Source: Halomonas sp. 1513 (lineage in GTDB: Bacteria; Pseudomonadota; Gammaproteobacteria; Pseudomonadales; Halomonadaceae). Taken from it: a stretch of DNA of 64,000 nucleotides. The stretch is taken from the NCBI GenBank assembly GCA_001971685.1, contig CP019326.1:2170001-2234000 (forward strand), written 5' to 3'. Numbering within the stretch: position 1 is the first letter of the stretch; each line of letters opens with the position of its first letter. The translations under genes were made by a program, and so were the position numbers. This document shows positions 1-64,000 of this stretch, piece after piece. Below the pieces are notes generated by a model. It saw only the letters and a list, made by a program, of their open reading frames with translations. It searched no databases and was not told the origin of the DNA.

Positions 1-12
1 GAGGAGCCTCGC

Positions 13-1173
13 ATGCGCCAGATCACGCGCCGACTCGCTTTCGCCACCCTTCCTCTCTCGCTGCTGGCTAGCGCCGTGGCCCAGTCCAACGAGATCACGC
101 TTCCCAGCACCATGGCCTGGACCGCCTACGGCACCAACTCCAGCGGCTACGCCCAGGCGGTCGCCATAGGCAATATGCTGCAGTCCCAGCACGGCACATC
201 GGTGCGCATCCTGCCCGGCGACAATGACGTCTCGCGCATGACGCCGCTCAAGCAGGGGCGGGTCGACCTTTGCGCCTGCGGCATCGCCAGCTACTACGGT
301 GCCGAGGGCGTGATGATGTTTGCCGACCGCGACTGGGGCCCACAGCCGCTGCGGGTCATCACCACCTCGACGGCGTCGTTTGGGCTTTCTCTGGCCGTCG
401 CCGGCGATCTCGACGTGGAAACTCCCGCCGACCTGGCCGGCAAGCGTGTGGCCTATATCCGCGGTGACGACGCGCTCAACAAGGGAACCGAGGCCTATCT
501 CGCCTTCGGCGGCCTGACCTGGGACGACGTCGAGCGCGTCGACTTCCCCGGCTACAGCCGCTCCTTCGACGGCATCATTGCCGGTGACGTCGACGCCTCG
601 TTCACCACCACCGTGACCCCGCCGGCGCAGCAGTTGGCCAGTAGCCCACGCGGCATCAGCTGGCCGGTTCTCGACCCCGATGACGAGGCAGGCTGGGAGC
701 GCATGCTGGCGGTAGCGCCCTACTTCCGCCCCCACGAGGTCACCGCGGGTGCAGGCGGCGTCAGCGCAGACAACCCGGTGCCGAGTGCCAGCTACCCCTA
801 TCCCATCGTGGTGGCCAACCAGGACCTCGACGACAGCGTCGCCTATGGCCTGATCAAGGCGCTGCAGGACAATTACGACGACTACAAGGACAACGCCCCG
901 GGCGCCGTGGGCTATGCCCTCGAGTATCAGGACCTGGAATGGGTCGTGCCCTTCCACGACGCGGTCGTCGAGTACTACCGCGACATCGATGTCTGGACCG
1001 ATGAGATGCAAGCCCACCAGGAGCAGTTGGTCGAGCGCCAGACGGTGCTGAAACAGGCCTGGGACGACTTCATTGGCGATGCACCGAGCGATGACGACGA
1101 CTTCACCGATGCCTGGATGCAAGCCAGAGCCGCCGCGCTGGATGATGCCGGTTTCGAGCCGATCTTCGAGTGA
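13..1173 (+). CDS. TAXI-family TRAP transporter solute-binding protein
   Basis: Periplasmic receptor of a TRAP uptake system that hands an organic anion to the permease encoded next. Residues 1-23 form a signal peptide (RR, hydrophobic core, cleavage after ASAVA). The mature part has the TAXI layout: a GTNSSGYAQAVAIGNML segment early, then a GRVDLCACG stretch and a PADLAGKRVAYIRG motif typical of these binding proteins. The start is supported by GAGGAG at bases 1-6. At 386 aa it is somewhat longer than usual, with an acidic C-terminus. Neighbouring acyl-CoA genes suggest a carboxylate ligand, but the ligand itself cannot be read from the sequence. Confidence 0.9.
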   Translation: MRQITRRLAFATLPLSLLASAVAQSNEITLPSTMAWTAYGTNSSGYAQAVAIGNMLQSQHGTSVRILPGDNDVSRMTPLKQGRVDLCACGIASYYGAEGVMMFADRDWGPQPLRVITTSTASFGLSLAVAGDLDVETPADLAGKRVAYIRGDDALNKGTEAYLAFGGLTWDDVERVDFPGYSRSFDGIIAGDVDASFTTTVTPPAQQLASSPRGISWPVLDPDDEAGWERMLAVAPYFRPHEVTAGAGGVSADNPVPSASYPYPIVVANQDLDDSVAYGLIKALQDNYDDYKDNAPGAVGYALEYQDLEWVVPFHDAVVEYYRDIDVWTDEMQAHQEQLVERQTVLKQAWDDFIGDAPSDDDDFTDAWMQARAAALDDAGFEPIFE

Positions 1174-1179
1174 TCACAC

Positions 1180-1199
1180 GGGGCGGTGCAAACCGCCCC
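1180..1199 (+). promoter_or_regulatory. Intercistronic stem-loop between TRAP receptor and permease genes
   Basis: A perfect 8-bp GC-rich stem (GGGGCGGT / ACCGCCCC) closed by a GCAA tetraloop starts seven bases after the receptor stop codon. Only a weak U-rich stretch (ATTTGCTT) follows, so it is more likely an mRNA-stabilising or partial attenuation element than a full terminator. Such a hairpin would let the receptor be made in excess over the permease. Confidence 0.6.
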
Positions 1200-1220
1200 A
1201 TTTGCTTCACGGACGCCGCC

Positions 1221-3242
1221 ATGACCACAGCCACTCCCCCCGCCAGCCCCCAGCAGGCCAAGGAAAAGATCACCCAGATCCGCACCCTGCCGATGCCCAT
1301 CCGCTGGCTGCCCGGTGCCGTCACCAGCGTGCTGATGCTGATGACGCTGGACTACCTGTTCAATATCGGCTGGCTGACCTTCGTCACCGGCCTGGAAACC
1401 CAGTTCTACTATGCTGTGGTGGCCCTGCTGCTGCCGCTGGTCTATCTGCTATGGCCAATCCGCGCCGCCGTGCAGGCGCGCCCCGTGCCCTGGTACGACT
1501 ACCTGCTCAGCGCCATCACGTTGCTCGTCGGCGGCTATTTCGTCTATCACGCCGACTCGATACTTCAGCGCGGCTGGGCCTTCGCCGCACCTGACACCGC
1601 AGTCGTGGCCAGCTACGCCTACTGGCTGCTGATCATCGAGGCTGCCCGGCGCGCCGGCGGTTGGCCGATCGCCATCATCGTCAGCTGTTTCTCGCTCTAT
1701 CCGCTGGTGGCAGATATCGTCCCGGGGCCGATTCAGGCCTTTCCTTCGTCGCTGGAAGAGACGGCGATGTACCACACCATGAGCACCGAGAGCATCATGG
1801 GGGTGCCGTTACAGGCCTTTGCCGGCCTGGTGATCGGTTTCCTGGTGTTTGGCGTGGTGCTGCAAAAGAGCGGCGGCGGCAAGTTCTTCATCAATCTTGC
1901 CTTTGCCCTGCTCGGTCATGTGCGCGGCGGACCGGCCAAGGTATCGATCTTCTCTAGCGGCCTGATGGGCTCAATGAGCGGCAGCGTGATCAGCAACGTG
2001 CTGACCACCGGTGTGCTGTCGATTCCTGCCATGCGCCGTATCGGCATGGGCCGCTCGTTCTCCGGCGGCGTCGAGGCGTGCGCCTCCACCGGCGGTGTAC
2101 TGATGCCCCCGGTGATGGGCGCCACTGCCTTCGTCATGGCGATGTTTCTCGACGTGCCCTATTCGGCCGTGGCCCTGGCCGCCATCATTCCCTCGATTCT
2201 CTACTTCCTCGGGCTATTCATCCAGATTGACGCCTATGCGGCGCGCCACGACATCAAGGGGCTACCCGCCGTAGAGCTGCCCTCGCTGTGGCAGACGCTC
2301 AAGGAGGGCTGGTACTTCATCTTCGTCTTCGCCCTGCTGGTGTGGATGCTGCTGGTGATGCAGCGCGAAGCGGTCGCACCCTTCTACGCCACCGCGCTGC
2401 TGCTGGTGCTCAACCAGTTCTCTCGGCATAACCGCTGGGGCTTGAAGGAGCTCGGCGAGACCCTCTCCTCCGCCGCCAAGCTGTTTGCCGAGCTGATCGC
2501 CATCCTCGCCGGTGTCGGCATGCTGGTGGGCGCGCTGTCGATGACCGGTCTCTCCGGCACCATTGCCAACGATTTCATCCATATTGCCGGGGGCAGCGTG
2601 CCGCTGCTGCTGCTCATGGGCGCACTGACCAGCTTCGTGCTGGGGATCGGCATGACCGTCACCGCGGCCTATATCTTCCTGGCCGTGGCGCTGGCGCCGG
2701 CACTCATCCAGGGCGGCGGGCTGGACCCGATGGCCGTGCACATGTTCATCCTCTACTGGGGCATGCTGAGTTTCATTACCCCGCCGGTGGCGCTGGGCGC
2801 CTTCGCCGCCGCTACCGTGGCCGGCGCACGCCCCATGGCCACCGGCCTGCAGGCCATGCGCCTGGGCAGCGTGATCTACTTCATTCCGTTCCTGTTCGTG
2901 CTCAATCCGGCCCTCATCATGCAGGGCGAACCGCTACAGATCGGCCTGGTGTTCGTTCAGGCACTGATCGGCATCGTGCTGTTCGCCTCGGCCATGCAGG
3001 GCTACCTGATCGGCGTGGGCCGGCTCGGCGTGGGGATGATCTACGAATCCGTGGTGCGCGGGCTGGTGCTGGTGGCAGGCCTGCTGTTCGCGCTGCCCGG
3101 TGGCGGCATGGTGCCACTCAGCCAGGCTGAGCTGTTCGCCTTCGCCCTTGCTGCCCTGGTACCCGCGGTGCTGCTGGCTCGCTGGAGCCAGCGCCACGCC
3201 CGGCCAGCCGCGGCCTCTGCGTCGTCCGCCGTCGACCCATGA
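1221..3242 (+). CDS. TRAP transporter fused permease (DctQM type, TAXI system)
   Basis: Inner-membrane permease with the small (4 TM) and large (about 12 TM) TRAP subunits fused, as is usual for TAXI systems. Its 673 aa are dominated by hydrophobic segments. GLMGSMSGSVISNVLTTG and GGVLMPPVMGATAFVMA are the conserved ion/substrate-site signatures of the large subunit, and FVLGIGMTVTAAYIFLAVALAPAL is the second-repeat counterpart. The ATG at 1221 is preferred. A GTG at 1170 overlaps the receptor stop as GTGA and would add 17 residues, but those residues are read through the intercistronic hairpin and look non-native. It works with the preceding receptor and is probably driven by a sodium gradient. 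Confidence 0.9.
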   Translation: MTTATPPASPQQAKEKITQIRTLPMPIRWLPGAVTSVLMLMTLDYLFNIGWLTFVTGLETQFYYAVVALLLPLVYLLWPIRAAVQARPVPWYDYLLSAITLLVGGYFVYHADSILQRGWAFAAPDTAVVASYAYWLLIIEAARRAGGWPIAIIVSCFSLYPLVADIVPGPIQAFPSSLEETAMYHTMSTESIMGVPLQAFAGLVIGFLVFGVVLQKSGGGKFFINLAFALLGHVRGGPAKVSIFSSGLMGSMSGSVISNVLTTGVLSIPAMRRIGMGRSFSGGVEACASTGGVLMPPVMGATAFVMAMFLDVPYSAVALAAIIPSILYFLGLFIQIDAYAARHDIKGLPAVELPSLWQTLKEGWYFIFVFALLVWMLLVMQREAVAPFYATALLLVLNQFSRHNRWGLKELGETLSSAAKLFAELIAILAGVGMLVGALSMTGLSGTIANDFIHIAGGSVPLLLLMGALTSFVLGIGMTVTAAYIFLAVALAPALIQGGGLDPMAVHMFILYWGMLSFITPPVALGAFAAATVAGARPMATGLQAMRLGSVIYFIPFLFVLNPALIMQGEPLQIGLVFVQALIGIVLFASAMQGYLIGVGRLGVGMIYESVVRGLVLVAGLLFALPGGGMVPLSQAELFAFALAALVPAVLLARWSQRHARPAAASASSAVDP

Positions 3243-3297
3243 GTGCCGCCATGCCTTTCACCATGCCCCTTCCTGCTGATACTGCGAGTGATGACGT

Positions 3298-4737
3298 ATG
3301 ACGACACCGGTGACCTACCAGCGACATGACGATATCGGTGTGATCAGCATCGACAACCCGCCTGTCAACGCCCTCGGCCAGGCCGTACGCCAAGGCCTGG
3401 TCGAGGCGCTGGCGAGTGGCAACGAGGACGACCAGGTCCGCGCCCTGCTACTCGTCGCCAAGGGGCGTACCTTCATCGCCGGCGCCGATATCCGCGAGTT
3501 CGGCAAGCCGCCCCAGGCGCCGCTGCTGACCGACGTCATCCGCCAGTTGGAGGCGAGTGCCAAGCCGCTGGTCGTGGCACTCCACGGCACCGCCCTGGGT
3601 GGGGGCCTCGAGGTCGCGCTGGGCTGCCAGCTGCGGGTCGCCCTGCCCGGGACCCGGGTGGGGCTGCCCGAGGTCAAGCTCGGCCTGCTGCCCGGGGCCG
3701 GCGGCACCCAGCGACTGCCACGGCTGGTCGGCGTCGCAGCGGCCCTGGATCTGATCACCAGCGGTCGCTTTGCCAGCGCCGAGGAGGCGCTGGCGCTGGG
3801 GATTGTCGATATCCTGAGCGATGCCGAGAGCCCCCTCGACGCCGGCCTGGCAGCGGCCAGAGAGATGCTGGCCGGCACGCTCACCCCGCGCGTGACCGGT
3901 GAGCTACCGGCACCCCAGGCCAATCCCGAGGCCATCGCCGACTACCGCACCCGGCTCGAGGCCGAGGCCCCGGCGCTCTATTCACCGTTCCGCTGCATCG
4001 ACGCCATTGCCGCCAGCTGCGACAGCAGCCTGGATGACGGCCTGCGCTATGAGCGCGAGCTGTTCGTGGCGTGCATGGACTCGCCCCAGCGGGCAGGACT
4101 GATCCATGCCTTCTTTGCCGCCCGCACCCCGCACAAGGTGCCCGAAGCGGACGAACCCACGGCCATTGCACACCTGGCGCTACTTGGCGAGCACCCGCTG
4201 TTTCGACAGCTCGAGCGACACGCCGAGCGCGCCGGCATCACCCTGACCGCCGCCCCGGAGGCGTCGACCCAGGCGTGCCTGATCGCCCCGGGGACAGAGG
4301 CCGCTGCCTGTCCCCCCTCGTGCCTGCGTATCGCGCTTGTCGCCGCCGGCGAGGCCAGCCAGCTCGACGCGCTCGACGCCGAACTGGCGCTGGTGCTGCC
4401 GACTCAGGGGGCACTCGCCGAGCTGGTATCGCTCGACGCCGATGCGACGCAACAGCAGGCCGTCGCCGCTCTGCTCAAGGGGCTGCGTCAAGGCGTGGTG
4501 GTCAGCCATCGCGGCAGCCTGCTGGCCGCGCTGAGCGACGCGGCAGGCGATGCTAGCGGCGATCCCCGCGCGGCCATGGAGGCCGCCAGCCTACGCCTCG
4601 CCGAGCGCGGCTGGAGCTATCGCCATAGCGATATCGACCTGCTCGCTATCGAGGCGCTGGACTACCCCCGCCACCTCGGCGGCCCTCATCGCCAGGCCAG
4701 CCTGGCGCTATCCGACACCTCGGAGAACGCTTCATGA
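3298..4737 (+). CDS. Enoyl-CoA hydratase with eroded hydroxyacyl-CoA dehydrogenase C-terminal half
   Basis: Residues 1-190 form a crotonase domain. Oxyanion-hole residues (AGAD, 61-64; GGG, 101-103) and both catalytic glutamates (E105 in GGGLEVA, E125 in GLPEV) are present, so hydration of enoyl-CoA is expected. A linker typical of FadB/FadJ-like bifunctional enzymes follows to about residue 285. The remaining 190 residues look like a shrunken dehydrogenase half: the Rossmann glycine motif is absent, yet the terminal hallmark (SDID 444-447, YPRHLGGP 456-463) is still readable. Full-length bifunctional relatives are around 700 aa. It ends in an ATGA overlap with the next gene. A separate dehydrogenase at 13309-14847 could supply the missing step. 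Confidence 0.82.
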
Positions 4738-5930
4738 ACCTGACTTTTACCGCCGAGGAGCAGGCATTCCGCCACGAGGTGCGCGACTTCCTCGCGACCT
4801 CCCTGCCCGCCGCCATCCGCGAACGTGTGCGGCTGGGGCGGCGACTCTCCGCCGATGACCATGTCCGCTGGCAGAATCTGCTCAGCCAGCGCGGCTGGCT
4901 CGGCGCCAACTGGCCAGAGGCACACGGTGGCCCAGGCTGGAGCCCGGTGCAGCGGCATATCTTCGACGAGGAGTGCGCCGCCGCCCACGCCCCCACCGTG
5001 GTCCCATTCGGCGTCAGCATGGTGGCCCCGGTGCTGATGAAATTCGGCAGCGACGCGCAGCAGCGACACTACCTGCCACGCATCCTCGACAACCGCGACT
5101 GGTGGTGCCAGGGCTATTCCGAGCCCGGCGCCGGCTCCGACCTGGCCAGCCTGCGCACCCGCGCCGAGCGCGACGGCGACCACTACGTGGTCAGCGGGCA
5201 GAAGACCTGGACCACCCTGGGCCAGCACGCCAACATGATGTTTTGCCTGGTGCGCACCGACCCCGCGGCCAAGAAGCAGGCCGGCATCAGCTTTCTGTTG
5301 ATCGACATGTCGAGCCCGGGGGTCAGCGTACGGCCGATCATCACCCTCGACGGCGCCCACGAGGTCAACGAAGTCTTTCTCGACGAGGTTCGCGTCCCGC
5401 TGGCCAATCGCGTCGGTGCCGAAGGCGAGGGCTGGACCTGTGCCAAGTTCCTGCTGACCCATGAACGCACCGGTATCGCCGGCCTGGGGCATGCCAAGCA
5501 GGCGCTGCGCCACCTCAAGTCGGTCGCGGCGCATGTTCAGCAGCGTGGCAGGCCGCTGCTGGAGCAGCCGAGCTTCCGCCAGCGCGTGGTCAAGGCTGAG
5601 CTCGAGCTGATGGCGCTCGAGGTCACCAACCTGCGGGTGATCGCCGCCGCCCGAGACGGTGGTGCACCCGGCGCCGAAAGCTCGCTACTGAAGGTGCGCG
5701 GCTCGGAGCTGCGCCAGGAGCTCAGCGACTTGACCCGCCGTGCGCTTGGACCGGCCGCGCTGCCCTTCTTTCCCGACTTTCTGCACGCTGACACCGAGCT
5801 TGCCGACGCCGAACAGCGTGAGGCGGCCGCCGCCAGCGCCCAGTACTTCAACCGCCGCAAGCTTTCGATCTATGGCGGTGCCAACGAGATACAGAAGAGC
5901 ATCGTCGCCAAGACGATCCTCGGCATGTAA
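4734..5930 (+). CDS. Acyl-CoA dehydrogenase, probable large/catalytic subunit
   Basis: FAD enzyme of about normal length (398 aa) that oxidises an acyl-CoA to the 2-enoyl-CoA and passes electrons to ETF. The flavin/substrate motif GYSEPGAGSDLASL spans residues 127-140, and SGQKTWTTLGQHANMM follows. The position matching MCAD Glu376 is glycine (YGGANEIQ, 380-387), but a helix-G glutamate (E244 in LTHERTG) matches the base used by isovaleryl-CoA dehydrogenase. It overlaps the upstream gene by ATGA and is followed nine bases later by a second, non-identical family member. This resembles PimC-type large subunits paired with PimD-type small subunits. The exact substrate is unknown. Confidence 0.88.
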   Translation: MNLTFTAEEQAFRHEVRDFLATSLPAAIRERVRLGRRLSADDHVRWQNLLSQRGWLGANWPEAHGGPGWSPVQRHIFDEECAAAHAPTVVPFGVSMVAPVLMKFGSDAQQRHYLPRILDNRDWWCQGYSEPGAGSDLASLRTRAERDGDHYVVSGQKTWTTLGQHANMMFCLVRTDPAAKKQAGISFLLIDMSSPGVSVRPIITLDGAHEVNEVFLDEVRVPLANRVGAEGEGWTCAKFLLTHERTGIAGLGHAKQALRHLKSVAAHVQQRGRPLLEQPSFRQRVVKAELELMALEVTNLRVIAAARDGGAPGAESSLLKVRGSELRQELSDLTRRALGPAALPFFPDFLHADTELADAEQREAAAASAQYFNRRKLSIYGGANEIQKSIVAKTILGM

Positions 5931-5939
5931 GGAGCCCTG

Positions 5940-7073
5940 ATGGACTTTTCCTATAGCGACGAGCAGCGCATGCTCGCCGAAACGCTGGAGCGCCTGGTCG
6001 CCGACCAGCCGGCGGTGGAACGCAGCGCCAGTCAGCTGACCCCGGCAACCCGCGAGCGCTCGCCCCTGTGGCAGACGTTTGCCGAACTGGGCCTGCTGCA
6101 CATGCCTTTCGCCGAGAGCGTCGGCGGACTGGGCGGCGACGGCACCGACCTGATGATCATCATGCAGGCGCTGGGCCACGGCCTGGTCCCGGAGCCCTAC
6201 CTGGCCGGACTACTGCTTCCCGGCGACCTGCTGGCCAGGCTGGCCACCCCAGAGCAGCGCGACCGCTGGCTGACGCCGCTGCTCGAGGGTGAACACCAGC
6301 TGGCGCTGGCCTGGCAGGAGCGCGATGCCCGCTACGATATCCACGCCGTCACCACCAGCGCCCACCGACAGGGCGCCGGCTGGCGCCTCGAGGGCGCCAA
6401 GCAGCTGGTGATGGGAGCAGACCTCGCCGCGGCCGTTCTGGTCACCGCCCGCATCGCCGACGAAGGTCGCGACGCCGAGCGCCTGGGTATCTTCCTGCTG
6501 CCCGCCAGCACCCCGGGACTGACGCGACACGACTACCCCACCATCGATGGCCAGCCGGCCAGCGACCTGGTCCTCGACGGCGTGATGCTCGACGAGCATG
6601 CCTGCCTCAGCGAGGATGCCGCCGCCGCCCTGGATGCCACCTTCGCTGTCGGCATCGCCGCGCTGTGCGCCCAGGCCGTCGGCGCCATGCAGGCCAGCTG
6701 CGAGCAGACCCTCGCCTTCCTCAAGGAGCGCCGCCAGTTCGGCACGCCGCTATCCACCTTCCAGGCGCTGCAGCACCGCATGGTCGACATGCACCTGCAC
6801 CTCGAACAGGCACGCTCCATGGCCATTTTGGCGGCCACCAGCCTCGAACTCCCTGCCCCGGAACGCGACTATCGCATCGCCGCGGCCAAGGCCTATTGCG
6901 GAGAAGCCGCGCGCTTCGTCGCCGAGCAGGCCATCCAGCTGCACGGCGCCATGGGCATGACCGAGGAGTGCCTGGTGTCCCACTATGCCAAGCATCTGGT
7001 GATGTTCGACCACTACCTGGGCGATAGTGACTACCACCTCGAGTATGTCAGCGAACGGCTAAGCGCCGCCTGA
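5940..7073 (+). CDS. Acyl-CoA dehydrogenase-like protein, probable non-catalytic partner subunit
   Basis: Acyl-CoA dehydrogenase fold of 377 aa. The N-terminal MDFSYSDEQRMLAETLERLV, the RRQFGTPLSTFQALQHRMVDM helix and the C-terminal LHGAMGMTEECLVSHYAKHL are family landmarks. Neither usual catalytic glutamate can be found: the helix-G position lies in DATFAVGIAALCAQAVGAM, and the YEGT position is replaced by HYLGDSDYH. This pattern is seen in small subunits of heteromeric acyl-CoA dehydrogenases (PimD-like), so I infer it pairs with the preceding gene product. AGGAG seven bases before the ATG supports the start. A strong hairpin terminator follows the stop. Confidence 0.85.
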   Translation: MDFSYSDEQRMLAETLERLVADQPAVERSASQLTPATRERSPLWQTFAELGLLHMPFAESVGGLGGDGTDLMIIMQALGHGLVPEPYLAGLLLPGDLLARLATPEQRDRWLTPLLEGEHQLALAWQERDARYDIHAVTTSAHRQGAGWRLEGAKQLVMGADLAAAVLVTARIADEGRDAERLGIFLLPASTPGLTRHDYPTIDGQPASDLVLDGVMLDEHACLSEDAAAALDATFAVGIAALCAQAVGAMQASCEQTLAFLKERRQFGTPLSTFQALQHRMVDMHLHLEQARSMAILAATSLELPAPERDYRIAAAKAYCGEAARFVAEQAIQLHGAMGMTEECLVSHYAKHLVMFDHYLGDSDYHLEYVSERLSAA

Positions 7074-7080
7074 TACGACA

Positions 7081-7110
7081 AAGGGCCCCGCGAGGGGCCC
7101 TTGGTCTTTT
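7081..7110 (+). terminator. Rho-independent terminator of the TRAP/acyl-CoA dehydrogenase operon
   Basis: A nine-base stem (AAGGGCCCC / GGGGCCCTT) with loop GCGA is followed by TTGGTCTTTT on the plus strand. It lies between convergent operons and could also slow transcription arriving from etfA on the other strand. Confidence 0.85.
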
Positions 7111-7132
7111 GCGGTCATCGCTGACGGCTTCC

Positions 7133-8071
7133 TTACAGCTTGCTTTCCAGCTCCGGCAGCACCTCGAACAGATCACCGACCAATCCATAATCCGCCACTT
7201 GGAAGATCGGCGCCTCCTCGTCCTTGTTGATCGCCACGATCACCTTGGAGTCCTTCATCCCCGCCAGGTGCTGGATGGCACCCGAGATACCCACGGCGAT
7301 GTAGAGATCCGGGGCAACGATCTTGCCGGTCTGGCCGACCTGCATGTCGTTGGGCACGAAGCCGGCGTCCACCGCCGCCCTTGATGCGCCGATGGCGGCC
7401 CCCAGCTTGTCGGCGATGCCGTCGAGCAGCTTGAAGTTGTCGCCGTTGCCCATGCCGCGGCCGCCGGAGATGACGATCTTGGCGCCGCCGAGCTCGGGGC
7501 GGTCGGACGCGGCCAGCGCTTCCTTGACGAAACGCGACTGGGCGTTGTCGGCAACGTGGTCGACCGCCTCGATGGCGGCGCTGCCCTGATCTTGAGAAGA
7601 ACGGGCAACGGCGTCGAAGGCGGTGGTGCGCACGCTGATCACCTTGAGCGGGTCATCGCTCTTGACCGTGGCAATGGCGTTGCCGGCGTAGATCGGCCGC
7701 TGGAAGGTGTCGGCGCTCTCCACCGCGATGATCTCGGAGAGCTGGCTGACGTCCTTGAGCGCGGCAAGCCGCGGCAGCACGTTCTTGCCGGTGGTGGAGG
7801 CAGCGGCCAGCACGTGGCTGTAGTCGTCGGCCAGCGCCACCAGCAGCGCGCCCATGGGCTCGGCCAGCTGGTGGGCGTAGACGGCGTGATCGGCGACGCG
7901 CACCTTGCTCACCCCGTCGAGCTGGGCGGCGGCCTCGGCGGCGGCCTGGACGCCGTCACCGGCCACCAGGACATGGATATCGCCGCCGATGGCGTGGGCC
8001 GCGGCCACCACGTGGGCGGTGGCGTCGGCGAGATGGCCGTCGTGAAGATCGGCGAGAACCAGAATGCTCAT
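7133..8071 (-). CDS. etfA: Electron transfer flavoprotein alpha subunit
   Basis: Large ETF subunit (312 aa) that binds FAD and, with EtfB, carries electrons from acyl-CoA dehydrogenases to ETF:quinone oxidoreductase. The C-terminal FAD domain is clear: [20 protein letters not shown], then [22 protein letters not shown] and [16 protein letters not shown], ending in [15 protein letters not shown]. Its start lies 14 bases after the etfB stop, so the two form an operon. The setting among three acyl-CoA dehydrogenase genes suggests a carrier dedicated to this pathway, though it could also serve the whole cell. Confidence 0.97.
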
Positions 8072-8085
8072 ATGATCGACTCCTA

Positions 8086-8835
8086 TTAAAGCACCTTGGC
8101 TTCGTTCTTGAGTTTGTCCACCAGCTCGTCGACGGAGCCGACCTTGACGCCGCCCTGCCGCTCGGGGGGCGGGGTGACCTTGAGCAGGCTGACCTGGGAG
8201 CCCACCTCGACCCCCAGCTCCGCCGGGGTCTTGACGTCGAGCGGCTTCTTCTTGGCCTTCATGATGTCGGGCAGCTTGGCGTAGCGCGGCTCGTTCAAGC
8301 GCAGGTCGGTGGTGACGATGGCCGGCAGCGTGAGTTCGACGGTCTGCAGGCCGCCGTCTATCTCGCGGGTCACCGCGACCTTGTCACCGTCGACCGCTAC
8401 CTCGGAGGCGAAGGTGCCCTGGGGCAGGCCGCTAAGCGCCGCCAGCATCTGGCCGGTCTGGTTGTTGTCGGTGTCGATGGCCTGCTTGCCGAGGATCGTC
8501 AGCCCCGGCTGCTCGTCTTCCACCACCTTGGCCAGCAGCTTGGCCACCGCCAGCGACTCGACCCGTTCGTCGGTCTCGAGGTGAATGGCGCGGTCGGCGC
8601 CCAGCGCCAGCGCGGTGCGCAGCTGCTCCTGGGCGGCCTTGGGGCCGACGGTCACCGCGACCACTTCGGTGGCCACGCCTTTTTCCTTGAGCCGCACCGC
8701 TTCTTCCACGGCGATCTCGCAGAAGGGGTTCATGGCCATCTTGACGTTGGTGAGGTCGACGTCGCTGTGATCCGGCTTGACGCGGATCTTGACGTTGTAG
8801 TCGATGACGCGTTTGACCGCGACGAGGATCTTCAT
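8086..8835 (-). CDS. etfB: Electron transfer flavoprotein beta subunit
   Basis: Small ETF subunit (249 aa), the AMP-binding partner of EtfA. It starts [20 protein letters not shown] and contains the beta signature region around [22 protein letters not shown], which includes the recognition loop used to dock on acyl-CoA dehydrogenases. It is the first gene of etfBA. The region before it carries an imperfect 21-bp palindrome (8904-8924) related to two sites in the 13127-13308 promoter region, which suggests shared control with the catabolic genes. Confidence 0.97.
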
Positions 8836-8903
8836 GGGCGGCTCTCCCGGTTCGTGACACTGGCAAGGCCAGGGTGATGGCCTGGCCCGAATGGCCCAGC
8901 CAT

Positions 8904-8924
8904 ATATTTTGCCAGGCGAAATAT
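8904..8924. promoter_or_regulatory. Palindromic operator-like site upstream of etfB
   Basis: ATATTTTGCC-A-GGCGAAATAT is an inverted repeat with a single mismatched pair, 69 bases before the etfB start. Its core, TTTTGC-N3-GCGAAA (8907-8921), has the same geometry as the TTTTGC-N3-GCAGAA sites at 13183 and 13265. A single regulator, perhaps the IclR protein encoded at 16160, could bind all three. Confidence 0.5.
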
Positions 8925-8985
8925 CATTTCATTATACAGGCTAAACGGTAAAAAACCCAACCCGCCAGGTCAAGCCCCTCGACGG

Positions 8986-10374
8986 TTACCAGGGGGCCAA
9001 CACGAACCAGGCGGACAGCAGCGGGATCGACGCGAGCAGGAAGCGGGCATTCCAACGGTAACCGATACGCGTTGACGCCACCCCGGTGAAACGCGACAGG
9101 ATCAGCATCGACGCGGTCATCGGCGACGACATCAGCGCCAGCGCCCAGCCCACCATCAAGGACGCGCCAATCAGCGCCGGCGACAACCCCTCAATCGCCA
9201 GTGAGGGTAGCAGACCGACCAGCAGTGTCACGGTGACGATCGGGTTGACCCCTACCTGGGCCAGGAGCACGACCATCAGCATCGCCAGCACGGCATTGGC
9301 AGAGCCCAGGGGCTCCAGCAGCGCGATCAGCGGCGTCATGCTCTGGACATCCACCAGCGCCACGCACAGGTGCCCAAGGTAGCCGGCAGCCCCCAGCACC
9401 ACGATCTCGTTGCCGCTGGGAGCCAGCAGCCAGGGCAGCTGCCGGTGCAGGCTGGCCGCGGCGGCAGGGATCCCTGCGGCACCCAGGCGGCGGCGCTGCC
9501 ACGCCAGCCAGGCCATGGCGCCCAGCGGTGCGCCTAGCAGCGCGGCGATGGGCAAGCGCACGTCCAGGGCCCAGGCGAGGGTGAAGACCAGCGAGACGAT
9601 CGCCATCAGCAACAGCGAGAACTGCCAAAGCGGCAGCAGCGAAGGCGACGACGACGCTCGCTTGGCACGGTCGGGATGCGGGCCGGTCAAATGATCCACC
9701 CCCCAGCCGACGAAGAAGATGACCAGCGCCGCACCGAGCACGAAGGGGGCCAGGTCGAGCCAGCGCAGCTCGGGCAGGCTCGACAGTACCACCGCCACGC
9801 CGATGCCCATGGGCGATATCAAGGGCGCCAACGAGAAGCCGCGCAGCAGCGCCAGCATCATGCGTCGCTGGCGCGCATTCTGCACCCAGGCGCGCCCCTG
9901 GGCTGCCTCGAGGGTATTGCTCTTCTCGATCATGCCGGCGAACAGATTGAGTACGCCGATATTGAGGATAATGCCGAACAGCGCCGAGCCGGCGGAGAGG
10001 ATCGGATAGCGGCGCCCCGGGGGCTGCAGCAGCATCGCCGCACCACAGCGGCGTACCAGCCGCGAACGGTAGGCCGGCAGCCGCAGCAGACTGAGGGCCA
10101 CCAGGAAGGTGGCAAAGAACGCGAAGCGCCCCGCCGCCTCGAACAGCAGGCGCCCGGGTGCGGCGGCCAACCACAGCGCCATCAGCGTCAACAGGGCAGC
10201 GACCAGCAGCAGGCCCCGCGCCATGCGCGACAGCTGCCCTCCCACGCTCAGCAGGTAGATCCCCAGGGCAACGATACCCACGCCCTGCAGCACCAGATGG
10301 CCCGTGATCAGATGGCCGAGGGTCGCAAGGGTGACCAGCGCCAGCAGTGAGGAGCGCTGCCGGGCCCATCTCAC
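8986..10374 (-). CDS. Multi-spanning inner-membrane protein, possible transporter (unknown family)
   Basis: I do not recognise this 462-aa protein. It is very hydrophobic, with roughly 10-12 transmembrane segments. Two halves each carry a proline/glycine-broken helix (FSLAPLISPMGIGVAVVL and VGVNPIVTVTLLVGLLP), which is reminiscent of ion-transporter-superfamily carriers with re-entrant loops, but that is inference. Its GTG start overlaps the stop of the CoA ligase gene (GTGA, 10371-10374), so it is translationally coupled to a substrate-activating enzyme. That placement fits a role in moving the acid substrate or a product. No signal peptide or soluble domain is evident. Confidence 0.7.
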   Translation of the reverse strand: MRWARQRSSLLALVTLATLGHLITGHLVLQGVGIVALGIYLLSVGGQLSRMARGLLLVAALLTLMALWLAAAPGRLLFEAAGRFAFFATFLVALSLLRLPAYRSRLVRRCGAAMLLQPPGRRYPILSAGSALFGIILNIGVLNLFAGMIEKSNTLEAAQGRAWVQNARQRRMMLALLRGFSLAPLISPMGIGVAVVLSSLPELRWLDLAPFVLGAALVIFFVGWGVDHLTGPHPDRAKRASSSPSLLPLWQFSLLLMAIVSLVFTLAWALDVRLPIAALLGAPLGAMAWLAWQRRRLGAAGIPAAAASLHRQLPWLLAPSGNEIVVLGAAGYLGHLCVALVDVQSMTPLIALLEPLGSANAVLAMLMVVLLAQVGVNPIVTVTLLVGLLPSLAIEGLSPALIGASLMVGWALALMSSPMTASMLILSRFTGVASTRIGYRWNARFLLASIPLLSAWFVLAPW

Positions 10375-11975
10375 TCCGGCAAACCCTGCCCATCGACCAG
10401 GTCGCGCAGGCGACCCTTGAGAATCTTGCCGCTGGCCGTGGCGGGCAGCGACTCCATCATCACCAGCGTCGAGGGCCGCTTGTAGGGCGACAGTCGCTCG
10501 GCGATGAAGGCCCTGAGCGTAGCTTCATCCACGCAAGCCCCCGGCTCACACTGAATGAAGGCGACGACCTCCTCGTTACCCGCCACCTGTCGCCCCACGA
10601 CCGCCGAGAGGGTCACATCGGGGTGTTCGTTGATCACCGCCTCGACGTCGGGTGGGTAGATATTGAAACCGGAGCGAATGATCAGCTCCTTGCTGCGTCC
10701 GACGATATACAGCTGGCCGTGGTCATCGACACGGGCGATATCGCCGGTATTGAGCCAGCCATCGTCGCTGAGGCAGGCACGGGTCGCCTCGGGTTGCCGG
10801 AAGTAGCCCTTCATCACATTGGGGCCACGCACCCAGAGCTCGCCGATGCCGTCATCCCCCGGCGTCTGGTTGCCGCCGGCCTCGAGCGGCGCCAGCCGGT
10901 ACTCCAGCAGGGGTAGCACCGCGCCCACGGTATTGCTGTCGAAGCGATCGTCGATGCGCGTCTGGCTGATGGTCGGACTGGCCTCGGTGAGGCCGTAGCC
11001 GTTGTGCAGCGGCAGGCCGAAAATGGCCTCGACACGCTGCTTGGTATCGCTGTCCAGCGGTGATCCACCGGCGGACATATAGCCAAGCGCCGGCGCGACC
11101 AGCGAGGCTCCCCGGCGACGCAGGTATTCCAGGGTCCGCGAGTACATCGCCGGCACGCCCTGGAGCACCGTGATCCGCTCCTTGTCCAGAGCCTCGAGCA
11201 TGGCCGGCGCGTCGAAGCGCGGCACGCTATACAGGCAGGCACCGTTATACAGCGAGCCCATGCATACCGAGGACAAGCCAAACACGTGCGACATCGGCAG
11301 CACCCCATAGACCCGCTGCCCTTGGGTGAGGTGGCGCATGCCACCGGAGATCGAGGCGATATAGAGAATGCCGCGATGGGTCAGCATCACGCCCTTGGGC
11401 GTGCCGGTGGTGCCCGAGGTGTAGATCATCGCCGCCACCTGGTCGGCACCGCTGGGTTCGACACGCTCAGGCGCGGTGTCACGCAGCTCACCGATATGCA
11501 GGGCCCCCAGGCGGGGATGCTGATATGGCGCGGCCTTGTGGCGCTGTGCATGCTGCGATGCGTCCAGCGAAGCTTCACTGGTATAGAACACCCGACGCGG
11601 GTCGCAGTTGTCGTGGATCTGGTCGATTTCCTGCGCCGACAGCCGCGAATTGACGATCGCCACCCAGGCGTCTAGTTCACTGGCGGCCAATAGCATGACC
11701 ACCAGCGCGCGGCTGTTTTCGCTGACCAGCATGAGGCGGTCGCCGGGCCGAATGCCCAGCGTGCTCATCCACTCGGCGGCCGCGCGGATCTCGTGCCCCA
11801 GCTCGGCGTAGCTCCAGCGCACGTCACCATCCACCAGCGCCGGCTGTGTGCCAAGACGCTCGGCGTTGGCCAGTACACGATGGCTGAGCCGCTCGGGCAA
11901 TTCGGCCACCAGTTCGCTGGCCAGACGACCGAAGATCCGCTCGTCCGGCGCGCGATGAATCACTGACAGGGCCAT
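10371..11975 (-). CDS. AMP-forming acyl-CoA synthetase (fatty/organic acid CoA ligase)
   Basis: Adenylate-forming ligase (534 aa) that activates a carboxylic acid to its CoA thioester with ATP. The P-loop MIYTSGTTGTPKGVMLTH, the YGLTEASP motif, WLNTGDIARVDDHGQLYIVGR, the hinge region KELIIRSGFNIYPPDVEAVI, and the catalytic lysine in PATASGKILKGRLRD near the C-terminus are all intact. Its start codon shares one base with the stop of the upstream acyl-CoA dehydrogenase gene (TGATG) and its stop overlaps the next GTG, so three genes form a coupled operon. This is probably the entry step of the pathway. The chain length or ring type of the substrate is not evident. Confidence 0.92.
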   Translation of the reverse strand: MALSVIHRAPDERIFGRLASELVAELPERLSHRVLANAERLGTQPALVDGDVRWSYAELGHEIRAAAEWMSTLGIRPGDRLMLVSENSRALVVMLLAASELDAWVAIVNSRLSAQEIDQIHDNCDPRRVFYTSEASLDASQHAQRHKAAPYQHPRLGALHIGELRDTAPERVEPSGADQVAAMIYTSGTTGTPKGVMLTHRGILYIASISGGMRHLTQGQRVYGVLPMSHVFGLSSVCMGSLYNGACLYSVPRFDAPAMLEALDKERITVLQGVPAMYSRTLEYLRRRGASLVAPALGYMSAGGSPLDSDTKQRVEAIFGLPLHNGYGLTEASPTISQTRIDDRFDSNTVGAVLPLLEYRLAPLEAGGNQTPGDDGIGELWVRGPNVMKGYFRQPEATRACLSDDGWLNTGDIARVDDHGQLYIVGRSKELIIRSGFNIYPPDVEAVINEHPDVTLSAVVGRQVAGNEEVVAFIQCEPGACVDEATLRAFIAERLSPYKRPSTLVMMESLPATASGKILKGRLRDLVDGQGLPE

Positions 11976-13126
11976 CAGGACACCTCCCGCACCATGTCCC
12001 GGGCTATCACCAGCTGCTGAATCTGGGTGGTGCCTTCATAGATCCTGAACAGGCGCACGTCTCGATAGAAGCGCTCGACGGCATATTCGGCCATGTAGCC
12101 AGCGCCGCCGTGGACCTGAACAGCACGATCCGCGACACGCCCCACCATCTCGGCGCAGAACAGCTTGCAGCAGGAGGCCAGCGTCGAGACCTTCTCTCCG
12201 GCGTCCTTGCGCTGCGCGGCGTCGAGCACCATGGTGCGGCCGGCGTAGGCTTCGGTCTTGCTGTCGGCCAGCATCGCCTGGATCAGTTGGTGATCGGCCA
12301 GCCGAACGCCGAACTGCTTGCGGTCGATGGCATAGTTCAGTGACTCCTCTACCAGGCGCTCCGCTACGCCGACACACACCGCGGAGATATGCAGCCGGCC
12401 ACGGTCGAGCACCTTCATGGCGGTCTTGAATCCCTGCCCCTCCTTGCCGCCGATGATGTTCTTGGCCGGCACCCGGCAGTCCTCGAAGATGATATCGCAG
12501 GTATGGGCGCCCTTCTGGCCCATCTTGTCGTCCGACGGGCCGCGCTTGAGCCCCGGGGTGTCACCCTCGACGATAAACGCCGAGATACCGCCGGCGCCCT
12601 TGTTGCTGGGGTCGGTGCGGGCCATGACGGTAAACAGGTCGGCCTCGGGGCCGTTGGTGATGTAGCGCTTGGTGCCGTTGAGCACGTAGTGGTCGCCATC
12701 GCGAACGGCCGTGGTTCTGAGGCTGGCCGCATCCGAACCCGAGTCGGGCTCGGTCAGGCAGAACGAGCTCAACAGTTCGCCGGTCGCCAGGCGCGGCACA
12801 TACTGCGCCTTCTGCTCGGGGGTTCCGTCGATGAGGATGCCCTGGGCGCCGATGCCATTGTTGGTGCCAAACACCGAGCGAAATGCAGGCGAGGTCTTGC
12901 CGATCTCGATGGCCACCAGCGCCTCCTCCTCCATGGTCAGCCCCAGGCCGCCGTACTCCTCGGGAATCGACAGGCCGAACAGCCCCATCTCCTTCATCTC
13001 CTGCAGCAGTTCCGGCGGCACCGCATCCTCTTCCGCCAGGCGGGCTTCATTGGGGATAAGGCGCTCGCGCACGAAGCGGGAGATGGTATCGACAAGCTGA
13101 TTGAGCAGTTCGGGATCGCGAATCAT
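11975..13126 (-). CDS. Acyl-CoA dehydrogenase (complete catalytic type)
   Basis: Conventional acyl-CoA dehydrogenase (383 aa). FCLTEPDSGSDAASLRTTA is the flavin/substrate signature, NGTKRYITNG follows, and the catalytic glutamate is in IYEGTTQIQQLVIA at the MCAD Glu376 position. The ATG at 13126 (MIRDPELLNQ) is chosen. An upstream ATG at 13210 would add 28 residues that read through the divergent promoter region. Together with the ligase it would carry out activation and first dehydrogenation. It differs from the two-gene dehydrogenase at 4734-7073, so the island probably handles more than one acyl-CoA intermediate. Confidence 0.92.
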   Translation of the reverse strand: MIRDPELLNQLVDTISRFVRERLIPNEARLAEEDAVPPELLQEMKEMGLFGLSIPEEYGGLGLTMEEEALVAIEIGKTSPAFRSVFGTNNGIGAQGILIDGTPEQKAQYVPRLATGELLSSFCLTEPDSGSDAASLRTTAVRDGDHYVLNGTKRYITNGPEADLFTVMARTDPSNKGAGGISAFIVEGDTPGLKRGPSDDKMGQKGAHTCDIIFEDCRVPAKNIIGGKEGQGFKTAMKVLDRGRLHISAVCVGVAERLVEESLNYAIDRKQFGVRLADHQLIQAMLADSKTEAYAGRTMVLDAAQRKDAGEKVSTLASCCKLFCAEMVGRVADRAVQVHGGAGYMAEYAVERFYRDVRLFRIYEGTTQIQQLVIARDMVREVS

Positions 13127-13182
13127 GGCGTGACCTCGGCGGTTGGCGGCGAGTTGTTGGCAGCGGTGGGCGGCGCTACAGA

Positions 13183-13197
13183 TTTTGCATAGCAGAA
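13183..13197. promoter_or_regulatory. Operator-like inverted repeat, copy 1
   Basis: TTTTGC-ATA-GCAGAA lies in the 182-bp divergent region between the acyl-CoA dehydrogenase/ligase operon and the hydroxyacyl-CoA dehydrogenase/thiolase operon. A nearly identical site occurs 82 bp away at 13265. Duplicated 15-bp palindromes in a divergent promoter are what a dimeric regulator such as the nearby IclR protein would need. Confidence 0.55.
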
Positions 13198-13264
13198 CGG
13201 TTGCCCGCATTGTTGTCAGGCACTGTCACATAGCCTAGGATGACCGTCAATAAACGAAATGATG

Positions 13265-13279
13265 TTTTGCTATGCAGAA
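13265..13279. promoter_or_regulatory. Operator-like inverted repeat, copy 2
   Basis: TTTTGC-TAT-GCAGAA, with arms identical to copy 1 and the same following base (C). It lies 30 bp before the start of the 3-hydroxyacyl-CoA dehydrogenase gene, inside or just downstream of its likely promoter, a position suited to repression. Confidence 0.55.
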
Positions 13280-13308
13280 CTACTCACGCCATGACGAGGA
13301 ATCCGCCC

Positions 13309-14847
13309 ATGTCGACAGCTCCCTCATCGTCTTCCGCCAGCACCACCCCCTTCCGCGTCCTGGGCATCGTGGGGACCGGTGCCATGGGCCGCGGCATCGC
13401 ACAGATCGCCGCCCAGGCCGGACTGACCGTCCATCTGCACGACCAGCGTGAAGGCGCCGTCGCCGAGGCCCGCGACTTCATCGGCGGCATGTGGAACCGC
13501 GCCGTGCACAAGCAGCGCCTGAGCAACGCCGAGGCCGAGCGCTACGCCGCGCGGCTCAAGGAAGCCACGACCCTCTCCGCGCTGGCGGAGTGTGACATCG
13601 TCATTGAAGCCATTGTCGAGACCCTGGACGCCAAGCAGTCGCTGTTTTGCGAGCTTGAGGCGCTGCTGAGCGAGGAGACCATACTCGCCACCAACACCTC
13701 GTCGCTGTCCGTCACCGCCATCGCCTCGGCCTGCCAACGCCCCGAGCGGGTCATCGGCTTTCACTTCTTCAATCCGGTCCCGCTGATGAAGATCGCCGAA
13801 GTGATTCCCGGGCTGAGGACCGATCCCGACGTGGTCACCCGCGTCGAGGCACTCGGCCAGTCGATGGGCCACTTCACCGCCCGCACCACCGACACCCCCG
13901 GCTTCCTGGTCAACCATGCCGGTCGCGCCTATGGCACGGAAGCGCTGAAGGTCCTCGGCGAGTGCGTTACCGACCCTGTCACCATCGACCGCATCCTGGT
14001 CGATCAGGGCGGCTTCCGCATGGGGCCGTTCAGCCTGCTCGACCTGACCGGACTCGACGTGTCGCATGCGGTGATGGAGTCGATCTACCACCAGTACTAC
14101 GAGGAGCCGCGCTTCCGCCCTTCGCCGCTGACGCGCCAGCGGCTCACCGCCGGGCTGCTGGGCCGCAAGAGCGGCGCAGGCTTCTACCGCTATGTCGACG
14201 GCAAGCCCGAGGTGGCGGACGAAGCGCCGCTACCCCGCGTGGCGCCCTGCCCGGTCTGGATAGGGCCCGACCAGCCGGAGGCTCGCCAGGCCTTGGTCGA
14301 TCTCGTCCAGGCCGCCGGCTGGCCGCTGGAGAGCGGCGCTACGCCGTCGTCGGAAGCACTCTGCCTGGTCGCGCCGCTGGGCGAGGATGCCACCGCCACC
14401 GCCCTGCGGCTCGGCCTACCCGCTGAACGCTGCGTTGCCGTGGACCTGCTGGCCGGCCTTAACGGCCGGCGCAGCCTTATGACGACCCCGGCGACTCTCA
14501 CCGAGGTGCGCGCTGCAGCCATGGCGCTGCTGGGTGACGACGGCACCCCGGTGAGTGCGCTCGAGGATAGCAACGGCTTCGTGCTGCAGCGGGTGGTGGC
14601 CTGCATCGTCAACGTGGGCAGCGACATCGCCCAGCAGGGCGTAGCCACCCCCGACACTATCGACCGCGCCGTCGAGCTGGGGCTCGGCTACCCGCGTGGA
14701 CCGCTGGCCATGGGTGACCACTACGGCAGCCGGCGGATACTCACGATCCTCGACAACCTGCTCGCCGCCACCGGCGATCCTCGCTACCGCGCCAGCCCCT
14801 GGCTGCGTCGCCGCGCCACCCTCGGCCTTGCGCTGACCACCCCCTGA
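13309..14847 (+). CDS. 3-hydroxyacyl-CoA dehydrogenase (PaaH-like, two 3HCDH C-terminal domains)
   Basis: NAD-dependent oxidation of 3-hydroxyacyl-CoA to 3-ketoacyl-CoA. The N-terminal Rossmann motif reads VLGIVGTGAMGRGIAQIAAQAG, ATNTSSLSVTAIA and GFHFFNPVPLMKIAEVI contain the substrate and catalytic histidine region, and LVDQGGFRMGPFSLLDLTGLD starts the first C-terminal domain. A second C-terminal domain (NGFVLQRVVACIVNVGSDIAQ) brings the length to 512 aa, as in PaaH-type enzymes. The ATG at 13309 has GAGGA nine bases upstream; in-frame ATGs at 13240 and 13291 lack one. It probably replaces the lost dehydrogenase half of the hydratase encoded at 3298. The thiolase gene follows 22 bp later. 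Confidence 0.92.
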   Translation: MSTAPSSSSASTTPFRVLGIVGTGAMGRGIAQIAAQAGLTVHLHDQREGAVAEARDFIGGMWNRAVHKQRLSNAEAERYAARLKEATTLSALAECDIVIEAIVETLDAKQSLFCELEALLSEETILATNTSSLSVTAIASACQRPERVIGFHFFNPVPLMKIAEVIPGLRTDPDVVTRVEALGQSMGHFTARTTDTPGFLVNHAGRAYGTEALKVLGECVTDPVTIDRILVDQGGFRMGPFSLLDLTGLDVSHAVMESIYHQYYEEPRFRPSPLTRQRLTAGLLGRKSGAGFYRYVDGKPEVADEAPLPRVAPCPVWIGPDQPEARQALVDLVQAAGWPLESGATPSSEALCLVAPLGEDATATALRLGLPAERCVAVDLLAGLNGRRSLMTTPATLTEVRAAAMALLGDDGTPVSALEDSNGFVLQRVVACIVNVGSDIAQQGVATPDTIDRAVELGLGYPRGPLAMGDHYGSRRILTILDNLLAATGDPRYRASPWLRRRATLGLALTTP

Positions 14848-14869
14848 GCCCTATACGGAGACCACTCCC

Positions 14870-16075
14870 ATGCAAGACGCCTACATCTATGACGGCCTGC
14901 GCACCCCCTTCGGCCGCCACGGCGGTGGCTTGGCCAACGTGCGCCCGGATGACCTGCTGGGCCAGGTGCTCAAGTCCCTGGTGGCACGCAACGGCTTTGG
15001 CCTCGAAGCCTATGAAGAGGTGCTGGCGGGCTGCACCAACCAGGCCGGCGAGGACTCGCGCAACGTGGCCCGCCATGCCGGACTGGTCGCCGGCCTGCCG
15101 GTGGAGGTCGCGGCCCAGACGGTCAACCGCCTGTGTGGCAGCGGCCTGGCCGCCGTGATAGACGCCGCGCGGGCCACGCGCCTCGGCGAGGGCGAGCTGT
15201 TCCTGGCCGGCGGCGTGGAGTCCATGTCGCGCGCCCCCTACGTGCTCGGCAAGGCGCAGACGGCGTTCGCCCGCAACCAGCCGATGTATGACACCGTGAT
15301 CGGTGCACGCTTCCCCAACCCTTGGATCGCCCAGCAATTCGGCAGCCACAGCATGCCCGAGACCGCCGATAACGTGGCCCACGACCTGGCGATCAGCCGC
15401 GAGGCCGGCGACGCCTTCGCCGCGCGGTCCCAGGCCCGCTACGCCACGGCGCTCGAGCGCGGCTTCTACGACGATGAGCTGCTCGCCGTCGAGGTGCCCC
15501 AGGGCCGCAAGCAGCCTCCGCTGACGGTCGACATGGACGAGCATCCGCGCCCGGGGACCGATGCCGGTAAACTCGGCAAACTGGGTGCGCTATTCGACGG
15601 TGGCGTGGTTACCGCCGGCAACGCCTCGGGGCTGAACGACGGCGCCGCCGCCCTGATCGTGGGCAGCCGGGCCGCCGGTGAGCGCGCGGGCGTCGCCCCG
15701 CGGGCAAGAATCGTCGCCAGCGCCCTGGCCGGAGTGCCACCCCGCGTCATGGGCCTGGGGCCGGTGCCGGCCAGTCGCAAGGCGCTGGAGCGCGCCGGCC
15801 TCAGCCTGGCGCAGATGGACGTGATCGAGATCAATGAGGCGTTTGCCGTCCAGGTCCTGGGCTGTGCCAAGCAGCTCGAGCTCGATCCCGACGACAGCCG
15901 ACTCAACGCCAACGGCGGCGCCATCGCCATCGGCCATCCGCTCGGCGCATCAGGGGCGCGCCTGGCGCTGACCGCCCTGCGCCAACTGGAAGCCAGCGGT
16001 GGACGCTATGCGCTAGTGACCATGTGCATCGGCGTCGGCCAGGGCATCGCCTGCGTGCTCGAGCGGCTCGATTGA
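14870..16075 (+). CDS. Acetyl-CoA acyltransferase (thiolase)
   Basis: Thiolytic cleavage of 3-ketoacyl-CoA, the last step of the spiral. Its 401 aa are normal for a degradative thiolase. The nucleophilic cysteine is in VNRLCGSGLAAV (about residue 90), NEAFAVQ and GGAIAIGHPLGASGARL carry the conserved Asn/Glu and histidine, and the second active-site cysteine is in MCIGVGQGIA near the end. It resembles PcaF/PaaJ-type beta-ketoadipyl-CoA thiolases as much as FadA, so a dicarboxylic or aromatic-derived substrate is possible. A hairpin separates it from the regulator gene. Confidence 0.93.
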   Translation: MQDAYIYDGLRTPFGRHGGGLANVRPDDLLGQVLKSLVARNGFGLEAYEEVLAGCTNQAGEDSRNVARHAGLVAGLPVEVAAQTVNRLCGSGLAAVIDAARATRLGEGELFLAGGVESMSRAPYVLGKAQTAFARNQPMYDTVIGARFPNPWIAQQFGSHSMPETADNVAHDLAISREAGDAFAARSQARYATALERGFYDDELLAVEVPQGRKQPPLTVDMDEHPRPGTDAGKLGKLGALFDGGVVTAGNASGLNDGAAALIVGSRAAGERAGVAPRARIVASALAGVPPRVMGLGPVPASRKALERAGLSLAQMDVIEINEAFAVQVLGCAKQLELDPDDSRLNANGGAIAIGHPLGASGARLALTALRQLEASGGRYALVTMCIGVGQGIACVLERLD

Positions 16076-16084
16076 GGCCCACTG

Positions 16085-16112
16085 CCCCGCAGCGGCGGAC
16101 GTCGCTGCGGGG
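16085..16112 (+). terminator. Possible terminator hairpin after thiolase gene
   Basis: A ten-base stem (CCCCGCAGCG / CGCTGCGGGG) with an eight-base loop starts nine bases after the thiolase stop. No U-run follows, so it may only reduce read-through into the IclR gene. Confidence 0.45.
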
Positions 16113-16159
16113 GTATGCGATACTTTGCTGACGCTAGAATTCGGCACAGGGAACCCGCA

Positions 16160-16975
16160 ATGCATAACCCCGCCAATTGGCAAGATGAACCGTCAGCGCC
16201 GACCAAGGATCGCAATTTCGTCACCGCCCTGGCTCGCGGCCTGGAACTGCTGCGCGCCTTTGGCACCGGCGAGGAGTATCTAGGCAACGCCGAACTCTCG
16301 AGCCGCACCGGCATTCCGCGCCCCACCGTCTCGCGCCTGACCTATACGCTCACCCAGCTCGGTTACCTGAAACACAATACCCGACTCGAGAAGTACCGAC
16401 TGGGCCCTGGGATTCTTGCCCTGGGCTACCGCTTTCTCGCCAATCAGGGCATTCGAGACATCGCCCGGCCGCATATGCAGCAGCTGGCCGATACCACGGA
16501 TTGCGCCATCGCGCTGGGCAGCGCGGACCGCCACGCCATGACCTACCTCGAGGTCTGCCAGGGCAAGGGGCCGCTGGTCATGCGGCTCGAGGCAGGGTCG
16601 CGGATTCCCATCGCCACCACCGCCATTGGGCGCGCCTGGCTATGCGGACTGCCCCAGCAGCAGCGCGACAGTTTCGTAGAAGAGCTTCGCCAGCAATCTC
16701 CCGATCAGTGGTCAGCGCTCTCCAAGACCCTCGACAAGAGTCTCGACGAATACCAGCGCTATGGCTTCTGCCTGTCGGAGGGCGAGTGGGAGCGCGACGT
16801 CAGCGCCGTGGCGATTCCTCTGGTGCTGGAAGACGGCGCCGAGATCATGGCGCTCAACTGCGGCGGGGCCTCGCTGCGTCTGAGCCACGATATCCTGGTC
16901 GACAACCTGGGCCCGCGGCTGCGTGACGTGGCCGATCGGATCCTGGCCGAGCTACGCCACCACCCGATGCGTTGA
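16160..16975 (+). CDS. IclR-family transcriptional regulator
   Basis: DNA-binding regulator of 271 aa. The N-terminal winged helix spans about residues 20-90 (ALARGLELLRAFG, then ELSSRTGIPRPTVSRLTYTLTQLGYL), followed by the IclR effector domain (DIARPHMQQLADTTDCAIALG to LRDVADRILAELR). The ATG at 16160 has AGGGA seven bases upstream; an earlier in-frame ATG at 16115 would run through poor sequence. IclR proteins usually control adjacent degradation genes and sense a pathway acid or CoA ester. The paired palindromes at 13183 and 13265 are its best candidate operators. Confidence 0.92.
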   Translation: MHNPANWQDEPSAPTKDRNFVTALARGLELLRAFGTGEEYLGNAELSSRTGIPRPTVSRLTYTLTQLGYLKHNTRLEKYRLGPGILALGYRFLANQGIRDIARPHMQQLADTTDCAIALGSADRHAMTYLEVCQGKGPLVMRLEAGSRIPIATTAIGRAWLCGLPQQQRDSFVEELRQQSPDQWSALSKTLDKSLDEYQRYGFCLSEGEWERDVSAVAIPLVLEDGAEIMALNCGGASLRLSHDILVDNLGPRLRDVADRILAELRHHPMR

Positions 16976-17057
16976 CCCCGTCAACCCATAAGGCATAGCG
17001 GATTGGGGATACTCAATGCCTGCCAAGCCACCGGGCAGGATAGCCAAGGAATCCGGC

Positions 17058-17612
17058 ATGTCAGATTCGTCTCAAGACCCTCTCGTGACCAGCCTTGCCG
17101 CCTGCGCGCAGGGCGACGGTCAGGCGCTGGAGCGAGTCTATCGCCTGGCCAGCCCGCATCTGTACGCCCAGCTGCTGCGTATTGTAAGAAACGAGAGTGC
17201 CGCCCAGGACTGCCTGCAGCAGGTCTTCATTCGCGTCTGGCAGTCTGCCGGGCAGTACGATGCCAGTCGCGCCAAGCCGATGACCTGGCTGAGCACCCTG
17301 ACCCGCAACATTGGCATCGACTGGCTGCGCCGCCAACGCCCACAGGAGGCCGACGGCCAGGCCCTGATCGACGAGCTGGCCGGGCTCGATGACCCAGCCG
17401 CTGACGGCCAGCGCGATCAGGAGAGCAGCCAGTTGCATGAGTGTCTCAAGATACTGCCCGCCAAGCAGCGCCAGGTACTTGAACTGGCTTTCTTCCACGG
17501 CTTGACCCACAGCGAGCTGGCCGGCGCCATCACCCAGCCGCTGGGCACGGTCAAGAGTTGGGTACGCCGCGGCCTGGAGAGATTGAAATCATGTCTGACG
17601 ACTGGGATCTGA
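17058..17612 (+). CDS. ECF-type RNA polymerase sigma factor
   Basis: Sigma-70 family protein of 184 aa with region 2 (LERVYRLASPHLYAQLLRIV to FIRVWQSAGQYD, plus the core-binding AKPMTWLSTLTRNIGIDWLR) and region 4 (LPAKQRQVLELAFFHGLTHSELAGAITQPLGTVKSWVRRGLERLK). The SigK-like region 4 and the adjacent RskA-type anti-sigma gene agree. The ATG at 17058 follows AAGGA by seven bases; an earlier ATG at 17016 is less likely. Its 3' end overlaps the anti-sigma gene by 22 bp, so the two are co-translated. The usual target genes of such pairs are not adjacent, so the regulon is unknown. Confidence 0.93.
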   Translation: MSDSSQDPLVTSLAACAQGDGQALERVYRLASPHLYAQLLRIVRNESAAQDCLQQVFIRVWQSAGQYDASRAKPMTWLSTLTRNIGIDWLRRQRPQEADGQALIDELAGLDDPAADGQRDQESSQLHECLKILPAKQRQVLELAFFHGLTHSELAGAITQPLGTVKSWVRRGLERLKSCLTTGI

Positions 17613-18304
17613 GCGACCCCGACGAGCGCCATCTCGCCGCCGGCGAATATGTGCTGGGCACGCTCGACGCCCAGCAGAAGGCGCGCTTCGAAGCGCTGCT
17701 GGCGGTCAGCCACGACCTGCAGAACGACGTGGCGCGCTGGCGCGAGCACCTGCAGCTGTTCAACGACCAGCTCGACCCGCGCCTGCCGCCCGCCGAGGTG
17801 TGGCGGCGCATCGCCAGCGCTACCGGTATTGCGCCACGCCCCTGGTGGCAGTCGCTGGGCATATGGCGCACCGCCAGCGGCACCTTTGCCGCGGCAGCAC
17901 TGGCACTCGGGCTGCTGTGGAGCCAGAGCGATATCACACCGCTTCCCGACGATGGCCAGGCCGTCTACGTGGTACTCGACGAGCAGCGCACGCCGGGCTG
18001 GATCATCAGCGCGACGGATAGCGGTGAGCTCTACGTCCAGGCCGTGCAGCCCACCCAGGTTGGCGCCCAGCAGACCGGCGAGCTGTGGCTGATCGCCGAC
18101 GAGACGCCGATCTCGCTGGGCCTGCTGCCCAGCGAAGGGCGTCACACCCTGGCGCCCAGCGAGGAACTGCGCGAGCTGCTGATGACCGCCGATCTTGCGG
18201 TCAGCGTCGAACCGGAGGGCGGTGCCCCGGAGGGCCAACCGACAGGGCCGATCATCGACTCCGGTCGCATGACCCCGGTGCGCGGCGGCACCTTCACCTT
18301 CTAG
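17591..18304 (+). CDS. RskA-type anti-sigma factor
   Basis: Membrane anti-sigma partner of the preceding sigma factor (237 aa). The cytoplasmic N-terminus has the AAGEYVLGTLDAQQKARFEALL motif that clamps the sigma factor. One transmembrane helix lies near residues 97-113 (ASGTFAAAALALGLLWSQ), and the periplasmic C-terminal domain contains YVVLDEQRTPGWIIS and the GELWLIADETPISLGLLP strand typical of RskA. The ATG at 17591 gives the compact protein. The stop codon TAG forms a shared CTAG with the convergent lhgO stop. Confidence 0.88.
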   Translation: MSDDWDLSDPDERHLAAGEYVLGTLDAQQKARFEALLAVSHDLQNDVARWREHLQLFNDQLDPRLPPAEVWRRIASATGIAPRPWWQSLGIWRTASGTFAAAALALGLLWSQSDITPLPDDGQAVYVVLDEQRTPGWIISATDSGELYVQAVQPTQVGAQQTGELWLIADETPISLGLLPSEGRHTLAPSEELRELLMTADLAVSVEPEGGAPEGQPTGPIIDSGRMTPVRGGTFTF

Positions 18305-19497
18305 GCATCGACCTGGGCACGCACCTTGTCGACGATATGCGCGCCGATCGGCAGCGCCGAGGTGGCCGCCGGCGACGGCGCATTGCAGACGTTGACGGTG
18401 CGCCGCGTGTTGACGAACAGGAAGTCGTCGATCAGCTTGCCCTCCCGCGATACCGCCTGGGCGCGCACCCCCGAGGGATAGGGGCCCAGGTCGTCGAGGG
18501 TCAGGCTCGGGCAGTACTTGCGCACCTCCTCGAGATAGCCCTTGCGAAACAGCGAATTCTTCATCTCCACCAGCCCTGGCCGCAGGTTCTTGCCCAGCGC
18601 CTTGAGAATGCCAGGGTTGGAGAACATCCTAGCCATGTCGAGCAGCGACACGTCGGACTTGCGATAGCCCTCGCGCTTGAGTGCCAGCACCGCGTTGGGA
18701 CCGACCGTGACGCTGCCGTCGATCATGCGCGTCAGGTGTACGCCGAGAAACGGCATCGAGGGATCGGGAATCGGGTAAATCAGGTGCTTGACGATGCGGT
18801 TGCGGGTGGCCGGCAGCTGGTAGTACTCGCCGCGGAACGGACAGATGGTGAACCCCGGGTTCTTGCCCAGCATGCGCACCAGGCGGTCGGCCATCAGTCC
18901 CGAGCAGGACACCAGGTAGCGGCTGACGAAGTCGCCCTGGCGGGTCTTAAGCACCACCTCGTGGGGGCGCTCCTCGATGCCGGTGACCTCGGTGGCGAAC
19001 TGCAGCTCACCGCCCTGGCGCTCGAACTCGGCGGCCATGGCCCGCGCCACCTCGGCGTAGTCGACGATGCCGCTGGACGGCACCAGGATCGCCCCCTCGC
19101 CGACGATATTGGGCTCCCGCTCATGCAGCTCATCGGCACTCAGCCAGTGGCGCTCCAGGCCGTTGGCCTCGGTCCGCTCCCACAGCGCCTGCATACGCTC
19201 CAGCTCCAGCGCGTTGGTGGCGACCAGCAGCTTGCCGCAGGTGTCGTAGGCGATCCCGTGCTCATCGCAGAACGCCTTGGTAGCGCGGTTACCGGCCAGG
19301 CAGAAGCGCGCCTTGAGACTCCCCGGCGCGTAGTAGACCCCGGCGTGGATCACGCCGCTGTTGTGCCCGCTCTGGTGGCGCGCCGGCCCCTCCTCCTTGT
19401 CGAGCAGCAGCATGCGGCGCCCCGGATAGACGCGGTTGAGCTGCATGGCCGTGGAGAGCCCGAGAATTCCGCCGCCGATGATGATGAAATCGTACAC
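18301..19497 (-). CDS. lhgO: L-2-hydroxyglutarate oxidase/dehydrogenase
   Basis: FAD-dependent DAO-family enzyme (398 aa) that oxidises L-2-hydroxyglutarate to 2-oxoglutarate and feeds electrons to the respiratory chain. The N-terminal dinucleotide motif is DFIIIGGGILGLSTAMQLNR, followed by DKEEGPARHQSGHNSGVIHAG, a close match to the LhgO signature. The C-terminus has NVCNAPSPAATSALPIG. In other bacteria it acts after CsiD in glutarate/lysine catabolism; no csiD is in this window. It is divergent from a GntR/FCD regulator, and a palindrome lies between them. Confidence 0.92.
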   Translation of the reverse strand: MYDFIIIGGGILGLSTAMQLNRVYPGRRMLLLDKEEGPARHQSGHNSGVIHAGVYYAPGSLKARFCLAGNRATKAFCDEHGIAYDTCGKLLVATNALELERMQALWERTEANGLERHWLSADELHEREPNIVGEGAILVPSSGIVDYAEVARAMAAEFERQGGELQFATEVTGIEERPHEVVLKTRQGDFVSRYLVSCSGLMADRLVRMLGKNPGFTICPFRGEYYQLPATRNRIVKHLIYPIPDPSMPFLGVHLTRMIDGSVTVGPNAVLALKREGYRKSDVSLLDMARMFSNPGILKALGKNLRPGLVEMKNSLFRKGYLEEVRKYCPSLTLDDLGPYPSGVRAQAVSREGKLIDDFLFVNTRRTVNVCNAPSPAATSALPIGAHIVDKVRAQVDA

Positions 19498-19550
19498 ACG
19501 CGCCTCACGCTAGGCTGAATGTTGACGTTATTGGATAATATCAGCTTCCA

Positions 19551-19565
19551 GGCGAATATTTCGCC
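19551..19565. promoter_or_regulatory. Palindromic operator candidate for the lhgO/GntR pair
   Basis: GGCGAA-TAT-TTCGCC is a perfect 6+6 inverted repeat in the 126-bp divergent region. It is 54 bp from the lhgO start and 58 bp from the regulator start, so a bound GntR-family dimer could control both genes. Confidence 0.6.
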
Positions 19566-19623
19566 AGTTCAGCGCGGTTTGAGTATCATCCAGAGCAGCA
19601 TCGTCACTCAGCCAAGGATCGCC

Positions 19624-20322
19624 ATGCCCTCGACCACGGACAGCCAACCGCGCCAGAACCTCGCCATCAGCGCCTATCAAAGCCTCAAGCGCGACATCAC
19701 TCGCGGCCAGTTCCGCCCCGGTGAAAAGCTGCTGATGAGCAAACTCAAGGAGTGCTACGGTCTCGGGGTTGGCCCGCTGCGCGAAGCGCTCTCGCAGCTG
19801 GTGGCGGAACGTCTGGTGGTCGCCATCAGCCAGCGCGGCTACCGGGTCGCGCCGATGTCACTGGCTGAACTCCACGACCTCTACGACGCTCGCTCACAGC
19901 TCGAGGCCATGCTGCTGCGCCTGGCCATCGAGCGCGGCGACGATGCCTGGGAGGCGGATATCCTGGCCAAGGCCCATACCCTGTCGCGGGTCATGGAGGT
20001 CAACGGCCCGGACGAGGTACTCGACGTCTGGGACAGCCGCCACAAGGCGTTTCACACCGCCATGGTGGCCGGCTGCAACTCCCCGCATTTAATGCAGGTG
20101 CGCGACAGCCTGTTCGACCAGGTCGAGCGCTACCGCCATCTATGGCTGCGCGAAACGGTGTTCTCCGAGACGGCACTCGAGGCCAAGCGCCAGGAGCACG
20201 CCGCCCTGGTCGAGGTGGTACTGGCCCGCGATGCCGAGCGCGCCAGCGCGATGATGTGCGAGCACCTGATGACGCCGGTGCCGATCATCACCGATACCAT
20301 GCGTCGCCAGGGCTTGCTGTAA
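19624..20322 (+). CDS. GntR-family regulator, FCD subfamily (GlaR/CsiR-like)
   Basis: Regulator of 232 aa. The winged helix spans about residues 15-85 (AYQSLKRDITRGQFRPGEKLLMSKLKE, GPLREALSQLVAERLV, QRGYRVAPMS). The all-helical FCD domain carries the metal-binding pattern with an Asp/Arg pair (LYDARSQLEAMLLRLAIERG), HKAFHTAMVAGC, and a late EHAALVEVVLARDAERASAMM. It resembles the CsiR/GlaR repressors that respond to glutarate or 2-hydroxyglutarate, which fits the divergent lhgO. The ATG at 19624 is preceded by AAGGA; the in-frame ATG at 19519 would run across the operator. Confidence 0.9.
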   Translation: MPSTTDSQPRQNLAISAYQSLKRDITRGQFRPGEKLLMSKLKECYGLGVGPLREALSQLVAERLVVAISQRGYRVAPMSLAELHDLYDARSQLEAMLLRLAIERGDDAWEADILAKAHTLSRVMEVNGPDEVLDVWDSRHKAFHTAMVAGCNSPHLMQVRDSLFDQVERYRHLWLRETVFSETALEAKRQEHAALVEVVLARDAERASAMMCEHLMTPVPIITDTMRRQGLL

Positions 20323-20325
20323 CAG

Positions 20326-20646
20326 CTAACTGGCCAGCTTGAGGCCGATTAGCCCGGCCAGAATCAGCACCAGGCTGAATAGCCGCCAAGGGTTGGCGCT
20401 GTCGCCGTAGATCACGATGCCCAGCAGCACCGTGCCTATCGCACCGATTCCCACCCAGATGGCATAGGCGGTGCCCACCGGCAGGCTCTTCATGGCCAAT
20501 GAGAGAAGATAGAAGCTCGCCGCCATGGTGACCACGGTAAACACGCTGGCCAGTGGCCGGGTGAAACCGTGGGAGGCCTTGAGCCCCAGCGCCCAGGCGA
20601 CTTCCAGCAGCCCTGCCGCCAGCAGGTAGATCCAGGCAATATGCAT
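20326..20646 (-). CDS. gdx: Guanidinium exporter (SMR family, Gdx/SugE)
   Basis: Four-helix small multidrug resistance protein (106 aa). The first helix has the essential glutamate in AAGLLEVAWALGLK (E15). The GLKASHGFTRP loop, SLPVGTAYAIWVGIGAIGTVLLG and a YGDSANPWRL stretch match the SugE/Gdx branch rather than EmrE. Gdx proteins export guanidinium in exchange for protons. The assignment is strengthened by a two-hairpin guanidine-II riboswitch directly upstream (20667-20710). It is convergent with the GntR gene, with only three bases between the stops. Confidence 0.95.
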   Translation of the reverse strand: MHIAWIYLLAAGLLEVAWALGLKASHGFTRPLASVFTVVTMAASFYLLSLAMKSLPVGTAYAIWVGIGAIGTVLLGIVIYGDSANPWRLFSLVLILAGLIGLKLAS

Positions 20647-20666
20647 GAACGATGACTCACGTCGGG

Positions 20667-20710
20667 CGGGGCCGTCCCCGAAACGGCAGGCACGCGCCGA
20701 GTCGTCCCGG
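20667..20710 (-). promoter_or_regulatory. Guanidine-II (mini-ykkC) riboswitch
   Basis: On the minus strand two short hairpins each present an ACGR tetraloop. P1 (20710-20697) is CCGGG-ACGA-CUCGG with one G-U pair, and P2 (20680-20667) is CGGGG-ACGG-CCCCG, perfectly paired. They are separated by 16 nt. This is the complete signature of the guanidine-II class, in which the two loops dock and bind guanidinium. P2 ends 20 nt before the gdx start codon, so ligand binding probably frees the ribosome-binding region and turns on translation. Confidence 0.9.
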
Positions 20711-20734
20711 GCGTGAGAATGCAGTTAGCGAGCC

Positions 20735-20762
20735 ATTCTAGCCACTCGGCAGGATGGGTCAA
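20735..20762 (-). promoter_or_regulatory. Sigma-70 promoter of gdx
   Basis: TTGACC (20762-20757) and TAGAAT (20740-20735) are separated by 16 bp on the minus strand. Transcription would start near 20728 and place the guanidine-II hairpins at the very 5' end of the leader, as expected for this riboswitch. Confidence 0.75.
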
Positions 20763-20826
20763 CGCCTCTGGGGCCTGAGGACCAACCGAGCATAGGTAAT
20801 CGCAGCACTGCTGGGACTGATCCGTC

Positions 20827-20911
20827 GGCAGGCCTACGAGGAGGCGCTGTAAACCATCCCTGGGCGCTACCGATGCCATCCATGGCATCGAAACCTCCTC
20901 TTCGACCTGCC
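20827..20911. repeat. Nested inverted-repeat element in intergenic region
   Basis: Three sets of arms are nested: GGCAGG (20827-20832) with CCTGCC (20906-20911), GAGGAGG (20838-20844) with CCTCCTC (20894-20900), and CGATGCCAT (20871-20879) with ATGGCATCG (20882-20890). It sits 27 bp after the kinase stop codon. It could be a long hairpin that ends the bkd-kinase transcript or a dispersed intergenic repeat. I have an impression of similar elements in halomonad genomes but cannot verify it here. Confidence 0.5.
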
Positions 20912-20938
20912 CCCGGCGTCCCTCACTAGGAGTAGCTA

Positions 20939-22762
20939 CTAACCATGATCGGCCCCGGCACGCGGGTTGGCCGGATAGTAGCGCTCGGGCAGGCGTTCGA
21001 TATGGGTAAAGAAGCGGGTGTCCTTGTAGGGCATCTTCATATAGCCCGATACCCCGAGCCCCTCGATCTGATCGATCGCCGCGAGAATCGTTGCTAACAG
21101 CTCGGCGAAGGCAGGTTCCTGGCTGGGGTCGAGCAGCCGGTAGTAGCTGTGTATCTTGAGGTGGGTGGGCAGCGCCTCGAAGATGATCATGCCGGTATGG
21201 CGAATGCCGTTGAGCGCCTCCAGCGCATTGATGATGGTCGCCGGCAGCACCAATAGCTCCTCCGGGTCCGGGCCATCCTCGAAGTAGGAGTGCACGCGAC
21301 TGTCGTCCTCGAGCTCGGGTACCGCGCTGACCTCATAGGGCAGCGCCATGCCCGGCACGGCACGAAACGGCGCGTCGGGCCCTGTGCGATCGATGTGCAG
21401 GGTGTCGCGGGCGTTGAACAGGCAGCTCTTGAAGATACCCTGGCGGTAGATGGCACGGGCCAGTTGGACCATGGCGTTGACCGCGCTGACGAAGGCGTCG
21501 CGTCGCGACGGGTCATGCAGGTTGAGCGAGGTGTCGATATAGACCCCGTCGCGCTCCCAGCGCACCGCCAGGCCACCGACCACCGGATAGCGCCCCAGCC
21601 GGCTGACCGCCGCCAGGAAGGCCTTCTCGGTGTCGCCCATGCCCTGCATGAACTGCTTGTAGTAGCGGTCGAGCTGCACGTCGTTGACCTCGGCAGGCGA
21701 CGCCGCAGCCCCCTCCTCGCGCAGGAAGGCCTTGCGCGAACTGTAGACCACGGTGTCGATGTCGCGGTCGGCGCGGCGGCTCCAGACCGGCACCAAAGGT
21801 GCCGGCGGCGAGCCGGGCAGGTCGAGCATCACGTGGCGCGCCAGGCGCGGCATCTCACGCAGGAAGTAGTCGCCGGCGCGGTAGCGCAGCGCGGGGTCGT
21901 CGTCGAGCAGTGCCTCCAGTACCCGCGCGAACTCCTTGGGCAGCCCCAGCGAGGTCGGCGGTATGGCGCGCCAGGCGAAGCGACACGACTGCCCCGCCGC
22001 CAGCGCATACAGCGTGGCCGCCGCGCCCTGCTCATCGAAACGCGGCGACGACAGCGCGCCGTTGAGCTGTTCCTCACCGATGAAATAGACATCGCCGAGC
22101 CGCGCATTGGTGTGCTGCAGGTCATCCGCCATCAGCGAGGCGATGCCGCTGGCCAGATGCTGGTGCTGGGCATCGAGCTGAGCGAACACCGACGAGCCCC
22201 AGTCGATCAGCGCAACGCGCTCGCTGGCGGCATCGAACACCAGGTTAGAGGGCTTGATATCGCCGTGCACCACCACCCGCGACCCGCTGCGCAAGGCGCG
22301 CAGGATATCCGCCAACTGCGCGGCAATATGCACCACCAGCCGCGGGCTCAGCGGCCCCTCGCGCAGCGAGACCTCCTCCAGGTTGAGCCCCGGGGCGCGC
22401 TCCATGACCAGGATCGACTGCTGGCGCACGCGCTGAAAGGCCACCAGCCGCGGTACCTGAGGGTGGTCGACCTGCTCGAGCATGAAGGCCTCCTCCTCGA
22501 GGCGTGCCTGTAGCTGGGCCGGCAGGGTAATGCGGTTGAACTTGAACACCAGCCAGGTGCTCTCCAGCGCTCTGGGGCGGCCGGCAAACACGAAGCCGTA
22601 GGCGCCCTTGCCGATCAGCGCAATATCCTGATAGCCGAGTTGCTCGAGCTGCGAGCGACACAGCGCTACCCAATCCTTGAGCTTGCGCGCATCGTCGTGG
22701 CTGAGCAGGTAGATCGACTGCTCTTCGGGGATATAGAACTGCTGCAGCGGCGCCTCGCTCAT
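20939..22762 (-). CDS. Hanks-type Ser/Thr protein kinase with unknown C-terminal domain
   Basis: Protein of 607 aa. An N-terminal kinase domain (about residues 45-310) shows the glycine loop LIGKGAYGFVFAG, a lysine in WLVFKFNR, a glutamate-bearing helix (EEEAFMLEQVDHPQVPRL), the catalytic loop VVHGDIKPSNLVF and a DWG in place of DFG (VALIDWGSS). All residues needed for activity seem present. The C-terminal 290 residues (from DIDTVVYSSRKAFLREEG) match nothing I recognise, and no transmembrane segment is seen. It starts 10 bp after the E2 gene, so it is the last gene of the branched-chain oxoacid dehydrogenase operon, where it may phosphorylate that complex. Confidence 0.88.
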   Translation of the reverse strand: MSEAPLQQFYIPEEQSIYLLSHDDARKLKDWVALCRSQLEQLGYQDIALIGKGAYGFVFAGRPRALESTWLVFKFNRITLPAQLQARLEEEAFMLEQVDHPQVPRLVAFQRVRQQSILVMERAPGLNLEEVSLREGPLSPRLVVHIAAQLADILRALRSGSRVVVHGDIKPSNLVFDAASERVALIDWGSSVFAQLDAQHQHLASGIASLMADDLQHTNARLGDVYFIGEEQLNGALSSPRFDEQGAAATLYALAAGQSCRFAWRAIPPTSLGLPKEFARVLEALLDDDPALRYRAGDYFLREMPRLARHVMLDLPGSPPAPLVPVWSRRADRDIDTVVYSSRKAFLREEGAAASPAEVNDVQLDRYYKQFMQGMGDTEKAFLAAVSRLGRYPVVGGLAVRWERDGVYIDTSLNLHDPSRRDAFVSAVNAMVQLARAIYRQGIFKSCLFNARDTLHIDRTGPDAPFRAVPGMALPYEVSAVPELEDDSRVHSYFEDGPDPEELLVLPATIINALEALNGIRHTGMIIFEALPTHLKIHSYYRLLDPSQEPAFAELLATILAAIDQIEGLGVSGYMKMPYKDTRFFTHIERLPERYYPANPRAGADHG

Positions 22763-22772
22763 CGCGGTCCCC

Positions 22773-23981
22773 TCAACCGAGATGCAGCAGCATCGATTCC
22801 GGGGCCTCCAGGTAGCCCTTCCACGCCTGACAGAAGCGTGCCATGTCGCCGCCGTCGAGGACGCGATGATCGCCGGCCCAGGTAACCGTGATGATCGCCC
22901 GCGACACTACCGCGCCGTCCGCATCGAAGCGCGGCAGGTGCTGCACCCGGCCGATGGCGCCGATCGCCACCTGGGGCGCGCTGATGATCGGCGTCGCATA
23001 GGTGCCGCCCAGCGCGCCGATGTTGGATAGCGTGATGGTCGCCCCCTTCAGATCGTCGCCGCCCACTCGGCCGTCGCGGGCAGCCTGGGTCAGGCGCGCG
23101 ATCTCGCCGGCCAGGGTCAACAGGCTATGCTCCTCGACGTGGCGCACCACCGGTACGATCAACCCCGCGGGGCTGTCCACCGCCATGCCGATATGACAGT
23201 GCTGATGAAAGTGCACCTCATCGCTCTCGGGTCGATAGCCGGCGTTGATGCGGGGATGCTCCGCCAGCGCCAACGCCAGGGACTTCATGAACAGCGCCAT
23301 CAGCGTCAGCCGCTGGCCAGCCGCGTCGGCCGAGGCCTTGAGCCGTCCATGCAGCGCCAGCAGCGACGTGACATCGATCTCCTCGCCGTAGTGGAAGTGC
23401 GGAATCGACACCGCCTCGCGCATATGCCGGGCCATCGCCGCGCGCAGCCCGCTCTGTTGCTCGACGCGTGCCGCCGTCTCGCTGCTCGCAGCGGGCCGTG
23501 ACGCCGCATCTGGCCGCTGAATCGCCTGCAGGTCCTCCTTCAGGACCCGGCCATCCTTGCCGGAGCCCGTCACCTCGTTCAGCGCCACGCCCAGCTCCCG
23601 CGCCAGGCGTCGCACCGCAGGGCTCGCCGGAACGCGCCGCGGACGCGGCGCCGCTTCGCCGGCCGCGGCACGAACGGCATCGGGCTCAGGCGAGGTTGGC
23701 GCTGCCTCGCCCAACGCCCCCGCGCTCTCGGCCTCGCCCTCCTGCCCGCTGCCCTGATAGCTGAACAGCGCCGAGTGCACCCTGGCGCTCTCGCCCTCGG
23801 CATAGTGCAGCGCCGTGACCCGGCCGCTCTCCGGGGCGGTGATCTCGACCAGCGCCTTGTCGGTCATCACCTCGACCACCGGCTGGTCCTCATGGATCTC
23901 GTCGCCCTCGCTGACCAGCCACTTGACCACTTCACACTCGACGATGCCCTCACCGATATCGGGCAGTTTGAATTCGCTCAT
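22773..23981 (-). CDS. bkdB: Branched-chain 2-oxoacid dehydrogenase E2 (dihydrolipoyl acyltransferase)
   Basis: Core acyltransferase (402 aa) of the complex that converts branched 2-oxoacids from Val, Leu and Ile to acyl-CoA. It has one lipoyl domain (residues 1-77, lipoylated K42 in VMTDKALVEI), an Ala/Pro/Glu linker, a peripheral-subunit-binding domain (about 117-150, VPASPAVRRLARELGV) and the catalytic domain ending with HRVLDGGDMARF, which holds the active-site histidine and aspartate. It lies 16 bp after the E1 beta gene and before the kinase gene. No E3 gene follows, so a shared dihydrolipoyl dehydrogenase is presumably used. Confidence 0.93.
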   Translation of the reverse strand: MSEFKLPDIGEGIVECEVVKWLVSEGDEIHEDQPVVEVMTDKALVEITAPESGRVTALHYAEGESARVHSALFSYQGSGQEGEAESAGALGEAAPTSPEPDAVRAAAGEAAPRPRRVPASPAVRRLARELGVALNEVTGSGKDGRVLKEDLQAIQRPDAASRPAASSETAARVEQQSGLRAAMARHMREAVSIPHFHYGEEIDVTSLLALHGRLKASADAAGQRLTLMALFMKSLALALAEHPRINAGYRPESDEVHFHQHCHIGMAVDSPAGLIVPVVRHVEEHSLLTLAGEIARLTQAARDGRVGGDDLKGATITLSNIGALGGTYATPIISAPQVAIGAIGRVQHLPRFDADGAVVSRAIITVTWAGDHRVLDGGDMARFCQAWKGYLEAPESMLLHLG

Positions 23982-23997
23982 GACACGACTCCCATCC

Positions 23998-24975
23998 CTA
24001 GAAATTGACGCTGGCGCGGATCGCCTCGAGGATCTTCAACGCATCGGGCAGATACTCCTTTTCCAGGGTCAGCGGAAACGGCGTATCCAACCCGGTGACC
24101 CGGGCGATGGGCGACTCCAGATACAGGAAGCAGCGCTGCTGGATGGTGGCAGAGATCTCGGCGGCGAAGCCGCCGGTGAGCGGCGCTTCGTGGCTGATCA
24201 CCAGACGGCCGGTCTTGAACACCGAGTCGGCCACGCAGTCGCGATCCCAGGGCAGGATGCTGCGCAGGTCGATCACCTCGCAGGAGATGCCCTCGCGCTC
24301 GGCGAGCTCGGCGGCCTCCTCGAGGATCGGCATCTGCGCCCCCCACGCCACCAGGGTGATGTCGGCCCCCTCCTTGACTACCTCGGCCTCGCCCAGCGGC
24401 AGCTGGTAGTCGCCCTCGGGCACCTCGCCGCTGGAGGCCCGGTAGAGCCGCTTGGGCTCGAAGAACAGCACCGGGTTGGGGTCGCGGATCGACGCCAGCA
24501 GCAGCCCCTTGGCCTGGTGCGGATTGCGCGGCACTACCACCTTGAGGCCGGGGGTGTGGGCGAAGTAGGCCTCCGGCGACTGCGAATGGTAGTGGCCGCC
24601 GGAGATGCCGCCACCGTAGGGGGTGCGAATCGTCAGGCCGCCGACGTCGAACAGACTGCCCGAACGGTAGCGGAACTTGGCACTCTCGTTGACGATCTGG
24701 TCGAAGGCGGGATAGATGTAGTCGGCGAACTGGATCTCGGCGACCGCTCTGTGGCCCTGGGCGGCCAGGCCGTTGGCGAAGCCGACGATGCCCTGCTCCA
24801 CCAGCGGCGTATTGAAACAGCGCGCCTTGCCGTATTTCTCCTGCAGGTGGCTGGTGGCGCGGAACACTCCGCCGAAGCTGCCCACGTCCTCGCCGAAACA
24901 GATCACCCGCGGGTCGCTGTCCATGGCCACATCCAGCGCCTGATTGATCGCCTGAAGCATGTTCATGTGCGCCAT
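23998..24975 (-). CDS. bkdA2: Branched-chain 2-oxoacid dehydrogenase E1 beta subunit
   Basis: Thiamine-diphosphate-dependent decarboxylase subunit (325 aa). [47 protein letters not shown] and [18 protein letters not shown] are E1 beta hallmarks, and the C-terminal domain carries [23 protein letters not shown] sequence. The ATG at 24975 lies one base after the E1 alpha stop; upstream in-frame starts only read back through E1 alpha in another frame. It forms the alpha2-beta2 E1 with the preceding gene product. Confidence 0.94.
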
Positions 24976-24976
24976 G

Positions 24977-26179
24977 TCACTGCCCTCCCGCCGCTGTCTC
25001 AGCAACGCCGTCGAGCCCGGCCGCGCCGCGCGGATACTCTTCGGGGTAGCGGCGCACATGCGCTTCCAGCGCTGCCAGCTGCTCGGCCAGGGCCGGCGGA
25101 ACTTGGTCGTAGACGTCGCTGACCAGGCTCGCCAAGGGCGGCGGCGCTTCACGCTCGGCGCGCTTCATGGCGGCCAGGATCTCGCCGCGCAGCTGCTCCT
25201 CTTGGTGGCGCTCCGCGTCGTCGTCCCACCAGCCTTGGCGCTCGAGCCAGTGGCGCATGCGCGCCAGCGGATCCTTCTCGCGCCACGCCGCCTCCTCCTG
25301 CTGGCTGCGATAGCCGGAGGGGTCGTCCGAGGAAGAGTGCGCCGCCAGGCGGTAGGTCATGGCCTCGATCAGCACCGGCTTATTCTCCTCGACGGCGATC
25401 CGGCGTGCCGCCAGCGTCGCCTGGTAGACCGCCAGCAGGTCGTTGCCGTCGACGCGGATCACGTGCATGCGATAGCCGAAGGCCCGCGGGGCGATGCCGT
25501 CGGCGGCGAACTGCTCGGAGGTCGGGGTGGAGATGGCGTAGCCGTTGTTGCGACACAGGAAAATCACCGGCACCTGATGCACCGAGGCCATGTTGAGCGC
25601 GGCATGGAAATCGCCCTCGGAAGCGGCTCCCTCGCCGAAGAAGGTGATGGTGCAGCGTCCTTCACCATCCAGCTTCTGGCCATAGGCGTAGCCCACCGCC
25701 TGGGGAATCTGGGTCGCCAGCGGCGAGGAGATGGTCATGTAGTGGTACTCGGCGGAGCCGTAGTGGATCGGCATCTGGCGCCCCTTGCCGTAGTCCAGGG
25801 CATTACCGAACAGCTGGTTCATGAACTCGTCGATGGAGAAACCGCGATAGGCCAACGCGCCCTGCTCGCGGTACTGGGCCATGATCATGTCGTCGTCCTG
25901 CAGCGCCGCGGTGGCGCCGACCACGGTGGCCTCCTCCCCGGTGCACTGCAGGTAGAAACTCAGCCGCCCCTGGCGCTGGGCGGCCAGCATGCGCTCGTCG
26001 AGCACGCGGGTGAAACGCATCGCGCGGTAGATACGCAGCGCCTTGTCCTGGCTCAACTCGGGGGCTTCGGCGCCGTCGTGCAGCGTGCCGTCCTGGCGCA
26101 GTAGCGCAAAGGTCGGAATCTGCCATTCGTCACCGGTCATGAACTGCGGGACGTGTACGGTGGAAGTGTCGCGGGTCAT
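24977..26179 (-). CDS. bkdA1: Branched-chain 2-oxoacid dehydrogenase E1 alpha subunit
   Basis: ThDP-binding E1 alpha (400 aa). The ThDP/metal motif is [21 protein letters not shown], followed by [12 protein letters not shown]. The loop [17 protein letters not shown] aligns by eye with the regulatory phosphorylation loop of human BCKDHA (HHSTSDDSSAYRS), with serines at both phospho-site positions. It is the first gene of the operon; about 200 bp upstream are free for its promoter, including an ACGTTAACGT palindrome. Substrates are the 2-oxoacids of valine, leucine and isoleucine. Confidence 0.94.
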
Positions 26180-26321
26180 GATCCTCTCCCTGGGGTAGTG
26201 GTCGGAGGAGACGCGTCGCCTTGTGGGCGCGGCCGTTGGGCGCTGGGGTATATGCCCCTGTTCTCAAGGTAGCTGCTCGGCGCCATCTCACCCATACGAG
26301 GGTCAACGCTATCATCAGTTT

Positions 26322-26331
26322 ACGTTAACGT
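26322..26331. promoter_or_regulatory. ACGTTAACGT palindrome upstream of the bkd operon
   Basis: A perfect 10-bp palindrome, in the context TTTACGTTAACGTCA, lies about 143 bp before the bkdA1 start. From memory, ACGT-based palindromes of this kind are bound by LiuR, a MerR-family regulator of branched-chain amino-acid genes in proteobacteria. No liuR gene is in the window. Confidence 0.45.
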
Positions 26332-26377
26332 CATCCTGCAGTGCGACACCAACGCCATCGGCGCGCCTGGCGACGCC

Positions 26378-27097
26378 TCAACGCGACGCTAGCCGCTCGA
26401 ACAGGCTATCCACGCACAGCGCCAGCAGTGCGATCAGGAGCGCGCCTTGCAGGATGAACGCCGTGTTGCCGTTGACGATGCCGGCGATGATCGGGTCGCC
26501 CAGGGTCCGCGCGCCGATGGTCGAGCCGATCGCCGCGGTGGCGATATTGATGGTCACCGAGGTGCGAATCCCGGCCAGGATCACCGGCCGCGCCAGCGGC
26601 AGTTCCACCTGCCACAGGATCTGGCGCCCCGACATGCCCATGCCGCGCGCCGACTCCATCACCCCCGGGGCAATGCCTTGAATCCCGACCAGGGTATTGC
26701 GCACGATCGGCAGCAGCCCGTAGAGGATCAGTGCAACGATGGTCGGCTGGCTGCCGAAGCCGAGTACCGGCACCGCCAGCGCCAGCACCGCCACCGGCGG
26801 AAAGGTCTGGCCGATCGAGGCCAACTGGCTGACCAACGGCAGGAAATCACGCCCCCATTGGCGGGTGACCAGTATCGCCGCGCCCATGCCCACTACGATG
26901 GCGCACAGCGAGGCCACCCCGACCAGCAGCAGGTGGTTGGCGACCAGGCTGGCGAAGCTGTCACGCTGGTAGATCAAGGTGCGGTTATCCGGCGCGACCA
27001 GCCGAAACGCCGCCTCCAACTGCGGCATCAGCAGCATCAGGGCCAGCAGCAGCAGCGCCCAGGCCAGCGGCGCACTCAAGCGATGCACCACGCTCAT
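26378..27097 (-). CDS. yehW: Osmoprotectant-type ABC transporter permease (YehW-like)
   Basis: Inner-membrane permease (239 aa, about six transmembrane segments). The cytoplasmic coupling loop is ESARGMGMSGRQILWQVELPLARPVILAGIR, the EAA motif of this family. It is the shorter of the two permeases, as in E. coli YehW (about 243 aa). Its start overlaps the ATPase stop (ATGA, 27094-27097). The complete set here runs receptor, long permease, ATPase, short permease, the same order as yehZYXW. Confidence 0.9.
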   Translation of the reverse strand: MSVVHRLSAPLAWALLLLALMLLMPQLEAAFRLVAPDNRTLIYQRDSFASLVANHLLLVGVASLCAIVVGMGAAILVTRQWGRDFLPLVSQLASIGQTFPPVAVLALAVPVLGFGSQPTIVALILYGLLPIVRNTLVGIQGIAPGVMESARGMGMSGRQILWQVELPLARPVILAGIRTSVTINIATAAIGSTIGARTLGDPIIAGIVNGNTAFILQGALLIALLALCVDSLFERLASR

Positions 27098-28086
27098 GGG
27101 CTGGCGTCCCGCTGGATCACGGCATCCTGCAGCGAGAGGCTGCCGATCACCTGGCCGTCAGGGTCGCTGACCAGCAGGCTGTCGACGCCGTGCCACAGCA
27201 TCAGCGACAGCGCTTGGCGCAGGCTGTCGTCGGCGGCAACGCTCAGCGTCTCCTGCGCCCGGGCGCCTCGCTGGGCGTCGCTGAACGGGCGCATGCGCTC
27301 CGCCACCCGGGTCAGCGCGGCGTGCTTGAGGCCACGATCGCGCCCGCCCAGCAGCGATTCGACGAAGGCGTTGGCCGGCTCCCGAAGCAGCGCCTCAGCA
27401 CTGCCCTGCTGGACGATACGACCGGCGTCCATGACCACGATACGGTCAGCCAGCTTGAGCGCCTCGTCCATGTCGTGGGTGACGAAGACGATGGTCTTGT
27501 GCAGCCGCGCCTGCAGCCGCAAAAGCTCGTCCTGCAGGCTTTCGCGGGTAATCGGGTCGAGCGCCCCGAAGGGCTCGTCCATCAGCAGCACCTCGGGATC
27601 CGCGGCCAGGGCTCGCGCTACGCCGACCCGCTGCGCCTGGCCGCCGGAGAGCTGGTGAGGGTACTTGCCGGCGAACTCGCCCTCGTCGAGGCCAAGCAGC
27701 GCCAGCAGTTCGCTGACCCGCGCAGCGATCCGCGACGTTGGCCAGCGCAGCAGGCGTGGTACCAGGCCGATATTGCGCGCCACCGTCCAGTGGGGAAACA
27801 GCCCGGTACTCTGGATGGCGTAGCCGATCCGCCGCCGCAGACGCTGCTCGTCGAAGTCGCGGATCTGCTGGCCGTCGATGCGAATCTGCCCGGCAGTATG
27901 TTCGATCAGGCGGTTGATCATGCGCAGGGTGGTCGACTTGCCGCAGCCGGACGTCCCCACCAGCACGCACAGCTCGCCGCGGGGAATGGCAAGCGAGATG
28001 GCGTCCACCGCCGCGGCATCGCCGAAGCGCTTGGTGACCGCATCGAGCTCGATCATGGTCGGCGCGCTAGCGTCTCGTTCAGCCAT
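27094..28086 (-). CDS. yehX: Osmoprotectant-type ABC transporter ATP-binding protein (YehX-like)
   Basis: ATPase of 330 aa. Walker A is GTSGCGKSTT, the signature LSGGQAQRVGVARAL, Walker B VLLMDEPFGALD, and the switch histidine is in VFVTHDMDEAL. A C-terminal extension (about residues 270-330, LSVAADDSLRQALSLMLWHGVDSLLVSDPDGQ) reads as a single CBS-like unit, the sort used to sense ionic strength in OpuA-type systems. The ATG at 28086 is used; an upstream ATG at 28146 would extend into the previous permease. It overlaps both neighbours by a few bases. Confidence 0.92.
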   Translation of the reverse strand: MAERDASAPTMIELDAVTKRFGDAAAVDAISLAIPRGELCVLVGTSGCGKSTTLRMINRLIEHTAGQIRIDGQQIRDFDEQRLRRRIGYAIQSTGLFPHWTVARNIGLVPRLLRWPTSRIAARVSELLALLGLDEGEFAGKYPHQLSGGQAQRVGVARALAADPEVLLMDEPFGALDPITRESLQDELLRLQARLHKTIVFVTHDMDEALKLADRIVVMDAGRIVQQGSAEALLREPANAFVESLLGGRDRGLKHAALTRVAERMRPFSDAQRGARAQETLSVAADDSLRQALSLMLWHGVDSLLVSDPDGQVIGSLSLQDAVIQRDASP

Positions 28087-29278
28087 GTGCGACTCCCCTT
28101 CCCTGAGCGCGGCGCAGCTGCTCGGCCAGGGCGCTGAACGCGCCATCCACCAGCAGCGCGATAAGAATGATCGGCAAGGCTCCCAGCAGCACCAGGTCCA
28201 TCGCCGCCTGCCCCAGCCCCTGGAAGATGAAGGTGCCCAGCCCGCCGGCGCCGATCAGCGCCGCCACGGCAGCAAGGCCGATGGCCTGCACCGCGGTGAT
28301 GCGAATCCCCTCCAGCATTACCGGCAGCGCCAGCGGCAGCCTCACCTGCCAGAACACCTGCGCGGGGCTCATGCCCATGCCACGCGCGGCATCGGTGACG
28401 TCGGCGGCCACCTCATCGAGGGCCACGTAGGCGTTGCGGGTCATCGGCAGCAGGCTGTAGGCGACCAGGGCGATAAACGCCGGCGCCCAGCCGATGCCGC
28501 GCACTCCCAGGTCGCCCAGCCAGGTAAAACGCGCGGCGAGATAGGCCAGCGGCGCCAGCAGCAGCCCGAACAGCGCCAGGCTGGGAATCGTCTGCAGTAC
28601 GCTGAGCACGCTGAAGGTCCCTCGGCGCAGCCCCGCCCAGCGCCGCATGGCCAGCGCCAGCGCGGCCGCCAGCAGCAGGCTGATGCCGACCACCGCCGCC
28701 ACCAGCAGCAGGTGATAGCGCAGCGCGGCATGAAAGGCGGCACTGCGGCCGTGGTACTCACGCATCAGCGCCAGGCTGTCGAGCCCGCCGCTGGCCAAGG
28801 CGGCGAACAGCGACAAGGCCAGCACCAGCGTCAGCCCCCAGCGCGGCAGCGGCGCCAGCGTCAGGCGGTTGAGCAGCTCCAGCAGCGCCAGCAGCAGCAC
28901 GAAAAGTAACGCCCACAGGCCAGCACCGAGGCCGATCCTGGCCGACGCCATGTCGGGGTCGATGTGCTCGGCCGCAACCGCCACCAGGCCCCACGGCAGC
29001 AGCGCCAGGCACAGGCCAACCAGCGCCAGGGCCGTCGCCAATGCACGCCGCGTGGGCCGCAACCCCAGCCAGGCCAGGGCGGCTAGCAGGATCAGCACGC
29101 CAGCCAGCGCCAGCGGCCCTCCCAGGGCCCACAGCGTCAGGCCCTCTCCGGGCATGATGCGGTTGGGCTGGACGCTGACCAGCGGCAGGCCGAGCATGAC
29201 CGCCGCAGCCAGTGCAGTGAGCACCAGCAGCACCGGATTGGGCGCCGCGGCAGGCGGCGCCCCGGCAACATCACTCAC
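28079..29278 (-). CDS. yehY: Osmoprotectant-type ABC transporter permease with long N-terminal membrane region (YehY-like)
   Basis: Permease of 399 aa, close to the 385 aa of E. coli YehY. The first half adds several hydrophobic segments (LLVLTALAAAVMLGLPLV, LALAGVLILLAALAWLGL), and the second half holds the permease fold with coupling loop DAARGMGMSPAQVFWQVRLPLALPVMLEGIR. No ATG fits the start. A GTG at 29278, five bases after the receptor stop, gives VSDVAGAPPAAAPNPVLL and is the likely initiation codon. It overlaps the ATPase gene by 8 bp. Confidence 0.87.
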   Translation of the reverse strand: MSDVAGAPPAAAPNPVLLVLTALAAAVMLGLPLVSVQPNRIMPGEGLTLWALGGPLALAGVLILLAALAWLGLRPTRRALATALALVGLCLALLPWGLVAVAAEHIDPDMASARIGLGAGLWALLFVLLLALLELLNRLTLAPLPRWGLTLVLALSLFAALASGGLDSLALMREYHGRSAAFHAALRYHLLLVAAVVGISLLLAAALALAMRRWAGLRRGTFSVLSVLQTIPSLALFGLLLAPLAYLAARFTWLGDLGVRGIGWAPAFIALVAYSLLPMTRNAYVALDEVAADVTDAARGMGMSPAQVFWQVRLPLALPVMLEGIRITAVQAIGLAAVAALIGAGGLGTFIFQGLGQAAMDLVLLGALPIILIALLVDGAFSALAEQLRRAQGRGVAHG

Positions 29279-29283
29279 GTCGC

Positions 29284-30192
29284 TCAGAGCCCGTCGAGAA
29301 ACTCGCTGGCGACCTGGCGCGGGTCGGCACCTTCGACCGCCACGTCGCCGTTGAGGCGCTGCAGGGTCTCCAGGTCCAGGGCCTCGAAGACCGGCGTCAG
29401 CAGCGACTCGATCTCCGGATACGCCTCGAGCACGTCCTCGCGGATCAGCGGCGCCGGCTGGTAGACCGGCTGCACCGCCAGGGTATCCTCGAGCACCTTG
29501 ATATCCAGGGCATTGAGCCCGCCGTCGGTGCCGTAGGCCATGGCGGCATTGACGCCGTTGGTCTGTAGCGCGGCAGCACGCAGGGTGGCGGCGGTGTTGC
29601 CCCCCGACAGCACCACCAGCTGGTCGGAACTCAGCTCGAAGCCGTAGGCGTCCTGAAACGCCGGCAGCGCCGCCTCGGACTCGACGAACTCGGCGCTGGC
29701 GGCAAAGATGAACTCGCCGCCGTCGGCCAGGTAGTCGGCCAGGTCTTCGAGGGTCTCGAGACCGTGCTCGCGGGCCACATCGCCGCGCACGCTCATCGCC
29801 CAGGTATTGTTGGCGTTGGCGGGCGTCAGCCACACCAGGCCGTTGCGCTCGAGGTCCAGCGCGGCGACTTCGGCATGTGCCGCCTCGGCATCGCGCCACA
29901 GGTCGCTGTCGGCCATGTCGAAGAAGAAGGCACCGTTGCCGGTGTATTCCGGGTAGATATCGATCTCGCCGGCGATGATCGCCTCGCGCACGATGCTGGT
30001 ACCACCCAGCTGGGTGCGATCCTCGACGTCGATACCGGCCCGCTCCAGACTGAGCAGGATCAACTGACCAAGCACGGCGCCTTCGGTATCGATCTTCGAC
30101 GACACCACCACGGGATCGTCCGCCTGGGCGCTACTCAGGCTCAGCAAGCCGCCGGCCAGCACGGCACTCATCCACGTCAACGTCCTGTTCAT
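29284..30192 (-). CDS. osmF: Osmoprotectant-type ABC transporter substrate-binding protein (OsmF/YehZ-like)
   Basis: Periplasmic quaternary-amine-type receptor (302 aa). The signal peptide ends after LSSAQA, and the mature protein starts DDPVVVSSKIDTEGAVLGQLI. TSIVREAIIAGEIDIYPEYTGNG is the classical OpuAC-family ligand-site stretch. MNRTLTW at 30192 is the start; an earlier ATG at 30249 would precede the signal peptide. Glycine betaine or a related solute is the usual guess, but YehZ proteins bind it weakly and the true ligand may differ. Confidence 0.9.
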   Translation of the reverse strand: MNRTLTWMSAVLAGGLLSLSSAQADDPVVVSSKIDTEGAVLGQLILLSLERAGIDVEDRTQLGGTSIVREAIIAGEIDIYPEYTGNGAFFFDMADSDLWRDAEAAHAEVAALDLERNGLVWLTPANANNTWAMSVRGDVAREHGLETLEDLADYLADGGEFIFAASAEFVESEAALPAFQDAYGFELSSDQLVVLSGGNTAATLRAAALQTNGVNAAMAYGTDGGLNALDIKVLEDTLAVQPVYQPAPLIREDVLEAYPEIESLLTPVFEALDLETLQRLNGDVAVEGADPRQVASEFLDGL

Positions 30193-30247
30193 CGCAACCG
30201 CTCCGGTGTCAAATGGGTGTGGGATCAGTATCAAGGAAGCCAGTCGC

Positions 30248-31243
30248 ATGTGCCAGACGGACGATCAACGCCTCATCGCACGCTACAGCCACCCGCTGGT
30301 TCGCGACCTGGCCTGGCTGATCACCGCCCCTGACCTGCTGGCGATGGCGTGGCCGGGGCGTCCCACTGGCGAAGAGCTGGGCCTCATCGGCACTGCCCTC
30401 ACCGAGTACCTCGACGCCCAGCAGCACGATCCTCTGCTGCTGGAAGGACGCGTCGCCGACAGCGCCAGCGGTCGACTCGGCCACTACCACGAGCGGCTCT
30501 GGCAGCATCTGCTCGACAGCGCTCCGGGCACGCGTCTGATTGCCCACAACTGCCGCATCGAGCGCGACAAGCGCACCCTGGGCGAGCTCGACCTGATCTA
30601 CCAGCGTCGCTGCGACGGGCGCCTGATACATCTCGAGGTAGCGATCAAATTCTACTTGGGCCTGGTGGAGGGCCCCGGCGGCGCCGACAGCCAGTCGCGC
30701 TGGATCGGCCCCGGCTGCGTCGACAGCCTGGCGGTCAAGCGCCAGCATCTTCACGACCACCAGCTGCCGCTGCTCGATCGGATCAGCGATACCGACACCC
30801 TCGGCCAACTGCTTGGCTCAGCGGCGCTGGTCGAGGACGCCCTGCTCAACGGCATCGAACAGCGCCTGGCGATTCCCGGCGCGCTGTTCTACCCGCTGGC
30901 ATCTGATGCCTCCGCTCTACTCGCCCCCCGCGAGGCCACCGCTGACCATCTGCGCGGGCACTGGCTGCATGAATCTCAGTGGGACGAGTTGCGCCACGGG
31001 CTCGACGCCGACACCAGCGGCGCCTGGCTCAGCAAGCCGCACTGGCTGGCCCCGCCGAGCGCATCGCAGCTGCTGCCGCTGGCCGAACTGGATGCCCATA
31101 TCCGCGCGCACTTCGCGGCGCGCCCAGCGCCGCTGCCGGTGATGCTGCACGGCGCCACTGGTTGGCAGCGGCTGTTCATCGTCAGCGACGACTGGCCGCG
31201 ACGTATCCCGCTGCCGCCCTTGGCGGCAGTTGCCGTACGCTAA
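30248..31243 (+). CDS. DUF1853-family protein
   Basis: Conserved cytoplasmic protein of 331 aa with no established function. LIAHNCRIERDKRTLGELDLIYQRR followed by IHLEVAIKFYLG gives a strand-Asp-strand-Glu-Lys pattern like PD-(D/E)XK nuclease folds. That resemblance is my inference. DSQSRWIGPGCVDSLAVKRQHLHDHQLPLL is another well-defined block of the family. The ATG at 30248 follows AAGGA; an upstream in-frame ATG at 30206 would overlap the divergent promoter. It diverges from osmF with only 55 bp between. Confidence 0.82.
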   Translation: MCQTDDQRLIARYSHPLVRDLAWLITAPDLLAMAWPGRPTGEELGLIGTALTEYLDAQQHDPLLLEGRVADSASGRLGHYHERLWQHLLDSAPGTRLIAHNCRIERDKRTLGELDLIYQRRCDGRLIHLEVAIKFYLGLVEGPGGADSQSRWIGPGCVDSLAVKRQHLHDHQLPLLDRISDTDTLGQLLGSAALVEDALLNGIEQRLAIPGALFYPLASDASALLAPREATADHLRGHWLHESQWDELRHGLDADTSGAWLSKPHWLAPPSASQLLPLAELDAHIRAHFAARPAPLPVMLHGATGWQRLFIVSDDWPRRIPLPPLAAVAVR

Positions 31244-31251
31244 CTGGCGTA

Positions 31252-32508
31252 TCAGCGTTCCGCCTCGGCCAGGGCGGTCACGAAGCGCGCCAGCACCTCC
31301 ACCGCTACGCCGAGGTCATTGGGCTCGATGGCTTCGTCGGGATGGTGGCTGATGCCCCGCTCGCAGCGCAGGAACAGCATGCCGATGTCGCACAGCGCCT
31401 GCATCGCCAGGCCGTCGTGGCCGGCGCCGCTAAAAAGGGTGCGCGGCGTCACGCCACTCGCCGCGACCGCGGCCTCGAGTCGACTCACCAGCGCCGGGGC
31501 ACACTGCACCGCGGCCTGCTCATAGATCAGCCGCTGCTCGAGGCGCAGGTCGAGCTCGGCGAGCGCCGCATCGATACGCGTCAACAGCGTCTCGCGGGCG
31601 GCCAGCCGCGTGGCATCGTCGGGGGAGCGCAGCTCGATGGTGAGATCGGTACGCTGCGGGATCACGTTGACGCCGTTGGGCGAATTGTCGATCTTGCCGA
31701 CGACGCCGACTAGCGCATCGGTCGCCTTGCACAGCTCATCGACCAGGCCGATCACCCGGGCGGCCCCTACCAGCGCGTCCTGGCGCAGATGCATCGGCAC
31801 CGTGCCGGCGTGGCCGGCCAGGCCATGGATGCTGAGCTTATGGCGCTCGATGCCAGTGATCGCGCTGACCACGCCGATCGGCAGGCCCTCGGCTTCGAGC
31901 TGCGGGCCCTGCTCGATATGCACCTCGACGAACCCCAGCACCTCGCCAGGCGCATAGCGGTCGTCGGCGATGCGCTCGGGATCGCAGCCAAAATCGATCA
32001 GCGCCTGGCGCAGGGTCACGCCCTGGTCGTCCTGGGCGTCGAGCATGGACGGCTCGAAGGTTCCAGCGAGCACCTTGGAGCCGAGCAGCGTCGAGCTGAA
32101 GCGGGTGCCCTCCTCGTCGCTGAAGGCCACCACGTCGAGGTGGAACGGCAGCGCAATGGCGTGATGGTTGAGGTAGTGGACCAGCGCCAGGGGCAGCAGC
32201 ACACCCATGATGCCGTCGTACTTGCCGCCGTGGGGGACGGTGTCCTGGTGGGAGCCGAGGAGCAGCGTGCGTGCCTCGGGGTTGGCACTGGCGTAGCGGC
32301 CGATCAGGTTGGCGCCATGGTCGCTGCGCAGCGTCATCCCGGCATCACGCATCCAGCCACCCAGCATTTCCAGTGCCTGGCGATGCTCGCGGGTCGCACA
32401 CAGCCGTGTCACGCCATTGCGGTTTGGGTCATCGGTCTCGCTGACCCGGGCGATCTGCTCCAGCCACTGCCAGGCCAGCGCGCCGGCCTGCTCGTATGTG
32501 AGCGTCAT
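31252..32508 (-). CDS. M20-family amidohydrolase (allantoate / N-carbamoyl-amino-acid hydrolase type)
   Basis: Zinc- or manganese-dependent amidase (418 aa) of the hydantoinase/carbamoylase group. The metal ligands are H87 (LLLGSHQDTVPHGGKYDG), D98, E132/E133 (DEEGTRFSSTLLGSK), the histidine in FVEVHIEQGP and a late histidine in FSGAGHDGLAMQ. The group includes allantoate amidohydrolase, ureidoglycolate and carbamoyl-amino-acid hydrolases, and the sequence alone does not separate them. No purine or pyrimidine genes are adjacent. Its upstream region holds a 26-bp perfect palindrome and two GC(G/A)ATATA(T/C)TGC motifs, which points to dedicated regulation. Confidence 0.87.
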   Translation of the reverse strand: MTLTYEQAGALAWQWLEQIARVSETDDPNRNGVTRLCATREHRQALEMLGGWMRDAGMTLRSDHGANLIGRYASANPEARTLLLGSHQDTVPHGGKYDGIMGVLLPLALVHYLNHHAIALPFHLDVVAFSDEEGTRFSSTLLGSKVLAGTFEPSMLDAQDDQGVTLRQALIDFGCDPERIADDRYAPGEVLGFVEVHIEQGPQLEAEGLPIGVVSAITGIERHKLSIHGLAGHAGTVPMHLRQDALVGAARVIGLVDELCKATDALVGVVGKIDNSPNGVNVIPQRTDLTIELRSPDDATRLAARETLLTRIDAALAELDLRLEQRLIYEQAAVQCAPALVSRLEAAVAASGVTPRTLFSGAGHDGLAMQALCDIGMLFLRCERGISHHPDEAIEPNDLGVAVEVLARFVTALAEAER

Positions 32509-32543
32509 GATGTCGTCCTGGTTGATGCTGACGACACGCCGCC

Positions 32544-32569
32544 AGCCTATTTATCATGATAAATAGGCT
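32544..32569. promoter_or_regulatory. 26-bp perfect palindrome upstream of the M20 amidohydrolase gene
   Basis: The half-site AGCCTATTTATCA is followed directly by its exact reverse complement, 35 bp before the start codon at 32508. It is A/T-rich in the middle and lacks a following U-run on either strand, so an operator is more likely than a terminator. Confidence 0.65.
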
Positions 32570-32632
32570 AGTGAATAGATCCAGAGGCTGTCAAACCGCG
32601 CCCTGAGACGACAACCCCCGACAGACTATATA

Positions 32633-32685
32633 GCGATATATTGCACAGAAAAGGCGATACAGCCTTGAAGTGAGCAATATACTGC
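32633..32685. promoter_or_regulatory. Two repeated near-palindromic motifs, GC(G/A)ATATA(T/C)TGC
   Basis: GCGATATATTGC (32633-32644) and GCAATATACTGC (32674-32685) match at 10 of 12 bases and are 41 bp apart, about four helical turns. The second is embedded in a longer inverted repeat, GTGAGCA-N6-TGCTCAC (32670-32689). They lie between the M20 gene start and the cysS terminator. Confidence 0.45.
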
Positions 32686-32702
32686 TCACCTATGTAACAC
32701 AA

Positions 32703-32736
32703 GACGCCCGATCCACCTTGCGGTGAGCCGGGCGTC
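32703..32736 (-). terminator. Rho-independent terminator of glnS-cysS
   Basis: An outer stem GACGCCCG / CGGGCGTC encloses an inner CACC-GGTG stem. On the minus strand it is followed by TTGTGTTAC. It lies 45 bp past the cysS stop. Confidence 0.7.
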
Positions 32737-32780
32737 AGATGGCGATCACGCCAGCATCGAGATACGGCAGACCACTGCGC

Positions 32781-34187
32781 TCAATCGTCGGCGCTGGCCA
32801 GTACCCAGGTGGTGCCCTCACGGGAGTCCTTGAGTTCGATCCCCAGGTCTGCCAGCTCATCACGAATGCGATCGGCGGTGGCGAAGTCCTTGGCCTGCTT
32901 GGCGGCGGCACGCGCTGCGATGCGCGCCTCGATATCGTCGGCGGGCAGCGGCAAGGCGGTATCGCCGCCCTGCAGGAAGCGCGCCGGATCCTGCTGCAGC
33001 AGGCCGAGCACGGCGGCCAGCCGCTTGAGCCCCACCGCCAAGCCGGGGGCCGCCGCTGGGGTCTCCTTGCGCGCACGGTTCAGTTCACGCACCAGGTCGA
33101 ACAGCGCGGCCAGCGCCACCGGGGTATTGAAGTCGTCATCCATGGCGGCGTTGAAGGCGCGCTGCGTCTCGACCAGCACCTCACTGTCGGCCTCGTTGAC
33201 GCCCTCCAGATCCAAGCCATCGAGGGCGGTATAGAACCGCTCCAGCGACTTGCGCGCCTCGGCCAGCGAGTCGGGCGCGTAGTTGATCGGGCTGCGGTAG
33301 TGGCTGGCCACCAGCAGGTAGCGCACCACTTCCGGGTCGTGGTGCTCGAGCACCTCGCGAATGGTGAAGAAGTTGCCCAGCGACTTGGACATCTTCTCCT
33401 GGTCCACGCGCACCGCCCCGGCATGCATCCAGGTGTTGACGTAGGGCTTGCCGGTGGCCGCCTCCGACTGGGCGATCTCGTTCTCATGGTGGGGGAAGGT
33501 CAGATCCGGCCCGCCGCCGTGAATGTCGAAGGTCTCGCCCAGGCAGCAGGTCGACATCGCCGAGCACTCGATGTGCCAGCCGGGGCGCCCCTCGCCCCAC
33601 GGCGACGGCCAGCTCGCCTCGCCAGGCTTGGCCGCCTTCCACAGCACGAAGTCGAGCGGGTCCTCCTTGTGCGCCTCGACCTCGACCCGCGCACCGGAGC
33701 GCATCTCGTCCAGGTCGCGGTTGTTGAGCTTGCCGTAGCCCTCGAACTTGCGCACCCGGTAGTAGACGTCGCCGTTGTCCGCCGCGTAGGCGTAGCCCTT
33801 GTCGATCAGCGTCTCGATCATGGCGACGATCTCGTCGATATGGCCGGTGGCGCGGGGCTCGGCATCCGGACGCAGCACGAAGAGCCGCGCCTCGTCTTCG
33901 TGCATGGCCGCAATCATGCGCTCGGTGAGCGCGCCGATGCTCTCGCCGTTCTCGTCGGCGCGCTTGAGGATCTTGTCGTCGATATCGGTGATGTTGCGCA
34001 CATAGGTCACCTCAAGGCCGCGAGCACGCAGGTAGCGGGTGATCACATCGAAGGCCACCATCACCCGGGCATGCCCCAGGTGGCAGTAGTCGTAGACGGT
34101 CATGCCGCATACGTACATGCGCACCCGTCCCGGCTCGATGGGGGTAAAGCGTTCCTTGCGCCGCGTCAGCGTGTTGTAGATCTGCAT
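32781..34187 (-). CDS. cysS: Cysteine--tRNA ligase
   Basis: Class I synthetase (468 aa) that charges tRNA-Cys. The zinc/cysteine-binding C28 sits in [17 protein letters not shown], the HIGH motif is HLGH (36-39), [10 protein letters not shown] and the [13 protein letters not shown] histidines complete the cysteine-selecting zinc site, and KMSKSLGN is intact. It starts one base after the glnS stop, so the two synthetase genes are one transcript. A hairpin terminator follows. Confidence 0.98.
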
Positions 34188-34188
34188 A

Positions 34189-35901
34189 TCAGCCCTTCTT
34201 GTGACCTGGCTCTTGCTTCTGGGCCTCTTGCTTCTGAACCTTGGCCCACGTGTCCTTCAAGCCTACCGTGCGGTTGAATACCCGCTTGCCGTCGGCACAG
34301 GCATGACGATCGGCACAGAAGTAGCCAACCCGCTCGAACTGGAAGCGGCTCTCCGGCGCGACCTCGGCAAGGCTCGGCTCGCCGATCGCCTGGCACACCT
34401 GCAGTGACTCGGGGTTGAGGTGCTCGAGGAAGTCGGCGTCCTTGTCCTTGTCCGGCTGCTCGACCTGGAACAGGTTGTCATAGAGGCGCACCTCCATGGG
34501 TACGCCGTGCTCGGCGCTGACCCAGTGGATCACGCCCTTGACCTTGCGCCCCTCGGGGTTCTTGCCCAGGGTGTCGAAGTCCACCGAGCAGTGCAGCGCC
34601 TCGATCTCGCCGGCGGCGTCCTTGACCACGTCGTCGCAGCGAATCACATAGCTGTTGCGCAGGCGCACTTCCTTGCCCGGCGCCAGGCGGAAGAACTTCT
34701 TGGGCGGCTCCTCCATGAAGTCGTCGTGGTCGATGTACAGCTCACGGGTCAACGGCACCTTACGCACGCCGAGGTCATCGCGGGCCGGATGACCGGGCAC
34801 GTCATAGACCTCTTCGAAATCCTCCGCCACGTTGGTCAGCACCACCTTGAGCGGCTTGAGCACGCACATGGCGCGCGGGGCGTTGTCCTCGAGGTCAGAG
34901 CGGATCGCATGGGTCAGCATGGCGATATCCACCAGGCCGCCGTCGGCGCGGGTCACGCCGATCATGTCGCAGAACTTGCGGATCGAGCCGGGGGTATAGC
35001 CGCGCCGGCGCATGCCGGAAATGGTCGGCATGCGCGGGTCGTCCCAGCCGTCGACGATCTGCTCATCGACCAGCAGCTTGAGCTTGCGCTTGGAGGTCAG
35101 GGTGTAGTTGAGGTTGAGGCGCGCAAACTCGATCTGGCGCGGCACGCAGGGCACCGGCAGGTTGGCCAGGAACCACTCGTAGAGCGGGCGGTGATCTTCG
35201 AACTCCAGGGTGCAGATCGAGTGGGTCACGCCCTCCAGGGCATCCGATTGACCATGGGTAAAGTCATAGGAGGGGTAGATCTTCCACTTGTCGCCGGTCT
35301 GGTGGTGGTGGGCATGGCGAATCCGATAGAGGATCGGGTCGCGCAGATTGATATTGGGCGCGGCCATGTCGATCTTGGCGCGCAGCACCTTGGCCCCTTC
35401 ATCGAATTCGCCGGCGCGCATGCGCTCCAGCAGGTCGAGGTTCTCATCGGCGGAACGCTCGCGATACGGGCTCGGCTTGCCGGGCTCGGTGAGCGTGCCG
35501 CGGTACTCGCGGATCTCATCCGGCGAGAGATCGTCGACATACGCCTTGCCCTCGCGGATCAGATGCTGTGCCCAGGCGTAGAGTTGGTCGAAGTAGTCCG
35601 AGGCGAAGCGCACCTCACCCGCCCACTGAAAGCCCAGCCACTCGACGTCGGCCTTGATGGCGTCGATGTAGGCCTGCTCTTCCTTGGCCGGGTTGGTGTC
35701 GTCGAAGCGCAGATGACAGTCACCACCGAAATGCTCGGCGAGCCCGAAATTCAGACAGATCGACTTGGCGTGCCCGATATGCAGAAAGCCGTTGGGCTCC
35801 GGAGGAAAGCGGGTGACGATCTTGTCGCCACGACCGCCCTCGATCTCGTCGCGAATCTGGTTGCGAATGAAATTCGGCGCGCTGGTAGTATCGGTGGTCA
35901 T
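34189..35901 (-). CDS. glnS: Glutamine--tRNA ligase
   Basis: Class I synthetase (570 aa) that charges tRNA-Gln directly. [21 protein letters not shown] holds the HIGH motif, [16 protein letters not shown] follows, and [13 protein letters not shown] is the KMSKS variant typical of GlnS. The C-terminal anticodon-binding barrels end in [12 protein letters not shown] and a lysine/glutamine-rich tail ([16 protein letters not shown]). It is divergent from ppiB; TATAAT-like sequence on the minus strand at 36008-36003 may be its -10 box. Confidence 0.98.
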
Positions 35902-36065
35902 GGTGTGAGAGCAAACCTCTGGTTGGCGCGATGGCGACCGCCTCGGCCCAAGGCGGGCAATGTCCCTGCCCTTGCGGCTTCGCGTGTCGATGCAAAACGG
36001 CTATTATAGCGTGACGCAGACGCGCTACGCCAAGGCGCACCCTCACAGACCCTCAGGAAGCCCAC

Positions 36066-36563
36066 ATGATCGTTCTGCAGACCAATTTCGGTGACATCGT
36101 CGTCCGCCTCGAGCACGACAAGGCCCCCAAGACCGCCGCCAACTTCGAACAGTACGTCACCGACGGCCACTATGACGGCACCCTGTTCCATCGGGTCATC
36201 AATGGTTTCATGGTCCAGGGTGGCGGTTTCGACACCGACTTCAACCAGAAGCCGACCCGTGACCCGATCGAGAACGAGGCCGATAACGGCCTCAAGAATC
36301 TCACCGGCACGCTGGCCATGGCGCGCACCCAGGACCCGCACTCCGCCTCGGCGCAGTTTTTCATCAATGTCGCCGACAACGACTTCCTCAACCATACCGG
36401 CAAGTCGATCCAGGGCTGGGGCTACTGTGTGTTCGGCGAAGTCGTCGAGGGCATGGAGGTGGTCGAGCGCATCAAGGAGGTGCCGACCACCCGCCGCGGT
36501 ATGCACGCCGACGTGCCTGCCGAGGACGTGGTCATTCAGCGCGCCTACCTCAAGGACGCCTGA
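36066..36563 (+). CDS. ppiB: Cytoplasmic peptidyl-prolyl cis-trans isomerase B (cyclophilin)
   Basis: Cyclophilin of 165 aa without a signal peptide, so cytoplasmic. The active-site block is [19 protein letters not shown], with the catalytic arginine, and [17 protein letters not shown] and [17 protein letters not shown] are the other family blocks. It is divergent from glnS and followed by a strong terminator, then lpxH, the common gammaproteobacterial order. Confidence 0.97.
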
Positions 36564-36580
36564 CCCCGATGCCAGATCGA

Positions 36581-36606
36581 AACGCCCGCCATCGCGCGGG
36601 CGTTTT
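36581..36606 (+). terminator. Rho-independent terminator after ppiB
   Basis: The stem AACGCCCGC / GCGGGCGTT with loop CATCGC is followed by TTAT, beginning 18 bp after the ppiB stop. Confidence 0.85.
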
Positions 36607-36635
36607 ATATCGCCTGATGCCTGTGGAGCCATGCC

Positions 36636-37388
36636 ATGACCACCCTGCTGATCGCCGACCTGCACCTTCATCCCAGCGCCCCTGAGGTCACCGAGGGCTT
36701 TCTCGCCTACCTCGCGGATAGCGCCAGCCAAGCGCACGCCCTGTACATCCTCGGCGACCTGTTCGAGGCGTGGATCGGCGACGATATCCTCGACAGCCCC
36801 GAGAGGGATCCGCTGGCGGTACGCGTGGTCGAGGCACTCAGGGCGCTCAGCGACGGCGGCACCCAGCTGTTCCTGATGCACGGCAATCGCGACTTCCTGC
36901 TCGGTACACGCTTCGCCGAGGCCTGCGGCGCCACCCTGCTGCCCGACCCTTACCGCATCGAACTCGGCGGCAAGCCGGTGCTGCTGATGCACGGCGACAG
37001 CCTGTGCACCCGCGACGCCGCCTACATGGCCTTTCGCGCCCAGGCCCGCGACCCGCAGTGGCAGGCCCAGGTGCTGGCGATGCCGCTCGAGGCGCGGCTC
37101 GAACTGGCCAAGAGCCTGCGCCAGCAGTCCGGCGAGGCCAACTCCAACAAGGCCGAGGACATCATGGACGTGACCCCGGAAGAGGTCGACCGGGCGATGA
37201 TCGAGCACGACGTCGCGACCCTGATCCACGGCCACACCCACCGCCCCGCGATACACGTGCTAGAGGTCGACGGCCAGCCCGCGCGGCGCCTGGTCCTCGG
37301 CGACTGGCAGCCGCAGCGCGGCTGGGAAGTGCGCATCGAGGGCGAGCGCCCGCCGCAGCTGCTGGAGTTCGCCCTGCCGCCCAGCTGA
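36636..37388 (+). CDS. lpxH: UDP-2,3-diacylglucosamine diphosphatase
   Basis: Calcineurin-type phosphoesterase (250 aa) that hydrolyses UDP-2,3-diacylglucosamine to lipid X in lipid A synthesis on the inner-membrane face. Metal-binding blocks appear in order: DLHLHP (residues 8-13), GDLFEAWIGDD, GNRDFLLG, HGDSLCT and HGHTHRP. The start follows GTGGAG. It converges on the COG0523 gene with five bases between stops. Confidence 0.97.
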   Translation: MTTLLIADLHLHPSAPEVTEGFLAYLADSASQAHALYILGDLFEAWIGDDILDSPERDPLAVRVVEALRALSDGGTQLFLMHGNRDFLLGTRFAEACGATLLPDPYRIELGGKPVLLMHGDSLCTRDAAYMAFRAQARDPQWQAQVLAMPLEARLELAKSLRQQSGEANSNKAEDIMDVTPEEVDRAMIEHDVATLIHGHTHRPAIHVLEVDGQPARRLVLGDWQPQRGWEVRIEGERPPQLLEFALPPS

Positions 37389-37393
37389 AGGCC

Positions 37394-38437
37394 TCAGGTC
37401 GACGCGGCGGCGGCCAGCCGGCACTCGGCCAGGCGCTCACCCAGCGCCTGGCCGTCAGGCAGCGTGCCGGCTGCGCCGATCACCTCCAGCCGTGAATCGC
37501 GCCGCCAGGCGCTGGGTGACAGCTCGCTGCGCCCGTTGCTGCGGTTGAACAGCCGCCAGCCGACGTCGGTGTGCCACACCGCCTTGACGCGCAAGCGACG
37601 ATCGAGACCGTCCAGCAGCTGCGTCAAAGCGTCCAGCGAGAAGCAGTCCGAGGCGTGCCAGCGCCAACCGATGCTGGCATGGCCCAGCGCCTCCCCCGCC
37701 TCGAAGCAAGGCTGCCCCGGCGCCGGCTCTCGGTAGCTGAACTCGTCTAACAGCACCGCCGCCGGCGGCTCCCGGTGATCCACGCCGGGCGGCCTCTGGC
37801 CAGAGCCGGTGGCCGGTGCCGTGAGCAGTAGCGACGCCGACAAGCGCCCGTGGGGCGCCTCGTTCACCCAGCGCTTGGGTGGCCACATCGCATCCACGTA
37901 GCGCAGGGCCTCGCGCCGCTGTGCCGCGCTGCTCAAATCGGTCATGGTCAAGGCCACGGCATCGGCCATCAGCAGTTGGTCGCGAAATGTCTCGTGCTCG
38001 CGAGCCTTCGGGTCGTCCAGGCGCCGCGGATCGAGCAGCGTGACAATCTCACGCACCTCCAACACCGAGTCGAAGGCCTGGCCGCGCAGCATATCCAGCA
38101 GTCCGGCGGGATGTCCCAGCCCCGACGGCTCGATGATCATACGATCGGGCCGCTCGCGGCGAATCAAGTTGACCAGCGCGGCCTGCAGCACGAACGCCAG
38201 CTGACAGCACAAGCAGCCCCCCGGCAGCCCCTTGACCACCACGTCATCCCGCGCCTCGAACATCGCCTGGTCGATCCCCACCTGGCCGAACTCGTTGATC
38301 ACGATGGCCCAGCGCTCCTCGGCGGGCTTATGTGCCACCAGATGGCGGATCAGACTGCTCTTGCCGCTGCCCAGAAAGCCGGTCACCACGTGTACCGGTA
38401 TCAGCCCCGGGTTGTCATCGCCGTGTTGCATCGCCAC
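37394..38437 (-). CDS. COG0523/CobW-family GTPase, probable zinc metallochaperone
   Basis: G3E GTPase (347 aa). Walker A is TGFLGSGKSSLIRHL, the metal-binding GGCLCCQL is the CxCC hallmark, IIEPSGLGHPAG follows, and ALTMTDL occupies the guanine-specificity position with a variant motif. The C-terminal CobW domain (from about residue 240) includes RLRVKAVWHTDVGWRLFNRSNG. COG0523 proteins deliver zinc, nickel or cobalamin-related metals. A near-consensus Zur box 24 bp upstream points to zinc homeostasis (ZigA/YeiR-like role). Confidence 0.88.
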   Translation of the reverse strand: MAMQHGDDNPGLIPVHVVTGFLGSGKSSLIRHLVAHKPAEERWAIVINEFGQVGIDQAMFEARDDVVVKGLPGGCLCCQLAFVLQAALVNLIRRERPDRMIIEPSGLGHPAGLLDMLRGQAFDSVLEVREIVTLLDPRRLDDPKAREHETFRDQLLMADAVALTMTDLSSAAQRREALRYVDAMWPPKRWVNEAPHGRLSASLLLTAPATGSGQRPPGVDHREPPAAVLLDEFSYREPAPGQPCFEAGEALGHASIGWRWHASDCFSLDALTQLLDGLDRRLRVKAVWHTDVGWRLFNRSNGRSELSPSAWRRDSRLEVIGAAGTLPDGQALGERLAECRLAAAAST

Positions 38438-38460
38438 CTCGGTGTCGCATCGCCAGTATC

Positions 38461-38473
38461 GTTACTTTATAAC
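38461..38473. promoter_or_regulatory. Zur-like box upstream of the COG0523 GTPase gene
   Basis: On the minus strand the site reads GTTATAAAGTAAC, inside ATGTTATAAAGTAACGAT. It matches 10 of 12 defined positions of the gammaproteobacterial Zur core GTTATA-N-TATAAC (consensus from memory). It lies 24 bp before the start codon, in the short interval between the ppiD terminator and the gene. Confidence 0.65.
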
Positions 38474-38484
38474 ATCTTTCAGAC

Positions 38485-38514
38485 AAAAAAACGCGTGGCC
38501 GAAGCCACGCGTTT
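38485..38514 (-). terminator. Rho-independent terminator of ppiD
   Basis: The perfect 11-bp stem AAACGCGTGGC / GCCACGCGTTT with loop CGAA is followed on the minus strand by a run of seven T residues (38491-38485). It is separated from the ppiD stop codon by the inserted repeat element at 38534-38697. Confidence 0.9.
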
Positions 38515-38533
38515 ACCTATCTGCAGAATGGCA

Positions 38534-38697
38534 TAGGGAAGCGCTGAACACATCGCCGAGCGAGATGAAGCGCAAGGCGCACGGAGCGCAGGAACCGGAG
38601 CCTATGGGGTATAGGTGAGGATTCCGACCGGGCTGGCGCACCAGCACCGCGCAACGCAGCGATTCGCTCGCGCAGGCATTTGTTTAGTGTTTCCCTA
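38534..38697. mobile_element. MITE-like element with 16-bp terminal inverted repeats
   Basis: The left end TAGGGAAGCGCTGAAC (38534-38549) and the right end GTTTAGTGTTTCCCTA (38682-38697) are inverted repeats matching at 13 of 16 positions. The element is 164 bp, GC-rich, structured and without a coding frame. TA at both outer edges fits a TA target duplication, as for IS630/Tc1-type transposases. Its right end supplies the TAG stop codon of ppiD (38697-38695), and the native ppiD terminator lies beyond its left end. Confidence 0.65.
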
Positions 38698-40509
38698 GAG
38701 GCGCTCGATCTCCGCGGTACTACGCAGGTACTCGAGCAGCCCCTGGATGGCTGCCTGGGCGCGTAGGCGCTCGGACATCTGGGTCACGAACCCGTCCACC
38801 TCGGCATCCACCTCACCGCTGCCGACGCTATCCAGGGCGATAATCGCCACCCGGTCGCCGTCGACCACATGGCCGTAGCGCGGCTGGTCATCGGGCTGCG
38901 GCAACCTGAAGGCGGCCTGGATGACCGCCCGCGGTGCGGCGCCGGACTGTCGATCGACCTCATCGGCGCTCTGCCAGTCGATCTCCAGCTCGTCGCCGTC
39001 GCGAAGCGCCTCGATCTGCGTCTCTGCCAGCTCACGCAGGGCCTCGCGGCGCAGGTTGGCATTCACCGACGCCTCGACCCGATCCCGCACGTCGTCGAGT
39101 TCGAGCAGCGTCGCCTCACGGTGTTCGGCGACCCGTAGCACCATGCGCCGGTCATCGTCGAGCTCGAGCACCTCGCTGTTGAAACGCTCTACCAGCACGT
39201 CGTCGCTGAACGCGGCGTCCATGACTCCCGGCTCGGAGAGCACACCGTCGGCATCGTCCCGTGACACCCAGTCGGTGGTATGCAGCTCGAGGCCGATGTC
39301 GTCGGCCACGCTCTGCAGGTCGTCAGCGGCAAAGCTGTCATCGATCAGTTGCTGGACGCGACGGTTGAAGTCATCGGTGACCTCGGACAGCGCGGCGTCG
39401 CGCTGCAGGTCGTCACGCATCGCGTCGAAGCTGGGCATGTCGAGCTCGGTGACGCGAATCAGATGCAAGCCGTTGCCGCTCTCGACGATGTTCGAGGTCT
39501 CGCCCTCGCCCAGGCTGAAGGCCGCTTCCTCGAAGGCGTCATCGAAGAATCCACGGCTGACCGTGCCCAGATCGCCGCCCGCCTCGCTGGTGGAGGTATC
39601 GTCGGAGTACTCCTCGGCCAGGTCGGCGAAGTCATCGCCCTCATCGAGGCGCGCCTGCACCTCTTCGAGGCGTGCCTCGGCCTCCTCGCGGCTGCGCTCG
39701 CCGTTGAAGGTCACCATGATATGGGAGACGCGGCGCTCGGCATCACGGCCGCGCTCGGCATAGGCCTCGCGCAGCAGCTCCTCGTCGAGCTCGTGCTCAG
39801 CGGCCATCTCTTCACGATCGATGATCACGTATTCGAGGCGCACCTGTTCGGGGCGGCGGTAGCGATCGGCGTTGGCCTCGTAGTAGCTCTCGAGCTGCTC
39901 CTCACTGGCTTCCGGTAACGTATCGAGATCGTCATCGTCGAGCAGGTGATAGCGGAAGCTGCGGGTCTGGCGCTGCAGCTCGCCGAGCCGCTCGCGCTCA
40001 CTGGCCAGCGTGAAGTCGCTGAAGGCCAGCCCCTGCTGAAGCTGTTGGCGCTGCATATCGGCCTTCAGCTCTTCGCGGAAGCTGGTCGGCGAGTAGCCGG
40101 CGCTGGCCAGGCGATTGCGGAACAGGTCGGCGTCGAAGCGGCCGTTCTGATCCTGAAACTCCGGCAGCGTGACGATCAGCTGGTCGAGCTGGCTCTCCGA
40201 CAGGTAGAGGCCGCCATCGGCAGCATAGCTGTCCAGTAGCGCTTCGGTGATCAGGTCGTCGAGAACCTGATTACGCAGCGCCCGCTCCTGCTCCGGCGGC
40301 ACCTGGCCGCTGCGGATCGCGCGCTGCACGTTCATCTCCACCTGCTGGCGGGTGATGGTCTGGCCATTGACCTCGGCCACGTCGTCCGGGCTGCCGGTGA
40401 ACAGCGTCACCAGCGAATCGACCCCGAACAGGGCCATGGTCACCACGACGGCACCGATGATGATCTTGGCGCCCCAACTCTTGGAGCGGTCCCGAATACT
40501 TTGCAGCAT
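38695..40509 (-). CDS. ppiD: Periplasmic folding chaperone PpiD (SurA-N / parvulin)
   Basis: Inner-membrane-anchored periplasmic chaperone for outer-membrane proteins (604 aa). One N-terminal transmembrane helix (KIIIGAVVVTMALFGVDSLV, residues 15-34) is followed by a SurA-N-like region and a parvulin domain at about residues 255-355 (RVSHIMVTFNGERSREEAEARLEEV, then GGDLGTVSRGFFDDAFEEAAFSLGEGETSNIVESGNGLHLIRV). The protein is strikingly acidic, as expected for an exported protein of a halophile. Its stop codon lies in the terminal repeat of the MITE-like element, so the last residues may have been altered by the insertion. hupB and lon are upstream. Confidence 0.95.
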   Translation of the reverse strand: MLQSIRDRSKSWGAKIIIGAVVVTMALFGVDSLVTLFTGSPDDVAEVNGQTITRQQVEMNVQRAIRSGQVPPEQERALRNQVLDDLITEALLDSYAADGGLYLSESQLDQLIVTLPEFQDQNGRFDADLFRNRLASAGYSPTSFREELKADMQRQQLQQGLAFSDFTLASERERLGELQRQTRSFRYHLLDDDDLDTLPEASEEQLESYYEANADRYRRPEQVRLEYVIIDREEMAAEHELDEELLREAYAERGRDAERRVSHIMVTFNGERSREEAEARLEEVQARLDEGDDFADLAEEYSDDTSTSEAGGDLGTVSRGFFDDAFEEAAFSLGEGETSNIVESGNGLHLIRVTELDMPSFDAMRDDLQRDAALSEVTDDFNRRVQQLIDDSFAADDLQSVADDIGLELHTTDWVSRDDADGVLSEPGVMDAAFSDDVLVERFNSEVLELDDDRRMVLRVAEHREATLLELDDVRDRVEASVNANLRREALRELAETQIEALRDGDELEIDWQSADEVDRQSGAAPRAVIQAAFRLPQPDDQPRYGHVVDGDRVAIIALDSVGSGEVDAEVDGFVTQMSERLRAQAAIQGLLEYLRSTAEIERL

Positions 40510-40623
40510 GCTAGCCTCAGCTGAAGAGTGGCACGAAATCCCTGGAGATCGAGAAGGCGACCATTATACCCGGACGCCACCGGCGACGACTATCGTCGTC
40601 TCACACGGTGAGGATGGCGACCA

Positions 40624-40655
40624 ATAAAAAGGCGCACCGCTTTCGCGATGCGCCT
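40624..40655 (-). terminator. Rho-independent terminator of hupB
   Basis: On the minus strand AGGCGCATCGC / GCGGTGCGCCT, with a GAAA loop and one mismatch, is followed by five T residues and ATT. It sits 38 bp past the hupB stop. Confidence 0.88.
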
Positions 40656-40692
40656 GGCGGCATACGGCACGTCCGCGGGGCATGGGCCCTGC

Positions 40693-40965
40693 TTAGTTGA
40701 CCGAATCCTTGAGTGCCTTGCCGGCCTTGAAGCTTGGCACCTTGGCAGCACTGATCTCGATCGGCTGGCCAGTCTGAGGATTACGGCCGGTACGCGCAGC
40801 ACGCTCCTTGACGGTAAAGGTACCAAACCCTACCAGAGAAACGGAATCGCCCTTCTTGAGGCTGTCAGTCACGCTATCCACCATGGCGTCCAGCGCACGG
40901 CTAGCAGCCGCCTTGGGAATATCTGCAGATGCAGCGATGGCTTCGATCAGCTCGGACTTGTTCAC
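40693..40965 (-). CDS. hupB: DNA-binding protein HU beta
   Basis: Nucleoid protein of 90 aa. The N-terminal dimerisation helices begin [29 protein letters not shown], and the DNA-clasping arm is [25 protein letters not shown] with the intercalating-proline region. The start codon is GTG (40965), preceded by AGGGG. Its place between lon and ppiD is conserved in gammaproteobacteria. The transcript ends at the hairpin 40624-40655. Confidence 0.97.
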
Positions 40966-41097
40966 ACTTCACCCCTTGACTATTTCGGAAATTGACTTCT
41001 AATCGGCGCTATCTTTTATCGGCATACACGATCACGTCAAAGCGTGATTTATAGCAATGCACGCAAAGATCTGTCAAGCAACACTTGGCGCCAAGCC

Positions 41098-41131
41098 CCA
41101 CCATGACTGACTTCACCTTCAATCATGGTGG
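41098..41131. other. Hairpin between lon and hupB
   Basis: The arms CCACCATGA and TCATGGTGG enclose a 16-base loop, 12 bp after the lon stop. There is no U-run on the lon strand, so it may be a weak terminator or an mRNA 3'-end stabiliser. Confidence 0.4.
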
Positions 41132-41142
41132 AGAAAATAGCA

Positions 41143-43551
41143 TCAATGCGTACTGATCACTGAGTGCGAGGCACCTTTATCATCTGAGCGCTGATCGTCA
41201 CTCTTGACGCCAGGCTTTGCCACCAGCGCCTCATCCAGAACTTCATCAATCCAGCGCACTGGCATGATATCCAAGGCATTCTTGATGTTGTCCGGTACTT
41301 CCTTGAGGTCGCGGCGGTTTTCTTCAGGTATAAGCACTTTCTTTATACCACCCCGCCGAGCGGCCAGCAATTTCTCCTTTAGGCCACCGATCGGCATCAC
41401 CTCGCCGCGCAGATTGACCTCACCGGTCATCGCCAGATCACAGCGCACCGGTCGTTCAGTGTAGGCCGAGACCATCGCCGTGACCATCGCAATCCCCGCA
41501 CTCGGGCCATCCTTGGGGGTCGCCCCCTCTGGCACGTGGATATGCAGGTCCTCCTTCTCGAAGCGCTCAGGGTCGATGCCCAGCGCCACGGCCCGCGCCC
41601 GCACCACGGTCTGGGCGGCACTCACCGACTCCTTCATCACGTCGCCCAGCGAACCGGTCTTGTTGATCCGCCCCTTGCCCGGAGTCACCACCGACTCGAT
41701 GTTGAGCAGCTCGCCGCCCACCGAGGTCCACGCCAGGCCGGTGACACGGCCGACCTGATTCTCCTGGTCGGCCAAGCCGTAGCTGTAGCGGCGCACCCCG
41801 GCGTGGGGCTCGATATCCACCGCCGCCAGCATGCGCGGCGCCTGGGCGCCCTCCTTGGCCTCCGCCTCGAGCCGTTCACGCAGCACCTTGCGGCAGACCT
41901 TGGCGATCTGGCGCTCCAGCTCTCGCACCCCTGCCTCACGCGTGTAGTAGCGGATCAGCTCGAGCAGCGCATCGTCACCAATCTCCAGCTCCCCGTCCTT
42001 GAAGCCGTTGGCCTTGAGCTGCTTGGGCACCAGGTAGCGCCTGGCGATGGCCAGCTTCTCGTCCTCGGTATAGCCCGGCAGACGGATGATCTCCATGCGA
42101 TCGAGCAGCGGCCCGGGAATGTTCATCGAGTTGGCGGTGCAGATGAACATGGTCTCGGAAAGATCGTAGTCGAGTTCCAGATAGTGATCGCTGAACTTGT
42201 CGTTCTGCTCGGGATCGAGCACCTCGAGCAGCGCCGAGGCCGGATCGCCGCGATGATCCATGCCGATCTTGTCGACCTCATCGAGCAGGAACAGCGGGTT
42301 CTTGACCCCGGCCTTGCTCATGCGCTGGACCATCTTGCCCGGCAGCGAGCCGATGTAGGTACGGCGGTGACCGCGAATCTCCGACTCATCGCGCACCCCG
42401 CCCAGCGCCAGGCGCACATACTTGCGATTGGTGGCCCGAGCAATCGATTGGCCCAGCGAGGTCTTGCCCACCCCGGGCGGGCCCACCAGGCACAGCACCG
42501 GCCCCTTGAGCTTCTTGACGCGCTTCTGCACGGCGAGATACTCGAGGATGCGCTCCTTGACCTCCTCCAGACCGTAGTGGTCCTCATCCAGCACCGCCGC
42601 GGCGCGTACCAGGTCGTGCTTGACCCGGGTGCGCTTCTTCCACGGCACCGAGATCAGCCAGTCGAGGTAGGAACGCACCACCGTGGCCTCGGCGGAGGTC
42701 GGCGACATCATCTTGAGCTTGCCCAGCTCCTGGGTCGCCTTGTCGGCGGCCTCCTTGGGCATCCCGGATTCCTCGATCGCGGTCTCGTACTTCTCGGCCT
42801 CGTTGGGCACGTTCTCGAGCTCGCCCATCTCCTTCTGGATGGCCTTCATCTGCTCGTTGAGATAGTACTCGCGCTGCGACTTCTCCATCTGGTCCTTGAC
42901 CCGCGAACGGATCCGCTTCTCGACCTGCAGCAGGTCGATCTCGGACTCGATCAGCGCCATCAGGTGCTCGATGCGATCGCGTACGCGGTCCATCTCCAGC
43001 AGCTGCTGCTTGTCGTTGATCTTCAGCGACAGATGCGCACAGACGGTATCCACCAGCCGGCTCGGATCCTCGATGCCGGACAGCGAGCTCAAGACCTCGT
43101 TGGGCACCTTCTTGGACAGCTTGACGTACTGCTCGAACTGGTTGAGCAGTACGCGCACCAGCGACTCCTGCTCGCGCTCGGTGAGCGGCACGCTCTCGCG
43201 CAGGGTCACGCTGGCCTGGGTGTAGCCGGCCTCGGTCACGCTGATGGCGCCGACATCGGCACGCGAGGCGCCCTCGATCAGCACCTTGACGGTGCCGTCG
43301 GGCAGCTTGAGCAGCTGCATGATCTCGGCCACGGTGCCAACCGCAAACAGATCCTGGGTATCAGGATCATCCTGGCCCGCCTCGCGCTGGGCGACCAGCA
43401 GGACGCGCTTGTCGGCTTCCATGGCGGCCTCGAGGGCCTGGATGGATTTTTCGCGGCCCACGAACAGGGGGATGACCATCTGCGGATAGACGACCACATC
43501 GCGCAGGGGAAGAAGGGGCAGACTCAGGGTCTGTTCGGCGTTCTGCTGCAT
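41143..43551 (-). CDS. lon: ATP-dependent protease Lon
   Basis: Soluble AAA+ serine protease (802 aa) that degrades misfolded and regulatory proteins. The N-terminal LON domain ([27 protein letters not shown]) is followed by a coiled-coil segment ([16 protein letters not shown]), Walker [16 protein letters not shown], and a C-terminal protease domain with the catalytic serine in [12 protein letters not shown] and lysine in [21 protein letters not shown]. It lies downstream of clpX behind a hairpin and upstream of hupB, the classic order. Confidence 0.98.
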
Positions 43552-43618
43552 CGCAGACGTTCCTCAAAATCGGGTGGTTGGTCTGGTGATGGGGGCATCG
43601 CCGGCACTTTACAAGCGA

Positions 43619-43645
43619 ACGGGGCCATGACTGGCATGGCCCCGT
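43619..43645 (-). terminator. Hairpin terminator between clpX and lon
   Basis: The perfect 11-bp stem ACGGGGCCATG / CATGGCCCCGT with a five-base loop starts 20 bp after the clpX stop. The U-tract on the minus strand is poor (TCGCTTG), so read-through to lon is possible. Confidence 0.6.
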
Positions 43646-43664
43646 GCGCGGATCGGTGGCGTGC

Positions 43665-44945
43665 TCAGCCGTCCTTGCCAGCCACCTTGCTCTCGTCTTT
43701 CTGAGAGTAGATCAGCAGCGGCTCGCTATCGCCGGCAATCACCGACTCATCGATCACCACCTTGGTGACGCCCTCCAGCGAGGGGATCTCGTACATGGTA
43801 TCGAGCAGCACCGACTCGAGAATCGAGCGCAGCCCACGGGCACCGGTCTTGCGCGCCATCGCCTTGCCCGCCACGGCGCGCAGGGCGTCCTCGCGGAAGT
43901 CCAGCTCCACTCCCTCCATGTCGAACAGCTTGGCGTACTGCTTGACCAGCGAGTTCTTGGGTTCGGTGAGAATCTGGACCAGCGCATCCTCGCTGAGCTC
44001 GGTGAGGGTGGCAATCACCGGCAGGCGGCCCACGAATTCGGGGATCAAGCCGAACTTGACCAGATCCTCGGGCTCGACGCCGAGCAGCAGATCGCCGACG
44101 CCCTTGTTCTCGTCCTTGCTCTTGACCTCGGCATTGAAGCCGATGCCGCCCTTCTCGGCGCGGTCACGGATGACCTTGTCGAGTCCGGCGAAGGCGCCGC
44201 CGACGATGAACAGGATGTCACCGGTGTCGACCTGCAGAAACTCCTGCTGCGGATGCTTGCGCCCGCCCTGGGGCGGCACCGAGGCGGTAGTGCCCTCGAT
44301 CAGCTTGAGCAGCGCCTGCTGGACACCCTCACCCGACACATCGCGGGTAATCGAGGGGTTGTCCGACTTGCGCGAAATCTTGTCGATCTCGTCGATGTAG
44401 ACGATGCCCTTCTGGGCCTTCTCGACATCGTAGTCGCACTTCTGCAGCAGCTTCTGGATGATGTTCTCGACGTCCTCACCCACGTAACCCGCTTCGGTCA
44501 GCGTGGTCGCATCGGCGATGGTAAAGGGAACATTGAGCAGTCGCGCCAGGGTCTCGGCCAGCAGCGTCTTGCCGCTGCCGGTCGGGCCAATCAGCAGGAT
44601 GTTCGACTTGCCCAGCTCCACATCGTCAGACTTCACATCGGCACGCAGCCGTTTGTAGTGATTGTAAACCGCCACCGACAGCACCATCTTGGCGCGGTCC
44701 TGGCCAATCACATAGTCGTCGAGGGTATGACGAATTTCGCGCGGAGCCGGCAGACGATCTTCGTCGCCCTCTGCATCGGCTTCGAGGACTTCCTCGCGAA
44801 TGATGTCGTTACACAGATCGACACATTCGTCGCAGATATACACGGACGGGCCTGCAATCAGCTTGCGGACTTCGTTCTGGTTCTTGCCGCAGAACGAGCA
44901 GTAAAGCAGCTTGCCGCTGTCGTCCTTACCTTTGCCGTCGGCCAT
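43665..44945 (-). CDS. clpX: ATP-dependent Clp protease ATP-binding subunit ClpX
   Basis: AAA+ unfoldase (426 aa) that feeds substrates to ClpP. The N-terminal zinc-binding domain uses C16, C19, C38 and C41 ([15 protein letters not shown] to ICDECVDLC). Walker A is [13 protein letters not shown], Walker [11 protein letters not shown], and the IGF-type ClpP-docking loop region follows the [27 protein letters not shown] block. It lies 78 bp downstream of clpP. Confidence 0.98.
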
Positions 44946-45023
44946 TCGCGTACCTCATTACGGACGGCGGCCTCTAAGCCGCCGGAGTTGCCTATCGTGA
45001 AATCTCAGTGGGAAATCACGCTA

Positions 45024-45644
45024 TCAGGATGCCGGACGCTTATCCAGCACGGCATCGATCAGACCGTACTCTGCCGCCTGGGCGCCGTTCATGAAATTGT
45101 CACGATCGGTGTCCTTGGCGATGGTCTCAATGTCCTGGCCGGTATGGTCGGCGAGAATCTTGTTGAGCTTGTGACGGATACTGAGAATCTCCTTGGTGTG
45201 GATCTCGATATCCGACGCCTGCCCCTGGTAGCCGCCCAGCGGCTGGTGAATCATCATCCGCGAATTGGGCAGGCAGAAACGCTTGCCGCTCGCACCGCCG
45301 GCCAGCAGCAGCGCACCCATGCTCGCCGCCTGGCCGATGCACACGGTGGAAATATCGGGCTTGATGAACTGCATGGTGTCGTAGATCGACATCCCGGCAG
45401 TCACCGAACCACCCGGCGAATTGATGTAGAGGTGGATGTCCTTGTCCGGATTCTCGGACTCGAGGAACAGCAGCTGTGCTACCACCAGGTTGGCCATGTA
45501 GTCTTCCACCGGCCCCACCAGGAAGATCACACGCTCCTTGAGCAGGCGCGAGTAGATGTCGTAAGCCCGCTCGCCGCGTGCACTCTGCTCGACCACCATC
45601 GGCACCAGGCCACCGGCGTTTTGAATATCGAACTCGTTGCCCAT
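45024..45644 (-). CDS. clpP: ATP-dependent Clp protease proteolytic subunit ClpP
   Basis: Serine peptidase (206 aa) forming the tetradecameric ClpP barrel. The catalytic triad is S109 ([11 protein letters not shown]), H133 ([10 protein letters not shown]) and D182 (KDTDRDNF). The N-terminal residues 1-15 are probably a short propeptide, as in E. coli. It lies in the order tig-clpP-clpX, with a hairpin between tig and clpP. Confidence 0.98.
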
Positions 45645-45720
45645 CTGTGTGATGTCCTTTAATCCGCTGTGGTAAGCAGCCGGAGTGACCCGGCTATCGT
45701 CTACCTTACACCATGACGCA

Positions 45721-45742
45721 AGGCCCGGCGGATGCCGGGCCT
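45721..45742 (-). terminator. Hairpin after the trigger factor gene
   Basis: The perfect nine-base stem AGGCCCGGC / GCCGGGCCT with a four-base loop starts 20 bp past the tig stop. The U-run is weak (TTGCGT), so partial read-through to clpP is likely. Confidence 0.6.
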
Positions 45743-45761
45743 GTCAACGCTTGCCAGGAGG

Positions 45762-47117
45762 TTACTCCTTGGCGGCGGCGTCTTCGTCGTCTTCGGCATC
45801 ACCGGCCTCGGCCTGCTGCTGGGCCGCCTGCAGCGCCTCCTCATAGGACATCTCGACGTCCTTGACGGTGGCCTGCTCGAGCAGCGAGTCGACCGCCTTC
45901 TCTTCGAGAATCGCCGACTTGAGCTGATTCTTGAGCTGGTCGTTGCCAAGGTAGTACTCGATGACCTGCTCCGGCTCCTGGTACTGCTGGGCCAGCTCCT
46001 CGACCTTGGCCTTGATCTCGTCGTCGCTGGCCTCGAGCTCACCGGACTTGATCACTTCGGCCAGCAGCAGCCCCACCTGCACTCGGCTCTTGGCCTGATC
46101 GGCGAACAGCTCGTTGGGCAGTTGGGAGACGTCGAAGTCTTCGCCCAGGCCAAACTGCTGCGCGGCCTGACGCTTGAGCGCGTCGGTTTCCTGCTGCACC
46201 AGCGCCTGCGGCACCGGAATGTCGTTGACCTTCTTGAGCGCCTCGAGCACCTGCTGCTTGACGCGGTTGTCGACCGCCTGCTTGGCCTCGCGGGTCATGT
46301 TCTTGTGCACTTCGGCACGAAACTTCTCGACGTCACCCTCTTCGACGCCGAACTGCTTGATGAATTCCTCGTTGACCTCGGCGAGCTGCTGAGCGCTGAC
46401 CTTGTGCACCTTGACCTTGAAGGTCGCTTCCTGGCCGGCCAGGTTCTCGGCCTGGTAGTCCTCGGGGAAGGTGACGGTCAGGGTTTTCTCGTCGCCGGCC
46501 TTGGCGCCGACCAACTGCTCTTCGAAGCCGGGGATGAAGCTGTTGGAGCCCAGCACCAGATCATGGTTCTCGGCGCTGCCACCCTCGAACGGCTCATCGC
46601 CCAGGAAACCCTGGAAGTCGATGGTGACCTGATCGCCGTCTTCGGCCGCGCGGTCGACGCTCTCCCAGGACGCATTCTGCTTGCGCAGGGTCTCGATCAT
46701 GGTGTCGACGTCGGCGTCCTTGATCTCCACCACCGGGCGCTCGACCTCGGTGCCCTCGATGCCGTTGAGCTCGACCTCCGGATAGATCTCCAGGGTAGCC
46801 ACGAACTCAAGGTCCTTGCCGGACTCGTTGACGGTCGGCTCGATCTGCGGGTAGCCGGCGGGGTTGAGGCTCTCCTGGGTGATTGCCTGGACGTAGCGCT
46901 CACGCATCACTTCGCCCACCACCTCATTACGCACCTGGCCGCCGAAGCGCTGGCGAACCACCGCCATTGGCACCTTGCCCTGGCGGAAGCCGTTCAGGCG
47001 AACGTTCTTCGCGGTGTCCTTGAGGCGGGCCGCAACGGCCTTGTCGACCTCTTCTGCCGGCACCTGAACCTTGACACGGCGTTCGATCTGGGAGGTCGTC
47101 TCGACGGAAACTTGCAT
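45762..47117 (-). CDS. tig: Trigger factor, ribosome-associated chaperone
   Basis: Chaperone and prolyl isomerase (451 aa) that binds nascent chains at the ribosomal exit. The N-terminal ribosome-binding domain contains the signature loop GFRQGKVP (in VRLNGFRQGKVPMAVVRQRFG). The FKBP domain (about 155-245) includes EDGDQVTIDFQGFLGDEPFEGG, and the C-terminal arms end in an acidic tail (QAEAGDAEDDEDAAAKE). The ATG at 47117 (MQVSVETT) is the family start; an earlier in-frame ATG at 47252 would add 45 unrelated residues. Confidence 0.97.
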   Translation of the reverse strand: MQVSVETTSQIERRVKVQVPAEEVDKAVAARLKDTAKNVRLNGFRQGKVPMAVVRQRFGGQVRNEVVGEVMRERYVQAITQESLNPAGYPQIEPTVNESGKDLEFVATLEIYPEVELNGIEGTEVERPVVEIKDADVDTMIETLRKQNASWESVDRAAEDGDQVTIDFQGFLGDEPFEGGSAENHDLVLGSNSFIPGFEEQLVGAKAGDEKTLTVTFPEDYQAENLAGQEATFKVKVHKVSAQQLAEVNEEFIKQFGVEEGDVEKFRAEVHKNMTREAKQAVDNRVKQQVLEALKKVNDIPVPQALVQQETDALKRQAAQQFGLGEDFDVSQLPNELFADQAKSRVQVGLLLAEVIKSGELEASDDEIKAKVEELAQQYQEPEQVIEYYLGNDQLKNQLKSAILEEKAVDSLLEQATVKDVEMSYEEALQAAQQQAEAGDAEDDEDAAAKE

Positions 47118-47417
47118 GAATAGTCCTCTACCGACTGGGCGTTCTGATGAATGCGTTGTCTGTTGAATGCGTGGATGCGCAGTGCTGCGCAGCGAGAGCA
47201 AAGGGGGTAATTCTATGAACCCCGCCAGCCGCTGGCAAGCGCGCCATGCCACGACAATGGGGGCGATGGGCGTATTTGCAAGGCCAACTGCCTAGCACCC
47301 ACGCGAGATGTACGATATGACACGACGAATACGGGCATGACCGCCGGCATCAGGGGCAGCAGCGCAGCAACACATGAGAAGGCAAAACAGGAGGGGAAAC
47401 ACGAAGAAGTGAGGTAA
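47118..47417. other. 300-bp intergenic region between tig and tRNA-His
   Basis: This stretch must hold the tig promoter and leader and the 3' end of the tRNA transcript, both on the minus strand. Apart from a short GCTGCGCAGC palindrome near 47182 I see no gene, strong hairpin or repeat in it. Confidence 0.5.
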
Positions 47418-47493
47418 TGGGGTGGATGATGGGGATCGAACCCACGACCACCGGAGCCACAATCCGGGGCTCTACCACTGAGCTACATCCACC
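47418..47493 (-). tRNA. tRNA-His (GTG), copy 2 in transcript order
   Basis: The 76-nt cloverleaf begins GGTGGATGTAGCTCAG with the encoded G(-1) characteristic of tRNA-His, has anticodon GTG in the loop TTGTGGC, the T-arm GTGGGTTCGATCCCCAT, and encoded CCA. It is identical over its whole length to the copy at 47528-47603. Confidence 0.97.
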
Positions 47494-47527
47494 ACTACCT
47501 GACACTGACCGGCAACCGAGCAACGAA

Positions 47528-47603
47528 TGGGGTGGATGATGGGGATCGAACCCACGACCACCGGAGCCACAATCCGGGGCTCTACCACTGAGCTACATCC
47601 ACC
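47528..47603 (-). tRNA. tRNA-His (GTG), copy 1 in transcript order
   Basis: The sequence is identical to 47418-47493, including the encoded G(-1), the GTG anticodon and CCA. The two genes are 34 bp apart, a tandem duplication with a 110-bp period. Confidence 0.97.
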
Positions 47604-47667
47604 ATTTCGTCGTCACGAGCGGTATCGATCTCACCGCCCACGACCCCTGCCACGACCACGCCTGACC

Positions 47668-47744
47668 TGGCGCGCCCAGCAGGACTCGAACCTGCAACCT
47701 ACGGCTTAGAAGGCCGTTGCTCTATCCGGTTGAGCTATAGGCGC
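47668..47744 (-). tRNA. tRNA-Arg (TCT)
   Basis: A 77-nt cloverleaf starting GCGCCTATAGCTCAAC, with anticodon TCT in the loop CTTCTAA, the T-arm GCAGGTTCGAGTCCTGC, discriminator G and encoded CCA. It reads AGA/AGG-type arginine codons, which are rare in this GC-rich sequence. Confidence 0.96.
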
Positions 47745-47815
47745 ATTCTACGACCTTCAGGCTCTTGCCGACAACCCTTTGACTATATTTTCTCAACATA
47801 ATCAATCGGTTGAAA

Positions 47816-47892
47816 TGGTCGGGGTGGAGGGATTCGAACCCCCGACATCCTGCTCCCAAAGCAGGCGCGCTACCAGACTGCGCTACACCCCG
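47816..47892 (-). tRNA. tRNA-Pro (TGG)
   Basis: A 77-nt cloverleaf starting CGGGGTGTAGCGCAGTC, with anticodon TGG in the loop TTTGGGA, the T-arm GGGGGTTCGAATCCCTC and encoded CCA. It is the promoter-proximal gene of the Pro-Arg-His-His cluster. Confidence 0.96.
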
Positions 47893-47946
47893 CCGGCATT
47901 TCGCACGGCCTGCCGAGACCCGTTGAGCCCCGGCAATGCGAGGCGT

Positions 47947-47974
47947 ATTCTACGGATGTTTCGCCTACGGTCAA
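47947..47974 (-). promoter_or_regulatory. Sigma-70 promoter of the tRNA cluster
   Basis: TTGACC (47974-47969) and TAGAAT (47952-47947) are separated by 16 bp on the minus strand. The GC-rich stretch after the -10 box (ACGCCTCGC) is typical of stable-RNA promoters under stringent control. tRNA-Pro begins 55 bp downstream. Confidence 0.75.
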
Positions 47975-48108
47975 GCCCTTAGGCTCGCCAGCGCGGCACA
48001 TAGACGCTTTGACTCGGGCCCCTCTCATGCGAAAATCGCCGCCCACAGCGTTTTCAGCGCCTGCCACCGCCCGCAGGCCGCGCCCACCATGTGCCAGGGG
48101 ATTTGTAG

Positions 48109-48972
48109 ATGACCGCCCAGTTGATCGATGGTAAGGCCATTGCCGCTCACGTACGCCAACAGGTCGCCCGCCAGGTGGCGGCGCGCCGTGAGGCGGGCGC
48201 TCGGATACCCGGCCTTGCCGTGATACTGGTCGGCGACGACCCCGCCTCTCACGTCTACGTGCGCAACAAGCATCGCGCCTGCGACGAGGCCGGCATCCAC
48301 TCGGTCCAGCACCAGTTGCCCGCCGCCACCACCCAGGCCGAGCTCGAAGCCACCGTCGACGAGCTCAACGCCGACCCCAGCGTCGACGGCATCCTGCTGC
48401 AGCTGCCGCTGCCCGAGCACCTCGACTCGCGCCCGATTCTCGAGCGCATCCTGCCGCACAAGGACGTCGACGGCTTCCACCCGTACAACCTCGGCCGCCT
48501 GGCCCAGCGCCTGCCGGTGATGCGGCCCTGCACGCCCAAGGGCATCATGACCCTGCTTCAGGAGAGCGGCCTCAACGTTCGCGGCCTCAACGCCACCGTG
48601 GTCGGCGCCTCCAACATCGTTGGCCGTCCCATGGCCCTCGAGCTGATGCTGGCCGGCTGCACCACCACCGTCTGCCACCGCTTCACCCGCGACCTCGAAT
48701 CCCACGTGCGCCGCGCCGAACTGCTGGTGGTGGCCGTCGGCAAGCCGGGGCTGGTCAAGGGCGAATGGGTGCGCGACGACGCCATCGTCATCGACGTGGG
48801 CATCAACCGCGAAGAGGACGGCCGCCTGATCGGCGACGTCGAGTTCGCCCCCGCCGCCGAGCGCGCCAGCTTCATCACCCCGGTGCCGGGTGGCGTAGGC
48901 CCGATGACCGTCGCTTCACTGCTCGAGAACACCCTCTATGCCGCCGACGTCCACGACGCCATGCAAGGCTGA
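48109..48972 (+). CDS. folD: Methylenetetrahydrofolate dehydrogenase / cyclohydrolase
   Basis: Bifunctional one-carbon enzyme (287 aa) that interconverts 5,10-methylene- and 10-formyl-tetrahydrofolate with NADP. The catalytic lysine is in [12 protein letters not shown], the substrate block is [13 protein letters not shown], and the dinucleotide-binding part includes [18 protein letters not shown] and [17 protein letters not shown]. The gene is divergent from the tRNA cluster. TTGACT at 48009 may be part of its promoter, though the -10 box is weak. Confidence 0.97.
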
Positions 48973-49034
48973 GCCGAGTCAGGTAGAATACGCGCCCTTC
49001 AAACGCTCTCATTTCCCAGCATCGCGAGGCCATC

Positions 49035-49502
49035 ATGAGCGAACAGCAGATGAACGTGGAAAGCTTCAATCTCGACCACACCAAGGTCAAGGCGCCCTAC
49101 GTGCGCCTCGCCGGGGTCAAGGTCGGCGACAACGGCGACCAGATTCACAAGTATGACATGCGCATCTGCCAGCCCAACCAAGCCCACATGGAGATGCCCG
49201 CCCTGCACTCTCTGGAGCACCTGATGGCCGAGCTGTCGCGCAACCACAGCGACAAGGTCGTCGATATCAGCCCGATGGGCTGCCAGACCGGCTTCTACGT
49301 CGCGTTGATCAACCACGACGACTACGACGACGTGCTCGAGCTGCTGCGCAAGACCCTCGAGGACATCCTGGTGGCCGAAGAGGTCCCGGCTTGCAACGAG
49401 ATGCAGTGCGGCTGGGCGGCCAGCCATAGCCTCGAGGGTGCACAGCAGATCGCCCGCGAGTTCCTCGCCAAACGCGATGAGTGGAGGAACGTCTTCGCAT
49501 GA
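49035..49502 (+). CDS. luxS: S-ribosylhomocysteine lyase (autoinducer-2 synthesis)
   Basis: Iron/zinc enzyme (155 aa) that cleaves S-ribosylhomocysteine to homocysteine and DPD, the AI-2 precursor. The metal ligands are H58 and H62 (HSLEHL) and C125 ([13 protein letters not shown]). The catalytic cysteine is C83 (MGCQTGFY) with E61. Its stop overlaps the mtnN start (ATGA), so the two consecutive steps of the activated-methyl cycle are co-translated. Without a known AI-2 receptor gene here, the metabolic role is the safer claim. Confidence 0.97.
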
Positions 49503-50233
49503 AGCGCATCGGCATCATCGGCGCCATGGCCCAGGAGGTCGAGTACCTGGCGAGCCTGCTGGAAGACGGCAAGACCCGGCAGCACGTAGGCTGCACCTTC
49601 CACCTCGGCCGCCTGCACGGCGTCGAGGTGGTGATCCTCCAGTCCGGCATCGGCAAGGTCAACGCCGCCATCGGCACCACCCTGCTGCTGGATACCTACC
49701 AGCCCGAGGCGATCATCAATACCGGCTCCGCCGGCGGCTTCGGCGAAGGGCTCGAGATCGGCGACGTGGTCGTCTCCAGCGAAGTGCGCCACCACGACGT
49801 CGATGCCGTGGTGTTCGGCTACGAGCACGGCCAGGTACCGCAGATGCCCGCCGCCTACCTGCCCGACCAGCGGCTGGTCAGGGTAGCGCGCCACAGCGTC
49901 GAGGCGCTGGGCGAGGTCCGCGTGGTCGAGGGCCTGATCGCCACCGGTGACGTCTTCATGGCCTGCCCCGAGCTGGTCACCAAGACCCGCTCGCGCTTTC
50001 CCACCATGCTCGCCGCGGAGATGGAAGCAGCCGCCATCGCCCAGACCTGCCACCTCTACGGCTGCCCGTTCGTGGTGATTCGCGCGCTCTCCGACATCGC
50101 CGGCGGCGGCGACAATCACCTGAGCTTCGAGCAGTTCCTGGTCAAGGCCGCCGACCACTCGGCGCGCATGGTCAGCGCCATGGTCGCGCGTCTGGCCACG
50201 CCCACCCCCACCACCACGCCTGCCGACGCCTGA
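49499..50233 (+). CDS. mtnN: 5'-methylthioadenosine / S-adenosylhomocysteine nucleosidase
   Basis: Nucleosidase (244 aa) that removes adenine from SAH and MTA, giving the substrate of Lux[18 protein letters not shown] carries the first catalytic glutamate, [18 protein letters not shown] follows, [13 protein letters not shown] contains the ribose-binding Met-Glu, and SDIAGGGD has the catalytic aspartate. The ATG at 49499 overlaps the luxS stop; an upstream in-frame ATG would only extend into luxS. Confidence 0.97.
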
Positions 50234-50253
50234 CGCTCGCCACAGGTATGGCC

Positions 50254-50280
50254 TAAAGAAATATCTCACCCTGCCGATAC
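50254..50280 (+). promoter_or_regulatory. Sigma-28 (FliA) promoter of flaG
   Basis: TAAAGAAA (50254-50261), exactly 11 bp, then GCCGATAC (50273-50280), close to the FliA consensus TAAAGTTT-N11-GCCGATAA. It lies 41 bp before the flaG start. Confidence 0.88.
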
Positions 50281-50321
50281 TAGGATTGACAACAACCAGC
50301 GGCAGGGTGAGAGGCCACATA

Positions 50322-50684
50322 ATGAGCGATCTGATCAACGACATTAGTCACGCCACCCACGGCCTTACAGCCCAGCAGCGGCTCGAGAGCATGCTTGGCC
50401 AGCTCGGCCAGAGCCCCCTGCCTGCGCCCGAGCCTCAGGCCGAGCGCGGCCCCGCCGCCCTGCCCCCGGCCGGTGATCTCACCGAACCGGTACTGCGCAT
50501 CAACGAGGTGATGCGCCCCTACGGCATCGAGTTCCACCTCAACGAGTTCGACTCACGCACCGTGACCCGCATCGTCGACCGCGACAGCGGCGATGTGATT
50601 CGCCAGATTCCCAGCGAAGAAGTGCTGCGTATCGCCGAGTCGCTAAACGAGCTGCAGGGCCGCCTGATCAACCTCGAAGCCTGA
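50322..50684 (+). CDS. flaG: FlaG family flagellar protein
   Basis: Small protein of 120 aa. The C-terminal half matches the FlaG domain: LRINEVMRPYGIEFHLNEFDSRTVTRIVDRDSGDVIRQIPSEEVLRIAESL, including the IRQIPSEE signature. FlaG affects filament length and is usually next to flagellin or fliD, neither of which is near here. The sigma-28 promoter upstream confirms a late flagellar gene. The ATG at 50322 (MSDLIND) is chosen over one at 50286 because the latter would leave only 5 bp after the promoter -10 box. Confidence 0.9.
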   Translation: MSDLINDISHATHGLTAQQRLESMLGQLGQSPLPAPEPQAERGPAALPPAGDLTEPVLRINEVMRPYGIEFHLNEFDSRTVTRIVDRDSGDVIRQIPSEEVLRIAESLNELQGRLINLEA

Positions 50685-50817
50685 GCGCCACCGCCCTCTC
50701 CGGCAGCCGTGGGAACCCCATGGCTCGATGCGGGTCGCATCAATGCATCCACAAAGCCTCTACGAACATATAGGCTTGTACAAGTTGATACGACCCACCA
50801 TCACCCGGACTGCCGTC

Positions 50818-51714
50818 ATGCTGCCCTATTACCGCCTGACCACCCTGCTCTGCCTGACACTCCTGGTGGCAGGCTGCAGCCGTCACCTCAATGCCCCGCT
50901 CGAGCCGCCGGCGGCGCTGCACAGTGCCAGCCAGCAAACCCGCGTCATCGAGGGGCTCACCTACACCCCCGATGACTGGCCCGAGACACTGCGGGCGGAC
51001 GTCCACCTGCCGGCGGACGACGGCAGCGCACTGCGCCCGGCGGCCCTGGTGGTACACGGCGGCGGCTGGCAGCGTCGCGACCGCAGCGACATGCAGGGCA
51101 TCGCCGAGCAGCTGGCCGAGGCCGGCTTCGTGGCGATCAACATCGAGCACCGCTTCGCACCGACCTACCGTTTCCCCGCCCAGCTCCACGACCTGCAGGT
51201 GGCCATGCGCTGGCTGCACCAACACGCCGACGAGTGGCGCATCGACACCCAGCGCGTGGTCGGGGTCGGCTTCTCCTCTGGTGCCCACCTGGTCGGACTG
51301 CTCGCGCTCAGCGCCGACCAGCCCGAGTTGGCCACCCCCCACGGCGGCGAGCATACGCGGCTGCAAGCGGTGCTCGCTGGCGGCATGCCCAGCGATCTGT
51401 TCAAGTTCGACGACGGCCGGCTGGTGGTGCAGTTCCTAGGCGGCACCCGCGCCGAGGTGCCCGAGCAGTATCGCCTCGCCTCGCCTGCGCGCCAGCTCGG
51501 CGACACTGCGCCACCGTTCTTTCTGTTCCACGGCACCCAGGACCGCCTGGTACCGCTGGATCATGCCGAGGACTTCCACCAGGCGCTGCTCGAGCGTGGC
51601 GTGCATAGCGAACTCTACCTGCAGCGGCTGCGCGGCCACCTGACCAGCTTCGTCACCCGCGGCAGCGCCATCGACGCCGGCATCGACTTCCTCAGCCGCC
51701 AGGTCAGCGACTGA
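50818..51714 (+). CDS. Alpha/beta hydrolase, lipoprotein (esterase/lipase family)
   Basis: Probable lipid-anchored esterase (298 aa). The signal peptide MLPYYRLTTLLCLTLLVAGCS ends in a lipobox (LVAGC, cysteine at about residue 19). The BD-FAE/HSL-like hydrolase fold shows the HGGGW oxyanion motif (LVVHGGGWQRRD), the nucleophile serine in VGFSSGAHLVG, an aspartate in GTQDRLVPLDHAEDF and a histidine in LRGHLTSF. The ATG at 50818 is used, since the earlier in-frame ATG at 50728 would add 30 residues before the signal peptide. The substrate is unknown. Confidence 0.85.
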   Translation: MLPYYRLTTLLCLTLLVAGCSRHLNAPLEPPAALHSASQQTRVIEGLTYTPDDWPETLRADVHLPADDGSALRPAALVVHGGGWQRRDRSDMQGIAEQLAEAGFVAINIEHRFAPTYRFPAQLHDLQVAMRWLHQHADEWRIDTQRVVGVGFSSGAHLVGLLALSADQPELATPHGGEHTRLQAVLAGGMPSDLFKFDDGRLVVQFLGGTRAEVPEQYRLASPARQLGDTAPPFFLFHGTQDRLVPLDHAEDFHQALLERGVHSELYLQRLRGHLTSFVTRGSAIDAGIDFLSRQVSD

Positions 51715-51776
51715 TCGCAGCGCCCTGCTCGGGTATCATGGTGAACCGACTCCCCCAGGACCCAAGGACACCCGTC

Positions 51777-52820
51777 ATGGCGCAGCCTCCCCGCCCGCTA
51801 CTCGTCATCTACACCGGGGGCACCCTCGGCATGCTGCCCAGCGCCTCGGGCTTGGCCCCCGGCGGCGACTTCGAGCGCCGCCTCGCGGCTGCCCTGGCCA
51901 GCCTGCCGCCGGCACGCCGGGCCGACCTGCCGCGCTTCGAGCTTATCGAAACACCCCAGCCCATCGATTCCAGTGCCGCCACCCCGGCCACCTGGCGGGT
52001 GCTGGCCGGGCTGATCGCCGCACAGCACGCCGAGCAGCGCTACGCCGGCGTCGTGGTACTGCACGGCACCGACACCCTGGCCTGGAGCGCCGCCAGCCTC
52101 GCCTACCAGCTACAGGGCATCGACATGCCGGTGGTGGTCACCGGCGCCATGCTGCCGCTGGAAGCCGAGGGCTCCGACGCCCTGGGCAATATCGAGGCCG
52201 CGCTGCGCTTTGCCGCCGAGCCGGGGCTGCGGGAAGTCGCCATCTGCTTCGCCGGCAGGCTGCTGCGCGCTACCCGCGCACGCAAGTGGCACACCCAGGC
52301 CGCCGACGCCTTCACCAGCCCCAACTACCCGCCGCTAGGCGAACTCGTCGACCAGCGCCCGATACTCTACCCGAGCCGCGGCTTGGCCGAGCAGCAGCGC
52401 GGAGCGCCGCGCTTCGAGCTGCCCGACTATCCCGGCATCAGCCCAGTGGTACGCATCGCGCTGTGGCCGGGCATCGCCGCCTGGCAGCTCGCCGCCTGGC
52501 TCGAGCCGGCCGCGGTCCAGGGCGCCCTGCTGGAAGTCTGGGGCGGCGGCAACGTGCCCGACGACCCCGCACTGCTCGGCGTGCTGGCCCGCGCCAGCGG
52601 CGAAGGCAAGCTGCTCGCCGCGCTCAGCCAGTGCCCCCACGGCGGCATCGACATCGGCCACTACGCCGCCGGCCAGGGCCTTGCCGATGCTGGCGTGCTG
52701 TGCGCCGACGACATGACCCCGGAAGCCGTCATGACCAAGCTGGTCCACCTGCTGGCCCAGCCGCTCGACGATGCCGAACGCCGGCGGCGTTTTCTCACTC
52801 CGCTGGCCGGCGAACGCTGA
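51777..52820 (+). CDS. ansA: L-asparaginase (type I-like)
   Basis: Asparagine amidohydrolase of 347 aa. The first catalytic threonine is in IYTGGTLGMLPS near the N-terminus, the second is in VVLHGTDTLAWSAASLAYQL with the adjacent aspartate, and the lysine-equivalent region is PVVVTGAMLPLEAEGSDALGN. There is no signal peptide, which suggests the cytoplasmic form. The ATG at 51777 follows AAGGA; an upstream ATG at 51738 has no ribosome-binding site. Confidence 0.9.
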   Translation: MAQPPRPLLVIYTGGTLGMLPSASGLAPGGDFERRLAAALASLPPARRADLPRFELIETPQPIDSSAATPATWRVLAGLIAAQHAEQRYAGVVVLHGTDTLAWSAASLAYQLQGIDMPVVVTGAMLPLEAEGSDALGNIEAALRFAAEPGLREVAICFAGRLLRATRARKWHTQAADAFTSPNYPPLGELVDQRPILYPSRGLAEQQRGAPRFELPDYPGISPVVRIALWPGIAAWQLAAWLEPAAVQGALLEVWGGGNVPDDPALLGVLARASGEGKLLAALSQCPHGGIDIGHYAAGQGLADAGVLCADDMTPEAVMTKLVHLLAQPLDDAERRRRFLTPLAGER

Positions 52821-52882
52821 CCGGCAGAGGCGCTCGCGACCCGCTATGGTGTAGGAACATATCGTCCATCAGGGAGACTGCC

Positions 52883-53119
52883 ATGGAACCACCGGTTCAC
52901 CATTTCAGCGAGCTGTTCGAACAGCTCGGCCTGCCCGCCGACGCCGCCTCGATCGAGGCCTTCATCGAGCAGCATTCTCCGCTGCCCGATGCCCTGCCAC
53001 TGCCCGACGCGCCCTTCTGGAACCGCGCCCAGGCCGACTTCCTCAACGAAGCACTCGAAGACGACGCCGACTGGGCCGAGGTGGTCGACCACCTCGACGC
53101 CTCGCTGCGCAAGCCTTGA
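52883..53119 (+). CDS. DUF2789 family small protein
   Basis: Small acidic protein (78 aa) of a conserved proteobacterial family without known function. MEPPVHHFSELFEQLGLPADAASIEAFIEQH and the C-terminal FWNRAQADFLNEALEDDADWAEVVDHLDASLR match the family layout. AGGGAGA lies eight bases before the ATG. A very strong hairpin follows the stop. Confidence 0.85.
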   Translation: MEPPVHHFSELFEQLGLPADAASIEAFIEQHSPLPDALPLPDAPFWNRAQADFLNEALEDDADWAEVVDHLDASLRKP

Positions 53120-53136
53120 GACCACCCGCCCACAGC

Positions 53137-53168
53137 GACGCTGCCCGGCCAAATGGCCGGGCAGCGTC
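53137..53168. terminator. Bidirectional terminator between the DUF2789 gene and fliE
   Basis: A perfect 14-bp stem (GACGCTGCCCGGCC and its complement) with loop AAAT sits between the convergent genes. U-tracts are weak on both sides, but stem strength and position support termination. Confidence 0.75.
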
Positions 53169-53201
53169 ATGTTACGGTAGAGCAAGGTACGCGCCTGGCG
53201 C

Positions 53202-53531
53202 CTACACCTGCATATTCATCACGTCCTTGTAGGCGGTGACGAGGCGATTCCTTACCTGCACGCCCATCTGAAAGGCCACGCTGGCCTTCTGCATGTCGAC
53301 CATCACGTCGTTGAGCGCCACGTCCGGGTCGCCGGACTGGAAGGCCGTAGCCTTGGCGCTGGCGGTCTGCTGCAGGCGATTGATGCGCTGAATGGAGGCC
53401 TGCAGCTCGTTGGCGAAGCCGCCTTGGCCGACCGCCGTGGTCAGCTGCTGGCCCTTGTGCTGGGCGCCGGCGGCCTGTGTCGCCATGGCCTGCATCTGTG
53501 CCACGGCCGACTGGATCGCGGGTGTACTCAT
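53202..53531 (-). CDS. fliE: Flagellar hook-basal body complex protein FliE
   Basis: Rod/MS-ring junction protein (109 aa). The C-terminal block GDPDVALNDVMVDMQKASVAFQMGVQVRNRLVTAYKDVMNMQV is the FliE signature and would form the rod-type helix. The ATG at 53531 (MSTPAIQSAV) is chosen; an upstream ATG at 53612 adds unrelated sequence. It is divergent from fliF, the E. coli arrangement, rather than heading a fliEFGHIJ operon as in Pseudomonas. Confidence 0.95.
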   Translation of the reverse strand: MSTPAIQSAVAQMQAMATQAAGAQHKGQQLTTAVGQGGFANELQASIQRINRLQQTASAKATAFQSGDPDVALNDVMVDMQKASVAFQMGVQVRNRLVTAYKDVMNMQV

Positions 53532-53780
53532 GCGTCTCGACTCACTGGTTGGAGAGCGTGCAGCAAGCCTAGCAAGCCAGCCGCAGGCACCAAAGCGGCA
53601 ATTGGCGAGCAAAACTCCGGCTTTTCTTCCCTTTAGCCTTTACCTACCTCCGCATAATGGCGTTCATCAAACGACCGCCCGCCGAGCAGGGCGGCGAATC
53701 GGACAGCTTGTGGAGCCGGATGGCGCAATGATCTTCGACACCGACGCAGGGCAACGCCGCAAAGCCGCAGGAGGCACGCC

Positions 53781-55565
53781 GTGAGCGAGGCCCAGACCCA
53801 TGCCGGCGCACAGCCTGCCGGCAACCAGACCGCCGGCGGCGGCAACCATCGTAGCGCCGAGGGCGGCGCGAGCGGCGCGCGCGGGCTTTCCACCGCCAAG
53901 ATCGCCGAGCAGCTGCGTGCCAACCCGCTGGTACCGCTGATGATCGCCGCGGCGGTGGTCATCGCGATCATCATCGCCCTGCTGCTGTGGGCCAAAAGCC
54001 CCGACTACCGGGTGCTCTACAGCAACCTGAGCGAGGCCGACGGCGGCCGCATCATCAATGAACTCGACACCCGCGGCGTCAACTACCGCATGAGCGAAGG
54101 CGGCCAGGCGCTGCTGGTGCCCAGCGACCAGGTCCACACCCTGCGCCTGCAGCTCGCCGAACAGGGCCTGCCCCAGGGCGGCAACGTCGGCTTCGAACTG
54201 ATGGACAACCAGGCCTTCGGGGTCAGCCAGTTCGCCGAGCAGGTCAATTTCCAGCGCGGCCTGGAGGGCGAGCTGTCGCGCTCCATCGAGTCGCTGGGCC
54301 CGGTCAACCGGGCGCGTATCCACCTGGCCATGGCCAAGCCGTCGGTCTTCGTACGCGAGCGCGAGCCGGCCAAGGCCTCGGTGGTGCTCACCCTGCACGG
54401 CGGCCGCAGCCTCAGCGAAGGCCAGGTCGACTCCATCGTGCACATGGTCTCGAGCAGTGTGCCCGAGCTCTCCGCCGACGACGTGACCGTGGTCGACCAG
54501 GCCGGGCGCCTGCTCTCCCAGCGCGGCAGCAGCAGCCGCGACCTCGACGGCACCCAGCTGGCCTACATCGACGAAGTCGAGCGCTCCTACCAGCGCCGCA
54601 TCGAGAATATCCTGTCACCGATACTCGGCAGCCAGAACGTGCGTGCCCAGGTCGCGGCGCAGATCGATTTCTCCACTCGCGAGGAGACCTCCGAGCGCTT
54701 CGGCCCCAACCAGGCGCCCAATGAAGCCGCGGTGCGCAGCTCGCAGCTGAACACCTCCTACCGCGGCGGCGAAGAGCTGGCGCTGGGCATTCCCGGCGCG
54801 CTGACCAACACGCCGCCGGGCGTCGCCCCATCGCCGATCAACCAGCCCGTCGACGAGGACGGCAACCCCATCGAGCCGGACGAGCTGGCCGAAGGCGGCG
54901 CGCCCAGCGACCTGCAGCACAGCAACGTCATCAACTACGAGGTCGACCGCAACGTCGCGCACATCCAGCACCGTCGCGGCCAGATCGAGCGCCTCTCGGT
55001 GGCGGTGGTGGTCAACTACCGTGAAGAGACCGATGAAGACGGCGAGGTCCAGCGCGTGGCACTGAGCGACGCCGACGTCGCCCAGCTCAACCGCCTGGTG
55101 CGCCAGGCCATGGGCTTCTCCGAGGCCCGTGGCGACGCCGTCGAAGTGGTCAACAGCCCCTTCACTCTCGACCAGGAAGAGCTCGACCAGCGCGCCTGGT
55201 GGGAATCACCGGAACTGCAGGCCATGGCCATCAGCGTCGGTCGCTACCTGCTGATCGCCTTCATCGCCCTGCTGCTCTACCTGCTGCTGCTGCGCCCGCT
55301 GATCAAGCGCTACACCGAGCAGCCGCTGACAGCGGTGGCCATGCCCGAAACCGGCTTCCGCGCCAGCGTCGGCAACGACGAGGATGACAGCGAGGGCGCC
55401 GAGCGGGTCGAGGACGACACGCCGTATGAAATGCCGCGCAAGAAGCGCAAGGCCTCGGCCTACGAGCAGCAGCTCAAGGACGTCCGCGAAATAGCCCAGG
55501 AAGATCCGCGACTGATCGCCATGATCGTGCGTAGCTGGATCCATAACGACGAGGGCAACAGCTGA
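53781..55565 (+). CDS. fliF: Flagellar M-ring protein FliF
   Basis: MS-ring protein (594 aa) that forms the base on which the motor and export gate assemble. The first transmembrane helix ([21 protein letters not shown]) is at about residues 51-71. The YscJ-like ring domains include [20 protein letters not shown], the M-ring C-terminal domain follows, and a second helix ([20 protein letters not shown]) precedes the FliG-binding tail. Translation starts at GTG with GGAGG ten bases upstream. The 249-bp region shared with fliE must hold both promoters; I found no convincing sigma-28 or sigma-54 site in it. Confidence 0.97.
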
Positions 55566-56575
55566 TGAGCAAGACCGCCCCGATCCCCATGAGCGGTGCC
55601 CGCCGCGGCGCCATCCTGCTGCTGGCCCTCGACGAGGACAGCGCCGCCGAGGTGTTCAAGTACCTGGCGCCGCGCGAGGTGCAGGAGATCAGCCAGGAGA
55701 TGGCGACCCTCGACCAGGTCTCCCATGAGGAGATGCGCCAGGTGCTCAACGACTTCAACGACGAGTCCGAGCAGTTCAGCGCCATCAACCTGCACTCCAG
55801 CGATCACATCCGCTCGGTGCTGACCAAGGCGCTGGGCAACGAGCGCGCCTCGAGCCTGATCGAGGACATTCTCGAGACCACCAGCACCAGCTCCGGCATC
55901 GACTCGCTCAACCTGATGGAAGGCTCGCTGGTCGCCGAGATGATCCGCGACGAGCACCCGCAGATCATCGCCACTATCCTGGTGCACCTGGAACGCCACC
56001 AGGCCGCCGATATCCTTGAGCACTTCGACGACAAGCTGCGCAACGACGTGGTGCTGCGCATCGCCACCTTCAGCGGCGTGCAGCCGGCGGCGCTGCAGGA
56101 GCTCACCGAAGTGCTCGGCGGCATGCTCGACGGCCAGAACCTCAAGCGCAGCAAGATGGGCGGCGTGAGAACCGCCGCCGAGATCCTCAACCTGATGAAT
56201 TCCAGCCAGGAAGAGGTGGTCATCGAGACCGTGCGCGCCCACAGCGAAGACCTGGCACAGAAGATCATCGACGAGATGTTCCTGTTCGAGAACCTGCTCG
56301 ACCTCGACAATCGTGCCATCCAGATGGTGCTCAAGGAGATCGACACCAACTCGCTGGTCATCGCCCTCAAGGGCGCCCCGGACGCGCTGATGGAAAAGTT
56401 CATGCGCAACATGTCGCAGCGCGCCGCGCAGCTGATGCAGGAGGACATGGAGGCCCGCGGGCCGATCCGTGTCTCCCAGGTCGAGACCGAGCAGAAAAAC
56501 ATCCTGCAGGTGGTGCGCCGCCTGGCCGATGCCGGCGAGATCGTGCTGAGCGGTGGAGACGACACCTATGTCTGA
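55565..56575 (+). CDS. fliG: Flagellar motor switch protein FliG
   Basis: Rotor protein (336 aa) that binds FliF and interacts with the stator MotA. The N-terminal domain begins [25 protein letters not shown]. The middle domain has the [13 protein letters not shown] motif, and the C-terminal torque helix includes [25 protein letters not shown] and [21 protein letters not shown] with the conserved charged residues. Its ATG shares a base with the fliF stop (TGATG). Confidence 0.98.
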
Positions 56576-57335
56576 TCCCTGGCGCGACGACGATGCCTGG
56601 CGGCGCTGGCAGATGGACGAGCTGGGCCAGCCCCAGCGCGCCCAGCAGGAGCGCGAACGCCAGCGTCGTGATGCCATCCGCCGCCAGGCCTTCCAGCGCA
56701 ACGCCGAGATCGAGGCGCTGCGCGAGAAGGTCCGCGAGGAGGCGCGCCAGGAAGGCTACGCGGCCGGTCAGGCCGAGGGCTATCAGGCCGGCTACGACCA
56801 GGGCCTCGCCGAAGGCCGCGAGGCCGGCGAGAAGGAGCTGCAGCGCCAGACCCAGCAGACCCTGGCACCGCTGGTGCCGCTGGCCGAACATTTCAGCGAA
56901 GCGCTGAACCGCCTCGACCAGGACATCGCCGACGACCTCGTCGAGCTGGCGCTGACCACCGGCCGCCAGCTGGCCGGCGAGGCCCTCGATGCCCACCCCG
57001 AGCAGATTCTCGACATCGTCCGCGAGCTGCTCCACGCCGACCCGACCCTCAGCGGGCGCCCGCGACTGTGGCTGCACCCCGCCGACCTCAGCCTGGTCAA
57101 GGCCCACCTCGGCAGCGAATTCGACGCCGCCAACTGGCAGCTGCAGCCCGACGACACCATCAGCCGCGGCGGCTGCCGGGTGACCAGCCCCAGCGGCGAG
57201 CTAGATGCCACCTGGGAGCGGCGCTGGGCCTCCATCACCGCCATGGTACGCCAGCGCAAACCCGGCGACGCCAGCGCCAACGGTGACCGCAACGCGGATG
57301 ACGCGTCCAGCGACGAGGACCCCGCACATGGCTGA
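56568..57335 (+). CDS. fliH: Flagellar assembly protein FliH
   Basis: Regulator of the export ATPase FliI (255 aa). A long charged N-terminal coiled coil carries the glycine-repeat pattern typical of FliH ([29 protein letters not shown], glycine every fourth residue), followed by the FliI-binding C-terminal domain. The ATG at 56568 overlaps the end of fliG by 8 bp. Confidence 0.95.
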
Positions 57336-58713
57336 CGTCGCCGCCGACAACCGCCACCAGGCCCGCTGGCAGCAGACCCTGTCGCGAGTCAACTCGCGTA
57401 TCTCGGCGGTGCCCCACTACCGCAGCAGCGGACGCATCGTGCGTGCCACCGGCATGGTCCTCGAAGCGGTGGGGCTCAAGGTCGCGCTTGGCAGCGGCTG
57501 CCGTATCGAACTTAGCGGCCAGGGCGATGCCCAGTATGCCGAGGCCGAAGTGGTCGGCTTCGCCGGCGACAAGCTGTTCCTGATGCCGCTGGCCGAGATC
57601 AGCGGACTCTCCCCCGGCGCGCGGGTGCTGCCGCTCACCGACAGCGACGGCGGCAGCGCGCGACGCTTCCCAATCGGTGACTCGTTGCTGGGCCGGGTGG
57701 TCGACGGCAACGGCCGCCCGCTTGACGGCCAGGGCCCGCTCGACGAGGCGCCCTTCGCGCCGCTGGCCACGCCGCCGCTCAATCCGCTGTCACGGGCGCC
57801 CATCGAGGCACAAATCGACGTCGGCATCCGCGCCATCAATGCCCTGCTCAGCGTCGGCCGCGGCCAGCGCATGGGCCTGTTCGCCGGCTCCGGCGTCGGC
57901 AAGTCGGTGCTGCTGGGCATGATGGCGCGCTACACCCAGGCCGACGTGATCGTGGTCGGCCTGATCGGTGAGCGCGGCCGCGAAGTCCAGGACTTCATCG
58001 ACAATATCCTTGGCGAAGAGGGCCGCCGTCGCGCCGTAGTGGTCGCCGCCCCCGCCGACACCTCGCCGCTGCAGCGGCTGCAGGGCGCCTCCTACGCCAC
58101 GCGCCTGGCCGAGGGCTTCCGCGATGCCGGCCGCAACGTGCTGCTGATCATGGACTCGCTGACCCGCTACGCCATGGCCCAGCGCGAGATCGCCCTGGCC
58201 ATCGGCGAGCCGCCGGCCACCAAGGGCTATCCGCCGTCGGTGTTCGCCAAGCTGCCGGGGCTCGTCGAGCGCGCCGGTAACGCCCAGCGCGGCGGCGGCT
58301 CGATCACCGCCTTCTACACCGTGCTCACCGAAGGCGATGACCAGCAGGATCCCATCGCCGACTCGGCGCGGGCGATCCTCGACGGCCATATCGTGCTGTC
58401 GCGCACCCTGGCCGAATCCGGTCACTACCCGGCCATCGATATCGAGGCCTCGATCAGCCGCGCCATGACCGCCATCGTCGACCACGACCAGCAGCGCCAG
58501 GCGCAGCAATTCAAGCAGCTGTTCTCGCGCTTCCAGCGCAACCGTGACCTGATCAGCGTCGGCGCCTACAGCGCCGGCCACGACCCGCAGCTCGACCAGG
58601 CGGTACAGATCTACCCGCACCTGGAGCAGTTCCTGCAGCAGCGGATCGATGAACAGGCCACCGCCGACCAGTCACGTCAGTCGATGACCGCACTCATTGG
58701 AGGGGGTATATGA
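57328..58713 (+). CDS. fliI: Flagellar export ATPase FliI
   Basis: F1-beta-like ATPase (461 aa) of the flagellar type III export apparatus. Walker A is [19 protein letters not shown], Walker B is in [37 protein letters not shown], the family signature block. The ATG at 57328 overlaps fliH by 8 bp and fits the normal FliI length; longer in-frame starts extend into fliH. Confidence 0.98.
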
Positions 58714-59171
58714 CGCAGCAGCAACCGCTCGACACCCTGCTCGACCTGGCTCGCGAAGCCCGCGACAGCGCCGGCATGACGCTGGCCAACGAGCGCCGCA
58801 CCCAGCAGCACACCGTGGCTCAGCTCGACGCCCTGGGTCGCTACCGTCTGGAGTACGCCCAGCGCCTGCAGGATGCCATGCACGCCGGCATCGACCCGGC
58901 CACCATGCACAACTACCAGCAGTTCCTGGCCTCGCTGGATGCCGCCATCGTGCGCGCCAGGCAGGCACTCGGCGAGCAGGAGCAGCGCGTCGCCTCCAGC
59001 CAGCAGCAGTGGCAGCAGGAGCAGCGTAAGCTCTCCTCCTACGACACCCTGGCCAGCCGCCGCGCCGCGCAGATCCGCCAGCAGGCCCAGCGCCACGAGC
59101 AGCGCGTCAACGACGAGCTCAGCGCCAACGCCATGCAGCGCCGCCAGCGCGAACACGACGACAGTCACTGA
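58710..59171 (+). CDS. fliJ: Flagellar export chaperone FliJ
   Basis: Coiled-coil protein (153 aa) that sits in the FliI ring and escorts export chaperones. Almost the whole length is charged heptad-rich helix ([22 protein letters not shown] to [21 protein letters not shown]). It overlaps the fliI stop by ATGA. Confidence 0.92.
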
Positions 59172-59244
59172 CACGATACCCGAGGCCGCGCCAGCGCGCG
59201 GCCTTTACGCCGGCCATGCCGGCAGGCCCGAACGAGGAGGCACC

Positions 59245-60591
59245 ATGGACATCACCGCGCTTCTGAACGCCAGCGCCGGCAAGGCCGCCCAGCCCCAGGC
59301 CGGCGGCAAACCGCCCGCCGACGGCGCGTTCGCCGAGCAGCTCAGCCTGGCCGCTCACGGTGCCGGGCTCGCCGAGCTGCTGGGCACCCGTGCTGCCAAG
59401 CCCGCGGCCAACGCCGACAGCGAACTGCCCGCCGAGCTGGCGGCGCTGGCCGAGCGCATCGCCGACGACCTCGGCGATGAGGGGCTCAGCGCGACTGGCC
59501 AGCACCAGGCCCTGGCCCTCATCGAGGGCGTCCTCGACGAGGGCGGCAGCGAGGCGCTGGGCAAGGCGCCGCTGGCCGCCCTGGAGGCGCTCCTGGAGGG
59601 TCAGCAGTCGGCTCAGCAGGCAGGCGGTGTCAGCCTTGATGCCGCCGAGGAGTCGGCACTGCTGGCCGAGGTGCGCCAGCGCATGGCACTCATCGACGCC
59701 GCCGGTCGGCCGCTGGCCGAACCGGGTCAAGGCCCGGCCAGGCCGCAGCCTGGCGCCGAGCTGGCCGCCCTGACGCCGCGTGCGTTCGGCCAGGCTGACG
59801 GCGACGCGCGCCCGCTGCGCCCCGCCAATGAGCCTCTGCTGCTGGATCCCGCCGCGGCGCGGGAGGCCAAACCCGCCGGGCGCGAGGCGCTCGCCGAGAT
59901 CACTCAGCAGGCACTGCGCAGCGCCGCGCAGGTCGCCCCCGGCGCCAACACTCTCGCCACCACGACCACGGCACAGCCAGGCGCCGGCCAGCCGCAACCC
60001 GCCAGCGAAGCGCCGCTGTTCGCCGCCCTCAGCGGGCGCAGCGAGGCACCCAGCGCCGCCAGCGGCGAGTCTCACGGCATGCCGGCCGCTGCCGCCGCCA
60101 GTGCCCAGGGCACCACCGCCACCCCGCAGCCGCTCGCTCAGCCGCCGGCCAGCGCCGCGCTGAGCGCTCCTGTGGCCAGCCAGCAGTGGCAGCAGCAGCT
60201 CGGCCAGCAGTTGGTCAACCTCTCCCAGCGCGGCGACCAGCGTGTCGAGCTGCGCCTCAACCCCGCCGAGCTGGGGCCGCTCTCGGTGAGCCTCAAGCTC
60301 GGCGAGAGCGGCGCCCAGGCGCAGTTCCTCTCGGCCCACGCCCAGGTGCGGGCCGCCATCGAGCAGGCCATCCCACAGCTGCGCGAGGCCCTCGAGCAAC
60401 AGGGTATCTCGTTGAGCGAGGCCACGGTCGGTGAGCATGGCAGCCGCCAGCAGGGCGAGATGCAGTTCGCCAACGGTGGCAACGGCAACCCGGCAGGCGG
60501 CCAGCCGAATGGCGCTGAAAGCGGCGAGACAGAAAGCGAGCAGCAGGCCCGCCCGCTCGACCTCGACGGCCGCGTCGACCTGTACGCCTGA
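59245..60591 (+). CDS. fliK: Flagellar hook-length control protein FliK
   Basis: Secreted molecular ruler (448 aa) that sets hook length and triggers the export specificity switch. The N-terminal two thirds are low-complexity Ala/Gln/Pro/Gly-rich. The conserved C-terminal Flg_hook domain is QRVELRLNPAELGPLSVSLKLGESGAQAQFLSAHAQVRAAIEQAIPQLREALEQQG. The ATG at 59245 follows GAGGAGG. It closes the fliFGHIJK group; a 200-bp gap precedes fliL. Confidence 0.93.
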   Translation: MDITALLNASAGKAAQPQAGGKPPADGAFAEQLSLAAHGAGLAELLGTRAAKPAANADSELPAELAALAERIADDLGDEGLSATGQHQALALIEGVLDEGGSEALGKAPLAALEALLEGQQSAQQAGGVSLDAAEESALLAEVRQRMALIDAAGRPLAEPGQGPARPQPGAELAALTPRAFGQADGDARPLRPANEPLLLDPAAAREAKPAGREALAEITQQALRSAAQVAPGANTLATTTTAQPGAGQPQPASEAPLFAALSGRSEAPSAASGESHGMPAAAAASAQGTTATPQPLAQPPASAALSAPVASQQWQQQLGQQLVNLSQRGDQRVELRLNPAELGPLSVSLKLGESGAQAQFLSAHAQVRAAIEQAIPQLREALEQQGISLSEATVGEHGSRQQGEMQFANGGNGNPAGGQPNGAESGETESEQQARPLDLDGRVDLYA

Positions 60592-60791
60592 GCGCAGCGG
60601 GTGGCGGCTACATTTGGCCGCCGCCCTCAATCTCCCGCCCCCGGGGCCGATAATGATATAGCAGGTCAAGGCCTGGCGAATCTGGTAAAGCGCCAAGATA
60701 CGCGGTTTAGGCCGGCCTTTTCGAACCATGGCGATGGCACGGCTATCGCCATACTGCTTTCTGGAATGCACCCCTCGGGGTCGCCCATCTG

Positions 60792-61292
60792 ATGGTGGCA
60801 AAGATAATGGCAAAGAATCAAAGCGCGGGAAGCCGCAAACCCTGGTGGATCATCGGCCTGCTGATCATCCTGTTCTCGATGGGCAGCTCGGCCGCCATGT
60901 ACTTCATGATGGACAGCCGCGACGGCGACGCGACGGCGAGCGCGCAGACCGCCGTGGAGGAGGCCCGCGCCCCGGCGCCGATCTTCGTCGACATCAATCC
61001 GTTCACGGTCAACCTGCAGAGCCGCCGCTATGATCACCGGCTACTCTACGTGGGGCTCTCGCTGCGGGTCGGCAACGAGACCACCCGCGAGCTGATCGAG
61101 GAGCACATGCCCCAGGTGCGTAGCCGACTGCTGATGCTGCTCTCCAGCCAGGAAGCCGAGGAGCTGACCAGCCCCGAGGGCAAGCAGCAGCTGTCGAGCG
61201 AGATCCTGGCGCTGTTCGATCAGCCGCTGACCGACCCGCAGCCGTCGCTGATGGTCAACGACGTGCTGTACACCGAATTCATCGTCCAGTGA
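60792..61292 (+). CDS. fliL: Flagellar basal-body-associated protein FliL
   Basis: Single-pass inner-membrane protein (166 aa) that surrounds and supports the stator. One helix (WWIIGLLIILFSMGSSAAMYFMM) is followed by a periplasmic FliL domain with PIFVDINPFTVNLQ and LLYVGLSLRVGNETTRELIEEHMPQVRSRLLMLLSS. The start could be the ATG at 60792 or the one at 60807; neither has a strong ribosome-binding site. It begins the fliLMNOP group. Confidence 0.94.
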   Translation: MVAKIMAKNQSAGSRKPWWIIGLLIILFSMGSSAAMYFMMDSRDGDATASAQTAVEEARAPAPIFVDINPFTVNLQSRRYDHRLLYVGLSLRVGNETTRELIEEHMPQVRSRLLMLLSSQEAEELTSPEGKQQLSSEILALFDQPLTDPQPSLMVNDVLYTEFIVQ

Positions 61293-61339
61293 CCACGACG
61301 CTGAACCCTTGAGTCTTCACCGAGAAGTGCACTAGCGCC

Positions 61340-62392
61340 ATGTCCCAAGACGACCTGCTCTCTCAGGAAGAGATCGACGCCCTGCTCAAGGGCGTCAGCG
61401 GCGAAGAAGAGGCCGCCCCCAGCGATACCAAGGGCGGCGACCCGCGCATTCGCCCCTATGATCCGGCCACCCAGCACCGGGTCATTCGCGAGCGCCTGCA
61501 CGCCCTGGACATCATCAACGAGCGGTTCGCGCGGCACTTCCGCATGAGCCTGTTCAACCTGCTGCGGCGCAGTGCCGACATCACCGTCGACACCGTGCGC
61601 TACCAGAGCTACAGCGATTTCTCGCGCAACGTGCCGGTGCCGACCAATCTCAACCTGGTAGCACTCAAGCCGCTGCGCGGCTCGGCGCTGGTGGTATTTC
61701 CGCCCAGCCTAGTGTTCATGGTGGTCGACAACCTGTTCGGCGGCGACGGGCGCTTTCTCACCAAGTCCGAGGGTCGCGAATTCACCCACACCGAGCAGCG
61801 CATCATCCGCCGGCTGCTCAAGCTCGCCCTCGACGCCTATCAGGAAGCCTGGCGTTCGGTATACCCGCTGGAAGTGGACTTCCTGCGCTCAGAGATGCAG
61901 GTCAAGTTCGCCAACATCACCAACTCGCCCAACGAGATCGTGGTCAACAGCACCTTCCACCTGGAAGTCGGCAACCTGACCAGCGATTTCCAGATCTGCA
62001 TGCCCTACTCGATGATCGAACCGCTGCGCGAACAGCTCAGCGGCCCGCTCACCGACAGCCATCCCGAAGAGGAGCGCCAATGGGGCCAGCGCATGGCCGG
62101 CGAGATCAAACGCTCCCACGTCGAACTGATTGCCGACTTCGTCGAGATCCCCAGCAGCATTGGCCGGGTGATGTCACTCGAGGTCGGCGACGTGCTGCCC
62201 ATCGAGCTGCCGGAGATCGTCACCGCCAGCGTCGACGGCGTACCGGTGATGCGCTGCGAATACGGTAGCCAGCACGGCCAGCGAGCGCTGCGCGTCAACA
62301 GCCTGATCGAGCACGCCTCGCCACCCAAGTCGGCCAAGGAAACTTTCGTCAAAGGGTCAACGCCGCAAGCCAAGGAATTCGATAATGACTGA
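61340..62392 (+). CDS. fliM: Flagellar motor switch protein FliM
   Basis: C-ring protein (350 aa) that binds CheY-P. The N-terminal CheY-binding peptide is MSQDDLLSQEEIDALLKGV. The middle domain contains LVFMVVDNLFGGDGR, and the C-terminal SpoA domain binds FliN (EVGDVLPIELPEIVTASVDGVPVMRCEYGSQHGQRALRV). It overlaps fliN by 8 bp. Confidence 0.98.
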   Translation: MSQDDLLSQEEIDALLKGVSGEEEAAPSDTKGGDPRIRPYDPATQHRVIRERLHALDIINERFARHFRMSLFNLLRRSADITVDTVRYQSYSDFSRNVPVPTNLNLVALKPLRGSALVVFPPSLVFMVVDNLFGGDGRFLTKSEGREFTHTEQRIIRRLLKLALDAYQEAWRSVYPLEVDFLRSEMQVKFANITNSPNEIVVNSTFHLEVGNLTSDFQICMPYSMIEPLREQLSGPLTDSHPEEERQWGQRMAGEIKRSHVELIADFVEIPSSIGRVMSLEVGDVLPIELPEIVTASVDGVPVMRCEYGSQHGQRALRVNSLIEHASPPKSAKETFVKGSTPQAKEFDND

Positions 62393-62885
62393 TCCCAACA
62401 AGCCTGATCCCAACAAGCCCGATCAGAGCGCCACCGACGACGACTGGGCAAGCGCCATGGCCGAACAGGGCGATACAGCGCCCGCCGAGGATGACCCCTG
62501 GGCCGAGGCGCTCGCCGAACAGGCCGAGAGCGAGGCAGACGCCGCCAGTCCGGCCAGCCAACCGGAAGCCGCCGGCGCCCAAGTCTTCAAGCCCCTCGAC
62601 AAGGGTCAGGGCAGCGGTGCCGCCCGCGACCTGGAGATGGTCATGGACATCCCGGTCAAGCTCACCGTCGAGCTCGGCCGCACCCGGATCACCATCAAGC
62701 AGCTACTCGAGCTGGCTCAGGGCTCGGTGATCGAGCTCGAAGGCCTGGCCGGCGAGCCGATGGACATCCTGATCAACGGCTACCTGATCGCCCAGGGCGA
62801 AGTGGTAGTGGTGGATGACAAATACGGCATCCGCGTCACCGAGATCATCACTCCCTCCGAGCGTGTGCAGAAACTCAACCGATGA
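62385..62885 (+). CDS. fliN: Flagellar motor switch protein FliN
   Basis: C-ring component (166 aa). A long acidic N-terminal extension (residues 1-75, with DPNKPDPNKPD repeats) precedes the SpoA domain, MVMDIPVKLTVELGRTRITIKQLLELAQGSVIELEGLAGEPMDILINGYLIAQGEVVVV. It has the same acidic style as the other proteins of the window. It overlaps both fliM and fliO. Confidence 0.97.
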   Translation: MTDPNKPDPNKPDQSATDDDWASAMAEQGDTAPAEDDPWAEALAEQAESEADAASPASQPEAAGAQVFKPLDKGQGSGAARDLEMVMDIPVKLTVELGRTRITIKQLLELAQGSVIELEGLAGEPMDILINGYLIAQGEVVVVDDKYGIRVTEIITPSERVQKLNR

Positions 62886-63343
62886 GCGAGCGTGCTTCGA
62901 CACCCGAGCCCAGCGTCCAGGTCGATACCAGCGGCCTGGCGGCGCTCGAAGGTAGCGTAGGCAGCAGCGACGCCCTGCTCGGCATGGCCGCGCTGGGCAA
63001 GACCGCGGCCGCCCTGGCACTGGTGGTCGCGGTGATCTTCCTGTGCAGCTACCTGGTCAAGCGCCTTCACCCCCAGGGCCGCATCCACGGCCAGCACCTC
63101 AAGGTGGTCGGCAGCACCGGGGTCGGCAACCGCGAGCGGGTAGTGATCGTCGACGTCGAAGGCACCTGGCTGGTGCTCGGCGTGGGCGGTGGCCAGGTCA
63201 CCAAACTGCATGAATGCGCCGCGCCGGTGGACGCCACGCCGCCTGTCGCGGAGGCCCCCGAAGGCAGCAGCTTCGCCGCGCGCTTTGCCAGCGCGCTCAA
63301 GCACAATGCCGGCCTGGGCCGTGGCAAGGGTAGTCGGCCGTGA
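62882..63343 (+). CDS. fliO: Flagellar biosynthesis protein FliO
   Basis: Assembly factor for the FliP ring of the export gate (153 aa). One transmembrane helix ([22 protein letters not shown], about residues 40-61) is followed by the FliO cytoplasmic stretch [42 protein letters not shown]. It starts in an ATGA overlap with fliN. Confidence 0.92.
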
Positions 63344-64000
63344 TCTCGCTGCAACGCCTTGCACTACTCCTGCTGACCACTGCGCTGCTGTGGTGGCTGC
63401 CCAGCGCCGCCTGGGCGCAGGCCGCCATCCCCGGTATCGTCAGCCAGCCCACCGAGGACGGCGGCCAGCAGTGGTCGGTGCAGCTGCAGACCCTGCTGCT
63501 GCTCAGCTCGATGGCGTTCCTGCCGGCGCTGCTGCTGATGATGACCGGCTTCACCCGCATCATCATCGTGCTCAGCCTGCTGCGCACCGCCATGGGTACC
63601 CAGTCGGCGCCGCCCAACCAGGTGCTGCTCGGCCTGGCGCTGTTTCTGACCTTCTTCGTGATGTCGCCGGTGTTCGCCCAGGTCTATGAAGATGCCTGGC
63701 TGCCGCTCTCCGCCGACGACATCAACTTCGACGAGTTCCTGCTGGTGGCCAGCCAGCCGTTCCGCGAGTTCATGCTCGCCCAGACCCGCGAGCCGGACCT
63801 GGCAATGTTCGTGCGCCTGGCCGATGTCGGCGAGATGCAGGGCCCCGAAGACCTGCCGATGCGGGTCTTGATGCCGGCCTTCGTCACCAGCGAGCTGAAG
63901 ACCGCCTTCCAGATCGGCTTCACCATCTTCATTCCATTTCTGATCATCGACCTGGTGGTCGCCAGCACCCTGATGTCACTGGGCATGATGATGGTGCCAC
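63340..64000 (+). CDS. fliP: Flagellar export gate protein FliP (3' end beyond window)
   Basis: Core protein of the flagellar type III export gate. The first 220 residues are in the window and open to its end. A GTG start at 63340 overlaps the fliO stop (GTGA). A cleavable signal peptide ([26 protein letters not shown]) is followed by family blocks [53 protein letters not shown] and [42 protein letters not shown]. About 30 residues remain downstream, judging from the family length of roughly 250. Confidence 0.96.

Follow-up and report, generated by a model that had tools for sequence, protein, structure and literature searches.

The last gene of the branched-chain oxoacid dehydrogenase (bkd) operon of Halomonas sp. 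1513 encodes a predicted protein kinase that is almost confined to genomes with a mitochondrial-type branched-chain oxoacid dehydrogenase (BCKDH) complex. This holds for adjacent and for separate genes alike, and suggests that these bacteria have a kinase switch of their own for an enzyme that mitochondria phosphorylate. The kinase is very probably dedicated to BCKDH, and the evidence for this comes from its operon, its motifs and its distribution.

The kinase and its operon

The operon lies in the window, the whole 64,000-nucleotide stretch of contig CP019326.1 that was analysed, with the gene order E1alpha-E1beta-E2-kinase:

20939..22762, minus strand: kinase, predicted Hanks-type Ser/Thr, 607 aa, final bkd operon gene (sequence, Pfam, alignment, model)
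20942..21805, minus strand: kinase C-terminal domain, residues 320-607, two tandem alpha-beta-beta-alpha-beta units
21827..22660, minus strand: protein kinase domain, about residues 35-312
22700..22738, minus strand: kinase N-terminal motif FYIPEEQSIYLLS, residues 9-21 (conserved; low model confidence)
22773..23981, minus strand: bkdB, E2 acyltransferase with lipoyl and E3-binding domains (Pfam)
23998..24975, minus strand: bkdA2, E1beta (Pfam)
24977..26179, minus strand: bkdA1, E1alpha of mitochondrial (BCKDHA) type (PDB ranking, tree)
25304..25339, minus strand: E1alpha loop of 12 residues, 281-292, aligned to the human BCKDHA loop

Pfam matches identify E1alpha (E1_dh, 7e-96), E1beta (Transket_pyr and Transketolase_C) and E2 (2-oxoacid_dh, 2e-76, plus lipoyl and E3-binding domains), and the E2 stop codon is separated from the kinase ATG by 10 bases. 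The first-pass annotation, which had placed a kinase 10 bp behind bkdA1-bkdA2-bkdB as the last gene, was thus confirmed for all four genes, their strand and their spacing. The operon has no E3 gene after the kinase; a single lipoamide dehydrogenase of the genome, located about 0.93 Mb from here, scores above the family cut-off, and three further matches fall short of it. The neighbourhood of the kinase was counted at 80 of the 295 kinase loci found in a contig search, and an E2 match lies upstream on the same strand at all 80, within 300 bases at 78, which argues that the operon arrangement is more than chance. At two loci (L150, L151) bkd adjoins what seem, judged from the first residues of the ORFs, to be further leucine-degradation genes.

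Judged from its sequence and modelled fold, the protein is a Hanks-type kinase predicted to phosphorylate proteins on Ser or Thr. It matches Pkinase (1.5e-17) and also the APH family (E 5e-10) in Pfam, and it has a Gly-rich loop (GKGAYG), a VAIK-type Lys (K74), an alphaC Glu (E91), a D-x-K-x-x-N catalytic loop (HGDIKPSN, with D168 and N173) and a DFG-type Asp (D187, in DWG). The motifs described earlier as intact (GxGxxG, Lys, HGDIKPSN and DWG) were therefore all located, and the catalytic residues K74, E91, D168, K170, N173 and D187 are invariant in an alignment of 26 kinases. The kinase domain models as a bilobal, PknB-like protein kinase fold, with protein kinases such as PknB, ULK1 and CaMKII leading the best 50 structural matches listed. 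No HATPase or BCDHK-type domain is among the protein's five Pfam families at E <= 0.1, and this, together with the PknB-like model, led to membership of the BCKDK/PDHK family being rejected. The defence kinases MAD6 (45 bits vs an NCBIfam cut-off of 460) and PglW (35 bits vs 990) were rejected as well. The PADLOC model PD-T4-6, for which no curated cut-off is given, matches residues 37-358 only (E 2e-23), and the location in a metabolic operon argues against a defence role.

Two further regions flank the kinase domain. Of 136 kinase loci, with certain genomes represented more than once, 121 have the strict pattern of the N-terminal motif and a further 14 have a variant recognised by eye, leaving one locus, L110, where it is absent; residues 1-22 are modelled with pLDDT < 50, and the motif is proposed to serve in docking. 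The C-terminal domain consists of a tandemly duplicated unit. As the earlier annotation had found, this region of about 290 residues cannot be placed in any family: residues 320-607 of the window protein have no Pfam match at E <= 1, a 53-member profile gave no PDB sequence match, and no convincing PDB match was obtained for the domain.

Co-occurrence with a mitochondrial-type E1alpha

The partner of the kinase is, by sequence comparison, one particular E1, which belongs with human BCKDHA and not with the Pseudomonas putida type. The best PDB matches of E1alpha are human BCKDHA (E about 1e-120), while 1qs0, a P. putida structure, gives 8e-62. In a tree of 37 rows, with a single human sequence and some long branches elsewhere, E1alpha and human BCKDHA form a group (support 100/98) separate from the other bacterial E1alpha proteins.

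The co-occurrence of kinase and bkd genes, proposed earlier as a check, was examined in three overlapping genome samples, and the kinase family proved to be tied to this bkd lineage even where the genes are unlinked. Both genes are present in 29, the kinase only in 1, E1alpha only in 1 and neither in 214 of the 245 genomes of the order sample; the corresponding counts are 3, 0, 0 and 273 for the class sample (276 genomes) and 25, 0, 0 and 274 for the phylum sample (299 genomes). Fisher tests, which ignore phylogeny, give p values of 2e-35, 3e-7 and 6e-37, respectively. Among distinct genomes, 48 have the kinase and 47 of these also have this E1alpha; they comprise Halomonas relatives, Marinobacter, Shewanella and other Gammaproteobacteria. 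The kinase is also listed for Marinobacter nauticus ATCC 49840. In 10 of the 47 the two genes are unlinked, lying on different contigs or far from each other; two of the 10 have them on one contig, at distances of 1.7 and 2.0 Mb. The tie is therefore more than linkage. In G182, the sole genome with the kinase only, the kinase gene is truncated at its 5' end and the N-terminal motif is gone with it; one genome, G126, retains the complex of this E1 lineage without the kinase. The earlier suggestion that the kinase may regulate the bacterial complex thereby gains strong co-occurrence support as far as its tie to this BCKDH is concerned.

The E1alpha loop, the proposed role and its rivals

The serines said earlier to be retained in the E1alpha loop are indeed present, S282 and S292 lining up with the pair of serines in the human BCKDHA loop, but as an argument for phosphorylation they are weaker than was stated. 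Among 13 E1alpha proteins whose genomes lack the kinase, 12 have Ser or Thr at loop site 1 (Ser in 6, Thr in 6, and Phe in the remaining one). Being conserved with or without the kinase, site 1 is thus no evidence of phosphorylation; such conservation would be expected of a residue with a catalytic or structural role. Of 120 loci in this lineage, 117 have Ser or Thr at site 2, which is Gly in the kinase-less G126 and Ala in one kinase-bearing genome (G196, locus L116). Site 2 thus seems weakly to track the kinase, and site 1 shows no such relation.

The best explanation as a whole, favoured with some reserve, is a dedicated kinase that phosphorylates the BCKDH complex and lowers its flux. It is supported by the operon position, the intact kinase motifs, the predicted kinase fold and a co-occurrence with this E1 lineage that is nearly perfect whether the genes are linked or not. 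Such a Ser/Thr protein kinase would serve the mitochondrial-type complex in a set of Gammaproteobacteria; its N-terminal motif and/or C-terminal domain might dock on the complex or sense a pathway metabolite, and phosphorylation, most likely of the E1alpha loop (S292 and/or S282), would reduce BCKDH flux under conditions that call for sparing branched-chain amino acids. That the kinase acts by phosphorylating a subunit is likely, and that the loop is the site is a more tentative proposal, a little short of evenly balanced. Against the explanation as a whole stand the G126 complex without a kinase, the Ala at site 2 in G196, Ser or Thr at site 1 where there is no kinase, a PP2C_2 search that revealed no dedicated phosphatase, and co-occurrence statistics that ignore phylogeny.

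Alternatively, the kinase might serve the same complex by acting elsewhere than on the E1alpha loop: on E2, on E1beta, or on some other protein of branched-chain amino acid catabolism, be it an enzyme or a regulator. The co-occurrence evidence fits this equally, site 1 is not diagnostic, G196 lacks a site-2 Ser or Thr, and at L150 and L151 the neighbouring genes appear, from their first residues, to belong to leucine degradation. It is nevertheless rather unlikely, given the Ser/Thr pattern at site 2, lost in G126 (a matter of few events), and the control on E1alpha of the human complex, which has the same E1 lineage (available part of PMC8878489).

Greater departures are much less probable. 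The APH match would fit an APH-like enzyme acting on a small molecule connected with the pathway instead of on a protein, yet Pkinase scores better, protein kinases head the best 50 structural matches listed, and HGDIKPSN carries the catalytic-loop Lys typical of Ser/Thr protein kinases, making this a very improbable reading. Slighter still is the chance that the genes go together only through common descent and hitch-hiking within an operon in a few lineages, with no functional tie. The samples are phylogenetically clumped and the tests take no account of kinship; however, unlinked pairing is seen in four families (f5, f164, f207, f211), relatives missing one gene also miss the other (among them G033, G157, G233 and G215 of family f1), and the one kinase without this E1 among 48 kinase genomes is N-terminally truncated. 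An oxidoreductase gene used as a control, which in the window ends 1.4 kb beyond the kinase, does not follow the pattern, being found in 24 of 299 genomes of the phylum sample and in 4 of the 25 that have kinase and E1alpha.

Returning to a dedicated BCKDH kinase, a bolder version would have the C-terminal domain also supply a reversing (phosphatase) or metabolite-sensing function, because this genome has no PP2C_2 protein at the threshold used. A PP2C_2 family search of 14 kinase-bearing genomes revealed no dedicated phosphatase, and 3 of the 14, Halomonas sp. 1513 among them, had no PP2C_2 match at E <= 1e-6.

Relation to known kinases and bkd systems

Mammalian BCKDH kinase (BCKDK) has a GHKL/histidine-kinase-like fold. 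As the present kinase very probably is, it is dedicated to a BCKDH with E1alpha of the same lineage, and it differs from the present kinase in that the latter is Hanks-type and PknB-like, with an unrelated C-terminal domain, and its phosphorylation activity is predicted. The human BCKDH complex is inactivated by E1alpha phosphorylation (PMC8878489, available part), and a convergent counterpart of this control is a good but unproven interpretation. Whether a second BCKDH kinase was independently recruited, with a Hanks-type domain and a duplicated sensor or docking domain acting on the E1 lineage that is under GHKL control in mitochondria, possibly at the same loop, so that reversible BCKDH phosphorylation arose twice, is about evenly poised. 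If true, bacteria would possess a kinase devoted to an oxoacid dehydrogenase complex, a convergent counterpart to a medically important mitochondrial switch; this would change the view of how amino acid breakdown is controlled in Marinobacter, Halomonas and Shewanella, and offer a simple purified-component system in which to ask whether evolution used the E1alpha loop control point twice.

The P. putida operon is bkdA1-bkdA2-bkdB-lpdV. Its first three genes are alike, but its E1alpha is of another lineage and its fourth gene encodes E3 where a kinase is found here. PknB/StkP-type kinases share the kinase domain fold and motifs; here, in contrast, no PASTA domain is among the Pfam matches, the C-terminal domain is duplicated and the operon is metabolic.

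No paper linking a kinase to bacterial bkd, or describing this one, was found in the available text of the literature matches listed. The papers include a Shewanella regulon study and a fitness study (PMC3223726, PMC3219624); as far as available text goes, the regulon study treats bkd with 0 occurrences of 'kinase', and the fitness study contains neither 'bkd' nor 'protein kinase'. A paper on a S. aureus kinase mentions a 2-oxoisovalerate dehydrogenase locus only as an entry in a table of transposon data (PMC2884019). In the part available of a 2010 study, Cluster 5 is described as 'Gammaproteobacteria specific' kinases, including those of Shewanella, Marinobacter, Pseudoalteromonas and Alteromonas, with no function given and 0 occurrences of 'dehydrogenase' in the main text (PMC2877116). 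The proposed role, if true, would give a function to a gammaproteobacterial kinase family for which none was found assigned among the literature matches listed. Compared by taxon list only, with Shewanella and Marinobacter in common, Cluster 5 is probably this same family.

Position of the kinase gene in the bkd operon

The genes of the branched-chain 2-oxoacid dehydrogenase complex (BCKDH) in the window are followed on the same strand by that of a 607-residue kinase:

24977..26179 (-), E1alpha (bkdA1)
23998..24975 (-), E1beta (bkdA2)
22773..23981 (-), E2 (bkdB)
20939..22762 (-), Hanks-type Ser/Thr kinase

The first-pass annotation placed the kinase at the end of the bkd operon, and this is confirmed. 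From a kinase locus scan with one genome per species, the best 80 of 295 loci were analyzed. They come from close relatives: Halomonas, genera allied with it, Marinobacter and two metagenome bins that carry the label Aquisalimonas. In 80/80 of these best loci the kinase is preceded on its own strand by an E2 match, at less than 300 bases in 78 (median 31) and at 7.6 kb and 2.1 kb in the other two (L031 and L078, respectively), and E1alpha is also present in the local stretch near the kinase in 75/80. The one lipoamide dehydrogenase over the cut-off in the genome is 0.93 Mb away, and E3 is therefore presumably shared. As candidates for a reversing enzyme, PP2C_2 phosphatases (E ≤ 1e-6) were found in 11/14 kinase-bearing and 5/10 kinase-less genomes, and none at this threshold in the window's own genome.

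Directly upstream of bkd are glycine-betaine-type ABC transport genes (26381-30249, -; OpuAC, two permeases and an ATPase by Pfam). Many Halomonas loci have related genes in this position, whereas the region upstream of bkd in the Marinobacter loci gave no match. A DUF1853 protein is encoded at 30206-31240 (+).

Co-occurrence of the kinase and E1alpha

Whole genomes (completeness filter 90) were searched for both proteins in three overlapping samples, with genome G000 common to all three and with kinase queries that were not uniform across samples (window, L103, L120). In the order sample (n = 245), the kinase was matched in 36 genomes, 30 at full length (E ≤ 1.8e-173), the other six matches being to generic kinases (E 4e-13 to 5e-11), while E1alpha (E ≤ 1e-100) was present in 30 and the two together in 29. 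The class sample (n = 276) had E1alpha (E ≤ 1e-60) in 12 genomes and the kinase in three, which are the three with E1alpha at E ≤ 4e-152; the remaining nine E1alpha genomes, at E ≥ 4e-74, all lack the kinase. In the phylum sample (n = 299), the kinase and E1alpha (E ≤ 1e-85) were each found in 25 genomes, and these are identical. Fisher p values, which ignore shared ancestry, are 2e-35, 3e-7 and 6e-37 for the order, class and phylum samples. The single control gene, an oxidoreductase (18304-19497) that we take to be lhgO, occurs in 24/299 phylum-sample genomes, four of them among the 25 with the kinase. The proposed kinase-bkd link is thus upheld, with both proteins in 47 distinct genomes over all samples, the kinase only in one (G182) and E1alpha only in one (G126).

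The pairing extends to genomes in which the genes are not linked. Of the 47 genomes, 37 have the kinase and E1alpha no more than about 5 kb apart; in the other 10 the genes are either on different contigs (G241, G165, G185, G765, G753, G716) or distant on the same contig (G145, 69 kb; G743, 289 kb; G668, 1.7 Mb; G683, 2.0 Mb). Among the neighborhoods examined, the genes around unlinked kinases vary from family to family; in G668, the kinase shares 99% identity with proteins that bear the name Shewanella. A functional partnership of the kinase with BCKDH is very likely.

Both exceptions look like secondary losses. The G182 kinase lacks its 5′ end, its match to the L109 kinase beginning at L109 residue 39 (27/27 identical there), and no remnant of the missing part was found within 15 kb around the locus. 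Of the 136 kinase loci (some genomes repeated), 121 match a strict pattern for the N-terminal motif FYIPEEQSIYLLS and 14 more carry a variant of it, recognized by eye; the sole locus without the motif is that of G182, where the best E1alpha match is distant and contains stops (E 4e-32). In G126, E1alpha, E1beta and E2 are followed by a different gene, and a kinase search of this fragmented genome (280 contigs, 97% complete) gave zero matches. In its first residues, the only part on which this reading is based, the fourth gene (L145, 9614-10687) resembles a leucine dehydrogenase.

E1alpha lineage and loop serines

The window E1alpha matches human BCKDHA (1dtw, 2bff) at about 1e-120 and 1qs0, the P. 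putida protein, at 8e-62. A 37-row tree places human BCKDHA with 21 lineage E1alpha, that of G126 included (support 100/98). The other 15 E1alpha, of which 13 come from kinase-less genomes and two are paralogues from kinase-bearing ones, fall outside this group, some long branches among them being unsure. In the sampled Pseudomonadota, then, it is the mitochondrial-type E1 that the kinase follows.

The mammalian BCKDH kinase, BCKDK, is an enzyme of the GHKL fold. In mammals, phosphorylation of E1alpha inactivates BCKDH (PMC8878489), and the first-pass annotation had argued from loop serines for similar control here. Two of these, S282 (site 1) and S292 (site 2), align with loop serines of human BCKDHA. 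In an alignment of 120 lineage loci, several of which repeat a genome, site 1 is Ser in all 120, and site 2 is Ser in 110, Thr in seven, Gly in two and Ala in one. Site 1 gives no evidence for a kinase target because it is Ser or Thr in 12 of 13 E1alpha from kinase-less genomes (Ser 6, Thr 6, Phe 1), and the argument is to that extent weaker. At site 2, both Gly of the lineage are from kinase-less G126, and its single Ala is from a kinase-bearing genome (L116 in G196); the 16 distant E1alpha have Pro (6), Asp (4), Ala (3), Ser (2) or Asn (1) there. The residue pattern is suggestive of site 2 as a kinase-related site, with few independent events and with Ser in the human protein too. Phosphorylation of E1alpha by the kinase is plausible.

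The kinase family and its C-terminal domain

A 2010 classification described a gammaproteobacterial kinase cluster from Shewanella, Marinobacter, Pseudoalteromonas and Alteromonas (PMC2877116), which is probably the family of the window kinase; its passages on the cluster give no function, and its main text does not use the word dehydrogenase. None of the literature matches listed tied any kinase to bacterial BCKDH.

The C-terminal domain (residues 320-607) was originally left without assignment, and this was borne out: it has zero matches in a Pfam search of the kinase and in a PDB sequence search, and its model, computed alone from 53 sequences (pLDDT 79.0, pTM 0.76), gave no convincing match in a fold search against PDB and viral models. 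The domain looks like a tandem duplication, its halves aligning by profile at E 7e-5 with a probability of 63%, against 13% for the best among 20 column shuffles, and we infer that it may serve as a sensor or docking domain.

On the other side of the kinase, an FAD oxidoreductase (DAO family) is divergent from a GntR/FCD regulator (18304-20319), and the two remain adjacent to the kinase in loci L001-L004. Beyond these (17016-18304, +) are an ECF-like sigma factor and an overlapping RskA-type anti-sigma factor (Pfam).
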